DNA of 64,000 nt from positions 82,647,895 to 82,711,894 of the forward strand of contig CM056995.1 of assembly GCA_029891345.1 (NCBI GenBank). The letters are read 5' to 3'. Of this stretch, positions 1-64,000 are shown in pieces. The notes beneath the pieces are model-generated. The model saw only the letters and a list, made by a program, of their open reading frames with translations, had not been told where the DNA came from and did not search any database. The position numbers were made by a program, and so were the translations under genes. The DNA is from Dryococelus australis. Taxonomy: Eukaryota > Arthropoda > Insecta > Phasmatodea > Phasmatidae. Numbering within the stretch: the stretch's first letter is position 1; every line of letters starts with the position of its first letter.

Positions 1-46
1 GTCTTCAAAAATTCAAAAAAGTGGAAGTAACCGTGAATGGACTATA
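1..46 (-). mobile_element. family B MITE, terminal piece cut by the window edge
   Basis: Ends in GTAACCGTGAATGGACTATA, the family B inverted repeat. The rest lies outside the window. Confidence 0.7.
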
Positions 47-462
47 TTCAAATAATAGGTAGTTTACGCTTAAAAGTGCTGGCTAGCATAAATTCACCAT
101 CTTTGCATTTGCGTCAGACAGCACCCAGCAAATAAATATTTTCATGTGCTCTCACTCCCAGAACATAAATTTATGTACATAGTTTCTGTATAATCGCATG
201 ATGAACTGTTGTATCTAGTACGCATAAATATTAACATGAAAGAAGCTGAAAAGTAATGTCTTAATTTGAAGATGTGCTTAACCAACTTATTTTAGAAAAT
301 TTACGAAAGTCGCGAAGAAAAATTATGCAGAATGTCCTTAATTTTTCTAAAAAAATAAAACAAAACGTCGTCGTGTGAATACAAATATCTCAGTACATGT
401 GAAAAAAAAAAAAAAAAAAAAAAAAAATCTTTTTCTGTCACTATACTGTTAACAACAGCCAG

Positions 463-850
463 TAAAGGCTGTTTCCGATCAAATGAGCACTTTTGAAATC
501 AACCTTAGAAAATGTCACTGCCCCTGTCTGCATATATTTTAACAGGTGCACTGAGTGACATGCGCCGAGTCAAGTTGGTAACGATGGATGGAAAGTAGTT
601 CCGTATCATAACGTCAAATAAAAAGATTTAGGTAACCATTTATAATAACTTGAATTATTTCTTTCGCTTTCTGTTTTGTGTCTAACGCGTCGAAGTGTAA
701 AAATGTACTGATTTGTGAAATTTTCCTTTTCTAGTAATTTCACAGTTTCACTTGACCGACGCAGAGAAAAGTGATGAAGCCCATGGCAAAGTTAATTTTA
801 CATAAGGCAGAAGAATACACGACGTGTATACAAATCCGCGTAAAAGTAGC
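463..850 (+). mobile_element. family A MITE, copy 1 (3' end diverged)
   Basis: It starts with a diverged left end (TAAAGGCTGTTTCCGATCAA), continues with the family's TGAGCACTTTTGAAAT, AACGTCRAATAAAAAG and TTTCACTTGACCGACGCA blocks, and fades before the right inverted repeat. Family A is a non-coding element of about 420 bp. Confidence 0.75.
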
Positions 851-851
851 C

Positions 852-2197
852 TCAATGCACCTCTGTTTCCTACCGTTTTTCCTCACTTAAGCCGAAAGCT
901 TCATACACGACCGTTTCTTCTAATGCAACGCACTCATTATACTGGAAGAAATATACGTCCACAGTACAATAAACTGTGCCAATGAGTGGAAGTGTCTCCG
1001 GATCAGCATAACTTAATTAACGGTTTATAGAACGGCGAGTGTTGAATTTTATATTTTGGATTACCTTGTGCTCGAACAATTTATAGAGACAGGAAATCAA
1101 ATGCACCCCCCTACCATTCCCACCCATAGCTACAGGGGAGCTTTTGAAAGGGACTTTTGTCTTTTTATTATTTTTATTATTACTCGTCGTACTGCCGGCG
1201 GCAGGCTACAGCACAGCATCGTAACACGTCGGGTCTGATAGCTGTTCTAATTAATCACATATTCGCCTCATCACTAATGGAAAAGTCGAAAATGTTCATT
1301 TCGACTAATGTACAATTAACCTAATTGAACATTTACATTTTAGCTCACTACCCCTCGCCGCTCTTCCAACGTTCCCCCCCCTTCCCACTCAATCTTCCCC
1401 TCTTTCCCAGAAAGCCACTCCGGCCGTCTTTTGTCTGAATGCTTACTTTACGTAATTGCCCTCCAGGCAGCGCTACCTATGGGAGGTGAACGCCGATCGG
1501 GCGTCCTCGGAACTTTCCGCCTCGCTTCCGAACACCGAGGGCGTATTTCAGGCGAGTGACTGATGGATCGCCGGGGTCATGGCTACTGCGCATGCGTTTG
1601 TGTGTGGCCATTATAACTACTCTTGCGCCTTCTTACAAGTTATGTTTACAACTTAGTATCCCATCCTAAAATGACGCCAAAGCTAACCTATAATACTGGG
1701 CGAATAAATTTATTTTAAGTTTAGTTTAAACTAACGCTTGACTCACAATAGTCCGCCGCATACGTCGGCGGTCCGTCCATCTATCGTTTTCGTCCGTCAG
1801 TTGTTATGTGCTACAATGAAATGCTCATGGTCAGTTGGTGAGGATATAGTTATTTTGGAACGTAATAGGTGGCAGGACAATCACCACAATTTTTTATTGT
1901 TTAAATTCGTTGCGCGAATATTCTTTTCGTATTAATTGTTTACTTCCGTAAACACACACGCGGTGTAATTCGATACAGGTTTGTTTTCAATATCTTTACG
2001 TAGTTTAGAAATCGATAGTTTGTAATAGCTTTATTTTTTATTGGTGTCACGGAAGTTGGAAATTACGGTTAGCTACTGTCATTTGTAATGTGTAGAACTG
2101 CTTACAAATACCAACTTGTTGCAACTCGGAGTCAAAATCGGATCGTGCCACAAAGAAAATAAACATCTAATACATCAACTGTGGTGTACTCGAATCG

Positions 2198-2200
<3 letters not shown>
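852..2200. other. no gene recognised; GC-rich patch at 1340-1620
   Basis: AT-rich flanks around a C/T-rich then GC-rich patch containing CATGGCTACTGCGCATGCGT. I see no coding or repeat family here. Confidence 0.5.

Positions 2201-2256
<56 letters not shown>
2201..2256. repeat. (AT)n microsatellite
   Basis: Twenty-eight uninterrupted AT units directly abutting a truncated family A MITE. Confidence 0.98.
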
Positions 2257-2259
<3 letters not shown>

Positions 2260-2402
2260 TGTCACTCGACCGACGCTGAGTATAGCGATGAGGTACATGG
2301 CAGTGTTAATTTTACATAAGGTGGAAGAATACACAACGTGCCTACGAGAAGATCTTAAGTACAGCTCTCAAATGTGATCAGTTTGTTGTGAACAGCCTAT
2401 AC
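2257..2402 (+). mobile_element. family A MITE, copy 2 (right part only)
   Basis: It contains the CACTCGACCGACGC block, TTTTACATAAGG, AGATCTTAAG and a right end GTGAACAGCCTATA. The left part is replaced by the (AT)n tract at 2201-2256, which abuts it directly. Confidence 0.75.
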
Positions 2403-2603
2403 GTCCACATCAAATAATCCGGCACGCTATTTCGTCTCTATGTACATGTCTACTCAGTGATCGGCCGTCTTAGTAACTTTCCGTTTCGCCTTCATAAATG
2501 GAGGTGTCTCAAGCGGGTCCGGCGTTTGGTCGCTAGTGTACGCCTGGAAGAAAACGAGCATTCACGGTAGATCCCGACTTACTCGAACTGAAGTTTTATT
2601 CTA

Positions 2604-2863
2604 ATGAGTGAAGATATTTGGACGGTTTTTTTTAACATCGAGATCTTTAGAGCCGATGATGGTGAAGTGGCGTGAGTATGGATCAGCGCCGGAATGAACG
2701 GGTGGGGCGAAACGAGAGATTCCCGAGAAAACCCGACGACCAGCGGCATCGTCCGGAACGATTCCCACTTGCGAAAATCCGGCGTGAACTGGCCCGGGAT
2801 TGAACCCGATTCACCTTGGTGGAAGGCTAGCACCGCTCTGCCACCACGCCCCCCCCCCCCCCC
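2604..2863 (-). mobile_element. tRNA-derived SINE S1 with 14-bp target duplication
   Basis: The head (right side) has a pol III B box reading GGGTTCAATCCC on the minus strand near 2800. The body contains CGGGTTTTCTCGGGAATCTC-type sequence shared by the other S1 copies. It is flanked by perfect copies of GAAGTTTTATTCTA (2590-2603, 2864-2877), the duplication left by LINE-driven insertion. The C-run at 2850-2863 sits at the 5' edge. Confidence 0.85.
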
Positions 2864-2989
2864 GAAGTTTTATTCTATTCATAGGTTGGGAAGCTTAGTG
2901 TTAATAGTTTGGCAGGTCAATGTGTTCGTCGCGAGACAAAATTGGTGTTGCATGTGCACCGGATTTTCTCATTTTTGTATCTAAACAAA

Positions 2990-4790
2990 TGGGAAACTTG
3001 GAATTTTCATAAAATAAGTATAATTTTTCTATTTGTATAGTGCAATAACCACCGTAAATAATAAACTTTGTGCTTCACATTACTGCTAATATTAATACGA
3101 AATATTCTGTTGTAAAACCGGATTTTCCAAAACGTTGCATTACACAATTTACGGCACTTTATATGTCTGTGAGAACAGAACCAAAAAATTCCTTTTAATG
3201 ACAGTTATGTGTATTCCACCCTTAAGTTCGTAATTTTTTTCATAAGCGTGTTTATGAAAGACAATGCCAAAAACTTATTGTTTTTTTACTGTTTACGATT
3301 GTAAACACCATTGGAGGGTGCGTATAATAGTTATAAAATCAAGCTATTGCTTAATATTTGGAATGGGCAGTGTACATCACAATTCGGACCAATCACCAAA
3401 TTTTAAATAACTGCACATAATTTATCGATTTACTGCCAGCTTGAAGTGACTTTTTTGGAACTTTAGCGCGCTTTTCGTCGGAAATGTTCCCTAAGCGAAA
3501 CTCCCCCCATAAGAAACCTCATTTTCTTCCTGTCCTCAATAGAATAAGTATTTATAGTCTGAAGTGAGTGTTCTTTTCGTAGGCGGCAGGTAGGCAGGGT
3601 CCTTAGTTCCGTTGGGCAGTTAAAAGTAATTGTCGAGCGGAAAATTATTTCAAATCAAACATTTATGATAAACGCCAGTATTTAACTGGTGCTTATCAAT
3701 GCTCTTCTACGTCTGTCCTTCGGCAAAGGAATGGGCGTGAGCGGGAAAGAGGTATTACGTATTAAACTAACGCAGTGTACAGACACGAGCGCGCCTTATC
3801 GATACACTTGGCATTGTAAAGGTAGGTCAAGGGGTACGAGGGGGGAGGGGTTTAAGCAATTACGTAGATAATCGGCGACGATATGCTGTCGCAACTTGGA
3901 GCATGCCTCGGCGGCTACGCCGTTATCTACCGGTGTTTCAGAAGGACCACGTCGTCTACGGCGGAGCTGGGGGGTTTAGTGAAGGGGCCTGCCAGGTGTG
4001 GCGTCCCGGCGCCAAGCGAGCCTCAAAAGAACGTCCATTAGCGGCGCCGCGCATTATCTGATTATTCCAATCAGCAAACAGCTGCGTCGCTGGTTGCGTT
4101 TCCCCTCCTGTGTTTACCCGGCCCGTCTTGACGAGTCCCGCTTGCGCCCGGACGGACTTAACTCGATATCCACTGGCCAGAAGCTTTTAGCAGGATTGAG
4201 TGCGCCACGCCAAATATTACGACAGCACCTACTCTCTTATAACCCCTCCACCTCCCCCGCCCCATGGGGCTTCCAAACCCCTTCACATATCAGTCTTCCT
4301 TTATGCAACTCATGGTTAGAAGTAGCCCACAACTGACTGTAATATCTCGAGTTGAAGACCCACGACATCACCGCCAAACACAAAGAAACCTCCTTTTTCG
4401 ACTCGCGATAACATTTCGTTCTTTACCCCGCCGTTCTATGAAGATTAAAAACAGTCTAGCATGTTTCGTATTCGTAAATGTCCCCGTATTTCTTGAACCC
4501 CAATTACAATCATTTCCACATAAAATGTTGAAAAATTAATAAACTACAACAAGAAATGTGCGCTTTGCCAAACCGACATTCGTACAACAAAAGTCTTTCT
4601 CGGTGGCAGAAAGCAATTCGAGGTTTTTTGGGAAATCAATACGCATAACTGATAACGAACGTGCCTTCAGCTTTGCGACTAGAGCTGCCAACGTGGATGA
4701 TACAGATTATAAAAATCCCTACAAGGCTTTATCCCTAAAACGTTAAGTGTCCTAGGTTTCGATATACTCTATACTACATTGTAAAAAATT
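2990..4790. other. no gene recognised; GC-rich island about 3580-4340
   Basis: The first 500 bases are AT-rich. The island contains several overlapping short open frames in both strands with no domain, which is expected from its base composition. Confidence 0.5.
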
Positions 4791-4794
4791 TTCT

Positions 4795-5000
4795 GTGTGA
4801 CTTCCTTAACTATTGGAAGTTTTTACCAGTAAACTGTATGGTAATAATATCACACATCAAGCTGCAGATATAGGAATGTTAAGCTGCGCTACTATACAAA
4901 GTTGGGAACTTCCCTATGCATGTAGGAACGCTACGATAAATGTTTAGGGGAATGCATTACCATTCCTGCTTTCTCACTAAGCGTGTACAACGCCATAGTA
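4795..5000 (+). repeat. family F dispersed repeat, copy 1
   Basis: Shares TTGGAAGTTTTTA, ATAATATCAC, AGATATAGGAATGTT and TTGGGAACTTCCCTATGCAT with the copies near 60020-60775 and 63235-63400. Function and termini are unresolved. Confidence 0.6.
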
Positions 5001-5004
5001 AATT

Positions 5005-6640
5005 TATGAATAATTTCTTAGAGTGTACAACTCTCACAACAAATGAAACTGGTAACTTATATTTGTTTTTAGTGCCGGCAAACCCCACAACCTGTAGCAG
5101 AAGCCAGTGGTAAAACTATTATAACCTACGCCCAAGAATCCACTAAGCGTTGTTGAGACTATACCTACTATACTGTACTTTCGCGCGCGATGTTTCGTTT
5201 GAAAGGAAGAATAAAAATGGGGAAGTCACAGGAAATATTTTTCAGTACTTTGAAACTCTAGCGATATTACAAAAATTAATATAAAAATTTCAGTTTTCGT
5301 TGAGGGGGCATGTTTTAAATGTGATTTAATGATTCAGCGTTTAGGGCAGCCCAGAAATATTTGAAAGACAGTCGCAACCAAGCAATTTACAAGGAATGCT
5401 TGGTTTTATAAAATAGACTTATGAAGTTAGTTTCAAATACTTCCACGTACGGATTTCTGTTATTTCTGCTGCATCCCATATTGAGCAGTTGCAACCCCTG
5501 ATACTCAGCAAGGCGAGCCGTAGTCGATACCGTTCGCTCAAGTGATACCTAATATTTCACCTGCGTCGATAAATCGATAGGCCTCATACCTTTAATAGCC
5601 TCCGTAAAATTTCATACAGTTTACGTTGCGACAGGCACGTAAGGTATAAAGAAAACCCACACATTCGTTTTATATAATCGATGTGCAGATAATCACGCCC
5701 TAGATACAGCTTATTTTAAGTGTGGATAATAATAGGCTGTATTTACTGTTACTTCAAATTACAATTAGGGAGGCCGCCATATATAGGAAATCATCTCGAT
5801 TTTAAGGTACTGAGGTTTAAGAGATTTCTCAAAATACAGACTAGATTAAACCAAACGAATTTCTGAGGCGAAGGATATAAGTTGTCTTTATATTTCCAGA
5901 CAAAGTAAAGTTTAAGTATAACAAATGAACCAGAAAGCGGGATATCAAGCCGACTAGTTTAGGCAACTCTTATGAAAAATTAAAACAGCCAAAAGTCAGC
6001 ATTTTTTATGAAGATTCTGTAAAGCCACTGGAATTTTTTTTTACATAATCGCATTATCAATGAGGTTGTTTTCCCTGCGTATAACTTCTTTGCAATGCCA
6101 ATTTTTTTTTTTTTTTCGATCTTAAAGGCCTACTCAAAGCGATCCTCAACAAGAAACAACGACCACCCGGCTTGCATCATGAAACCATCGATCACCACTG
6201 CGGATTGGCGCTGGGAAACAGATAAATGTCCGCCAGAGAGCTAACAATGAATGGGCGTGACACTATCTATATATCGATGGAGGCAAGTGTATAATGCGAG
6301 ATATTAAGGCAGCGACGTCACGACGCGACGGCTGCCGTCGAGCGGTGGTTCGTGCGTGAGGTGCTCTCAATAATTCACATCCAGCCCTGCGCTCCCCGCT
6401 ATACCCACTCTTAACCGCTCGATACGGCCGCCATTACGTCTATTCTTTGTGAAAAAAAGGGTAGGGGGACACAAAGCCCCTACTGGCCTGGCCAGCATGT
6501 AGGCTCCCGAGTTCTGTCAAGCATCGGACCAGGAAGCAACGCACACGAGTACAGAGCTCACAGCGTCTTTGCTACGGTTTGGGATGTGCATTATAACGTG
6601 AGAACTTTTGAAACATACGTTAGAAAAAAATCACTTCTTG
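5005..6640. other. no gene recognised
   Basis: AT-rich, then a mid-GC block at about 6120-6600 (purine-rich GTAGGGGGACACAAAGCCCC). Nothing assignable. Confidence 0.5.
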
Positions 6641-6649
6641 TAACTACAT

Positions 6650-6844
6650 GCATACTACATTACACGCTAGAGTGCAGGGTCCTTGTTCAGTTTGCAGCGA
6701 ATGTATAAAAATAGTCCTTAAGAATCCTACGTATTGAAACGTTTTATGTGAAATCGTTGTTTGCGAGTAAACGCGTATCTCGCTAAAGAAAAGTTCCTAG
6801 AAATATTTTTGTCAGAAAAGATAAAAAAACAATTATCTATGGCC

Positions 6845-6893
<49 letters not shown>

Positions 6894-7180
6894 TATATAT
6901 GTGTGCTTTTGTTATATTAAGCGTATTCTTGAGGGGAAAAAATTCGTAAAAATGGTCGAATATCGCATTTTTAAAACTTGCCTATGCAGTTTCCTTAAGA
7001 GACAAGAGAAAAGTATAAAGATACGGACGTAGTTTAATCCGTGGTCTTTCATATCGTGTAAGAAAACCCCTGTGTTACAGATCTAATTTGCACAGTACAG
7101 CGCCATGACAGAAACACTGCACGCCTTGCGCGTAGGAGAGATAAGACACTAGGCGTGCGTGTTACTGTCGCCCGTATCGC
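6650..7180 (-). mobile_element. family E repeat carrying an (AT)n tract
   Basis: The reverse complement matches 25705-26200 on both sides of a dinucleotide tract at 6846-6902: CAGTGTTTCTGTCATGGCGC and GTGCAAATTAGATCTGT on one side, GGGCCATAGATAAT on the other. The left boundary is approximate. Confidence 0.55.
6846..6902. repeat. (TA)n microsatellite
   Basis: TA units with one phase slip (TATAATAT) inside a family E repeat. Confidence 0.97.
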
Positions 7181-7269
7181 TTCCTCGCCTCTTGCCCTTG
7201 GACGCGCAGCTACATAGTCCCCTTGACAACTGACATTCCATTACAAGCGTAATACTTAATTTATGATCA

Positions 7270-7482
7270 TTCAAGTTATTATTTCTTTTTTCATATTTTC
7301 ATACATAGTAAATTATTTACATTCCCAACAATTCCACAGTTTTACCTGTACGATGCGCGAATAAATTGATCAGGCCAATTGCGATATTAATTTTAAATAC
7401 TGCGGAAGGATACAACATGTGAAGTAAAAATATACTTAGCAGGGTTTCAGAAGTGCCCACTTAAATGCGATTAACCTACAGG
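7270..7482 (+). mobile_element. family A MITE, copy 3 (degenerate right part)
   Basis: Blocks matching TTTCACTTGACCGACGCATG, GCGGAAGGATACAACATG and TTAGCAGGGTTTCAGAAGTG are recognisable but heavily diverged. At 7497-7545 a second diverged end begins (GTGTTCACGGTTAGGTGAGC), probably another fragment of the same family. Confidence 0.55.
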
Positions 7483-8389
7483 TACCAATGCGTATATAGG
7501 TGTTCACGGTTAGGTGAGCACTTTTTAAGGCCCTTCCAAAAGGCATAATACTTAAATATATTTTATTTTGTAGTTTCATGTATCAGAGGCGAAAATCGCC
7601 AGAGATGAAACATTCTTAGCCGCCAATTAGACCACGTGAAGTAGGTGATTCACGCCAGAAACTAATAAATAAAAAATTAATTAAGTTATTATAAAGCATT
7701 TCTACGAAGCCGAAAGCACAGGAACAAAAATTTACGAGCTTGGCCTAAATTAATTATTAGTAGGTTATATAGTATTTTTCAAAATAACTGTAGAGCTGTT
7801 ATTTTAAAATTTGTAAATTCGTTCACTTTTCGTGTCTTAGGCACCGGTCCCCTATCTTCCGTTTTCACAGATATTCGGAATTACGTTTTGTGTTACTTTC
7901 TTTTTAAATTGACGCTTCAATTTAAATTCGTGTGAAGATCTTTTGATGGAATTTCTTCGCATGTGTTGCAGCGGTGCATAAAAGTAGATCCTAGATGTGC
8001 TTAAAATAAATACAATTACAGTCAACGAATTTAAGTGAGTCAAGTGAGAATCGCGAATGTTAGGTTTACTTAAAATGAAATTATGAAAGCACTAACTGCG
8101 TTTGTAAGAAGTTTTCTAAACCAAAACAAAGAAGAGAGAATGTTCCAAGGTATTAATTGCCTGTACTTCTGCAATTTGTTAACGCTTGCAAGCTATCCAG
8201 GAACCTTTTGTAGCGCGTACATCGTAATCTACTGCCTCTCGTGTGCGGCATACACAAATTGAGTACTGAAATAGGAAATGTCTTATTAAGTCCCCCAGTG
8301 TCATTTCTAAAGGCTTTTCAGGAGACGGCTTACAAATTAACTTATGACCTAACTTAAACTAACACGCATGCCTTACCTAGGTAAAGTAA

Positions 8390-8615
8390 GCGAGGTCATT
8401 AGAGACGGTGCAAGTTGCGCAGGGAAGAGGGATTGGGGGAAGGATTGGGAATAAATTGGCCATGGCCTTGTTTGAGACCTATCCCAGCATTCGTCTGGAG
8501 TGATTTCGGGAAACCATGGAAAACCGAAAGCAGGATGGCCGGACCGGGAATCGAACCCGGGTCCTCCCGAATACGAGTCCACTGTGTTACCACTGCGCCA
8601 CCTCGCTCGGTAATT
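8390..8615 (-). mobile_element. tRNA-derived SINE S2
   Basis: On the minus strand: GCCGAGGTGGCGCAGTGGTA (A-box region), B box GGGTTCGATTCC, then GGCCATCCTGCTTTCGGTTT and TCCCGAAATCACTCCAGACG. This arrangement resembles a SINE type common in orthopteroid insects (from memory). The short open frames in it are not genes. Confidence 0.75.
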
Positions 8616-8617
8616 AT

Positions 8618-8690
8618 CTAGGATTCGAACCCAGAACCCCCCGTTGGCGCACCAACCGACGGCACCACGGTATTGATCGGCACAAATTAG
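8618..8690 (-). mobile_element. tRNA-like SINE head next to S2
   Basis: Minus strand ACCGTGGTGCCGTCGGTTGG with B box GGGTTCGAATCC about 30 bases later. It does not fold as an intact tRNA by eye, so it is treated as a SINE head rather than a tRNA gene. Confidence 0.5.
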
Positions 8691-8787
8691 GTCTCTAAGA
8701 GGATTCCAGATATGATTTCAGATGCGGGTACTGTTTACGCGCATAGCTGAAAGGCGATTACACGTCTTCTCAGCAGTAATCAACTTG

Positions 8788-9212
8788 AAAGTGTTCACGG
8801 TAAAATGAGCACTTTTGAAATGAACCTTGGAAAAGATTCACTGCCCCTGCCTGTATATCTTTTAACGGGCGCACTGAGTTACATGTGCCAGGTAAATTTG
8901 GTAACGATGGAGGGAAAGGAGTTCCAGATCTTAACGTCGAATAAAAAAGTGTTAGGTAGACATTTATAATGACTTTAATTATTTCTTTCGCTTTCTATTT
9001 TTTTCTAATCCATCAAAGTGTAAAGATGAGCACATTTTTGAAATTTTCTTTTAATAATAATTTTGCAGTTTCACTTGACCGACGCATGAATAAACTGATG
9101 AGGACCAAGGCAACGTTAATTTTACATAAGGCGGAAGGATACATAACGTGCATTCAAGTAGATCTTAAGCAGGGCTTTCAAAAGTGGTCATTTTACCGTG
9201 AACAGCCTATAG
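8788..9212 (+). mobile_element. family A MITE, copy 4 (full length)
   Basis: Full-length copy, 425 bp. Left inverted repeat GTTCACGGTAAAATGAGCAC; right end TTACCGTGAACAGCCTATAG. It has no coding capacity. Confidence 0.85.
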
Positions 9213-9894
9213 CAATTTTTTTGTAAGGCTGGGTTATTACAGTACGTACAGACGGCGTGGAGAGTATTGGCCTCGCAGGAGCGGCTGCACATGGAGAAGA
9301 GGAGCGGTAAATGAGGGGGGGGGGGGAAGCCACTCGAACGAATATCTGGACTGGCCACTTACCCTGATGGCTCGCTCTCCGCTCCAATTCAATCAGAAGG
9401 GAGGGATGCTGGCTTGCTCTCCCCACCAAGCCTGTTACCCTGTACCCTCCCTTCCAACTCGTCGCTGTACTCCAAACTATTATCATTCCAGACTCTCGGA
9501 GCACTTGGGCCATTACGTGATGAGGGCCGGATTAGCTGGCGGCGGGCGTCGATTGCTCATGGCGGGGCACGAACACGCGACACCGTGGTGTTCCTTGCTT
9601 TCTCATAGAGTCGCCGACCTGTTTTTAAGTCACGCGGGTGGTCGCACTGCGATCAATTAAATAGCGTGATGGCTGTTTACAGTTTTGTGCTATATAAAGT
9701 CTGGCGAGAAGATGGCCTGGCAAGCCATCCTCTTATTTCGTGCTCTGGAAGTCGTACCCCTATATATACCATTATGGGATCAGGCACAGGGGACCGGTCT
9801 ATCAGGCATACTGGGTATGCAAAACATGTTCGACTCCCACACACATGCACTGGGAGGGGCCGGGAAATGTTGAGGCGGATACCACGTGGTTTTC

Positions 9895-9975
9895 AAACCC
9901 CCAGTAGTATCAGAGGTAACAAAGGCATTGGTTACGGACAGTGAGGTCCCGGGGTCAAACCCTGAGTACGTTATG
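9895..9975 (+). mobile_element. degenerate tRNA-SINE fragment
   Basis: GGTTACGGACAGTGAGGTCC followed by a B-box-like GGGGTCAAACCCTG. Weak. Confidence 0.3.
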
Positions 9976-10034
9976 CTTCCCTATATAATTTTAGGTCTGT
10001 AGTATTTAATGTAATTATGCCACAGATAAAAAGT

Positions 10035-10300
10035 ATGTACAAGGTTGGATTGATTGAAAAATGAGGACATAAGGCAGGAAAAGAATATATATAAACTTAA
10101 TGATAAAATTGATAATTATAGACAACAATGGAAGGAACATATCACACGGATGGATGAGAGAAATCTTACAAAGGAGATTACACTCTATAATCCTAGAGGA
10201 AAGAGGGATGTTGGTCGACCAATAAGAAAATGGAACAAAGTATGAAGCCGGAACAGGCAGTGGTCTAATCCATGAAGTGTAGAAGAAGAAGAAGACAAAA
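10035..10300 (+). mobile_element. LINE (non-LTR retrotransposon) 3' fragment
   Basis: The frame from 10054 encodes the C-terminal tail of an insect LINE reverse transcriptase: KLNDKIDNYRQQWKEHITRM, then NPRGKRDVGRPIRKW. After a frameshift or stop, a further piece reads KPEQAVV. The sequence ends in a GAAGAAGAAGAAG tail typical of 3' ends of this type. The element is 5'-truncated and inactive. The clade (RTE, Jockey or related) cannot be settled from so short a piece. Confidence 0.7.
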
Positions 10301-11325
10301 ACCTGCCTCTGAACAGAGAGACTATCCGTCTACACACTTAACTGTTTTGCCTTTTTTAGCAACCTCTGCGGATAACGTCGCTAAGAATTTACCTTCGGAC
10401 AATTTAGGCTCTTGAGGTTGAACAAAGCCATGAATGTGTGTGCAGTTTTCAGATGTAAGTTTAAATATGAGTGAAGTATGTAGAATATCCCCCGATGAAT
10501 TAAGCCTACCAGTATAAAACCGAGGCGTTGGTAAACAACAAAAAAAAAAGTAAAAAGAAGAGATCGGGGGGTGGGGATTGAAAAAAACCTACGAGTCTTG
10601 TTGCAGTTGGGCGCACTATCGTCGAACAGATCGCGTATTCACGGTATTTTCCGGATCAAAGGCAAACTTAAGGTTCCGGAAATTATGTCGGAAACGCGAG
10701 TGTCAAATAAAGAGTAGGATAATTATCGAATCACTCAAAAACTGCTCTAGCCTTCCGCCGAGCTTTTACGGAAACACGTTGAACATAACTTTCGGTGCCT
10801 GTACTGCAATTTCAATTTCTCATTTCCTTTCTCAACTGAAATATTTTTAGATAAAAAGTATATGAGGTGAAATCGACCATTAATATTCTTATAAAGAAGC
10901 TTCAAACTGGGCGGCATGCTTAAAATAAACGAGTGGTTGTCAGACTGCAGTCCGCTGACAACTGGTGAGGTTCTACGTCGTCCACGAAATATTTAATATA
11001 TACAATCTAACATATTTTAGATTGAATTTAAAATTTCAAATTACAAATTATGATGTGGTTGGTTCTGTTTTGTTTATTGTTGCATGCAATGATTTTTTTT
11101 CTTGTATTTCAAAGTAGAACAAATGCAGTCAGTAATTATTAATTCATTTATTTTCTACTTGTCTTCGATGAACTAACGTAGATATATACATGTTTTACGG
11201 TAATGTATTTTGGTATTTGAATGAAAAAGGTGCCGAAGTAATTGGCCCATTTTATGTTGACAATCTGCACTTAGTGGTCTATTCTACAGCAAAGTTCATA
11301 AACCACTGCATTAAACTATACAAAT
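10300..11325. other. no gene recognised
   Basis: AT-rich DNA after the LINE tail. The 90-codon frame at 10578-10850 is not supported by any motif. Confidence 0.5.
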
Positions 11326-11407
11326 GCGCCGGGAAATCGCAGGGAATCGAACCCGGTTAGCCTGGGTAGGAGGCGAGCATTCTAGCCACTGCACCACCGC
11401 GACCCGG
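11326..11407 (-). mobile_element. tRNA-like SINE head
   Basis: Minus strand GGTCGCGGTGGTGCAGTGGC (A box), then GGTTCGATTCCC (B box). About 82 bases; no body or tail matching S1 or S2 was recognised. Confidence 0.5.
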
Positions 11408-11624
11408 AGGACGTCTCTTTTTCGCTCATTATGCATTAGACAGACCTCTACCGGAGAGCATCAGCTCCACCATTGCAGCGTAAATATGCTCGTCTTAATT
11501 TATTCAGTTCCGATTCATCCCGTTACAAAATGATCGTCCAGTGGCCGACCAATTAGTTTGCCGGAATCCCGACATGGTGTTTCGTGCTTTTAGCATATGG
11601 AAAATGTAATGGACACTGCCGATG

Positions 11625-11730
11625 GTAGGTGGGTTTGTTAGGGGTACTCCCGTTGCCCCCCCCCCCCCGCTGTATTCCCCCACTTTGCCATTTCAGCCTC
11701 ACTTCACCCACACAAGCGTTAGAAACATAT
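11625..11730 (+). mobile_element. S1-like SINE fragment
   Basis: GATGGTAGGTGGGTTTGTTA, a C-run, and CATTTCAGCCTCACTTCACC resemble the S1 body with the promoter lost. Confidence 0.4.
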
Positions 11731-12189
11731 GAAGTTGTTAAACACTTTACATTCTATGAACTCTCAAAAAAAAAAAACTCGTCTATTATACTGCTCATGC
11801 ATTTCGCTTTCGTTTGTAGATACATTCACTCGCGTATTGGCCACATCTACCCAAGTAAAACCCAACATGAGCGACGATAAATTTGTTTACAGTTTTCTCG
11901 GCTGTGCGAGAATCATGTGTCTTGTTTTCCAACAACATTATTTATACTTGCTTTCGTTAAGCCCATAGATAGTATATTACATGTCAAATTAATGCTCACT
12001 GTCTGTTGATCTATCTGCACCCGTGGAATTTCTTCGGTATAAACAAAATTATACGTTGGAATGCGTAGCTATGAGTGTCAGTTTGGATGCAAATTTCATC
12101 CAGAGTACGGATTTGATTATTTGGTTTGATCTGTTTACCTGCTTGGTAAATTTGGTTTCAACGTACGTTTTAGGACATAACGCCGTTAA

Positions 12190-12445
12190 CTAGACCGTTT
12201 GTCGGCTTCCAAGAGTGTAGATGTCGGACTAGTCGCCTCCCACCAAGACAGACCGGATTCGATTACCGGCGGGGTCAATCGGAGTTCCGAACGTAGGAAA
12301 CATGGAGGATGTTGCCGTTGGCCGGCGGGTTTTCTGGGGCTCTCCTGTTTTTCTCCGCCCTTGCAGTCCGTAGCTGCTTCATCTTCACCTCGTTTCACCC
12401 CCACCGGTGCCCAAGACCTTCCAAGACAACCCCCTCCCTCCCCAT
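12190..12445 (+). mobile_element. SINE S1, copy 2
   Basis: Contains CTAGTCGCCTCCCACCAAGA, B box GATTCGATTACC, GGCCGGCGGGTTTTCTGGGG and CACCTCGTTTCACCC in S1 order. Confidence 0.75.
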
Positions 12446-12449
12446 GAAA

Positions 12450-13490
12450 GACTACCAAGACCACTGCCGACCAAAATCTCTCAACTCAACTCTCACTCGA
12501 TGCGAGGGAGCTATCATCCCTGCTTACCAACCCGAAATCGGCCTGAGGGTTGACAGATAAGAGTAAATATGTCATTGTTGAAGCCAAACCTTCCACAGCC
12601 TTCCATTGCACGTCCCAAGGGACACTCAAAACCACAAATGTGTTCATACTTATACACATATATTACATAATTACATCACTGTGCTTTTCCAAGCCTACAC
12701 GATACACTGCAGTGTTATAACATAATCTCTTTCCAAACGATAAAAAAATATTCTCGTTGCACTCACTTCTCACAATTTGTGTGGTATGTGTATAATAATC
12801 CCCACATTTATAACTGGTTACAAAGTGTAGAATTCATGTTTTAAAGAATCCTCTCTACGAAGGCTTTTAATTTTAACGAGGTTTTATAATGCGACTCTGG
12901 CTTTCATCTCTCAAGTGGGAAGATTATTTATTTTTTCACGTATTACTGTTCCCTCCATAAATATTTGTTTGTTTTCTGTTCATTGTAACTATAGGATTTT
13001 CTTTGAGGAATTTGCAGTTTTTTTTAATTCTAGTTTACATCAATGAGACCAGTCATAATATATTATATGTTGCCACCGATTAAGCACAGCTGCAGGCCTG
13101 CATCACACTACTGCGGGTATCAAATGACTTCATATGAAAGCCGCTGAGGGAATACGATTTCTCCAGACAAGAAAATAGCTCAGAGGAATCAAGCGCGGAG
13201 TGTCAAGAATGTCGATGGTGGATTGTGAGGGGTAAGCAGGCAAAGGAAGGGGTTGACAGCCAGGAGCTCAGAAAACCGTATTCCGTTGGGGGTCCTGAAC
13301 CCCGCTGATAACCACGTACGACAGCCACCCCTTCACGATCATTCTCTTACCATAATTTTTACATTTTTATAAGTACAAAATCGTTTATTTAAAAAAAAAA
13401 TGATTATGTACTTTATTTTGAGATTTCGCAATGTTACCAGAATACAGCTTCGCTTGCTATTATTTATTGACTGTGAAGTGTTCACTTACG
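12450..13490. other. no gene recognised
   Basis: AT-rich to 13080, then mid-GC without coding signal. Confidence 0.5.
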
Positions 13491-13491
13491 T

Positions 13492-13709
13492 GGGCTGTTC
13501 ACTGTAAAATAACTACTTTTGAAAGCCCTCTCATTTGGAATAATACTCAATAAATGTATTTTATTTTGGCCTAAGACGTTAATTCCCGAGTGCGGTGGAA
13601 TATACACACTGTGGTTACTACTTACATGACCGTATAAGGATAAAAAATGGCTGAAAGGAAAAAGTAAATTGGGCCTCAAAAGTGTTCACTTGACCGTGAG
13701 CAGTCTATG
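13492..13709 (-). mobile_element. family A-related short MITE
   Basis: About 218 bp with family A termini (GGGCTGTTCACTGTAAAATA at left, GACCGTGAGCAGTCTA at right) but a different, shorter interior. It may be an internally deleted derivative. Confidence 0.6.
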
Positions 13710-13719
13710 TCAGCCATTT

Positions 13720-13893
13720 TTTAATCCTTCCACCACTTTTTAAAATTAATATTGCCATGTAAATGGTAAACGTGGTATCGCCGAACTCGCAAGTTAACGT
13801 ATAAGACTACAATAATATATATTTATTGACTATTACTATTAGTCCAAATGAGTGGGCTTTAAAAAGTATTCGCTTTAGCGTGAATGGCCTATG
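13720..13893 (-). mobile_element. family A MITE fragment
   Basis: Contains the minus-orientation blocks TCCTTCCACCACTTTTTAAA and TTAATATTGCCATG, and an end GCGTGAATGGCCTAT. It directly follows the short element at 13492-13709, so the pair may be one rearranged insertion. Confidence 0.5.
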
Positions 13894-13894
13894 C

Positions 13895-16800
13895 AACCCA
13901 ATGACGGTTCAAAGAGGTCTATGGTCATATGGATCAATGGAATTTCAGTTGGGGAAACAGGGTCCTTGAAAAGCGGTCATAACGGGTTTTTAAGCAGCCT
14001 CCTACGCCTTATGTAATGAGGAGTTACGTAGGCAGCATTGTGTCCCACAAAAATACTGCCGACTTTCCTGTAAGATGTAAGATGTTCTAGAAATGTACTT
14101 GCTTGTTTCAAACAAACTCATTGAGTTTATTTACCTAGCGTGCCATTCATTTTCATAGCTTATCTGCGGTGGCCGATTTTTTTTTTCCGCAAAATTTATC
14201 ACTGCTCATTAACGCCCTCGACTGGTTGAGGTCCTGGAAGCACCTTCACCTCGCATCGTCATAAACCAATTCGCGCTCCTCGAGAGCCGTTTTGTTTGCA
14301 GACCGACGTCACTAACAAATGTTTGCTCGTGTTCAGCAAGCCGTGGCCCTCGTCGTCTTGATGCTGTTAGCTACACCGCCAGCACACTCGCGTGTGCACA
14401 CACACACACACACACGCGCGCCGGGATTATGAGGAAGTGTAACAATTTCCACACCAGCCCTCCCCCCTCACAGGACACCCCCTGCAGCTCGCTCCCTCCT
14501 TAAACTGACATGGAGCCCAGTGGCAGAGGGAGGGGGTAGCATGGACCGAGTGAAGGGGGGGGGGGGGGGTACGCAGCTAATTAACTGGTAAAGTTTCACA
14601 AGGGTGGGAACGGGGTAAATCCCCCCCCCCATACCCTAGCCGCGAGAATCAAGGCAGCTACATGGTAGAAACGGGGAAGAGGGGGGATGGGTAGGAGGCT
14701 AATTACCGTGGGCACCCGCTTGGTCTTCCTGCTGCCAGCGGCGCTGTCTATCGGCGAGTCGGTCAACTAACCGTGTCTTTCCCCCCGATGATGGAACCTC
14801 TTTGTAACTCTTCACGGTAAGTAGTAAGCCTATATTCAAAAGCAGACAAACTCTCCCCAGATGTTCGCTGCCGTATCGATATAATCCGTCTACACAGCCC
14901 GAGCCGAGGTGTTTTGTTAACACGTGCTTCAACCCATTGCCTTGGGACGAGACTGGCAAAATACGCATTATTATTAAATAAAACGTTCCACCTAACACCT
15001 GTATATTGTATTCAAACATCCTGCTGCCAACTACGGGTGGATTCAACCTCGCGTGAGTCAGCCATTATTAAGTGATTCGCCAACTCTACAAATCTTTGTG
15101 CTGTGTGTGTATACAGTTCCGATCGGCCTGTGGACCTTGCTTGCACTAAACTGTTAGCTCACCACAATGGCTGCTGTTTCGTAACTGTTATCGTTCCAAA
15201 TCGTAACATTTAAATCCTCAACTTGGACGTAAGACCGTAAGCCATAACCTGAAAGAAAAGATGACAAGCTTTTCATCTAGAAACATTATTGCTCAGTTCA
15301 ACGGTGTGACTGCATAATTAAACCATTAAATATTGTGGTGAACACGAGAAGTCCCCGTTTCATGTAGTAAACGTTACTTGCTATAAAATGTATTTCCTTT
15401 CAATTAAAGACGCTAATTAGAATCTTAATATGATGGGTGAGAACTATGAGAATTGGGGATGTTCAAACTAACAACTTGCAGTAGTAATCGTGCGAAACAG
15501 GGATGGAAAACCACTTGAGCTCATCTCACAGTGAAGATTGTGACGTCACCGTAACGTCATTAGCGCCGCCATGTTTTTATGTAAAAGTTCAATGGTTCCA
15601 GTTTCCATTAAACGTTTTACATATCGACCATAATTGCCTCCCCCCTAAAAAGAAAAGCAATAATTACGACCCCACAAAATTTTGAATGATGAACAAATGG
15701 AAATGAAATAAGCTTACGGAGGTAATTAATGTATATGAAATCTGTCCCGGCATAAATTCTACTGAGAGTGAGGTAATAAATTTCATCGTAACAAATATGC
15801 CTGGTAAATAATATTAAACTTTGGTTTGAAATCTAAATAGAATCACAATATTCTTAAAAAAAAATGTCCTGCGCTGGGTTACATGGAAATACAAAATCTG
15901 TGTTATGCTTACAAATAACTATAAATAAAAATCTCACTACGATAGTTTAATAAAAACATTTTGACTTTGTATCATTTTAAAACTTCTACAAGATTATCTA
16001 ACTTTATTTGATGAAAATATTTGATGGACGTATTTCGTGTTCAAATTGATAAACTAATTTCACACATTACGAAAACCCTCATGAAAACTACAAATAAATC
16101 TCAGGCGAACGACGACTCATGGCCAGAACTAAAGAACGCATTTGAGATTATAAGCATGAGGATATCAGCTCAGCCATACGACAACGTTCGTCAGTAAGCG
16201 GAGGCTTCGCCAACTTATAAAAATTCTAAACCTTAGCCAACACCGCAAGCTATAGAAAGATGACAGTAACAGAAGCAATATCTAAGTGATATTAACAGAC
16301 AAGATGGTTGTAAACTAAATAATATCGGTGCGCAGTTCCTGGTACACATAAGTTGACAACACCTGCTAAACCACGAGTCAGAGAAATAAAGAAGTCAACT
16401 GCAATTAAGAGCAAGGGAAATTATTGGCTGACACATGAAGCAACTAGAAAAGCGTCTTGTGATACTGACATAGTGTGTTAATAAATTAGCAAACTTTGTT
16501 GATGGCTGGTGTTTAGGTTAAGAGGTCAACACAAGAGCTAGTGAGCTGACAGGCCTCCTGCGACTGCCGTATCTTGGAAGAATGCTTACCCGTAAACACA
16601 GTCTTCCGAGTTATTTTTAACACTGGGGCATTCCAGATTTCTTTTAAATGCACAGCACGCTGGACTAGATATTTTCTACTAAAATCTGGCTTCGATACTA
16701 AAATTTCCCCTCTATTTTCTTCAACTGAGCTGCAAGATTGTCATTTGACAAGGGGGGGGGGGGGGAGGCGCACGGGTACCTCAGATTTGTCTGTTCCCAA

Positions 16801-18290
16801 ACCACCAAAACGATGCATACCAGAAAAGAGATGTGACCTGATACCTGTGAAACGAACTTCTTAAGAGCAGAACGTAACTCACTTTAAAAACATCGCAACA
16901 GCATCGCTCGCAAGTGATGGAAAGCATTACTAAAGCAGCAGGAGTTAAAATATTATTTAAGAGTCTAAGGTTTCCAGAGGGAAGGCGTTAACATGCTTAG
17001 TTATAAATTAAATATAATGTCTAATCTCTATCGGGAAAATTAAGAGAAAAATTACAACGCGAGATATTTACATAGGGTTAACAACGTTTAATAACTGTTA
17101 TTTAAGCCACAGGTGTTTGTTTTACAAAGTGGTTTTCCAGAAGGAAAAATAGTTTTTTTTCCCCCATACATGTAACAGTTAGTTGTAATCCGACTCATCC
17201 GCACCAGTAGCAAATTAGTCACTGCTTAAAAACACGCGAGGCTTCCACCAATAATCGACCATTCATATGGACTTCGCGTAATTAACAAATCGGCCGAAAA
17301 CTTTCTCTCTCTCCCGTGTGGCAGCGGCGGGGGGAAAAAAAATGCCGTCGCAGCGGGCAGCATCAGTGCCATCTAGCGGCGGTGCTGCCAAACTAACATC
17401 CCCTCTCGCCATCCCCTAACCCCCACCTCGCCTACCTTTTCAATCTCCATTACCGTTATTAGTTTCGTTTTTTTGGGGGAGAACGGGTTGGCTCGCACCA
17501 ATTTAATTGAAAGCGCATGGTAACTAAACGAATGAAGTAGTGAGTAGAGGGGGAAAATGAAGGCAAGGGATGAATGTAAAGTTTCGGTGCTGTTTCCTTC
17601 AAATCCTCCGCAACTCCTCTCTCCTCTTCATCGCCCAAAACCGTTTAACCCACGGACCTAAACCAAAGTAGGCGCAATTACAAATAAAAAAAAAAGTATA
17701 TTGGCTGGAGGTGGTGCTACGCAACAAAGAAAAACTGCTTCCCAATTTTTTTTACATCGGACTCTCTCGCTTCCTTCCTTTTTTTTCCCCCCCGCCGTAA
17801 ATTTGTAGCACTACGAAAACAGTCTTTCTCTATGTGTTTGTGTTGGCAACTTTCGTCCAAGTTGGCTGTAGCAGAAATAACTAAAATGGCGCAGGCACTC
17901 CAATCTGAATCAAATTCGCGGAAAGAGACGACAGGAGTTTTAAATGAATATCAAAGCTCCCCCCCCCCCCCCCACCAAAGCCGAGACAGTTGGGTAAGGG
18001 ATTAGTCGTTTCATTAGCCTGAGTGCTCCCTCCACTGATAGCTCTGGTGGACTAAGTCAAGACGATGTGCGGCACGCGTCCGCTCATCTTTCCCAACACT
18101 ACTCACTGCATTCGTGATATTACCTACCTGCTGTTGACCTTGCGCATCAGCGACGGCAGGGAGCACGTGTTGCAAATCAACACTTAAGCCATCTGCGCAC
18201 ATTTACTGGCAAACAAGACAAGTTGGGGAGTGAGGTCGCATATCACCTCGTGAATGAAATCCGATTCTTTTCTTGTCCCTGCATTCCCAT
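13895..18290. other. no gene recognised; GC-rich patches at 14320-14760 and 17270-17700
   Basis: Homopolymer G and C runs (14556-14570, 14621-14630, 16754-16766, 17958-17972) punctuate unique DNA. A 62-codon minus frame at 18014-18202 has good composition and is followed by CAGCAG/GTAGGT-like donor sequence, but no homology is recognised. Confidence 0.45.
14396..14416. repeat. (CA)n microsatellite
   Basis: Short CA tract in a GC-rich region; similar short CA tracts are at 37433-37453 and 47818-47830. Confidence 0.9.
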
Positions 18291-18292
18291 TT

Positions 18293-18703
18293 GAAGGCAG
18301 TTCACGGTAAAGTGAGCACTTTCGAAATCAACCTTTGAAAAATGTCTATGTCCCTACCTCCGGTTATTTGAACAGGCACGCTGTCATTCGCCCAGTTAAG
18401 TTGGTAACGACGGACGTAAAGTAGTTCCAAGTCTATACGTTTAAATAAAAAATGTTAACCACGCATTTGTGAATACTGAAATTATTTCTTTTGCTTTCAG
18501 TTTCCCTTAGTGTACCAATTAGTACATTCGTAAAACTTATACTTTTCTAACAATTTCACAGCTTCACTTCGAAGGCGTGTAAATAAACAGATGAGGCATA
18601 TTTTAACGTTAGTTTTACATGTGGTGGAAGAGTACACGATGTGATTACAACTAGATCTTAAACAGGGCTTTCAAAAGTGTTCACTTTACCGTGAACAACC
18701 TAT
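18293..18703 (+). mobile_element. family A MITE, full length
   Basis: 411 bp with ends GTTCACGGTAAAGTGAGCAC and TTTACCGTGAACAACCTATA, which are well-preserved inverted repeats. A family B copy begins about 30 bp downstream. Confidence 0.85.
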
Positions 18704-18734
18704 AACGCCGGCCCTTTGAACCATGCCACACCGG

Positions 18735-19145
18735 GCACGCTCGTTACTTCTGAAGCCCTGTTTTTCTAATTCCAGGAGATTCCTCCGCCTCGTGCAAACA
18801 AAGCGTAACCTAGTCTAGAAAATTATACCAAAGGGACGACGCACCGCATTCGTGCGCACTCTGTGTAATAATATTTTTCATGAGAAGTATTTCTTACTTG
18901 GCATTACCAATACACCAATTTTCTCTCTGATTTTACTCATATTCATGTTTAATGTAATATTATTAATTATAAGTAAAATATTTGTAAAAATTCAATTTAA
19001 TCTAAAATATGATAGTTTTATGTCAATACCAATACAAGTATAAAACGCTTCAGATACCTGCCATGGCTTTAAAACAACCAAACACGGTATGCTTGGGGTA
19101 ATGTTTGCTTGAAAATATGCGAGGAAACAGCGAATAGGCACTTTA
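18735..19145 (+). mobile_element. family B MITE (left terminus lost)
   Basis: Matches other copies from TTCTGAAGCCCTG through ATTCCTCCGCCTCGTGCAAA, the ACCAAAGGGACGACGCACCG block, an AT-rich middle, and ACAAGTATAAAACG. The right part is diverged. Confidence 0.7.
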
Positions 19146-19672
19146 CTGCACAACCTTAATTGGTTGGCCATCAGCCAGTACAGCGTCGAGTTCATTTTTC
19201 CGAAATCAAATGTCCTTTATTGTATAAAGAGGTTTTATAAACAATTCTATCCTTTTGAGTGGTTATAAAATAATCATTTTTTGTAGTTCAGAGTTCAGAG
19301 TGTTAGCTGGGTTTACAATAAAAAAAATTAAGCTTTAACTTATACCATATGACGTGTACAGAAGAACTGAAAATACGTTCTCTTATGTTTTGGTTTCCAA
19401 TTGAACTTAGCAGGTCATGCGCCGTGTTAGGATTTCCTTAATTGTTAAAAATAAATAGATAGGCCCACATCTGAAGCAAATGTTGTGTGGCGGTGACAAA
19501 TTCGGTGTTGTTGGCGGGAAACTATTATTTACAGTAATGTAAGCATGAAAATTATTTTAAAATGTGCGTATGTGCATGTTTATGATCATATTTGGGAATT
19601 AAGTTCACTGTAATAATCTTTTGTGCCAGAAAATGTTTACTTTGAAGATCAATGCGTAGGTCTGTTATGCCT

Positions 19673-20156
19673 GGTACCGCCGATCATACCAAACAGACAG
19701 AGCAGGCACATGTAAACAGATTTTCTGCTTAGCCATTTTGCTGTAGAATCTGTGATTTTTAACGCCAAGATTCTAAAACCAATTATAGATAACAAACTAA
19801 GTACTTTCTATTCTAGTTTATTTATTACATTATTGTAAAATTTATTTACTAAATGATTTTGAAGAGATTGTAATTTTATTTTTACATCAAAAATACTTCA
19901 CACTTTAGTGCTACCTGTCGGTTCATTTTCAAAACTACGTTTATTGAATACAACCGTTGAATAAAATTTACGTTTATGAGTATAAAATACGTGAACCAGC
20001 TGACTTCTGGGAAATATCGGCGACATCTGCTCTTTCCGCGGGCAGAAAATATCAGCGTGAGCTCAACTTTTCTGCGCGACTCGAGCGGAAACCGAGGACG
20101 GCTTCTGATTGGCTGTTATAGTATTCTGCTCTGTCTGTTCTGCGTGATCGCCGTAC
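19673..20156. mobile_element. candidate MITE with ACAGACAGAGCA inverted ends
   Basis: Left end 19673-19704 and right end 20127-20156 are inverted repeats sharing CGATCA and ACAGACAGAGCA with two short gaps. Length about 484 bp; no clear target duplication. The short open frame inside (19976-20191) is not convincing as coding. Confidence 0.5.
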
Positions 20157-21392
20157 ACAAGAAACAGGAATTATACAAGGTTAGGTTATGAACAAAAAAA
20201 CAGGCCAGGCATGCCGCAAGTTTTAATACATTTTAAACTACACACCGTACACATCAACACAATTTTAAACTTTTTAATATACGGGCAAACCACATAGTTC
20301 ACTCTAACCCAAGCATACACCATTCATGCTGTTAACGATAGATACAGACAACAACCGCTGGAAATAATAAAATATTAACAAAATCATTAAATTTTTACAC
20401 ATCAGTAATATTTTATTCAACATACGTGAAAATAAAATGACAAAATTTACCTCACTTTGCAAAATAAAAATAAGCACACGAATGATGGGATCAGTTAAAC
20501 TGCTCGAAAAATGTTAAAATACCTTAAATCTGACACCACAAAGGTTTATATAGTTCATGGCAATGTTTTCAGCTCTGGGAGTAGCAGAGTATTTTTTTCC
20601 CGCGGGGTTATCTAGCGTTACGTGAACCGCGGCCATTCAAGACACGTCCCGCATAATTCCGCGCACACAAAGAAACGGTTGAAGTACGATGCAGCTGCGC
20701 AGTAGTGGGTGTAAAAGGGTAGCGAAAGAAGGGGAAGGGGGAGGGGGGTTGGTGGAGGCAGATCTACAATAAAACGTACACAGAACGCAATTTCAGTAAA
20801 TACTTGATGGTAAGAGGGTTTTGTGCCAGGACATGGATGCTGATAACGTCTATTAGTCAAGGAATTTTTTATTTCTAATTCCGTTTAATTACAGCCGCGA
20901 TGAAAGGAATGGAAATTAACACTGAGGAACTCTAATGAAGATTACTTTCGTCTGATAGCATCGCCAAGAGATCACGTTCATAACTAGATGTGTTTGCCCC
21001 CTTTTACCCTTGGCCATCAAAAAAATATATAAAAAAGTATTTCCTTTTTTTTCAAGTTCACGGAAACTGAGATAAAAAAAAGTGCCCCTCCAATTTCCTC
21101 GTGTTTTGATACTCTTAATGTACTTTCACTGCAGGATTCGGAGGGTAGGGAAAACAGCACATGAACGCACAGGAAAGCGTTCAAAATTATACTCATCAGC
21201 TACTAAAATACAGGCCCCTACGATTTAACATTTCTCCTTGCAGGCAACATAATTTCAGGACGATGGTATATCTTTCCAAAGAAGAAAGTCTGACATCAAA
21301 CGTCACAGTGACTGGTGACTTTTCAGACCACATCACAGATAACCATCGCTGATGTAAACGAATTCGACACCAAAGGGTTGGTTGCCTATGTT

Positions 21393-21687
21393 TAGGGGTC
21401 GTGAAATTTCGCGAAAATATTTCAAGACAAGTTATATTTTGAAACACTGTAGAGTCGTTTACCTATCTTGATTGGCTGAATTACTTTTTGACACGTGTTA
21501 ACTGTCTGCACACGAATCACGGCCGATGTTACCGATTTCTAAGTGGCCCGGTCAAATATGAAAATTCCTTCTCAAGCAGACAGCAACCAATGGCAATATA
21601 CAAACTGTTGGTGGGTGCTTATAGTATTGAAGTCTACCGTGTACTCGTATATTTTTTTTTTTTTTTTTCGAAAAGTCACTAGCTCTA
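21393..21687 (+). mobile_element. family D hAT-like MITE, copy 1
   Basis: 295 bp, ends TAGGGGTCGTGA and TCACTAGCTCTA, flanked by CCTATGTT (21385-21392) and CCTATATT (21688-21695), an 8-bp duplication with one difference. A T-run has expanded near the right end. Confidence 0.85.
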
Positions 21688-22184
21688 CCTATATTCTACA
21701 AATAGGCCGTGCAAGTTTACAAGTGTCGGGCTCCAAGTAATTGGCTTTAGATAACAATGCCACGTTTCAAATATATTTTCTGACATATACACATTATAAG
21801 CTGGTTACAGGGTTTGCTCCACGCATTTTCCTTAGCTGTTGCAACGGATTACTCATTATCAGTTCGAAACTTTTGGTGTTTTTTGTAATGATGCTTGCAT
21901 TGGGTGTGTGTGATTAACTTGCACATACGCCATTGCAACAATATTTCTGTCGGCCGCAGAGAATTAAAAATAGAAAACAAAACAACTTGGACACGAAATT
22001 AATAAAATAAATAACGAGCAAGCGTTTGCTGTTGTCAACAAATAATAAATTTCGACCACTACACAAAGTCAATTTTATTGGTTAATGGTCACGTAAGTTA
22101 CAGTGACATTTATTTTTAAGGCCTAACGCACGTAGACAGATTAGGATCTCTTTATAATGGTCGAAGGTAATAGAGAAAGGAGTG

Positions 22185-22335
22185 GAATGTAAAGGCTGGG
22201 GCAGTTCTTAACGAGGTCTTGAGAGCCAATGAGGGTGAAACGAGGTGAATGTGGAGAGGCGACGGAGTGTAAGGGCAGGGAAAACGGGAGACCCTGGAGA
22301 AAACCCACCGACCAACGGAATAGTCGGTGAGAAGA
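22185..22335 (-). mobile_element. SINE S1, copy 3 (5'-truncated)
   Basis: Only the body is present: GAGAGCCAATGAGGGTGAAA, AACGGGAGACCCTGGAGAAA and ACCGACCAACGGAATAGTCG on the plus strand. Confidence 0.7.
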
Positions 22336-24566
22336 TCAGATAAATAATGAGAAACTGTGTTGGGTGTGAATTTTCTAAAGCAACTTAAAATAAATTACCC
22401 TGCAGAAACAAGTTATATAACGACGTTATCCGTGAAGTGATGTAGTTTACGCAGTTTTTTTATCATCAAAGTTTAGCTTATACGTACGTATCACGAGGAG
22501 ATGTTTTCTACTCCAAAAAGTGAACACTACTATAAGATTAAATAACATAACACTAAAGTAAAAAACAGAATTAATTTTTACAGCAAAAATTTTAAAACAA
22601 ATACATTAAATTTTGTTAATTTACTTTTTACATTCTTTAGAGAAAATAAGAATACGTTATCTAATATGTACTTTATCTCGACACTACAAATTACGAAAAA
22701 AGTATATAGGCGTCGCGTGTTAAAGAATATCGTGTGAATTATTTCGTCTGGCACAAACATTATTAGCGAAGTTTAAATATGCAAAAGTAAATTTTGAATT
22801 TTTGCACACTTTTTTGACGAAAAGCATTAGATTTGTAGTCAAGGCTTAAAAAATAGTATTCATATAAAGGAAAATTCTGTAGGCATAAAAATTATCAAAA
22901 TGGAAGCTATGAGAACATGCAGATTACACACTCAATTCACTTGAGCTACTATTCTACAACCCTTCGGTCGAACTTGCCAGGGAGACAGTAGTTCGGAAAA
23001 TACATAAAAAACGGACGTTACGCTGTGTGTTCTCACACATAGACAGAAAGATACAAATGAATGGTTGTCAGCTTTTGTTGCACAACCAAAACTCAAATTG
23101 AGTTTTACCGCATACGAGTCGAGACTAGCTCTGTTTACAAGAAAGTACTTCATTTGTCTACGTTTACACACTGTCACTTTCTAAACAGTTCCCTTGCACG
23201 CCAATGCAGTGCTCCCTGTGGTGGAAGCACTTCGACCATGAGTGCCCCCAACCTTATGTACTGTTTCCTGGAAGACTTCTTATCGAAGTGTGTCAAGCAG
23301 CTTCTCCAACCTTCTGACATCTCTGCGTCCATAGTTTGTTGTGTTTTTAAGCGGTTACGAAGTAACTAATGGATTTAGTAGCCCATCGACTGCATTTAAG
23401 GATTACTTTAAAAACTCAGGAAGAGAGCAACTTTAATGAATTTTTTTTCGTTTGATTCACTGTCGTACATTCATCGATACTCTTCGACGTGTTCAGTGAA
23501 AATTGTTCTATCGAAAGTTTGGTAAACAATAAGTCTAAGTGAAAAAAAAAGAAACAGATATGAAAATGAATAAATTCATATCGGACACAAGGATTAAATT
23601 CTAAACTAAAGATAATATTCTAGTTACATGTCTCAGGCGCATTATTTATGTCCATAGAAAATGAACGTTCAGTAAGCATATTATTATTATTTTAACTCCA
23701 TAATTGTAAAAAATTATTTTTGTTTTGTTTGCTGAAAAAAACAGCCCCCAATTTAGATGAACTAAATTTCAGTTGTAACATTATACAAAAAGTCTGTGTT
23801 TTGAGTATAATTCACAAATTAAAAAATAAATAAAAGCTGCAAAATAAGTAAGGTATACAGAAACTCGCGTGCTTGTTGTCACAGAAAGATAACATACAAC
23901 ATCTTTCGGCAACACATTTTTCACGCACTGTATCAATAAGCATTAATAAAACTCTGTCTACTTTGTTAAAGCATTAAAAAGTCATGATACACATGTTTGT
24001 AACAAAATAAACCTATTTTACAACACCTGTTAAAACCAAGTTAAAACCAAACAAAAACATTAATTTCAGTTTTGAACTCAGCTTTCAAACTAAAACGTCC
24101 GCCTCAATTAACGTTAAGTCTTGCCATTAAATATTTCGGCGTCTCCTACATACACTCTTCCTACCTCTAACTTTAAGCAAGTTGTAAAGTCTAATATTAA
24201 CTCTTAACAACTTTAGGCAAGTAGGCTGAATTCGGCACTTCCTTAGAAAGATCACCCTCTCTCCCAACCCTCTCCCAAATGTTTCTCTGCTCGGCAAATG
24301 TACTTTCGACAGCCAAATCCATTTTGTATGCTGACATGAATGAAACAAAGTGATAAGACCAAATGAAAGAGAGAAAGTCCAATATTATTGCTCATGCTGT
24401 CAGAATTATACTGCCAGCTAACGATAATTTACTGCCTCATTACGTGTAATGGCAAATCAACGTTTTATTCCACTTAAGAGGGCAAGGAACTAGTTACGCC
24501 TATTAACATTTCGTCAAACGTCTCTAAAGTACACACAAGGGAAACAGCCCGTACCTACCTAAAGAC

Positions 24567-24916
24567 GGATTCCCACCGCCATCTTGAATTGATAGATTTT
24601 TCGCCAAAGCTTCTATTTCAGAAGGCGTATTGAAATTTCCCGCACGACATGTTCTAAATAACAGCTTTCCTAACTCTATCGAACTGCCACAGCTTCGCTA
24701 CATTTATCAATTTTTAGCTGGTAACTGTTGAGGGGAAACGCGATATTATTACTTGCGAACGATTACAAATGCGTCGATATCAACAGTAATTAAAAAAATA
24801 CTGACCTCAGACAATGCACTAGGCAATGCTGTCGATCCAAAAAAAATCGTGATACAAAACTGTATTTCCAGAGTATTGCGAAAATTTCATAAATCCAAGA
24901 TGGCGGGCGGGAACCT
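24567..24916. mobile_element. MITE with GCCATCTTG inverted ends
   Basis: Left end ATTCCCACCGCCATCTTGAA and right end ATCCAAGATGGCGGGCGGGA are imperfect inverted repeats extending about 35 bp. I could not fix a target duplication. Confidence 0.6.
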
Positions 24917-25602
24917 GCCTTAACAAGAGCCCTTACAGAGAGCCGACACGAGCGGTGACAACACGGCTACGAGCCATGAAAAGACGGGGTGGAAAAAGAC
25001 ACAAACGCCACCCTTTCGCACTGAATGCCCTACGTCCTAGCTAGTCAGGCTCCGAGCGAAAACAATCTCAAATCTTATTAAAACTACCTATCCTCACTCT
25101 CCTGGTCGCTCCGCGGCATTTAAAATCCCGGGGATTTAATTATCCCCGGACGTGGTGAGAAGAAGAGGAGAGGAAGAGAAAGGGAAAGGAGAGGTGAAGT
25201 TGTAAAGAAGGCGCTCGGTCGAGGGGGAACAAGTGGACGAGGACGGCAAGTAGAGAGGAGAGGGTGAGACACGAGGGGCTTGGGGTCCCTGGAGGACCGA
25301 CGGCTTACAAGGGATTACGGACCGTTTACGTGTTTAAGTGAGACGGACGCAGCACACGTAACCAGCACCTTCTTAACCCTCTGCACGCCCACACCGCGCG
25401 CAACGAAGCTTTACACGCGCCGCCACCACCGTCATCCCATTCCAAGGGCGGATGGACTGGGATGTCCACGGCACTTATTCTTGGATCTGGACTCCTGCCC
25501 TGGGAAGCTGCGTTCAGATAAGCACTGCGCGTCGGTACACGCAAGTGAATTCTTGGGGCCAACCTTGCTGGTCGAATATGACGGGCATTTTTTAAGTATA
25601 AG

Positions 25603-25648
25603 CGTTTCACGGTAAAATTAGCACTTTTGAAAGCCATGTTTAAGAGTG
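25603..25648 (-). mobile_element. family A MITE, solo end
   Basis: Only the terminal block TTCACGGTAAAATTAGCACT followed by TTTGAAAGCC is present; the rest of the element is missing. Confidence 0.55.
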
Positions 25649-25704
25649 GGATGGACTCCCGTGGGAACCCCTGTCCAAGGTCAAGAAGCAGGGGAGTGAT
25701 ACGG

Positions 25705-26325
25705 GTGACACTAACACGCACACCTAGTGTCTCATAGTTCTTACGCGTAAGCCGTGCAGTGTTTCCGTCGTGACGCTGTACTGTGCAAATTAGATCTGTA
25801 ATATAGGGGTTTTATCACAAGCGATGAAAGACCACAGATTAAACTACGCACATACATGTATACTTTTCTCTTGCCGCGTAAGGATCCTGCATAGGCAAGC
25901 TTTAAAAATGCGATATTTGACCATTTTCACAATTTTTTTTCTCCAAGTATGCACTTAAGATGACAAAAGTAAAAAAAATAGGGCCATTGATAATGATTTA
26001 TTATCTTTCTGACTGGACACAACCGGGGACACGGAGCACGCAAAAATTTCGAGGGATCCTCTCTCACCATTTTTGAGTACTCCAAAATGGCTAAAAACGG
26101 CTTTTTCGAAGCGTCGTGGTTCAAATATACGCATCAGATACATACAAAGCTACTCAAGGGTCCTGTATTGAACATTGTTAATTACTTCCCACCAGTAAAA
26201 TAATACGGTCACCGCTGAAAGTTCTATAGGTATACATGCAGTGCGACGAAAACTTACACGCCAGCTCAGAGTCTTGCGCTTAGCGGCGATGAGGCACTTT
26301 ATGCGTGTGCCAATGTAGCCCTTAT
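25705..26325 (+). mobile_element. family E repeat, about 620 bp
   Basis: Its left about 80 bp (CACGCACACCTAGTGTCTCA onwards) and right about 80 bp form an imperfect inverted repeat. Most of the element aligns with the reverse complement of 6650-7180. Non-coding, AT-rich interior. Confidence 0.6.
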
Positions 26326-26329
26326 CGCT

Positions 26330-29280
26330 CCCGTGCGTTTAGACTTCAAACGCGAAAAAAACTCAAGCTAGGCAGGGGCCTTCAGATATAGCCTATTTGC
26401 ATGCATATTGGGTTTACTTTGGCGCAAATGACTCAGTAACGGATGCAATACAGGATCTGGCTGGAACCGACCTCGGGACGCGCAAAGATGTCAACGAATC
26501 CCACTGTGGACTCGTGAGGCTGGCGAGAGCAGGGTGTCATCGTTCATAGACATCCAAGTCCGGTCTCTCGTCATTCAGCGGGACGGTATACCTATGGCTA
26601 CAAATAATTCCAAACTACTGCTAACCGCTAATGATAACATGATCACACCAGATATGACAAAAGGGGTTGGAAACAGAAGTGAATTTGTATGATGGCGGTG
26701 GCACTATTGGGAGTAGATATAACCCCAGTGTTTATAGAAACTCTCCGAGTGGAGTGCTGTGGAGAGATTTGGGCGGCTCTTAACATCAAAATTTTCAGGC
26801 TATTAAAAATTAAAAAAAAAAAAAAACTTTATGTAGTAATGTGGCAAAGACGCACAAAGTGTTTTTTTTTTTGTTTGAAGGTGATAACGTGACAAAAGGT
26901 AGAGATACATCTAAAATCATTACATAAAAAATCCTATATAATTTCACTCGGCTGATCCTGCACTAGGGAGTCGTGATAAGTCTGCGCCCGGGATAGAACT
27001 GTGGACGCGATTGATACTGAGAGGCAGATAGGTGTATGACAGGTGCGACTGCACGGGGCCTCGCCGCCTGGTTGCCTCGCGCCCGGGAAAACATTTTTTT
27101 ATTCAATAATAATACTTAAACATTCTGCATTCGTTTTATAGTGAGTTATATATTTCGCAATAAAATTTGTATATGCAATCATGTTTATTTATAAAAATGT
27201 AAAATGTTTTATCAATAAAATGTTGGGAGCGAGACACGGGCGGTCTGGAGAAGAGCAAATTGTTCGGAAGGTGTGCGAAGGGGGATTAACTAGTTCCGAA
27301 GGGAAGGTCCTCGCAATAAATCTTGCAACCTGGCCTCGCTTTCGTTAGGTACGGCGCTGGAGGCAGGAGTCTGCCAGTGGCGTTTATTCCATATACGCCA
27401 GGTAAACAATGCTTACCATATACATATTGGAAATGTTTGTCCCCATATAGTTTTCGCCTTAACTTTAAACACATTTAATTTTGCAATTCCCGTTTCCGAT
27501 TCGAGAAAAAGAGTTTTCGTAACTCCCGTACTGTATACGCATAGTGCTGCTATCTAGTATTTATTTCCACAACAGGAGAGCGACTAGCAATGAATCGAAC
27601 TCTCAAGCAAGTTTGCGTCCTCCAGTCCCACATTTTTCCTTGGAAAGTGGATGAAAGTGTTCGGGAAAACGGGAATTTTCTTATAATTTGTAATTTATCT
27701 CAGAATAATATTCAGTTTAATTATTATTACTTTAATTTCGTTTCCATTTTTATAACTAATGTTAGTTATTATAAAACGGTAAATACACGTGGAGGATAAG
27801 CAAAGTTGGAAGTTGCGTTTGTTAGTAAAAATAGCTTACCATGTAAAAAAACTCGCTACACGTCACTGGAGTCTGCACCACTGAATCATCAGTTGGAACA
27901 AGCTGTATAAGGCATGCGGGGTAGAGAGCGCATGTCAGATACACTAGAAGCCACCCTCCGTGTTCCAACATTGCACTGTTTTGCTGTCAACAAGAAAATC
28001 AGAAAAATTGTAGCTACACGTTAACATAAATGGGATGTTGCTACACTCGCTCTAACCAAGTTTTAATTAAATTAAGTATATTCAATTATTAAGTCAAAGT
28101 CTGTTGTAATTCAAATGTAAACAAACACGTTCGTCACCGTTGACAGCATGTGACCCGAACAGCTGTTTCGGCGATGGATGAGTCAGTGTGACGGATATAC
28201 GCAGAAGTAAATACAGTGAACATAGTGTAATGTTTATGACGTAATGTAATAGTCAACATAGCAAGAAACCAACGTTGTTGAAGTTTTCTCTCGTTCTTTA
28301 CCTCAGATCAGAGTAGTCATAGGAATTGCTTCGAATACCAGTCTGCATACAGAGGTCAACTTTCCACTCGCCCTCGAGGCATGTTAATACGACCATACGA
28401 ACTGATTCGCAAGAGAAAGCTAAATACAATACGAAAAAATTGTTTGGTGCTACCACGAGTTAAAGGAAAGTATTCCCATCAACGTAAAGTTTTCGCATCA
28501 TAGTAAAGTTTTCTTAAGTTCAATATGTCTGAAGTTGTTGCTAACGCACTAGCCGAAATAATATTTACACTCGCGCAGTTTAATTGAATCATCGACTTTG
28601 GTGTTCAGGTTTAACCCGTGAAATAAGTTTGGTAATAACGACGTAGTATTTGAAGCCGGAATTTGTATTCAGCAGTACCAAATACGAATATACTACAACT
28701 AGATCTGTGGGCCGAACGAACTCTACGTGATAAAAATATATACAAAGATAACTTTTTTCATTTGAAAGTTTGAGCAGAACCTTACCTTTTACAGTGGGCA
28801 TAAAATTATTCGAATTTTGGGATTATATTATGTTTCTCAACCTTATCTAGAATAACTATAATTTCATGGGGAATTTCATTTACTGCTTCTTTTTTTTTTT
28901 TGTCGCCAGGCTTAGTTCCCTAACTGTTTTACAAAACAGTTTTAATGTAAATATCAAAACAGAAAACATGAAAGCACAACATTAGGCCTAACAGTGGAAC
29001 AGTAAGAGCACATCAGAGTTTTGATTAAAGTTTGAAACCAGTTTTAAAGCTTGTGCAACTTCCAGCAAGTATGATAAACTATAATTGGTTTCTAGAAATT
29101 TTTACAATATTTGTAACATTTTTGTTACAATTCATTCATTGCCAAGGTGTTCTGGGAAAAATTATTGCTGAAAATAGCACACGGTAAGGATGTAGAACGC
29201 CTACTAAAAGCTGGGAGACCCACCTTAAACTCATTGAGTTACATGCGTTTGTATCATTTTCAGGGAACAAAAAAAAGCGG
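26330..29280. other. no gene recognised
   Basis: Mid-GC at 26350-26600, AT-rich afterwards. No domain-bearing frame and no repeat family shared with the rest of the window. Confidence 0.5.
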
Positions 29281-29284
29281 CTGA

Positions 29285-29514
29285 TATAGGCCGTTCACGG
29301 TAAAGTAAGCACTTTTGAAGCCCTATTTACCTTTTTCTTTTAGCCAATTTATATCCTTCCGCCACTTATGAATGCAAAGCCTGCCACGTGAGTAATAAAC
29401 ACAATGTATACATTCACCATAGTCCGAGGCCACAATGAAATGTATTTATTGGTGATTATGTCTGATGAAACAGCTTCAAAAAGTGCTCACTCACTTTACC
29501 GTGGACGGCCTATA
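29285..29514 (-). mobile_element. family A MITE, internally deleted (230 bp)
   Basis: Both termini are present (TATAGGCCGTTCACGGTAAA and CTTTACCGTGGACGGCCTAT) around a shortened interior. Confidence 0.75.
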
Positions 29515-29963
29515 CGTAATTTAGCGAGACAACAAGCGGAAGTTATATTTTGTTTTGGCGGCGGCGCGCGGCGGAGAGTTTTATTTCTTCGTGAGTGGGC
29601 AGAGTGTGTGTGCACATCTACTTCATGGCGCTGTTTGCTTACCAAAGCCGCTGCCAGGAGACGAGGGAGGGGTCCATGCAGTCTGTTTGCGGGTGCCACT
29701 CTCGTGCCATGCACGCACGCTAACCACAAAAGACGCCGCTCTCGTTTTCAAATAAGGACGGCTAAGTTCGCCAAAGTGCTCTTAATTAAAAACCGAGGCT
29801 GTGTGTCCGAATAGCCAGTCTACAACGTGTTTTAAAAAAAAATGGCGGATTGTAACACCATGCTTGCGTAGAGAAGAGAAAACTGAAGAAATTATACGGG
29901 TAATTTTTTTATGGCCAACAGTTTGGCCTCGGCAGCCTCGCGGATCTAGTGTATGTGATCCGG

Positions 29964-30190
29964 GTGTGGGGCCGTGGTGATGCGGTGGTTAGATTACTCG
30001 CCTCCCAAATTGACGAACCGGGTTCGATTCCATGTGGGAATCGTGCCGGACGATGCTGCTGGTCAGCGGGTTTTCTCTGAGATTTCCTGTTTCTCCCACC
30101 CTTGCATTCCAGCGCTGCTCCATACTCACCTCGCTTCACCCTCATCGGTTCTCAAGACCTCGATGTCGAGAGCCGGCCCCAGAAATACGG
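29964..30190 (+). mobile_element. SINE S1, copy 4
   Basis: Well preserved: head GTGGTGATGCGGTGGTTAGA, B box GGGTTCGATTCC (30019-30030), body GGTCAGCGGGTTTTCTCTGA and CTCACCTCGCTTCACCCTCA. A family A MITE sits at its 3' end. Confidence 0.8.
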
Positions 30191-30193
30191 CTG

Positions 30194-30632
30194 TAGGTTG
30201 TTCACGGTAAAAAAAAAAAGATCACTTTTGAAAGCCCTGCTTAAGATCTACTTGTATGCACATTATGTATTCTTCCGCCTTATGCAAAATTAACATTGCC
30301 ATAAGCCTCATCACTTTACGCTTTATTCATGCGTCGGTCAAGTAAAACTGCGACACTTTTAGAAAAGTAAATATTATACAATTCTGCTCCGTTTCCCACT
30401 TCGGTGTATGAAAAAAAAAAACGGGAAGCGAAAGAAATAATTTAAGTTATCACAAATTGTTACCAAACACTTTTTATTCGACGTTAAGATATGGAACTAT
30501 TTCCCATTCATCATTACCAACTGCACTGAGCAAATATCACTCAGTGCGCTCATTAAAATGCATACGTTCAGGGGCAATGACTTTTTTCAAATGTTAATTT
30601 CAAAAGTGCTCACTTTATAGAGAACAGCCTTT
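30194..30632 (-). mobile_element. family A MITE, full length
   Basis: Reverse orientation with all family blocks. A short A-run has expanded inside the left inverted repeat (GGTAAAAAAAAAAAGATCAC). It lies immediately after the 3' end of the SINE at 29964-30190. Confidence 0.8.
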
Positions 30633-31267
30633 AACGTGCATGACTATTATTAGTGAAGATGTTGCATATTCGATCCAATACTGACTGCAGCTCCTGACGT
30701 GCAGTGAAGCTGAGTTGCGAATGGTATTTTCAAGATGTCATATATTCTATAAACATTGTCTTAGTGCCTTCCAACATAGTTAAAAGCGGCTTTTCAGACT
30801 GCAGTATCTTAGACACACTGTGGTGCAAAACTGTTTTTAAGGCGTTTATATACAAAAGTGGATAACTTTACACATGTATTCAGTTCCATTTTAATATTGT
30901 GGAATGAGAAACACATAACTGTTAAAGTCCCCAAAACATACTGTATGTAAGTTTTCTCTTCGAATACATTTATATACCTTTGTGATGACCTCATGAATTT
31001 CCCGTGTGTGCTATGCAGATTACAACTTTGCTCGGCACATTATAGCACCGTCGGTAAACAAACCATTATCAACGTAGTTCCAAATTGAGCCATAATGAAA
31101 TACTAATTAATAAATTACTAACTTGATTGCTACACGGCCTAAACCACTGGCCAATCGCGGGTCTTAATAATATCCCTCTTATGCGCGGGTTGTTTAGGGA
31201 TTTACGTACAATGTGAGGAATTAGGGAATACACACATTCCGGATCTGTACCAGCATCTGCTTGTTAC

Positions 31268-31345
31268 TGGGGTGGATAACTAGTTGAAAAAAATAGCCCC
31301 TTGGAATTGTCTGGGATCAAACCCAATACTCCACCACCAAACAAG
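31268..31345 (-). mobile_element. degenerate tRNA-SINE fragment
   Basis: Minus strand AGCTGAGCTTGTTTGGTGGT with a B-box-like GGGTTTGATCCC. Weak. Confidence 0.35.
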
Positions 31346-33631
31346 CTCAGCTAGTATAATGTAAAAATATCAAATAAATAAATATTATCATGGTTACCAT
31401 CACGATTAATAGTTCTCGAAAATTTTACAAATAACACCTTTCTGATGAACTGTAGACTTTACAATTAAAATTAAATAAAAAATTTCCGTCGTGCGCGAAA
31501 TATACCGTCATATCGCTTCTTCCCCAACAACCTACAAGGGGCTCAGAGAAATTGACGCAATACTAAGATATGTAAGAAAGGTTTTAATGATGTTACTTGC
31601 TTGCCACGTTATCCTGATAACAGCATTCTCCGGTTTTGAAACGACGAGTCCTCTATTTTAATTGGTTAGTAGTCTCTTTGGGCTGTGTGCACATCAGCCG
31701 ATTTAGATAGAAGAGAGATGCCCGTCGTGTTAAATACTTGAAGCTCAATATCACTGTTGGGTGTCACGAAGATACGCGCCCACTGCTCTTTCTGAGGCAG
31801 TCTCGATCTAAGGATGCTGATTGGAGCATCGTGAATACCGTCGTACTAGGGGGGCGGGGGGCGTTTAGAGTTTATGGGAATGCATTCGCGTCTACAGGCG
31901 TAGACTATAAGACTATATCGTTTTTTGGTCTAGCATAGCAAACCGGTAAAGCCAAGTCAGCGGACAATGACCAGACAAATGTCAATATTTCCACACAAAC
32001 AATAATTGTGTAGAACATCGTCGCAGTCATTTGTTTAACACGGAGGTTCCCTGCTGACGAATGCACTTTTTGGCAGTTCTGGAGGCAGTCCTGGTTACTG
32101 ATGTTTCCATGGATACAGCAGTGTCTATCCTCACCGCAGATGATATTTAGATAAACACACTCAGCTGACTGACAACCTCCCCAGTATGTCTAGAGAAAAT
32201 ATTTTTTTACGTGGAAAATAACTTTAACCAAAGCTACTTTCAGAATTGTGAAAAAAGGGCACTGGTTCGTGGGACAGTGTGTACCAACAACCTTACACAC
32301 ACGAATACCCCTACATATATTATTCTTTCCCTGGCAGCCTATTAATATCGCCGTTACGTATTTAGTTATTACATGGAAGGAAAAGTTTAGAATAAATAAT
32401 AAAACTCAAACCTACCAATACTTACACCTAGTGAATATCAAGGACAATTTTATTTGCATAATGAATCTCAAGGACAATTTCAATTGCATAATTAAACACA
32501 GTTGTCCCTGACAATCTTTGTGGAAATGCTATCAAAACTTAAATCGAATTAAATAAATAAGAACGTGATTTTACAAAAATAAATAAATACACTACACTGA
32601 GATCAGTCACGAACCACGGAAAAATTCGTATCGCCTAAATAATTTTTAACGTACTAGCTTTCCTTTGGAAAATAAAGGGATCGGAACAAAGAACATAACA
32701 TGGTGACAACCAACAGCCCAAATTATTTCAGGAAACTCTCTAAGTAACTTAGTTCAAATAGAAATCAGTCGTGAGAATATCTCAAAAAAATACATATTTA
32801 ACAAACAAAAAAGTTTACAAGTTTTAAAATGGTGATATGAAATACAAACGTTTCGTCTGTAATTACTTATTTTGTCAATACAAAATACTATTTAAATAAT
32901 TTTTCTCGCAATCATTTAACAAAAACGCGCTATATTTGACGAAATCAGGGAAACGCATTTCACCCGAGCTTAGTACATGTCACAATGAAGAAAATCCACT
33001 AACTACGGTGCAATCGTGAAGTAGAGTACTTTCAAGGCACGTCAGTTTGGCTTCAGTTTTACGTTGCTCGTCTCAAACGGAGAAAGGCGAACGTCTCTGA
33101 CGCGACTCGACGGCTCTCACCTGTGGCCCGACCTCGCCAAATGAAAGCCTGCTATTCAAAGTCTGAATCACTACGCCAAGTGGCCTCTATTGCCCTTTCA
33201 GAACATTCCTCAGAAGGTGATGCTGCAGCTATAGGAGAAGCTAAACTGTTAAAAATTTCCGTATACTTACGGAATGTTTTACGGAAATGTACAATGTATA
33301 TACGGAAAGGTTATCCGTAATGACGAAAAACGGAGCTAGTTCGTAAACAAAAAATACGGAAAGTATCAATATTCCCTTTGGCTTCGAGTTACGGGGATGG
33401 ACAATTCCGATTTTACACGAAGCTTTTTTCACTACTGTAACAAAAAAATTATCATTTCTGCGGCAGTTAAGGTTATCCACGCGACTATGACCTATTCTTT
33501 CAAACATTAAAAAATAACACTAGGCGTCTGTAACATTTAGCAACACTAAAAATACACTAAATTTAATAGAGAGTGAAGTTTTGCTTTTGCCTTTCGAATA
33601 CAACTACATAAGTTACACCACACTTTTCAAG

Positions 33632-33710
33632 GGAGAGTTGTAGGTTGCTGGTTAGAGTCGCGAACTGGCGATTTTTTTACTCGGGTTCAAACCTCACTTA
33701 AGTACAAAAT
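33632..33710 (+). mobile_element. degenerate tRNA-like sequence
   Basis: GTTGCTGGTTAGAGTCGCGA followed by TCGGGTTCAAACCTC about 30 bases later. A T-run in the middle rules out an intact tRNA. Confidence 0.3.
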
Positions 33711-34028
33711 ATTTTAACTTTATTAATAACATTTTTTATAAACAGTAGAACACCCACATAAGGGTGTACGGAAAGTACTGAAAAATAACTTGGAAATTAA
33801 CGGAGAGGTTCCGTGAAATTTACGAAAAGTCCGTTCCTGAATATTAAGGAGAGTTTACGGACACTTCTGGATAAATTTTTCCCAGCACTTTTACGTAAAA
33901 CGAAGGAATTGTTTTTAAAAAGTGTAAGGGGCATGGCATACCTGATGGGCCTGCATCACCAGTATCACAAAACTCCCTCGGAGCAGACTCTTCTAACAAG
34001 TCAGTCAAGCTCATTGCTGAATTGGAAC

Positions 34029-35593
34029 TATAGTTGATTCACGGTATCTTCCGCCTTCTCTGAAGCCCTGCTAAAGTTCTACTTCCAGGATATTCCTCCG
34101 CCTCGTACAAACTAAGCTTAGCTAAGTCTGGAAGATTACACCAGAGGGACAACGCACCGGATTAGTGCGCACTCTGTTGTAACAGTATTTTATATAAGAA
34201 CTAATTATTACTAGGCGCTACCAACATACATGTTTTCTCACTGTTTTTATTCTAATTATTTATAAATGAAGCATTACAATTTATAGATAAAATATGAATA
34301 GCATTTAAATTTAACATTAAAAAAAAGTCGCTTTTATGATCACAAGTATAAAACGTTTATGAAATGCGGTATATGTAGGAAACAACCACGCACGTCATAT
34401 ATGGGAAGGTTTTTCAAAGGTTTGATTCGAAAAGGCCGAAGAAACCATGAATTGACTATATCAGATGAAATGCTTATTATTTCAGGTTCATCAAACCTTT
34501 CACTTTTTATGGTAGGCCGGCCTTCACATTCCCAAAATGGACGGTCGGCCTCAATAACTACAACTCGATTCAAAACCCAATCTTTGTCTGGGGGAGGGTC
34601 GTTATAAATGAACCAAATCGGTTTCTTCCAGCAAATTACTTTGCCCAAAACACCTTTAACTGGCAGTCTAACAGACATACCTTCACATAAACGTTTTATG
34701 AAATTATCGTAATAATATTCATGGCTATATTTTCAAATACAAATACACCATAACATTTTTCGTTAAAATCTTGGAAAGTGAATTTCCCAACATCGGGATA
34801 CAAAATTCGCGATCTTTGCAATATTCTATTACAGCAACTGGTTTTTGAGCGAGCGAGTACACATTTGGCATGACGGCGGCAAAAAAGCTCTGCTTCCGGC
34901 GTCTTTGGCAAGGGACTCTCGTCTTACTGTAAGTCTCGGCTTCGATTATTATGCCGGAATTCTTAGTTGTCGTGCCAAAATTTCAGTTTCAAAGGTATTA
35001 TGAAAATGAATTAGTGTAGCAAATTTACAATTAACAATTTTTTTAATACTTGTGTATCTAATTTTCACTGCGTTATTTCCTACTTGCAGAAAGGAAAAAC
35101 TTACTATAAATATTTTAGAGCAAGCAGTTAGAACACAATTAAAATTACGCACAAAAAATATATATAGTACATTCGCAGTCTCTTCGACCTTTTGAAGGAA
35201 ACCTTTGGAAAATCTCCCCATGTATGACGTTTTTGGTTATTTACAACATATGCCATATATTAGAAGTGTTTTATACTTGTGTTGATGAAAGTTACTTTTA
35301 TTTTTTTGTTAAATTGAGATGTTATTCATATTTTATCTATAAATTATAATGCTTCATTTATAAATAATTTGAATAAAAACAGGGAGAAAATACGTATATT
35401 GGTAGCGCCTAGTGAGGAATAGTTCTTATACGAAATACTGTTACACTGAGCGCGCACGAATGTGGTGCGTTGTCCCATTGGTGTAATTTTCCAGACTTCG
35501 TTAAGCTTAGTTTGCACGGGGCGAAGGAATATCCTGGAAGTAGAACTTTAGCAGGACTTCAGAAAAGGCTGAAGTAACCGTGAATGGATTATA
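34029..35593. mobile_element. composite foldback: two inverted family B units around about 700 bp
   Basis: A complete family B unit in plus orientation (34029-34460) and one in minus orientation (35163-35593) enclose 702 bp of unrelated DNA. Outer ends are TATAGTTGATTCACGGT and ACCGTGAATGGATTATA. Inner ends also keep the family B terminus (GAATTGACTATA and TATAGTACATTCGC). The arms stay collinear for about 430 bp, so the single strand could form a very long hairpin. The core carries minus-strand open frames that belong to neither arm. Confidence 0.8.
34470..34911 (-). pseudogene. unrecognised protein-coding remnant between the family B arms
   Basis: Two minus-strand frames follow each other. 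The upstream one reads KTPEAELFCRRHAKCVLARS and then QDFNEKCYGVFVFENIA. The downstream one reads YYDNFIKRLCEGMSVRLPVK, then WFIYNDPPPDKDW and DRPFWECEGRPTIKSERF. They overlap near 34690-34720 in different frames, as after a single frameshift or an unrecognised splice. Amino-acid composition (charged, Pro/Trp/Cys in clusters) looks coding rather than random, but I recognise no family. It could be a captured host fragment or part of an unknown transposase. Confidence 0.4.
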
Positions 35594-35599
35594 GTGTAA

Positions 35600-35775
35600 T
35601 TATGGCTGCATCAAAACAGAAAAATTTTGGTTTTCACATCAAATTATCCAAAAAAAAATATTTAGTGTATTTTTTGTATTCCAGGGATATGCCATAACAT
35701 ACAATGCATACAAGCTGAGCAATGTTTGGCACAAATATAACATAATTAATGTTTTGGTAGCCAACACACTTAAGG
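35600..35775 (+). repeat. family G repeat, copy 1
   Basis: Contains GGCTGCATCAAAACAGAAAA, CACATCAAATTATCC, CATACAATGCATA and AGCAATGTTTGGCACAAATA, shared with 40895-41060 and, inverted, with 40190-40350. It directly adjoins the right end of the composite foldback. Confidence 0.6.
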
Positions 35776-36055
35776 GCCCTGCCTGGCTGGCGCAGGAAGT
35801 GCATTGCAGGGGTTTGGTAGGAAACTCGTGATTAAAAAACAGTTCGATATGTTGTAGTGATGTCTAAATACACGTTTTCGTTCTCATTTCAAACTCGAAG
35901 TTTTTTTTTGGCGTGAATATGGGTAAAACGAGCGTTTTCACAATCAGTTATAGATGCTAAATTTTCTACACAGAAATTTCAGGGTTGTCTTCAGACACGC
36001 ATCGTAATTTTGTCTGTATTGAGGTGCCATAAAAAAATACCGGGTCAGAGTTCAA

Positions 36056-36350
36056 CCCACTCAAACCCAGCGTACACAATTGTGTACATTACGCACGTGT
36101 AGGTAATTTGTGGCCTGTTCTGTACACTGCGAAGCACAATGACCAATTAGCATACTTGTAGGTAAATTATTCGCAAACCGTCTTACTGGTCTAAGCCATA
36201 ATTGGTTCATATTACTGTAGCTGAACATACAGCCCACAACTCATTGGTTGAAAAAAGAAACAAATGCTGTGTCGACTTAAGTATAACACACGCCATAAAC
36301 TTTTTTGTTTCCGACAACTGAAACAGTAAATTAAAGTGGGTCAGGAAGGG
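36056..36350 (-). mobile_element. family C TTAA-type MITE, second copy
   Basis: 295 bp with ends CCCACTCAAACCCAG and TGGGTCAGGAAGGG, flanked by TCAA and TTAA (one change). The same palindrome GTACACAATTGTGTAC is at 36072-36087. Orientation is opposite to the copy at 55627. Confidence 0.75.
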
Positions 36351-36359
36351 TTAAAGCGA

Positions 36360-38416
36360 CGTCCAGGCGAGTCGTCGACGAAAAGACTGCACATAGAGGC
36401 GATGCGGCAAGTGGTGAGTGAGCGTGAATAGGCCTTATAACTCACGCGTTTTGATGTCTAGAACGCATAAAATGATACAGGGTAGGCGGGAAGGGCGTTA
36501 ATTAAAATATTTCCTAAGAGCTGAGGGGACATTTTTAATGAACTCGAGACTTTTTGGAGATTCGCTTTTCCCAGTAAAGTGGTTTATATGTGGTGGTTGA
36601 AATATCTACGTACTAGCTTATCTGATGTGAAATTAAGAACACCAGTGGCGGCACGAAATTTTGCGTTACCTACCCCGGAAATCTGGGTTTTTGTCAGTCA
36701 GCATATCGCAGTTGTCTGCCTATGGCCTCGTGTTTTCCAGCCAGTGACTTCCATCTGAAGTATACATCAAGCTTCGTTGTTATAATTTGTACGAGGGAAC
36801 GAAATGTTTCAGTCATCGAACAGTATTATTCTTCAGATAGGTAAACCACTTTCTCTGACAGGGAAAATATTTTCTGAGATGGGGAATTCACTTACACCCT
36901 CCAACCACCCAAAAGAGTTGATTCGCACAATGTAGGCTGGCGCCTTAACCCACAGCAGTTGGTGGAGTTTCGAGGAGTGAGAGTTGGGGAAGACGCTCAC
37001 CACGTGGAAGTAGCGGATCCTCGTCCTGTGCGCGGCAGGACCTCTCCAGTGGGCGACGTACCCCTGCACCAGTCACCCCCTCCTGCTACTGTGCCTTGGA
37101 GAATGGGGTGGGGGGGTGACAGTCTGAACCTCCCCCTCAACCCCCAAGAGAGCTGTGTTTGCCGCGCGGTTATTTCGCCCGGGCTGCACTCGCGCAAAAC
37201 GAGGGGGTTGAGGAAGGAGCAAGAGGGAAAGAGCGGTAAGGAATGGAAAAGGTGGAGTGGGTGAGGGATGGTGGGGGTGCTCGTTACTTATCCCTGGGAG
37301 CTTGTTAACTTGCTCATTAGGCCCTCCCGTCCTGGCCCCGCCAGACTACTGCCTAATTAGACGGAACGGCGACGCCAATCAACGTCTGCCAGCCAATTTA
37401 GGACTTTTTCCATCAAATAACAAACTACGTGCACGCACACACACACACACACGTGTGCGGGGAAGAAAAGGTGTTTATTGTGGCTCGACAATATTTATTT
37501 CTTGCCCCTGGAAGTCTCCTCGAGGTGACGTACTTTATCCTGGCGCGGCGTGGGTCCTATCGTTTAAGGCCTTTCTCACACGGAGCGGATGAGGCATTTA
37601 AGTACGGGCGCAGCTTCCACCCACGTCGTGTGAAAACTTGCATTTCGTCACATGGACAAAACATGTGCCGACGGCCATACCTCCCTGGTAACCTGGCGCT
37701 GATCACAGTGGTTCGACGGGGCGTGGCGGAATCAGCACTTGGATGGGTGACCATCCGAAGAACGCTCCAATAGCTGAAAGCGCACATCAAACGCTAGGTA
37801 GGCCCACCAGGGTCATCGCAAGTTTAGTGTCGACCAGGATATTCCACCCAACACGCCCCAGGGTGGGACACCAGGCACAAGCGGCCCGTTGGACAAAACA
37901 TGTATTTATGTGTGGGTGCGGGACAACCGCACAGTTTTGACACTGACTAGCACATCCAGTCGTTGTTCCACCCGTAGACTAAAGACGGGGTAGACCGCTT
38001 ATTCATCTTCTACGTATGTACCCAAAATCGACATACCGCAAAGGAACACATCTATCAAAGTCACATGGTCAAATGAGATTAACGTGTTTACTTATATGAT
38101 AATTTTCAAAAGACATGCTTTTTTTATGGAAATAAAGTACTTTCGCCAAATTAATCTAACTGCATTACAAGTTGGTTAGAGAAAGTATACAAATATCTTA
38201 AATCACTTATTTATGTATCCGTGATCTATCCTCAATCCAATCTGCGCTGTTTTTGCTAGTCGTATAGGCAGAGAAGTATTTCAATGTTGGGACACGGATA
38301 TTGACTGTGCGCAGACAGCGAGATCGGTCTACCTCTTATTTAGTCTATGGTTCCATCCTTCTTCGTGTGAAAGTTCCCGTCGGTCCACACCTACATGCAG
38401 ACGGAAGGTCCACGGG
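36360..38416. other. no gene recognised; GC-rich island 36950-37950
   Basis: The island carries overlapping frames of about 100 codons in several phases on both strands, none with a domain. It contains the 5S-like fragment. Confidence 0.45.
37713..37766 (+). ncRNA. 5S rRNA-like fragment
   Basis: CAGCACTTGGATGGGTGACC (from about 37733) matches the internal control region of animal 5S rRNA, preceded by a GACGGGGCGTGGCGG stretch that aligns with the 5S bases just upstream. The remainder of a 5S gene is absent. It is most likely a 5S-derived SINE remnant or 5S pseudogene. Confidence 0.45.
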
Positions 38417-38420
38417 TTAA

Positions 38421-38904
38421 GATGGCCGCCGAGTTGAATGAATTTTGCACGTCGGAGGCCTAAAAGCGTGGGAGCGCTAGGGGCGAACGAGACACGCGCA
38501 ACCAACTATCCCATCGCCTCTACGCGCAAAGCACTGAACTGGCGCGCAGTCTTGCCGTCGATAACGCTCCTCTGTGAGACTTTCAGCGGAGATTCTACCA
38601 TTTCTGACGTAATAATAAAAATAAAGGTTTGATGCACGTCCCTATTCCTTTTTTGAATGTTTTGTACCGGAATGTTCATACGTAAAAATGACAGTGAAAA
38701 AACATCGTTTGAGCCATTTTCACTATCACGAAAACATACTTTTGAGAGAAATGTAGGTACTGAAAAACGTGTAGAGACGCGTAACGTTTCTTAAATGTTA
38801 TATTCGTAAGCAGACCTAGCTCAGACATGTTGGGTGGTTTGTTAATAAAACGTTTCTGCTGGAGCTCTGCACACCGCTCGGCGGCCTATAACCAGGCGGC
38901 CATC
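38421..38904. mobile_element. TTAA-flanked MITE with GATGGCCGCC ends
   Basis: 484 bp bounded by GATGGCCGCC and GGCGGCCATC (perfect 10-bp inverted repeat) with TTAA on each side (38417-38420, 38905-38908). The interior is non-coding. Confidence 0.65.
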
Positions 38905-39579
38905 TTAATGTTTCCCGCCAAGCGTTTTCGCTCTCTGCCTGAGATTTGTCGCTATCGTGTCCCACTTCGCACGGTTAATCACAGGAAGTCTCGAAGGCAA
39001 CGTTGACTAGGCATACTTCATTTCAACGGACTTTTAAAACACTCATATTATTATATTAGTCGCGATTCCAAATGGTGAGCAACGCCGGCTATCGGCCTCA
39101 TAGCCACGCGTGAAAAATGACGCTACACGAGCTCTTCGCAATACCGCGACGCAGCGACAGCGATGCGATGTGGCGACAGAAACCGGCTCCCAGTAAATTC
39201 GCATATTGCTAGTGACGAATGGCAACCATTTGAGGAAGCACTCTCTGAGCACTACTCGGCAGCGTGTCTGTCGTGAGCGATTGCCTCGCCACAAGAAGGC
39301 GAATAAAGGTAAGAAAAATATGTAAATGTAACAAAAAAAATTGAACTTTAATGTTACAGACCGACTGTCAGCTCACACCGAGAAAACTCTTTCTGTGCAG
39401 AGATGTGTACCATTAACATACAGTTAACGTAATTTGTATGCTTGAATTAGTATTTTTTTTGCAATAAGAGTAAACTGTTGTGACATGCATTATGGCACTG
39501 AAATGTAAAATGACTGAGAAGCAGTATTCTCACACAATTGCAGGACACATGAAGCAGACTGCAGTACGCGCCACGTATC

Positions 39580-40010
39580 TAAAGGCTTTTCACGATAAAG
39601 TGAGCTCTTTCGAAATCAACCTTAGAAAAAAGTCACTGCTCCTGCCTACATATATTTTAACGGGCGCGCTGTAGTGCCATGCGCACAGTAAATTTGGTAA
39701 CGATTGAGGGAAAAGTAGTTCCATATCTAAACGTCGAATAAAAAGTGTTAGGTAACCATTTGTGATAACTTAAAAATTATTACTATATCTTTATATTTTT
39801 TTAATACCTCGAAGTGTAAAAATTAGCAGATTTTTTTCAATATTTACTTTTCTCATAATTTTACATTTTAACTTGACTGACGCAAGAAGAAAGCGATGAG
39901 GCCCATGGCAATGACAGTTTTACATAAGGTGGAAGAGCATACAACGTGCATACAAGTAGATCTTAAGCAGGGCTTTCAAAAGTGGTCATTTTACCGTGAA
40001 CGGCCTATAT
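39580..40010 (+). mobile_element. family A MITE, full length
   Basis: 431 bp with ends TTCACGATAAAGTGAGCTCT and TTTTACCGTGAACGGCCTAT. Interior blocks are in family order. Confidence 0.85.
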
Positions 40011-40405
40011 ACTGGTGTACTCTGTGCGTGGGATTTTAATATAGTACAGAAGTTTCCAGGCAAGTCTTATAAGCGGACGTCCTATGTGAAACTAGCATAT
40101 ACTTCTGTGACATCTAGCATGGTATCAAATTATTACGTGAACTGATAAAGCATCTACTCTCGTAAGATTACTTAAGGCTGTTAAATACCAAAAAATGAGT
40201 TATTATATATTTGTACTAAACATTGTTTAACTTATGTTTATTGTATGTGGTGCCATTTTGCTCGACTAAAAACAAATTTTCACTTTATATTTTTTGAGTA
40301 ATTTTATGTAAAATCCAAAATATGTCTGTTTTGCTGCAGCCATTACAATGAATACTAAATAAGATGTACTAATGAAAAATTATACCACGTACACTAACGC
40401 TGTGG

Positions 40406-40532
40406 GCTACCGCTTGACATATATGACCAAATAACAGTTCATACATTTAAAAAAAAGTAAAACTATTCTTTATAATCAATCTTTTTTTAATGTACAGACT
40501 GTTATTTCGTGATTACATATGTCACGCGATAG
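40406..40532. repeat. short foldback element
   Basis: CGCTTGACATATATGACCAA... and ...ATTACATATGTCACGCGATA are inverted copies, continuing with AATAACAGT against ACTGTTATT. About 127 bp. Confidence 0.55.
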
Positions 40533-40594
40533 GCCGTAACATTAGATTACACTGTAATTTTTTTTATTCGTACAACTTTATTTACTATGATAGC

Positions 40595-40887
40595 TAGGGG
40601 AAGTGAAATTTCACGAAAAGTTTTCAATACAAGATATATTTTAAAACACTATAGAATCGTTTAGCTATCTTGATTGGCTGAATTACTTTTTGACACGTGT
40701 TAACTGATTGTACACAAATCAGGTAGGAGCTGTGCTGATGTTGCCAACTTCAGAGTGGTTGGTCAAATATACAAATGCCTTCTCAAGCAGAGAGCAACCA
40801 ATGGCAATAGACAAAATGCTGGTGGGTGCTTATAGTATTGAAGTCTACCGTATACTCATATTTTTTCGCGAAAAGTCACTGGCTCTA
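40595..40887 (+). mobile_element. family D hAT-like MITE, copy 2
   Basis: 293 bp, ends TAGGGGAAGTGA and TCACTGGCTCTA, flanked by perfect 8-bp copies of ATGATAGC (40587-40594, 40888-40895). Eight-base duplications and TAG-type ends are characteristic of hAT transposons. Confidence 0.9.
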
Positions 40888-41518
40888 ATGATAGCTGGAG
40901 CAAAACGGAAAATGTTTGGATTTGACATCAAATTATTTTAAAAATACAAACATTAAACATTTTTTATTCGCATTAAATGGCATTACATACAATGCATAGA
41001 AGTTAAACAATGTTTGGTACAAATGTAAAATAATAAACATTTTGCTGTTAAACGCACTTAGGCATGTAACGTACCACTTTTTGCGTCTCTAAAGACTTCG
41101 CAGTTGACGAGGTTTTTAACCATAGCCTACCTATCTACGCGCAATAGGCCATTCAGTGCTTCAGAGTGGCTGACACACTTTAAATAAAGACCCAGAAATG
41201 GGCACGACGATCCGCGCAGTGGCCAACCGACTGAGCACAGGGTACTTACGAACACAGAAGTGAACTGAGCGAAATATAAACGCACACACTGAGCAAAATG
41301 GCTTCACTGGCCAGCAAAATTTCGGGACTTAGTTCGCGAATGAACGGCTGGTAACTTACTCACCAGCCGGCAGCCCAACCTTTCGCAGCGTGCAGTGGCC
41401 TATCAGACACGAGGAACCTCGTGCAGCCATCCAGAGAATGGCCACACCCACATCATAGGAACCACCACGCCATTTCGCCTCTGTGAAATTACATACTCTA
41501 TGGTCTGGGATTGATGAC

Positions 41519-41676
41519 TACGGATAGTGAAATTGCCCGGTAAAATATGAAGACGCATTCTTGAGCAGACGGCAACCAATGGCAATGGAAAAAAATAAAC
41601 AGCTGTTGGGTGCTTATAGTATTAGTCTATACTATGTACTCATTTTTTTTTTTTTCGCGAAAAATCACTAGCTGTA
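41519..41676 (+). mobile_element. family D hAT-like MITE, copy 3 (internally deleted)
   Basis: 158 bp, ends TACGGATAGTGA and TCACTAGCTGTA, flanked by perfect TTGATGAC (41511-41518, 41677-41684). About 135 bp of the left interior is missing. Confidence 0.85.
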
Positions 41677-41799
41677 TTGATGACGTTTACGTGAGTTTCA
41701 CGAACACCCGGCGTCTATTCGTGGTTTCCATCATAGGCCGCAGAGTTCTGCGACACAAATATATAAAACCCTAAAGCCCAGGTAACTTTGGACCCACGT

Positions 41800-41896
41800 T
41801 CAGTAGGACCTGGATGAGAATCCCGGTTCCGGCCATCCTGATTCCAGTTTTCCAAGATTTCCCGAAATTACTCGAGGCGAATGCTCACGTGGCTCC
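41800..41896 (+). mobile_element. SINE S2 fragment
   Basis: TTCCGGCCATCCTGATTCCA, AAGATTTCCCGAAATTACTC and GAGGCGAATGCTCACG match S2 downstream of the B box. Its 3' side is cut by the MITE at 41900. Confidence 0.65.
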
Positions 41897-41899
41897 TTA

Positions 41900-42363
41900 A
41901 GCAGGTTTCACACGATGCAAGATGCATTTCGCGCAAGATTTCGTACGAGAATGCCAACTGAATTGCGTGCGAAACGAGTTCACACGCAGATAAATAAGAC
42001 GAATACTCTCTCGCATCAAAATTAGTTGAAAGCCCTGGTTAGTACCAAACAGCCACGGTATTATAATACAAAATATGAAGTTGCTTACTTCAACAAGGTA
42101 TTTGTTTCAAAGCTATCCCTTCAAAATATAATTGTTGTTTTCTTATCCTCAACTCTATGGTTGATTTTACAACAGGTCACATGACCAGCATACAAGGACC
42201 AATAGGATCACAACTTGTATCGCCTTGCACGAGAAAAATAGGACCTGCTCTATCTCATCTCGTGCAAGATGAGCCTTACACACAAACTTGTGTAAGACAT
42301 TCTCGTGCAAGGTCGGCATCTCACGCAAGTTTGGCACTCATCTTGCATCGTGTGAAACCTGCT
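41900..42363. mobile_element. MITE with TTA duplication (Harbinger-like)
   Basis: 464 bp. Inverted ends AGCAGGTTTCACACGATGCA and its exact complement TGCATCGTGTGAAACCTGCT, flanked by TTA on both sides (41897-41899, 42364-42366). A 3-bp TWA-type duplication fits PIF/Harbinger. CGCAAG/CGTGCAAG motifs recur inside the ends. It lies directly against a SINE fragment at 41800-41896. Confidence 0.8.
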
Positions 42364-42469
42364 TTACTACAGGCAGTGGTCGGGGCGATTTCTGCCCTTT
42401 ACTACATATCCGAGCATCTTTCTCCGTCTCTATGAATTCACTGTAGACGAGACGTTATGCCCAAATACC

Positions 42470-42756
42470 TATAGTCCATTCACGGTTACTTCATACTTTT
42501 CTGAAGCCCTGCTAAAGTTCTACTTCCAGGATATTCCCCCGCCTCGTGCAAGCTAAGCTTAATTAAGTCTATAAATCTATACATGAAATACAGCTAAAAC
42601 TCCAATTTAACGAAAAATGATATACTTTAATGTTTACACAGGTACAAAACGCATGTGGTAAAATACATATTTAGGAAATAACTGAACACGTCATACATGG
42701 GGTAGTTTTTCAAAGGTTTGATTTTAAAAAGTCTGAAGAAACTGGAACAGACTATA
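42470..42756 (+). mobile_element. family B MITE, internally deleted
   Basis: 287 bp. Left end TATAGTCCATTCACGGTTAC, then TTCTGAAGCCCTGCTAAAGT; right end GGAACAGACTATA. About 100 bp of the middle is missing compared with 50245-50635. Confidence 0.8.
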
Positions 42757-42759
42757 ACT

Positions 42760-43974
42760 GAAGCCCTAGTTTAAGTGGCTATGTGTTAAAGTAATATATG
42801 TTACATGCACACAACAATTAGCAAATTAAATAGTCGGTAATAATTTTAACTGCCCAACACAACTCTTGGATATCCCTCGAACAAACGTCACTTGTCCAGG
42901 ACGAGGTGCGAAACAGCTCCAGTCAATGTATGTTCCAGGACCGGACAGTCGCAGGGAGATCACAGTGGAAACTCGATGTGAGATGGACAAGTGCAAAATT
43001 TATATGTTTTTACCGCGAAGTTAGTGACCGGAAAAATACCATGGGGGTTGGTGTTTAGGGAACGAATATTCCTCCATTGCAGTCACCCGGTGTACAAAGA
43101 TCCCGCTCGTTTCAACCGCTTGGGGCCATCGTTGTAAAACGCAACATTCTAAAGGATCATTCTAAGGCGCAGTGTTTGAAATCACTCCGCTGGAAAGTGC
43201 GTATTCGACCTTTGAACATCGTTTACTTTTCGTGCGTGCTGATTTAGCAGATTTGATCATGTAAAATATATTTACGGAAGGATTTTTTTAAATAAAAGCA
43301 CAGCAAGGACAACTGAAAACGTTATATTGCTTTCATGGACGTGAATCGATGCTAAATACTACAAGTCTTCATTCAGGCTTACTAATAAACCCGCTAGAAC
43401 TATGACCACGCTCGAAGTTTTGTTACAAAACAGCAATATCCAAACTATAAGTTATGCCAAATAACAAGACCTCGAAGCAAACAAAAGGTACGCATAAATA
43501 AAACTCTGCTGGTAAGTTTAACGTCTTGTAGAGAAATTAAAAATGTTTTGAGGTATAAAATCCACGACTACGGGCAAGTTAGGGTATGCTTCGATGTCTC
43601 GTAAAAAAAAAAATAAATAAATAAATAAAAATAAAAAATCTGGCGGATTTCAATCTCGAGTTTTGCGTGTATCTTAATTAATTTCAGAGACACGTTGTCA
43701 CCGAACTAAGAAAATTAAATTACAAAAGCAGAGAAGAAGTTAAGTAGTTATAGGCCTAGATTGGGAGAAGGGGAGAATATTAAAGACATGAATATCAGAG
43801 CAATTATAGTAATTTTCAATGCACTGGTAATAATCACACGTTAAATTCATTTCTCTTGCAATAGTCCAAATTTAACGAGGAATATCGTATTTTGAATACT
43901 TGATGGGGTTATATAGAAATTTGACATCGTTGCTAGCTTCTCAATCTCTTTTGTATAAATATTTTAACATGAAC
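42760..43974. other. no gene recognised
   Basis: AT-rich left flank of the Sola-like element, with an (AAAT)n-like tract near 43605-43635. Confidence 0.5.
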
Positions 43975-44262
43975 ATTTGAAGAGTTGATATAAAAACCGG
44001 GCTAAGTGCCAAAATTGTTACTTTTGAGATATTTACATTTTTTTTTTGTAAATCATTAAAAATACACATTAGGTGTTCTAGTAATTATTTATTGGTTCAC
44101 CAGTACCAAATAAATAGGGAGGAAAACCGAATTCACCAGTACCTTCAAAATCACACAAATATTATCAAACCACACAAACTGTAGAAGGTACTAACAACCA
44201 ACACATAATAAATAAATAATGGGCTACGTGACAAGCCACAGAAGCAAGGTAATGTTCACCAG

Positions 44263-44332
44263 GAATGTTATTATACGTTAGAAGTTAGTAATAATTAAGA
44301 ATGTTATTATACGTTAGAAGTTAGTAATAATT
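44263..44332. repeat. 36-bp tandem duplication
   Basis: Two adjacent copies with a 36-base period, each starting GAATGTTATTATACGTTAGA, are practically identical (44263-44298 and 44299-44332). They lie in the 3' non-coding part of the Sola-like element, so the duplication is young relative to the decay of its gene. Confidence 0.85.
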
Positions 44333-44533
44333 GCATAAGACACGTATGTCTTGTTTCCTTTTTGACAAATAAAAAATAAGTTGCCTAGTCTCATCTATTT
44401 AACAGTTCTTCTTAGAAAGGTTTGTAATCACTTTACAGGCGAGGGAGCATCTGTGCGATGTCATTCTTCTTTTCTTCGGAGATCCTCGAGTAGCAATGTA
44501 TTGGGGGTAGCATATACTTTATTGCCTCGTTCG

Positions 44534-46415
44534 TTACATTTTTTTCAAAATGTGAAAATATGACCAGCTTTCGAACTCAGACAATGTTGTTCGTGTTCTC
44601 AGAGTTCCGGGATCAGCCTTCGTCACGTTGAACTCCCGGAACTTTGGAAATCTGTACTTTAGATGTGGTAAGTTCTTTATGTGCAGTGCAGCAGTCTTAA
44701 AGTCGTAGAAATCATCTGGTTGCATTAGTGTTACCATAAAAGGATTTAAGTGGTTAGCAGTCACCATTACTTTCATTAAGTCTGTAGGTACTTGACAGTG
44801 TTCGACACGTTTTCGTTTCTCTACAAGAGCAAAATCTCTGTCACGACTTAAAAATGAGTGTCCTGAAACTAAGTACTTGTGGTTCACTTCATCAACATAC
44901 CCCTTACATAGCAAATAGCATCACAAGAATAAAAGCATGCAGTTTTTATTCTGATCTACGCAGTTGTCACTCCACACAGTTAATGTTTGCTTCCTAGTCA
45001 CAACAGATGTGATTGCCTTGAGAATACATGACGCCACTTCGTTACCTATCACCACGCCCACTTAACCCTTCATGCTAAATAAACATGTGCCCTCTGTTGT
45101 TGTCTCCAACATGTACACACAAGTTATAACACGATAACTGACGCAAATAATACATTTGGGAATATGTTAATGCTGGAAGAGACAGCACTTGCTGAAGATC
45201 CACTAAAATAGTGGTACAGTCACTTGATGGAAGCTGTGATCTGGCGTGATCCTCCTTCATTGTCTTCATAGCCTTTTCAGCTTTGCCGTGATGAAGCTCT
45301 AACTTCTGTACTGCTTGTGTGTTATTGTAACTTTTTATTTCCATATGCAATCGATCACATGTCCCGCATGTGTTAGTTCATGGATGGTGGAATGCTAACA
45401 TAGGTAACTTGCTCTTGAATATTTCATAATAGTAACGGTACGTTCCAAAAGAAGTTAGGTACTGTTCTATGAAGGCAAGGTACAGTTTATTAATGCTCAA
45501 ATCTGGGCTGAGCTATTCTTCCTTACTTTTCATTCTAGAGTAATGACTCTGCTCCCGAGGAAAGTTTGTATGTGTTTGATAACGACTGCTTCGTCTTCTA
45601 CTGAAAATTTCCAGTGTGTTGTTTTGTTACCTCGTTTCTCGGCGTACACTGTTTCACCATTCTTTTTCGCTTTAACTAAGGTCTCAATTCTTCTCCTAGT
45701 CAGTTGCATATTATTTCTTTGCCATTAGGTAAAGTGTAGGAAATAGTGGTATTTTGGTGGCTTACCTCTTCACCATCTTTCTTGCCATGCCTCCTTCACT
45801 GTACTGCGATGGTGACAAGAAGACCCATTAAATACGAATTTTGTTTTTCATTGTCCGCCATAGAATGAAAGTCCATGAAATGCTTCAGTTTGTGGTCATG
45901 AGCGATATTGTTGCATCCATGCTTACACGTGCAGGTAATCTAAAACAGAACATAAAAGAGTGATTATTGTAACTTCTATATTAGTAGGGAAAATTATGTG
46001 CGATAGATGCAAACTAGTAAATTTCCAATGGCGTTGCTTTAGTAAAAGTGGTACCCGACTAATGTGAATGGACTTTTCAATAACTCTAACGGTTCTACTG
46101 TGAGTTGTGCCATACAATATGCTGTCGTTTTGCAACTGCTGTAAAAGTAAAACAAAAATTAAGTGTAGCAATATTGATGGTTAAAATCCATTTTAAAAAA
46201 TGACTATATTTCGAACCAGTACAGATGCGTGTAATAAGTAGTTCGTTATGGTACAGCTTACCTGTTCTGCAGGCTGTGTTTTAGCTGGCACTTCTTTTTT
46301 GCTGGCTATTTACATACATTTCGCCAGAACATCTCCGGTTCTTTTTTTTTTTTCATTTCAGAATGAAAGTTGCTTTACCTTTACGTCTTTTCCTGCACGA
46401 AGAACACCCTTCCAT
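44534..46415 (-). pseudogene. decayed transposase-like gene of the Sola-like element
   Basis: Homologous-looking pieces run in order on the minus strand across several frames. They are a possible first exon from ATG 46415 (Cys- and Arg/Lys-rich, followed by donor-like GTAAAG), another donor-like GTAAGC near 46261, and an exon from about 45940 after a TTTTAG acceptor. The latter encodes a CTCKHGC zinc-knuckle-like start and a MADNEKQNSYLMGLL segment. Then follow a HIQTF...SHY-type segment (about 45480-45570), a TNTCGTCD segment (about 45370), DLQQVLSLP with an RQLSCYNLCVH segment (about 45120-45205), and WSDNCVDQNKN (44957-44974). A VSGHSFLSRDRDFALVEK segment (44820-44870) and a C-terminal frame ending at 44534 complete it. 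At least two frameshifts and several stops separate these blocks, so it cannot be functional. This block order occurs in multicopy insect proteins that behave as transposases. Confidence 0.7.
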
Positions 46416-47124
46416 AATGCTGGATATTAATATTTGGTTCCTTCAATAAAAACAAACAACAACTAACTGAAACAACGACGCAGCGATTTAAACACTCATC
46501 TCTGACGTTCTGGCACTTATCCCGGTTTTAATGTACACACGCCGGTGGACATGACCACCAGCACAATCTTGTGGTGAACAGTTGAACTACTACAAAAGCA
46601 GTTAGTTATTTATGTTATAGGGGCTGGCACATAGAGCACATTTCAACAACAAAAAATCTGTTTACATTTTGGCACTTAGAGAGGTTTTTATATCAAGTCT
46701 TCATTTGTAAAAATACTTGACACAGGGAAAAAAATTCCTTTACTTTAGAGCCATAGCTATGCACATCCGATTTTTTTTCCCCCGATTGTGACAGGGGTTC
46801 TTCGGGACAAGCTAATACAAAACTTTTAAGGTTCACTGATCAAAACACTGCTTGGTAACAACCTCACCACACAGAAAATTAGTTTTCGGAAACGAAACAG
46901 CGGCTTCCTTGTGCGTGTGGCGTGTACTGCCTGCAGGCTGCCTTTTATCATTTTTTTTAGAACTAAACAGCTTTTGTCGAACAATAAAAAAAAAACAATA
47001 CAGATACACATCGGCGAGTAAAAACATCTCTTTCGTCTGTATTCTGAAACACAATTGATGTTTTTACACCGTGCGAGGCAAAAAAAAAAAAGTAGTAAGT
47101 GGCGAGCATATACTGGAAATGTTC

Positions 47125-47184
<60 letters not shown>
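47125..47184. repeat. (TA)n microsatellite
   Basis: About thirty TA units. The Ile-Tyr open frame across it is an artefact. Confidence 0.98.
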
Positions 47185-47189
<5 letters not shown>

Positions 47190-47834
47190 AACCTACAATT
47201 GGCTGACTTTTAAATACCCTCAAGGGTTTTCGTAAAAGAGGTAATTATAACATTAACTTCCTCTTTTTCCTGTGTTGGTACGACAATCGACGCCACCATT
47301 TTAATCGTATTTTTTTATTTTAAAAAAATCAATACGACGCAATAAAGGTATTCGTTCCCAATCTACGATTTACCTCGTTCTCGCTTTGTGTAGTTGTCTG
47401 CTGAGGGTATAGGTGTGCGGAGGACTTAAAAAAAAAAATCATTTGTAGCGGAACTCACCTAAGCTCGGGTAAATGCCCGCCTGCGGACGTTTGGTTTGTC
47501 GAAGCGAAGCAGGGAGTAAAAAAAAAAAAAAAAAAAAACATGCTGGAGGATGAGAGGGGGTGACTGGTAGGTCTCTTTTGCCCCTAGCAATTACTTTGTT
47601 TGGCTTTTCTGACGGCGAGCAAATGCGTTGATCTTTTGTTATGCCCCTTCCGCCAATTGGGCTGTCCGGACCAGAGACGTGGTAAAAAGGGGGGGGGGGG
47701 TTGGCTGCCGGACTACCCCCCTCCCCTCTCTACATGTTACCGTGTAAATCCTGTTTATTAGGTTAGTTCGCCATTACCCATCGCGGCTCGCGTGTGCGTG
47801 AGAGCGAGCGCACGCGCGCGCACACACACAGAAG

Positions 47835-47960
47835 GGCGCGCGCGTATAAAAGCTCCCTTTTGTAGTCGCGCACGCCGCGGGAGCAGACGTTATAATTAAT
47901 TGGCCCTGCAGTCAATTTGGCAGAAAGGTTTCCTCTGTTTGGCAGCGTTATTACCGCTCC
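47835..47960 (+). promoter_or_regulatory. candidate TATA promoter or conserved regulatory element
   Basis: GCGTATAAAAGCTCCC sits in a GC-rich island. It is followed by a GC-rich 40 bp and then an ordered sequence (TTATAATTAATTGG, TTTGGCAGAAAGG, TTTGGCAGCGTTATTACCGC) with a homeodomain-type TAATTAATT core. No downstream open frame supports a gene, so an enhancer is as likely as a promoter. Confidence 0.25.
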
Positions 47961-48174
47961 CCCTCCCCCCTTCCCAACGCCACACCATCCTCTCGCATTA
48001 ATTTATCAAAGTTTATGCGTCCGCCGGACTCGGGCCAGCTCTCTCTCCCCAGCAGCCGCGGGCACCTCTGCGCAAACACAAGAGCGGTAACCCCCCCCCC
48101 CCCACTAACACCGCTAGCTTACGTTCCACTGGTGCGCTTTCTCCCGAGAAAGTAGCGCAATGCCCCGCAGCAAC

Positions 48175-48175
<1 letters not shown>

Positions 48176-48206
<31 letters not shown>
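48176..48206. repeat. (CCTG)n microsatellite
   Basis: Seven CCTG units in a GC-rich stretch. Confidence 0.9.
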
Positions 48207-48369
48207 TGCGTACAGCACCTCCGACCCACGTGACTTCCCCCCCCCCTTCACCCTTCCACTTCTCGAACCAAACCTTTTGGAAAATCACACCACGCGTCTA
48301 ACGTGTTCGGTTGTTTCCGAAACATCTCACGTATCACAAACGTTTTCTTTTTTCCTCCGCTTCTGTTAA

Positions 48370-48975
48370 CATGATGGTGTATATTATAATATTTAATTTA
48401 CAATTAATGTGAATGAAGACAGAGGAAAAATAGATGTGTTGATAGTGCCTAAAGACTGTCCACGACAAAGTGAGCACTTTTGAAATCAACCTTTGGAAAA
48501 TATCACTGCTCCAACCTGCACATATTTTAACGGACGCACTGAGAGTCATACGCTTAGCTAAGTTGGCAACGATCGAGGGAATGTAGTTCCATATCTTAAC
48601 GTCGAATGAAAAGTGTTATGAAACAATGTGTGATAACTTAAATTATTTCTTTTCCTTTCTGTTTTTTTTATGCATCTAAGTGTCAAAATAAGCAGTTTTG
48701 TAAAATAAATACGTTTCTAATTATTTCACAATTTCACTTAACCGACGCATGAATAAAGTGATGAGGCCCATGGCAACGTTAATTTTACATAAGGCGGAAT
48801 AATACACAACGCGCATATAAATAGATCTTAAGCAGGGCTTTCAAAAGTGCTCAGTCTACCGTGAATAGCCTATAGCAGGAAATAGATCTTTATGCAAAGT
48901 ATTATTACACTGTGCGCGCATGAATGCTGTGCGCTGTCTTTTTGGTGTAATTTTCTATAGTTGGTTTGTTAACGA
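48370..48975 (-). mobile_element. family B MITE interrupted by family A
   Basis: Left flank (to 48449) and right flank (from 48875) align with consecutive parts of the copy at 50245-50635. Both flanks lack the terminal repeats, so this copy is old. Confidence 0.7.
48450..48874 (+). mobile_element. family A MITE nested in a family B MITE
   Basis: 425 bp with ends GTCCACGACAAAGTGAGCAC and TCTACCGTGAATAGCCTATA. Both flanks belong to one interrupted family B element (48370-48975), so this insertion is younger than that copy. Confidence 0.85.
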
Positions 48976-48979
48976 TCAG

Positions 48980-49639
48980 TCAACTCACGTTGGGAAGCTT
49001 AATGCTCCGTTGTTTTTTTTCTTTACTTTGAACACACGCCTGCATAGTCCTCTTAAGAGGGTGCTGTCCCTTCCATATGTTTTTTTTTTTTTTTTTTTTT
49101 TTATAAATCTTCGTAATCAAACTTTATAACCGGTCATTAAAATTCAAAGCTTGGCAGAACACAGAGGACGACTAAATAGAATTTTTGAAGTTTGTACGGT
49201 TTGAAATGTATAGCCTATTCGGGATTCTTCATGAATAAATTTCAACTATGATGCCTCAAACACATAAAAGGACTCCAGGAAAATTTTCGAAGTATATTAT
49301 TTAAACGCAGCTTACAACCAGTGCTGAGATTTCCAAGGATTTGATTTTTAATACAATTTGCCACAATAAATACGCTCTGGATTATTTATCATACGACACT
49401 TCGAGGAGCTCGGAAAAAAGCAGTTAGGGGGGACAAATACTTGCGCTATTGCATTTATTCATATATCTCCGTGACTAATATTTTATTTTATTATCTAGTA
49501 TCCTAACTCAAATTGAATCAAAGATAGGTCACTGGTCTTCCAGTACCAACGTCTTCGTTTTGATCCCAGGCCCGGCTAAGCCAGGATGTCATGGCCTAGT
49601 AATTAGGCAACCCTCTCTGCACCCGGAGGAATTCAACGG
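48980..49639. other. no gene recognised
   Basis: AT-rich, with T-runs at 49011-49021 and 49078-49102. Confidence 0.5.
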
Positions 49640-49812
49640 GGATTCCCCACCGAATGAGTGAAGATATTTTGGCGGCTCGTAACAGCGAGGTTTTGAGAGC
49701 CGATGGGGATGATTGAGGTGAGTATGGAGCAGTGCCGGAATGAAAGGGCGAGGCAAACGGGAGATCCCGAGAAAACCCGCCGACCAGTGGCATCACCCGG
49801 CACGACGTGTAA
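49640..49812 (-). mobile_element. SINE S1, copy 5 (5'-truncated)
   Basis: Body and 3' tail, including GAGAAAACCCGCCGACCAGT, TTTTGAGAGCCGATGGGGAT and ATGAGTGAAGATATTTTGGC. The same tail occurs at 2604-2625. Confidence 0.75.
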
Positions 49813-50076
49813 CATCGTGCCTTGCTACCTCTGTAACTTTCGTTTTCATTTTACACGAAAACTGCCGCCTTCTGGCTTTAGGGGCTTCTACAGCCCTTCT
49901 GGATCATTATTGTCCTATATCAATCTTCCTCTTTTCCGGTAACGAATCACGTGCCCGAGTTTGTACATGTGTTTCTTAAACACGATGTATACTTATCAAA
50001 TCTCTTCACCGTACGATTTTTGTAGGCTGTGATTTTAGCTTCATCCATCAAGGCGGCCAGTTTTAAAATTTCAAAT

Positions 50077-50100
50077 TATTATTATTATTATTATTATTAT
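50077..50100. repeat. (ATT)n microsatellite
   Basis: Eight ATT units. Confidence 0.9.
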
Positions 50101-50244
50101 GTAGCTGTGAACACCTCAGACTGATTCTTTGGTGATTCAATTAATGTTTGGACATGCGAAATTACTTCAGTTCGTAACGCATATGAAAAAATAAGTGACA
50201 TTCATTAACCAGCTGTGATGATATACAGCTCCTGTAAAGAAATG

Positions 50245-50635
50245 TATAGTTCATTCGCGGTTTTTCACACCTTTTAAATCAAACCTAAATACATCATGTA
50301 TCACAGGCGTTCTATACTCGTGTCAACATGAAAGTACCTTATTTTTTATTAAAATGAAATTTTACTTGCATTTTATCTATAACTTATAATATTTTTTTTA
50401 TAATTAATATGAATAAAAGCAGGGACAAAAATAGCTGTATTGTTAATGCCTAGTAAGAAATAGTTCTTATGCAAAATATTATTACACTGAGTGCGCAAGA
50501 ACGAGGTGTGTTGTCCCTTTGGTGTAAATTTACTTGACTCAGTTAAGCTTTGTTTGCACGAGGCGAAGGAATATCCTGAAAGCATAACTATACCAGGACT
50601 TCAGAAAAGTTGAAAACAACCGTGAATGGACTATA
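50245..50635 (-). mobile_element. family B MITE, full length
   Basis: 391 bp, the cleanest single family B copy. Ends are TATAGTTCATTCGCGGTT and AACCGTGAATGGACTATA. The interior is AT-rich and non-coding. The terminus is consistent with a TA target. Confidence 0.85.
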
Positions 50636-50859
50636 ACAATTACATATCGCACAGGACTCATGCATAAATTCAGCTAACGCAGTGCCTAGGCCAGCAAACA
50701 CACACGTCTCCGAGGTTAAAGCCAATTTACGCCCCCGGTACTTTTTTATTTCAGCACTTTGAAAATAAATTACGCCCTAAACCGTGGGGGCCGACTTTTA
50801 TTGTCACCCGTAAAACGGGCACATTTGTCCCTTTTCTCTGTAAAAAGTATTTAGTCGGG

Positions 50860-51070
50860 GTTGAAGGGCCAATAAATATTAATGAGATCGGATAAAAGGT
50901 AAGGAAATGAGCCGGGGCGTTCGCAGTCATTACGGGAATCGAGTCGGAGCTTTTCAGAGGCTCGGCTCGGCCGAGGAGGGCATGTCGTAGGCGCGAGATT
51001 TGTGACAGCGCGTGACGAATAGCACGTAATAGGCTGTCGATAATACCTTCGCGATCCCCGACCCACCCTG
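50860..51070. promoter_or_regulatory. candidate conserved non-coding element
   Basis: A non-repetitive, mid-GC block between repeats, rich in short A/T cores such as CAATAAATATTAATGAGATC, GTCATTACGGG and GCACGTAATAGGCTGTCGAT. It has no match elsewhere in the window. The 171-codon minus-strand frame across it shows no domain and ends in low-complexity proline. Confidence 0.25.
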
Positions 51071-51074
51071 AGTT

Positions 51075-53065
51075 GAGGACACGAGGGCCGGGAGGGGGGG
51101 GGGGGAATCTGCGCTGTGTAGGAGGGATGGTAGGATAAAAGAAGTGAACAGTGTCGGAACAAGGAGTGAGAGAAAAAAAGAGCGCAGCGCAAGAGTTCAT
51201 GAAGGGAACAAATGTCACTGGAGAGAATTTGGAGAGGGGTGTAAGAAAAAAAAACTGCGAAGGCAACAGGTGGATAAGGTCTGAGGTTGTGATGGGGGGA
51301 AAAAAAGAAGACAGACCAAGAAAAACGACCGCTCTTTAAAAAATCTTCAAAGAAAACGCAAAGATTTTAAAATATTTGAATAACAGGGAGAGAGCTGCTC
51401 TTTTTTTTTTACCGAGAAAAAATGCCATGGTGTTTCCTGGTTAATTGGCGTAGAAAGAAAGGAGGCGGCTACAATTATAAAACTGCTTCCGCACATAAAG
51501 AGCTGAATAAATAAAAGTCCTGGGGGAATCTTCTGGTATTGGATTATTGTTCTCCCAGCTATGAGATCGGCTAGACAGAATTTCAGCTTCATTTTTCAAA
51601 GCCTATTAACAAAATACCTCTAAAAGAGATAAATGAAAAAATAAAAGAATTCTGCTGTGTCTAAAGCGTGCTTTCACGTAACAAATAACGATGCGTCTTT
51701 GTTAAGCTACCATCGTTAAAGCACTTCCTTTGAAAAAAAACGTATTAAAGTGAATCACGCACTGTAAGCTAAGGCCATCTCCCAAATCTCAGAAAGAAAC
51801 CACAGGTGATAAAAAGTAAATGCAGATGGTATAAAATATCTAAATACGTAATACAACTATTTTAAATATTAATAAAACAGGAATTAAAGTTATTTCTGCA
51901 CACTTCCTTAGATAAATTAGCACAAGCGAAATCGTAACAATCTTTATAATAACACCTTATTCACACTGATCTCACCCACTGTCATTCAGGCAAGTGAAAC
52001 ACGGCGAGATTTCTTTGTGAAAAATTTAAGAGCCTAATACTACAGCGTCTGTGAGAAAAAATGTAAGCGTGTTTAACATCCTGCCATACGCTTAAACTTC
52101 TGAATTCTGCTGATCGGAAGGGAGGGTCATGTGTAAAAGTAAAAAAAAAAAACACAATACTGAAATATTTAAGTGCAAAATTTTAATATTAACATTTAGA
52201 AACATTGAAACCCACTTCGTAGTTTTGCAGAAATTGCCACCCCCTGAAATCTTGCCGTTCTAGGCAGCTGCTTATCTGCCTCGACTTAAATACGGCATCA
52301 GCCCGCATGTATATAATCGTTAAGCATAGTTAGAAAACTTCGTAAATTTACTATGAAACAGCTTTTTTCAAATTCCAGTTCAGGAGAGAGATACCATGGT
52401 CGAATGGGAAAGAAATTTCCAATCTTTACTTTTTCCATCACGCCTGTACAGTAGCATGGGAAATTTGAAAGCATTTTTGTTACAGTAGACGATTATTTGC
52501 ATAATTTAGTTTCAGAAGTGCCAAAATTTAAAGCGAAGTTAAATTTATGCATTGCATGCTCAGAAACAGTAGTGTGTCTTATTTCTTTGTGTCAGACATC
52601 GTCGTGCATAAGTCGGCGATTGGATGCCCTATTCGTACGTATACTGGCAGGTTAAACTTCTTTTGGGAGTCGACAAACTCGCCCTCCACGACTGTACTTA
52701 CCTAAATGAAGTTGTCAAGGGAATTGGACACTGGGGAAAAAAAAATCCAGTCCCGTGAAGTATTCTTCACGCAGGTTTATCGAGATTTGTGTCGGGTGCA
52801 AGAAGATATTAATCAAGGCAGCACAGTAACACGGTGAAACTCAGGACTCTGAACAACCACAATGAAACGTTCTAGTGCCATGGTAGGCTGAGATTCCTGA
52901 CGGTGCCCATGACGAAAGACCCAAAGACTGAAATAACAGTGTCTGTCTACTCTCGCATCATCATCCCAGCCGCTATGACTAGCGGTTACATCTAGATTCC
53001 TGCTTCTGCATTTCAAACTGAGCTCATGAGAACCCATCACACGTTAGTGCACGTACCTAAAAATG
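51075..53065. other. no gene recognised
   Basis: Purine-rich on the plus strand to about 51330, AT-rich afterwards. Confidence 0.5.
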
Positions 53066-53490
53066 TAGGTTGTTCACGGTAAAATGAGCACTTTTGAAAG
53101 CTCTGCATACGATCTACTTGTATGGGCCTAGTGTACTTCTTCCGCCTAATATAAAATTATCATTGCCATGGGCCCCATCACTTTATTCGTACGCTGGTCA
53201 AGTGAAACTTTGAAATTACTAGAAAAGTAAATATTTCACAAATTTGCTTTTTTTTTACACTTCGATACATTAAAAAAAAACTAAGCGAATGAAATTAGTT
53301 ACTTTATCACAAATGGTCAGCAAACACTTTTATTCCGACGTTAAGATATGGAACTATTTTCCACCCATCGTTACCAACTTTACTAGGCGTATGTCACTCA
53401 GTGTGCCCGTCATAAGACACGCGGGAAGGGGCAGTGAGTTTTTTCCAAGGTTGATTCCAGAAGTGCTCACTCTATTGTGAACAGCCTTTA
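53066..53490 (-). mobile_element. family A MITE, full length
   Basis: Reverse orientation with ends TAGGTTGTTCACGGTAAAAT and CTATTGTGAACAGCCTTTA. All interior blocks are present. Confidence 0.85.
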
Positions 53491-54047
53491 GATTCACGTT
53501 ATTTGTAATTTCACACACTATGAGTCACCGTGAAACACGATACAAACGTAAATGCCAGCTGCGAATCACTTATTCTGGCGCTCTGCTCCTAAACGTAACA
53601 CTAAAAATGAAACGTCAAAACATGTTACGTGCAGTATCTAGGGACCCTACCACTTCGCGTCATAAGACGGCACCAAGGCAGAATCCCCAGTCCTCTAAAC
53701 ACACAAACAGAAGTCACCCGTCGATGGACTGCTGCCACAGACAAAACTCCTCCTCCTGTTTGACTCAGCTAAGCGGAATTAATATACCAGAGAGCTCTTT
53801 ACGGTAGGTCAGATGAGCGAAGGTCGAATAACACACATTAAACTATCATATACTAGTGCGCCATCTATTTTGTTATTGAATTATGATGCGAAATTATAGG
53901 GTCTCTAGTAATAACTTGAAATGTTGCTCAAACTCACGCAGTCACGGTAGTTTCCTGGTACGTCTTCCAACAAGAGTATGCTGCTACGTAAGACAGAGCA
54001 CATTACATTAACTTGAATCGAACCCATCATTATCCAGGGAAGTAATA

Positions 54048-54458
54048 CAGGGTTCCCACCTTTTTCCATTTGAAAACTCCCTGACATTTCCCTGATTTCC
54101 ACACAAAAATAATCTTTCTTCCCATACCTTTTTCTAACATTTTGTTTTCTGTAAGGATTGGCGCCTTTGAAATATAACATACGTTTACACCAAAATACTT
54201 CTCTGATCTTCCGAAATTGCTAACCACATAGATTGCAAATAAATATGCCTAAGCATTTAAGTCCGAATCTTTGAAACAATTTAATATGATTCTGGTTGCG
54301 GTGCACGATTGATGACAACTGCGAAATATACCATCCACATCACAGAATTCCCTGGCATTTAGCTAACTTTTTTGAAATTCCCTGGCATTCCCCTGATTTA
54401 CTTGAGAGTTTTCAAATTCCCTGACATTTTCCTGTTTTCGAGACCTGTGGCAACCCTG
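54048..54458. mobile_element. MITE with 5-bp duplication (CAGGGTT ends)
   Basis: 411 bp, ends CAGGGTTCCCAC and GTGGCAACCCTG, flanked by TAATA on both sides (54043-54047, 54459-54463). Inside, the motif CCCTGACATTT/CCCTGGCATT with CCTGATTT recurs near both ends. CAG termini suggest a hAT relative; a 5-bp rather than 8-bp duplication would fit the hAT5 branch, stated from memory. Confidence 0.75.
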
Positions 54459-55294
54459 TAATATTGCCCTACCATGAAAATCCGGCGAGTGACAGCCGAT
54501 ATTCGTCCAGTAACTATGTCCACTGGGCACAGTACAAAACATCTGATAAGTCTTCTGTGATCTGGACGACCATATTGGACTCTGGCATGCAAAGTGTTGT
54601 CAGGAATGTAGCCTATATGGTCGGATTTCCGCCACGCATTACACGAATTTCTTTAACGGTCGCGTTTTCTGCTACCGCATATGGAGAGACCATTGGTGTG
54701 ACACTTATCTGACGTATTCAGGCAGTGATTATCGCCGAACATCTTGTCACGCGGTGCACCGTGAAACAAAGTCACAAACTGGGAAAGTACATAGAAGTGG
54801 AACGGTTTTTTAATTGGACAATTTTAAAAATAAGATATCATTTTACCCTAATTTTAAGGTAAACTAAAATATTTATTTTCATTTGCCCCACCCTCCTTTT
54901 TTTCCTTGATTTTTTCCAGTTTTTGAAATAGATGGTCACTTTTATTATTTTGGTCCTTAGCACATGTCAGATTACCAAAACGAAGCGAATCATTGTTTCA
55001 CATGTACGTATGCCATCCACGCGTAGCCTACCAATAGCAACACCTTTCAAGACCTTACGTTAAAAATCTCGCGAAACACATTCAGGGCAGAAAAACACAA
55101 TCAGACTATAGACACTAAGTAAATATAACGTTAGTGATGCAATTATGTATAATGCTATCGAAAGTCGGACACTTACACAGCAGAATGAAGAGCGCGTTTT
55201 TGCTAACTACCGCAATTATACTTATTATTTTTAGACATAAAATCCACTTATGGATACATCGGGAAAAACTGATTTCTTCCAATATCACAAATAC

Positions 55295-55399
55295 ACGTAA
55301 AGACTTGTATGCAAGTTGTGTATTCCTCCGCGTTATGTAAAATTAACATTGCCACGGGCCTCATCACTTTATTTATGCGTCGGTCAAATGAAACTGTCG
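55295..55399 (-). mobile_element. family A MITE fragment, inverted against its neighbour
   Basis: Minus-orientation blocks (CTTGTATGCAAGTTGTGTAT, AAATTAACATTGCCA, TTTATGCGTCGGTCAAATGA) end abruptly where a plus-orientation family A sequence begins, giving a hairpin-like junction. Confidence 0.7.
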
Positions 55400-55961
55400 A
55401 ATAAAAAGTGTTATGTAACCATTTGTGATAACTTAAATTTTTTATTTCGCTTTCTGTTTTATTAATGTATGGAAGTGTAAAAATTATCCCAATTGTAAAG
55501 TATTAATTTTTGAAATATTTCCACAGTTTCACTTGCCCGACGCATGGCTAAAGTGATGAGGCCCATGGCAATGATAATCTTACATAAGGCGGAAGAATAT
55601 TCAACTTGCATACAAGGTTATCTTAACCCTTTCAGGCCCACTTGAATTTACGGTTTCAAGTGTTGCAAGCAAGAAATTTTATGATACGTGCTGTACGTAA
55701 GTCGATACAACACTTGTTTCATTGTTATAGCCAATGAGCTGCAGTCTCTACGTTCAACTACGAACCAGTCATAACATGAACCAGTAAGATGGTTTGCCAA
55801 CCATTTACCCGCAGGTAATATTATTGTTCATTGAGCTCCGCAGTGTGCAGTGCAGACCAAAAATTCCCTACACTTGAGTAACGTACACAATTGTGTACAC
55901 TGGGCCTGAATGGGTTATGCAGGGCTTTGAAAAGTGGTAATTTGACCGCGAACAGCCTATA
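55398..55961 (+). mobile_element. family A MITE (5'-truncated) containing a nested element
   Basis: Begins mid-element at the GTCGAATAAAAAGTGTTATG block and runs to a right end GACCGCGAACAGCCTATA. It is interrupted by the TTAA-flanked element at 55627-55914. It ends about 40 bases from the LMO4 stop codon. Confidence 0.8.
55627..55914 (+). mobile_element. family C TTAA-type (piggyBac-like) MITE nested in family A
   Basis: 288 bp with ends CCCTTTCAGGCCCA and TGGGCCTGAATGGG, flanked by TTAA (55623-55626) and TTAT (55915-55918). It carries the 16-bp perfect palindrome GTACACAATTGTGTAC at 55883-55898. CCC termini at TTAA targets are the piggyBac hallmark; no transposase is present. Confidence 0.8.
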
Positions 55962-55985
55962 AGTGAGTATAATGAGTTATGTATG

Positions 55986-55994
55986 ACTGACCTG
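55986..55994 (-). other. possible 5' splice site just after the LMO4 stop codon
   Basis: Nine bases beyond the TGA the minus strand reads ACAG/GTCAGT, close to a consensus donor (intron would begin at 55991). If used, the 3' UTR is split and the repeats at 55295-55961 are intronic. If not used, the 3' UTR runs directly into a family A MITE. No polyadenylation site can be fixed from sequence alone. Confidence 0.35.
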
Positions 55995-56000
55995 TGTCGC

Positions 56001-56316
56001 TCAGTCGCGGCTGCGGCGCGGCCGGCCCACCTTGCCCTTGCGCACTCCGGTGGCGGTGGTCGTCGCTCCTGCCGCCGCCGACCCCTTGAGCAGCTTGTGC
56101 CAGTCCTGCTCGCAGACGAGGCTGCCCGCCAGCAGACAGTACCTGTCCCCGGGCACCAGCTGCGAGCCGCACTTGGAGCACGCGAAGCACTTCATGTGGA
56201 ACACGTGGTGCTGCTGCTGTGGCTGCTGGCCCGGCCCGCCGCCCGCCCGCATCACGAACTCGCTCGCCGGGATCGTCTGGCCGCACGCCGAGCACGCGCC
56301 CGTGTTGCCGAACAAC
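56001..56316 (-). CDS. LMO4: LMO4-type LIM-only protein, last coding exon (second LIM domain)
   Basis: This exon encodes the C-terminal half of a LIM-only transcriptional cofactor. LMO4 proteins are nuclear adaptors that bind LDB/Chip and other regulators through two tandem LIM zinc domains and do not bind DNA themselves. Counting from the Leu codon at 56315, the frame opens with LFGNTGACSACGQTIPASEF, almost identical to the second LIM domain of animal LMO4. The zinc ligands are C8, C11, H40, C43, C46, C49, C68 and D71. The spacing from C11 to H40 is 28 residues; about 18 is usual, and the extra residues are a Gly/Gln/His-rich stretch (about residues 25-37). A basic tail follows and ends GKVGRPRRSRD before TGA at 56001-56003. 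The first base (56316) completes a split Arg codon after an AG acceptor. The first LIM exon is not in the window. LMO1/3 (Beadex type) is unlikely, because the FGNTGACSACGQ core is specific to LMO4. Confidence 0.9.
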
Positions 56317-56345
56317 CTGTCAACACCACCTCCGTCAGCGATAAC
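56317..56345 (-). other. 3' splice site of the LMO4 last intron
   Basis: On the minus strand the exon is preceded by ...GGTGTTGACAG, with the AG at 56318-56317. A branch-point-like CTGAC lies about 15 bases upstream. The polypyrimidine tract is weak. The site was chosen because homology with LMO4 begins exactly at the Arg codon split here (phase 2). Confidence 0.7.
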
Positions 56346-56556
56346 CTGCGATGTACAGTACTAGCAGTGGCGTGTGGTCGAGCGTTGCAAGGTAAGCTGA
56401 GTGCTGTACACAATCCGGCGCACGCACTACCCACAGTGCAGCCCGGGAGAAACCCTGCCAAATACACTACCGTGTCCAAGTGGCCGATGTGTAAACTACC
56501 AAACGATTAGGTATAGCACAGAGCGAAACACAACTTACTTACCAACAGTTCACCAC

Positions 56557-57260
56557 ACGCCGCTGAGTACTAGGAGTGGGAGACATAGAGCACTGGAATA
56601 TGGAACTGGAGGCCATTAGGGATGTGGATATCGGATAAAAAAAATTGATATTATTTATATTCGTTATTTATAAAAGTATAGTTTTGTGAAACCATATGTG
56701 ACAACATTTTGAAATTCGGTACATCGAAATCCGATATTTTGTCTTAAAAGGACCTGACAAATGTCAAGTTGCTTGGAATAATGTATATGGAGGACATTAG
56801 GCATTACAGAAATATGTGGCGTCTTTTTAGTGCGCGTTCCCAAAGTAAACATAGCAATTTTTAAATAAATTTTTTTATTCGAAACGTAACTTTTTAAAAG
56901 AGCATTTTAAAAATATTTAATACGACGATTTATATCGATATATCGTTGATATAATATAGTCATTTCTATTTATAGATAAGTTTTCCAACATTCTTAGATG
57001 CCATAGAGCACGACAAGGGGTGAAGAAAATCCAGTAGCTTGGATCACGGGAATAGGAGTGGATGCAGTAGAGCGTCTGGAATATGGACATATGAGTGAAG
57101 ACAATCTGAATTACAGAACTATGAGTGGAGGCCATAAAGCAGCATGGAATTCAGGAATATAGATAGACAGTCGGGGAGTCTGCAATACGAGTCTCATGAG
57201 TGGAAGCCATGAAGTAGATTGGAATACATGACAACGCAGAGAAATCCGTGTGAAGACTGG
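56557..57260. repeat. degenerate minisatellite interrupted by AT-rich DNA
   Basis: Units of the form GAGTGGAGGCCATAAAGCAG + CATGGAATTCAGGAATATA recur with many changes at 56570-56610 and 57050-57240, split by about 400 AT-rich bases (56615-57000). Unit length is roughly 50-60 bases. Confidence 0.45.
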
Positions 57261-57391
57261 AACATGGGTCAGGAACGGAAACAAGCGTAAGACTGGGCTA
57301 CAAGAATACTAAGAGTGTAAACATATAGACAGCCAGGGAAATGTAAAAGAAGTTATGACTGCAGCGAGTGGCCTGAATAAAGAAATATAAG

Positions 57392-57684
57392 TAGAGCTAG
57401 TGACTTTTTGCGGCAAATACGACTAAACGGTAGACTTCAATGCTATAAGCACCCACCAGCAGTTTGTCTATCGCCATTGGTTGCTCTCTGCTTGAGAAGA
57501 CATTTTCATATTTGACTGGGCCACTCAGAATTCGGCAACATCAGTACAGCTCCTGCGTGATTCGTGTGCAAACAGTTAACACGTTTCAAAAAGTAATTCA
57601 GCCAGTCAAGATAGTTAAACTACTCTACATTGTTTTAAAATATATCTTGTCTTTAAATCTTTTCGCAAAATTTCACTGCCCTTA
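57392..57684 (-). mobile_element. family D hAT-like MITE, copy 4, in the LMO4 intron
   Basis: 293 bp, ends TAGAGCTAGTGA and TCACTGCCCTTA, flanked by AATATAAG (57384-57391) and AGTATAAG (57685-57692). Confidence 0.85.
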
Positions 57685-57699
57685 AGTATAAGTGTAGAT

Positions 57700-58779
57700 C
57701 GGTTAACGGTGGTCACAAATATTTATTAAATATTTGCAAGTGAAACTGTTACAGCTACATTAACTATTCTACGAAAATGTGAATGTTCTTAGAATCCAAA
57801 CTTTACACATTTTTTTTGTACTTCCTCCAAAATAAAAACTATGGTAAGCGTACAGCAAGTGGAAAGAAAGAAGAGAAAGAAGACATGAACTGTCACAAGT
57901 AGGGTGTATTTGATGCCGGGATGTGGCGAGAATCGAGGAATGGCTTCTCAAGTAGGCATACAGACGGACACTTTTTACAGCAAAATTAGAGCGTACTATT
58001 AAATATTTATTTTATTGAATCATTTTCTTGCTAACCGTACAACACGTTTTTTTCAGCTAAACGATATTTTGTTGATAGAAGCAAGACCCAGTTCTTCCAA
58101 ATGAATTAACTTTTTCTCGAAACGTAATAATTTATTTAAAACAACTTTGTTTGTGCCAATGAAATATTTTGTGATTTCACTATATTAAGCAAATATATAG
58201 TATACGCAAACATTGTTACAATTTGCCAGCCCTAACAAGCTTTTGCAACTATAGTTAGTTTAGGAATTATTGAACACAACTAAAAGAACTTAAGTCTGTT
58301 ATTTTTAGCCAGTACACATCCTCGAGTCACATGCACACATTAAAATTACTATGAACCTAATTACATAATAGCTAGTAGTCCCGTAGGTCACATGACACAA
58401 TGGTATTAATCATCAATATGCTGATATTATGACACCAGAAGTTAGTAGTTTTAATGACAATCAATTTTAAGAAATAACATTTTTAATTAACAACTTTATA
58501 CAGGACTATTTCTCATAAATGTATTATTATAATCAATTTTAACTCTAAAATAACCAGATATGGACAGGAATTAATTTACTAGTTACACAGGGATTCTAAT
58601 TGAGTGAACTATGCCAGGTAGTGGAGAAAAAAAGCTGTATTGTTCCTTTTTGAGAGAAACGTAAATAAATAAGGAAATATAATTTTAGTTATTTTATTTT
58701 ATAAAGTCCCCAATCCGCCTCGATCCTGGCAACGGCCAAGAGTACGTAACAGTATTCAATGAACTGCGAATTTGTTTGA
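57700..58779. other. intronic AT-rich DNA, nothing recognised
   Basis: No coding signal and no repeat family of this window. Confidence 0.5.
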
Positions 58780-59191
58780 TAAAGGCTGTTCACGATAAAG
58801 TGAGCACTTTTTAAATCAGCCGTAGAAAAAAGTCACTGTCCCTGCATGCACATATTTTAACGGGCGCACTGAGTGGCATGCGCCCGGTAAAGTTGGTAAC
58901 GATGGATGCAAAGTAGTATCATATATTAAAGTAAAATAAAAAGTGTTAGATGAATATATGTGATAATTTAAATTATTTAATTCGCTTCCTGTTTTCTTAA
59001 ATCATCGATGTGTAAAAATTACCAGCTTTGCAAATATTCATTTTGATAAAAATTTCACACTTTCACTTGACCGACGCATGAATAAAGTGATGAGGCCCCA
59101 TGGCGATGTTAATTTTACATAAGGCAACGTGCATACAAGTAGATCGTAAGCAGGGCTTTCAAAAGTGCTCATTCCATCGTGGACAGTCTAA
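58780..59191 (+). mobile_element. family A MITE in the LMO4 intron
   Basis: 412 bp with ends GGCTGTTCACGATAAAGTGA and CATTCCATCGTGGACAGTCTA. Interior is complete apart from a short gap near GCAACGTGCATACAAG. Confidence 0.85.
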
Positions 59192-59574
59192 ATAAATATA
59201 CAGGTCGCCACGTAGCTCTATAGTGTGCAAACAGAAATAGATAAAAAAATAAACAAATAGAAACAATGATGATCGCGGCGGGCGGACGGCTGCCAGCGGC
59301 GGGTTGCCAAGGGCTCCACGCGGTGAGCTACGTTCAGACACAGCTCGTGGAACACTTTGCCAGACAATCTGCGGGCAATGGGCCGGCGACGGGGCGGCTT
59401 AATAGCCGCGCGTTCCCAGCGCGCCGCGACCGACCATCAAGAACACTTGTTAGTGACACCGGAGCCAGCCGCGGCGGGACGCGCTAGTTCCCCCCCCCCC
59501 CCCCCGCTGGGACAATCCCGAACTCGGGACGCTAGTCTCAATGCCTCCGCTTCCTACACTGTGTCCAGCTTTTC

Positions 59575-60007
59575 TAAAGACTGTTCACGATTAAGTCAGC
59601 ACTTTTGAAATGAACCTCAGAAAAAAGTCACCTCCCCTGCCTGCATATATGCCTATTTTAACAGGCTCAATGAGTGGCATGAGTCCTGTAAAGTTGGTAA
59701 TGACGGAGGGGAAAGTAGTTCCATATATTAACGTCGAAAGAAAGTGTTAGGTAATCGTTTGTTATAACTTAAATTATTTCTCTCGCTTTCTACATTTTTT
59801 TAAACCATTAAGTGTAAAAATGAGAAAATTTGTTCAACACTTACTATTCTAATAATTTCACTGTTTCACTTGACCGACGCATGAATAAAGAGCTGAAGCC
59901 CGTGGCAATGTTAATTTCACATTAAGCGGGAGAAGACACAATGTGCATACAAGCATATATTTTAAGCAGGGCTTTCAAAAGTGCTCATTTTATTGTGAAC
60001 AGCCTAT
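59575..60007 (+). mobile_element. family A MITE in the LMO4 intron
   Basis: 433 bp with ends GACTGTTCACGATTAAGTCA and TTTTATTGTGAACAGCCTAT. Its right end abuts a family F repeat. Confidence 0.85.
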
Positions 60008-60019
60008 ACACTTCCTAAA

Positions 60020-60775
60020 CTGCCATGGAAGTTTTTAACCTACGCATTATACGGAAATAATATCACGTGTCATGCCGGTATCACATAGCCTCAATGAACA
60101 CAGCGTGACACGACAAAAACCGCAGCAACCACGACCATTTTCAATGTGACTGCTCGAATTTACAGCCCGACAGTTTACTGACGTGACACAAAGAGTAGAA
60201 TTTTTCAGATCCATTTACAAGGCGCTGATTAACTGCTCTAGTTTCAAAGGCGGTGGGCAGACGGGAAATTTGGAATACATGATGGTGACAAGTTTTATAG
60301 CTAATGCATACAAAGGTAAAATTATTATTGATAAGAGATAAATACAGTAATTGTGATAATTTGTTTTCTTTTAATATACGTATTTACCAATGTAGGGAAA
60401 GCGTATCATACAATTTCATTTAACAAAGTTGTCACACTGTGCGTCGTGCCGCACGACACGACGAAGAATAGAAGTCATTTCTAATTCAAAACTGCCGGTC
60501 GTGCGACAGAATTGTCGGAATTACGTCAGATCTATCTTGTATTTCATTGGTCGTTTAGTTTTACGTGTCGAGTGGTGCTTGCGGTGTCTTTCTGGTCGGG
60601 GCTATGTGATTCCGGTATCAGACTGCAAATATAGGAGTGTTGAGCGTCGTTACTATCCAAGGTTGGGGACTTCCCTACGCATTTGACTGTTTCGTGAGCG
60701 AATAACGATACCATGGATGTATGGGAAAATCGTTTACTATTCACACTTTCTCACCATTCGTAAACAATGATATGG
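60020..60775 (+). repeat. family F dispersed repeat, copy 2, interrupted
   Basis: Family blocks CATGGAAGTTTTTAAC and ATAATATCAC (to 60072) and AATATAGGAGTGTTG, TTGGGGACTTCCCTACGCAT (from 60618) flank the 545-bp insertion at 60073-60617. Confidence 0.65.
60073..60617. mobile_element. 545-bp element nested in a family F repeat
   Basis: Inverted ends TGCCGGTATCACATAGCC and GGCTATGTGATTCCGGTA (two differences), flanked by TCA on both sides (60070-60072, 60618-60620). The flanking family F sequence is collinear with 4795-5000 once the insert is removed, which confirms the boundaries. Confidence 0.75.
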
Positions 60776-60779
60776 CAAT

Positions 60780-63700
60780 TTTACGATTCATTTGTTAGTG
60801 TAGAAACTGCGCTCGCTACGACGCATTTCACTTCAGCAGAATTCGGGAGTTCATCGGACATTATTGTCGGTCAACAGTGTTGCAGCCGAGTTCGTACAAA
60901 TTAATGACAATACTTTGATGTTTGTGTGTCCGGACGAAAGAGGACAAGATGGAGATAATCCTGCACCTTTAAATGCAAATGAAAAAGATTTTTTTTTTCA
61001 ATCAGAACTTTTAATTGCAATTCTGTAAAGAAGAGCATGTATAAGTATTTTTACTGAGTTACATAATAGTTGTCTGAAGCAAACCTTGGTTGGTTTTTTC
61101 GATATGTTTTGGCATAACAAACATGTTAACCACACAAAAACGCAGCAATATCAATTATTTTTTACTTATGCAGACTTGTAACACTTATTTAATTTTACTT
61201 CTCATATCTTACTGATAAAGGTCAGCGAGTCGGAAGGAAGTTTAATGTAGGACCAGCGAGCCACCAATCGAGCGCTCTTACCACAAAATCAAACGGGTGA
61301 ATGTGTTCCATGTATCAGCGCAATAACTGCACTGAAATAGTACTGTTAGGCGCCCGCTGCTCTGCATCACTTCCCTTCACATGTTCTGTGTGAGCGAGAA
61401 GGAATGTGCGAAGGTAGAGTCTTTCATAGAAGAATGAGGAGAAGAATTTACCGGCGAAATCCGCGCGTAATCTGTAGTAGTAAAGAAAAACAGTTGTAAA
61501 TATTGACATCGAGGCGAATGTAGCTTGTGCCAGAGCCGAGCGGGACTAATTGAAAATAATAAATATTCGCCTTAAATCACGGCCTTAATTATTCAATAAA
61601 AAACAGGAATCACAAAAATTCAAAACTGAGGGAAAATGTATTCTAATGACGGAATTTAATTTTGGATGAAAAAAGGCAATGCAAATATAAATAAAATACG
61701 TTCCAATAACCAAAATAATCAACTGATATAATAATCAAAATCGCATTTAAGTCAACACCTCGAATTTATATCAGCCAAATACTCGTGAATCCAAACAAAC
61801 CAATTTAAAACAAAATGGCGCAAAACATTTTTTGGTACCTGGTAGCTGTTTTCGAAACCTACTTGTTGGTACAGCTTTGGACTTCTGCTGTAGCAGCAAA
61901 TTGTGTGCAAGTCTCGTGACGTCAGTGAGGACAAAGGGCCGAGGACATCCGAGGACAGGGGATACGCCAATTGTAGCAGCGGCTTAAAGGTCAGCTTATG
62001 CGTGCCGCCCTGAAAGCCTTTTCCAACGCGCGCGCTCCTGACCTTGGGTGGATCAAATTCCTGCATTTATTGGAAGGAATGTTCTGGTCCAGGGGCCCAG
62101 TCTCTCTCAGCGTTACTCGGGGAGGGGGAAACTTCCAGATCAAGGCAAGGCGAGATTGTTTAAGCGCGACGGGTGAGTTGGGAGTTCGGGAGATTGTGCG
62201 ACCTTAAGCGATAGACGACGAGCCAGCAGAACGACGAATGGTGACGGGAGGGGCCAGAGGGGGTAAAATCTGCGAACTGCGAGCATCGGCACAGTGAAGG
62301 TGCAACTGGCAGGTGGGACTTATTGAACGTGATAATGAGTGTAAGACATTTCAAATGACGGCAACAGACAGACTGAACATGTGTTAATATTGAGTGTGAA
62401 TTAAGTGACTATGGTAATTATACAGACATTGAGAAGGACTTTAATGAGAGTTGAGACTGGTATTAAATATTTCGCTCATTGAAAGTAATAAGGGTAATGG
62501 TGGAGATACATAGCATAATGTAAATAATAGGGGTGTGAATAAATTAAAATCAAATTAAGTTCTTTTATTCTTACTATGAACTCGAATACGTCCCTCTGGG
62601 GTCATGTGTGGCCTACGTAAGAAATGTTGTAGATCAATATACGTTATACGATTTTCTTGTTCCACGTAAGGCTACAATGGAGTTTCCAGAATGATTTATA
62701 AGTACTAAAACACCGACGGATAAGCTTTTATACTACTACGCGAACCGTAAATTTATTGGGTCGTCACCGACTGCGAGGTAATTGGACGTGGAGCCGGATA
62801 TCGGAGATCCGACGCTCGATGTGTGTGTGAAACTCTCCCCTGCGATTCGCCTGTTCAATATCGCAGAATAGCTGGCGCTGTAAGCCTTGATCGTCGCTTC
62901 CATACAGTAGCGAGTAGTTGAAGCAGTTAGTCAGAAAGACGTTTTTGCAAAATAATTCCCCGCGTCAGTATTTAGGAAGGCAAATTATTTTGAGTGGTTT
63001 ATTTTATAGACGGCTTGGATCACAAATTCACAGCACAGTGCAATGCTTTGAATTCATCGAGTTGTGGCTTTTTTATAGTGATAAAAGTAATCGCATATAA
63101 CACGGTCGCGCATTAAGTTGGACAAAATTCACGACATTAGTACGGTATCGCATGGAATTAGTGTCTGCTACTGGAACTACCTAACACACTAAGAAATTAT
63201 TTGCAAATTTACCAGATCAGTGTATGCGTACAGTGACATAACGCGAATGGTAGAATATTTTTCCATACATACATGCATGGTAACGTTCCTACAGTTGCTC
63301 GGGAAACAGTCAAATGCGTAGGGAAGTTCCCAACTATTTCCATACACTCTATAAGTTAAAAACTTCCATTACAGTTTAGAAAGTTTACCAGAAATTTTAC
63401 AGTAACCTTCTCGGCTGTAAAAAAATGGGACTTGCTTCATGAACGACAGTCATTTGTAATGATGTAAATGTATGGCAGTGGACACTTTGATCGCACATTT
63501 GTAATTAATTATTAAAGACGGCGATTAGAACTAACTTGAATTAAAATTAATATAAATTTGCACGCACTGATAACAATAGTATGAATAACACTCGGAATAG
63601 GCAGTTATAGTAAATAATAAATGTTTGTGATTCTATACCACTATAAATATATTAGGAAATTAAATATACTTCGAAAACTTTACTACGAACTTCATCCCTC

Positions 63701-64000
63701 ACGAATCTGGATACGCCCTAGGCGATTTGCTAACTATTACATTTTTAATAAGTAAATACGTGTGCGGTAATTTTGTTTTCAATCATTAAAATTAAAATTT
63801 CACAAGTACTTCATATAATATTCTATAATAAAAAATACTGCATTCTTCTTACACGAAAATGAGTAAACTTCAATCGATTCATCTCCCATTCGTTATAAAA
63901 TTGTCCCCCAGCCAGCACTATAAAGAAATAGTACACTTAAAAAAAAAGGAGTTAATTACCACTGAACTTTATCACATCCCTTTAAGCGACCAGGGCCACG
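60780..64000. other. intronic DNA; possible solo LTR about 61970-62770
   Basis: A mid-GC block at 61900-62350 is followed by AT-rich DNA with AATAAA-like GTGAATAAATT (about 62535), the layout of an LTR, but direct terminal duplications could not be fixed. The last kilobase is AT-rich with a family F copy. Confidence 0.3.
63235..63400 (-). repeat. family F dispersed repeat, copy 3
   Basis: Reverse complement contains AATGGAAGTTTTTAACTTAT, TTGGGAACTTCCCTACGCAT and TTTGACTGTTTCCCGAGCAA, matching copy 2 and extending it. Confidence 0.6.

Follow-up and report, generated by a model that had tools for sequence, protein, structure and literature searches.

A complete transposon copy of 2724 bp lies at 43979..46702 of the window (the whole 64,000-nucleotide stretch of the Dryococelus australis genome that was analysed). 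Its limits were set by terminal inverted repeats, by a target-site duplication and by other copies in the genome. With a probability of about 0.9, it is a dead cut-and-paste transposon that was joined into 4-bp staggered Y-AWWT-R sites by a DUF7869 transposase with a D-D-D active site, encoded by its own minus-strand gene, and whose family spread in a single old burst before it decayed. The useful outcome is the link from the DUF7869 domain to precise element ends; judged by description, the element is probably related to Sola.

Extent and ends of the element

The left terminal inverted repeat (37 bp, GAAGAGTTGATATAAAAACC..., plus strand) occupies 43979..44015 and starts at the end common to the genome copies. 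Its partner (37 bp, minus strand) was found at 46666..46702 by blastn against the window, with 33 of 37 positions identical (E 1e-6). The sequence ATTT stands immediately outside both ends, at 43975..43978 and 46703..46706. A complete 2.7-kb element with these exact ends, 37-bp inverted repeats with four mismatches and a perfect 4-bp duplication had been proposed in the earlier note, and all three points were borne out, the first by the genome copies as well.

A further copy of the end motif lies inside the element at 46508..46532, inverted relative to the left end and direct relative to the right end. It is perhaps an extra transposase binding site, a putative role suggested by its likeness to the ends. 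The window copy also contains a perfect 36-bp tandem duplication (1.9 copies, 44263..44332), which is absent from the 22 other aligned copies. Elsewhere in the window, (TA)n microsatellites were observed at three places (2200–2256, 6846–6900 and 47127–47184), with 28.5 to 29 units each.

Genome copies, target sites and empty sites

The genome (3,415,067,245 bases in 646 contigs) was searched with the element. At least 40 copies were found, window included, when the best 40 of 100 first-look candidates were scored. These 40 were dispersed over many contigs, and 12 of them, window included, matched bases 1–2724 in one piece. The 39 others were 83–88% identical to the window element in their main piece and were extracted with 400 bp of flanking DNA. 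The window flanks alone matched none of the 39 extracted copies. Homology stopped at, or within 14 bases of, 43979 and 46702 in all 39: matches crossing the element ends extended at most 14 bases past the left end and at most 10 past the right.

An end was considered as recognized when at least 15 of its 19 bases matched; 22 of the 39 copies passed at both ends and the 17 others were left out. Further copies with 4-bp duplications, as predicted from the window copy, were indeed present among these 22. The duplication was exact in 17 and had one mismatch in four; in the last copy (L045), the flanks showed no duplication beyond a 2-base match. The exact duplications were AATT (10 copies), AAAT (five), AGTT (one) and ATTT (one); AATT makes up 0.9% of the four-base words in the window. 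Duplications of 5–8 bp were found in none of the 22 copies, and in none of 41 when 10 and nine copies of two related families (L070 and L099, see below) were included. A pyrimidine preceded the target at 25 of 32 recognized ends, and a purine followed it at 21 of 28. The target is therefore written Y-AWWT-R, a form that the site of the window copy also has.

Empty sites were searched for with the joined flanks of 14 copies, and 40 of 6727 candidates were scored. All 40 cross a junction unbroken: 38 at the L031 site and two at the L023 site, giving unbroken empty sites for two of the 14 copies. The 12 other copies are uninformative, because the repeat at the L031 site took 38 of the 40 places scored among 6727. 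When the flanks of the window copy were joined, they matched only themselves in this genome, and no empty site was found for this copy.

History of the family

Twenty-three near-complete copies (the window copy and 22 others) were aligned and used to build a tree. The 22 differ in membership from the 22 used for the duplication count: L018 and L019 are in the alignment, L039 and L045 are not. The mean pairwise difference was 10.1%. The tree was star-like, with a mean terminal branch of 0.059 and a mean internal branch of 0.001, and this shape indicates that the family was amplified in one old burst. The two inverted ends differed by means of 12.8% and 14.2%, compared with 10.1% for the whole element; being more variable than the element, they show no sign of having been kept since insertion. 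The internal end-like repeat differed by 9.2% among copies against 12.0% in the neighbouring stretch, a contrast that is small and was not leaned on. No intact copy was seen, since the longest open frame among the 39 extracted copies did not exceed 415 codons. The L045 locus (G000:C3:20304282-20308842) carries a tandem array, with units about 72 bases apart that each match element bases 834–912.

Transposase gene of the window copy

The broken transposase gene lies on the minus strand and probably extends over 44391..46415, with its ATG at 46415 and its stop codon at 44391–44393. Its coding sequence is split over three frames and interrupted by stops. The four protein blocks previously picked out (CTCKHGC, DLQQVL, WSDNC..QNKN and GHSFLSRDRDF) were all recovered on this strand; they lie in different frames, with stops and frame changes between them, in agreement with the description of the gene as broken. 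A coding range of 44534–46415 had been given for it. The limit at 46415, where the ATG stands, was retained; the limit at 44534 was replaced by one near 44391, because the sequence for the C-terminus known from other copies goes on there in a different frame.

Two 3′ splice sites are probable. The first, TTCTGTTTTAG at 45940..45941 (minus strand), precedes the largest exon, and its AG is kept in 19 of the 23 aligned copies, counted by eye. The second, TTTTACTTTTACAG at 46139..46140 (minus strand), lies upstream in the gene, and its AG is kept in 21 of the 23 by the same count. A donor-like GT that follows the first exon of the window copy was considered as an intron boundary. The other 22 aligned copies have no GT at this position, so no boundary was called there.

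DUF7869 protein and predicted active site

DUF7869 occurs in many unexplained eukaryotic proteins. The second half of the window protein, read through with X at the stops, matched this Pfam family (PF25273) with 50.1 bits (E 3.3e-13; cut-off 26), and the profile scored 49.2 bits at the window locus in a scan of the genome. The longest single-frame piece alone, at 19 bits, stayed under that cut-off; the assignment rests on reading through the stops and on the relatives. The domain was matched in nine of the 10 members of set A1. The best 150 of 1555 candidates in the scan of this genome were all over the cut-off, and the same scan gave no match in 14 control genomes. In a protein search of this genome, the best 150 of 1257 candidates ranged from 100% down to 28% identity. 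The protein had been likened to a multicopy insect family, and its multicopy nature is confirmed within this genome.

Pfam and NCBIfam scans of the window protein and its relatives returned no named transposase domain, and neither these scans nor the PDB searches gave a match labelled Sola. Pfam matches to Thioredoxin_2, DUF4595, NinB, HexPS-like and DUF4762 were weak, below the cut-off where one was shown, and were judged to be due to chance. No solved structure matched by sequence, and profile searches of the PDB gave either nothing or five weak, unrelated matches at E 0.68 or worse. Patterns matched 8, 42 and 48 stretches of viral and prokaryote collections, among which no relative was confirmed. 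A motif scan gave no viral stretch and four bacterial ones, whose translations were unlike the window protein by eye, and a plasmid collection scanned with one protein yielded no relative. These collection scans relied on short motifs that distant relatives could escape. No paper in the literature searched uses the word DUF7869. Pfam gives the family no function; here, a protein whose second half, with its stops read through, scores over the curated cut-off, as do relatives from other families, is encoded inside mobile elements with precise ends. DUF7869 is probably the transposase of transposons that duplicate 4 bp.

Seven proteins, six of them 25–78% identical to the first, were aligned. The alignment suggests a D-D-D triad in the DUF7869 transposase. 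In the window copy, its predicted residues fall on the minus strand at 45198..45200 (first Asp, VDLQQVL), 44966..44968 (second Asp, WSDNC..QNKN) and 44840..44842 (third Asp, GHSFLSRDRDF). The predicted spacings are 76 and 42 residues in L065, a copy of the window family. D277, Q282, N283, the G-H-S motif and the C-D-R around D319 are invariant in all seven proteins, and the first Asp occurs in five of them and is altered in L099 and L062. L098 and L099 have Lys in place of the Glu that follows the third Asp, which makes D319 the more likely third catalytic residue.

Other DUF7869 elements of the genome

Eight further loci were extracted (L068–L073, L098 and L099). L068, L069 and L070 form one family, L072 belongs to a second, and L098 and L099 to a third. 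The proteins of these families are DUF7869 proteins 25–45% identical to that of L065, and their elements have 5′-GA ends, as has the window family. The DUF7869 domain, the 5′-GA ends and an AATT-type 4-bp duplication are common to the L070, L072, L099 and window families, whereas the inverted repeats differ.

The L070 family (2751 bp, ends GAATAGTTAC..., 40 of 111 candidates scored) had exact 4-bp duplications in eight of the 10 copies picked for having both ends matched, seven AATT and one AACT; seven were counted instead of eight when a longer end string was used. Exact 4-bp duplications are lacking at the loci L068, L069 and L070 themselves. In the L099 family (2712 bp, ends GAACCGCTTATTG..., 40 of 124 candidates scored), the duplication was exact in all nine copies picked in the same way, and AATT flanks L099 itself. 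The L072 element (3480 bp, ends GATGACTTAAC...) has AATT on both sides, and other copies of its family begin or end at its termini. Relatives with a duplication of a different length would have spoken against the assignment in the earlier note; the L070 and L099 families duplicate 4 bp as well.

End-like internal repeats also occur within L068–L070. A TGCCA block recurs near the ends of otherwise different families, in L072 (1776–1808), in L099 (2242–2275) and in the window element (43979–44015); it is perhaps a putative common contact of the transposases. The DUF7869 locus L071 (2569–5739) has an inverted repeat, GGTAGGCCGGAAYARCGTTGTAAC, with no recognizable 4-bp duplication, and is a possible exception to the 4-bp rule. 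No inverted repeat was found in L073. In L098, the DUF7869 element is surrounded by a 38-bp inverted repeat (CTGTTCACTATAAAGTGAGCAC...) at 1537–1574 and 5209–5246, and this pair perhaps belongs to a different transposon nested with it.

Relation to known superfamilies

The earlier note had called the element Sola-like. We lean towards Sola as its superfamily, the likeness being one of description. As far as its description in PMC10741241 goes, Sola (Sola1, Sola2 and Sola3) has a DDD transposase, a 4-bp duplication, a size of mostly 2–9 kb and inverted repeats of 11–1124 bp. The window element has the 4-bp duplication likewise, its 2724 bp and its 37-bp ends fall within these ranges, and a D-D-D pattern is predicted for it from the alignment. 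This fit with Sola as described there (PMC10741241) argues against a distinct superfamily or subgroup that would use the same mechanism and be marked by DUF7869 transposases, 5′-GA ends and AWWT targets. Such a separation, which we regard as doubtful, is favoured by the scans without a named transposase domain. It is also favoured by the collection scans without a confirmed prokaryotic or viral relative, since Sola is reported from bacteria too (PMC10741241), although scans with short motifs could miss distant relatives. We consider it unlikely that DUF7869 marks a large cut-and-paste group apart from the named superfamilies, in which it would provide the catalytic domain, with its D-D-D triad, and in which the ends would be 5′-GA and the targets palindromic (Y-AWWT-R).

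Another superfamily of similar duplication length, namely Ginger, Chapaev (CMC) or Academ, was judged very improbable. All three have duplications of about 3–4 bp. Ginger carries an integrase-like (rve) domain, and neither this domain nor another named transposase domain was among the Pfam matches of the window protein and its relatives. The window element is also short, with one recognizable protein, unlike Academ. piggyBac and Kolobok have TTAA target duplications and were rejected on the exact duplications found here (AATT, AAAT, ATTT and AGTT, not TTAA); hAT, which has an 8-bp duplication, was rejected because none of the 22 copies has one. We give almost no weight to the view that this is a segmental or satellite repeat that does not move, with inverted ends due to chance. 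The sequence is repetitive and nothing else favours this explanation, whereas the copies are dispersed over many contigs, do not have the window flanks in common, and show 4-bp duplications and empty sites.

Proposed mechanism and meaning

In the cut-and-paste mechanism that we propose, the DUF7869 protein encoded on the minus strand of the element would act as transposase. With a D-D-D active site, probably held in an RNase H-like fold, it would cut at the 37-bp ends, and the end-like internal repeats, if they bind the protein, would perhaps help this cutting. The element would be joined into the target at Y-AWWT-R sites, by way of breaks staggered by 4 bp, and gap filling would produce the 4-bp target duplication. 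Amplification would have taken place in one old burst, and decay would have followed.

Elements of this type may already be listed in Repbase as Sola. With the link to precise ends, the domain of unknown function DUF7869 gains a concrete role, with ends, a duplication length and a target that can be tested. Multicopy genes bearing the domain can be annotated as transposons, and their non-autonomous relatives can be looked for by end sequences.
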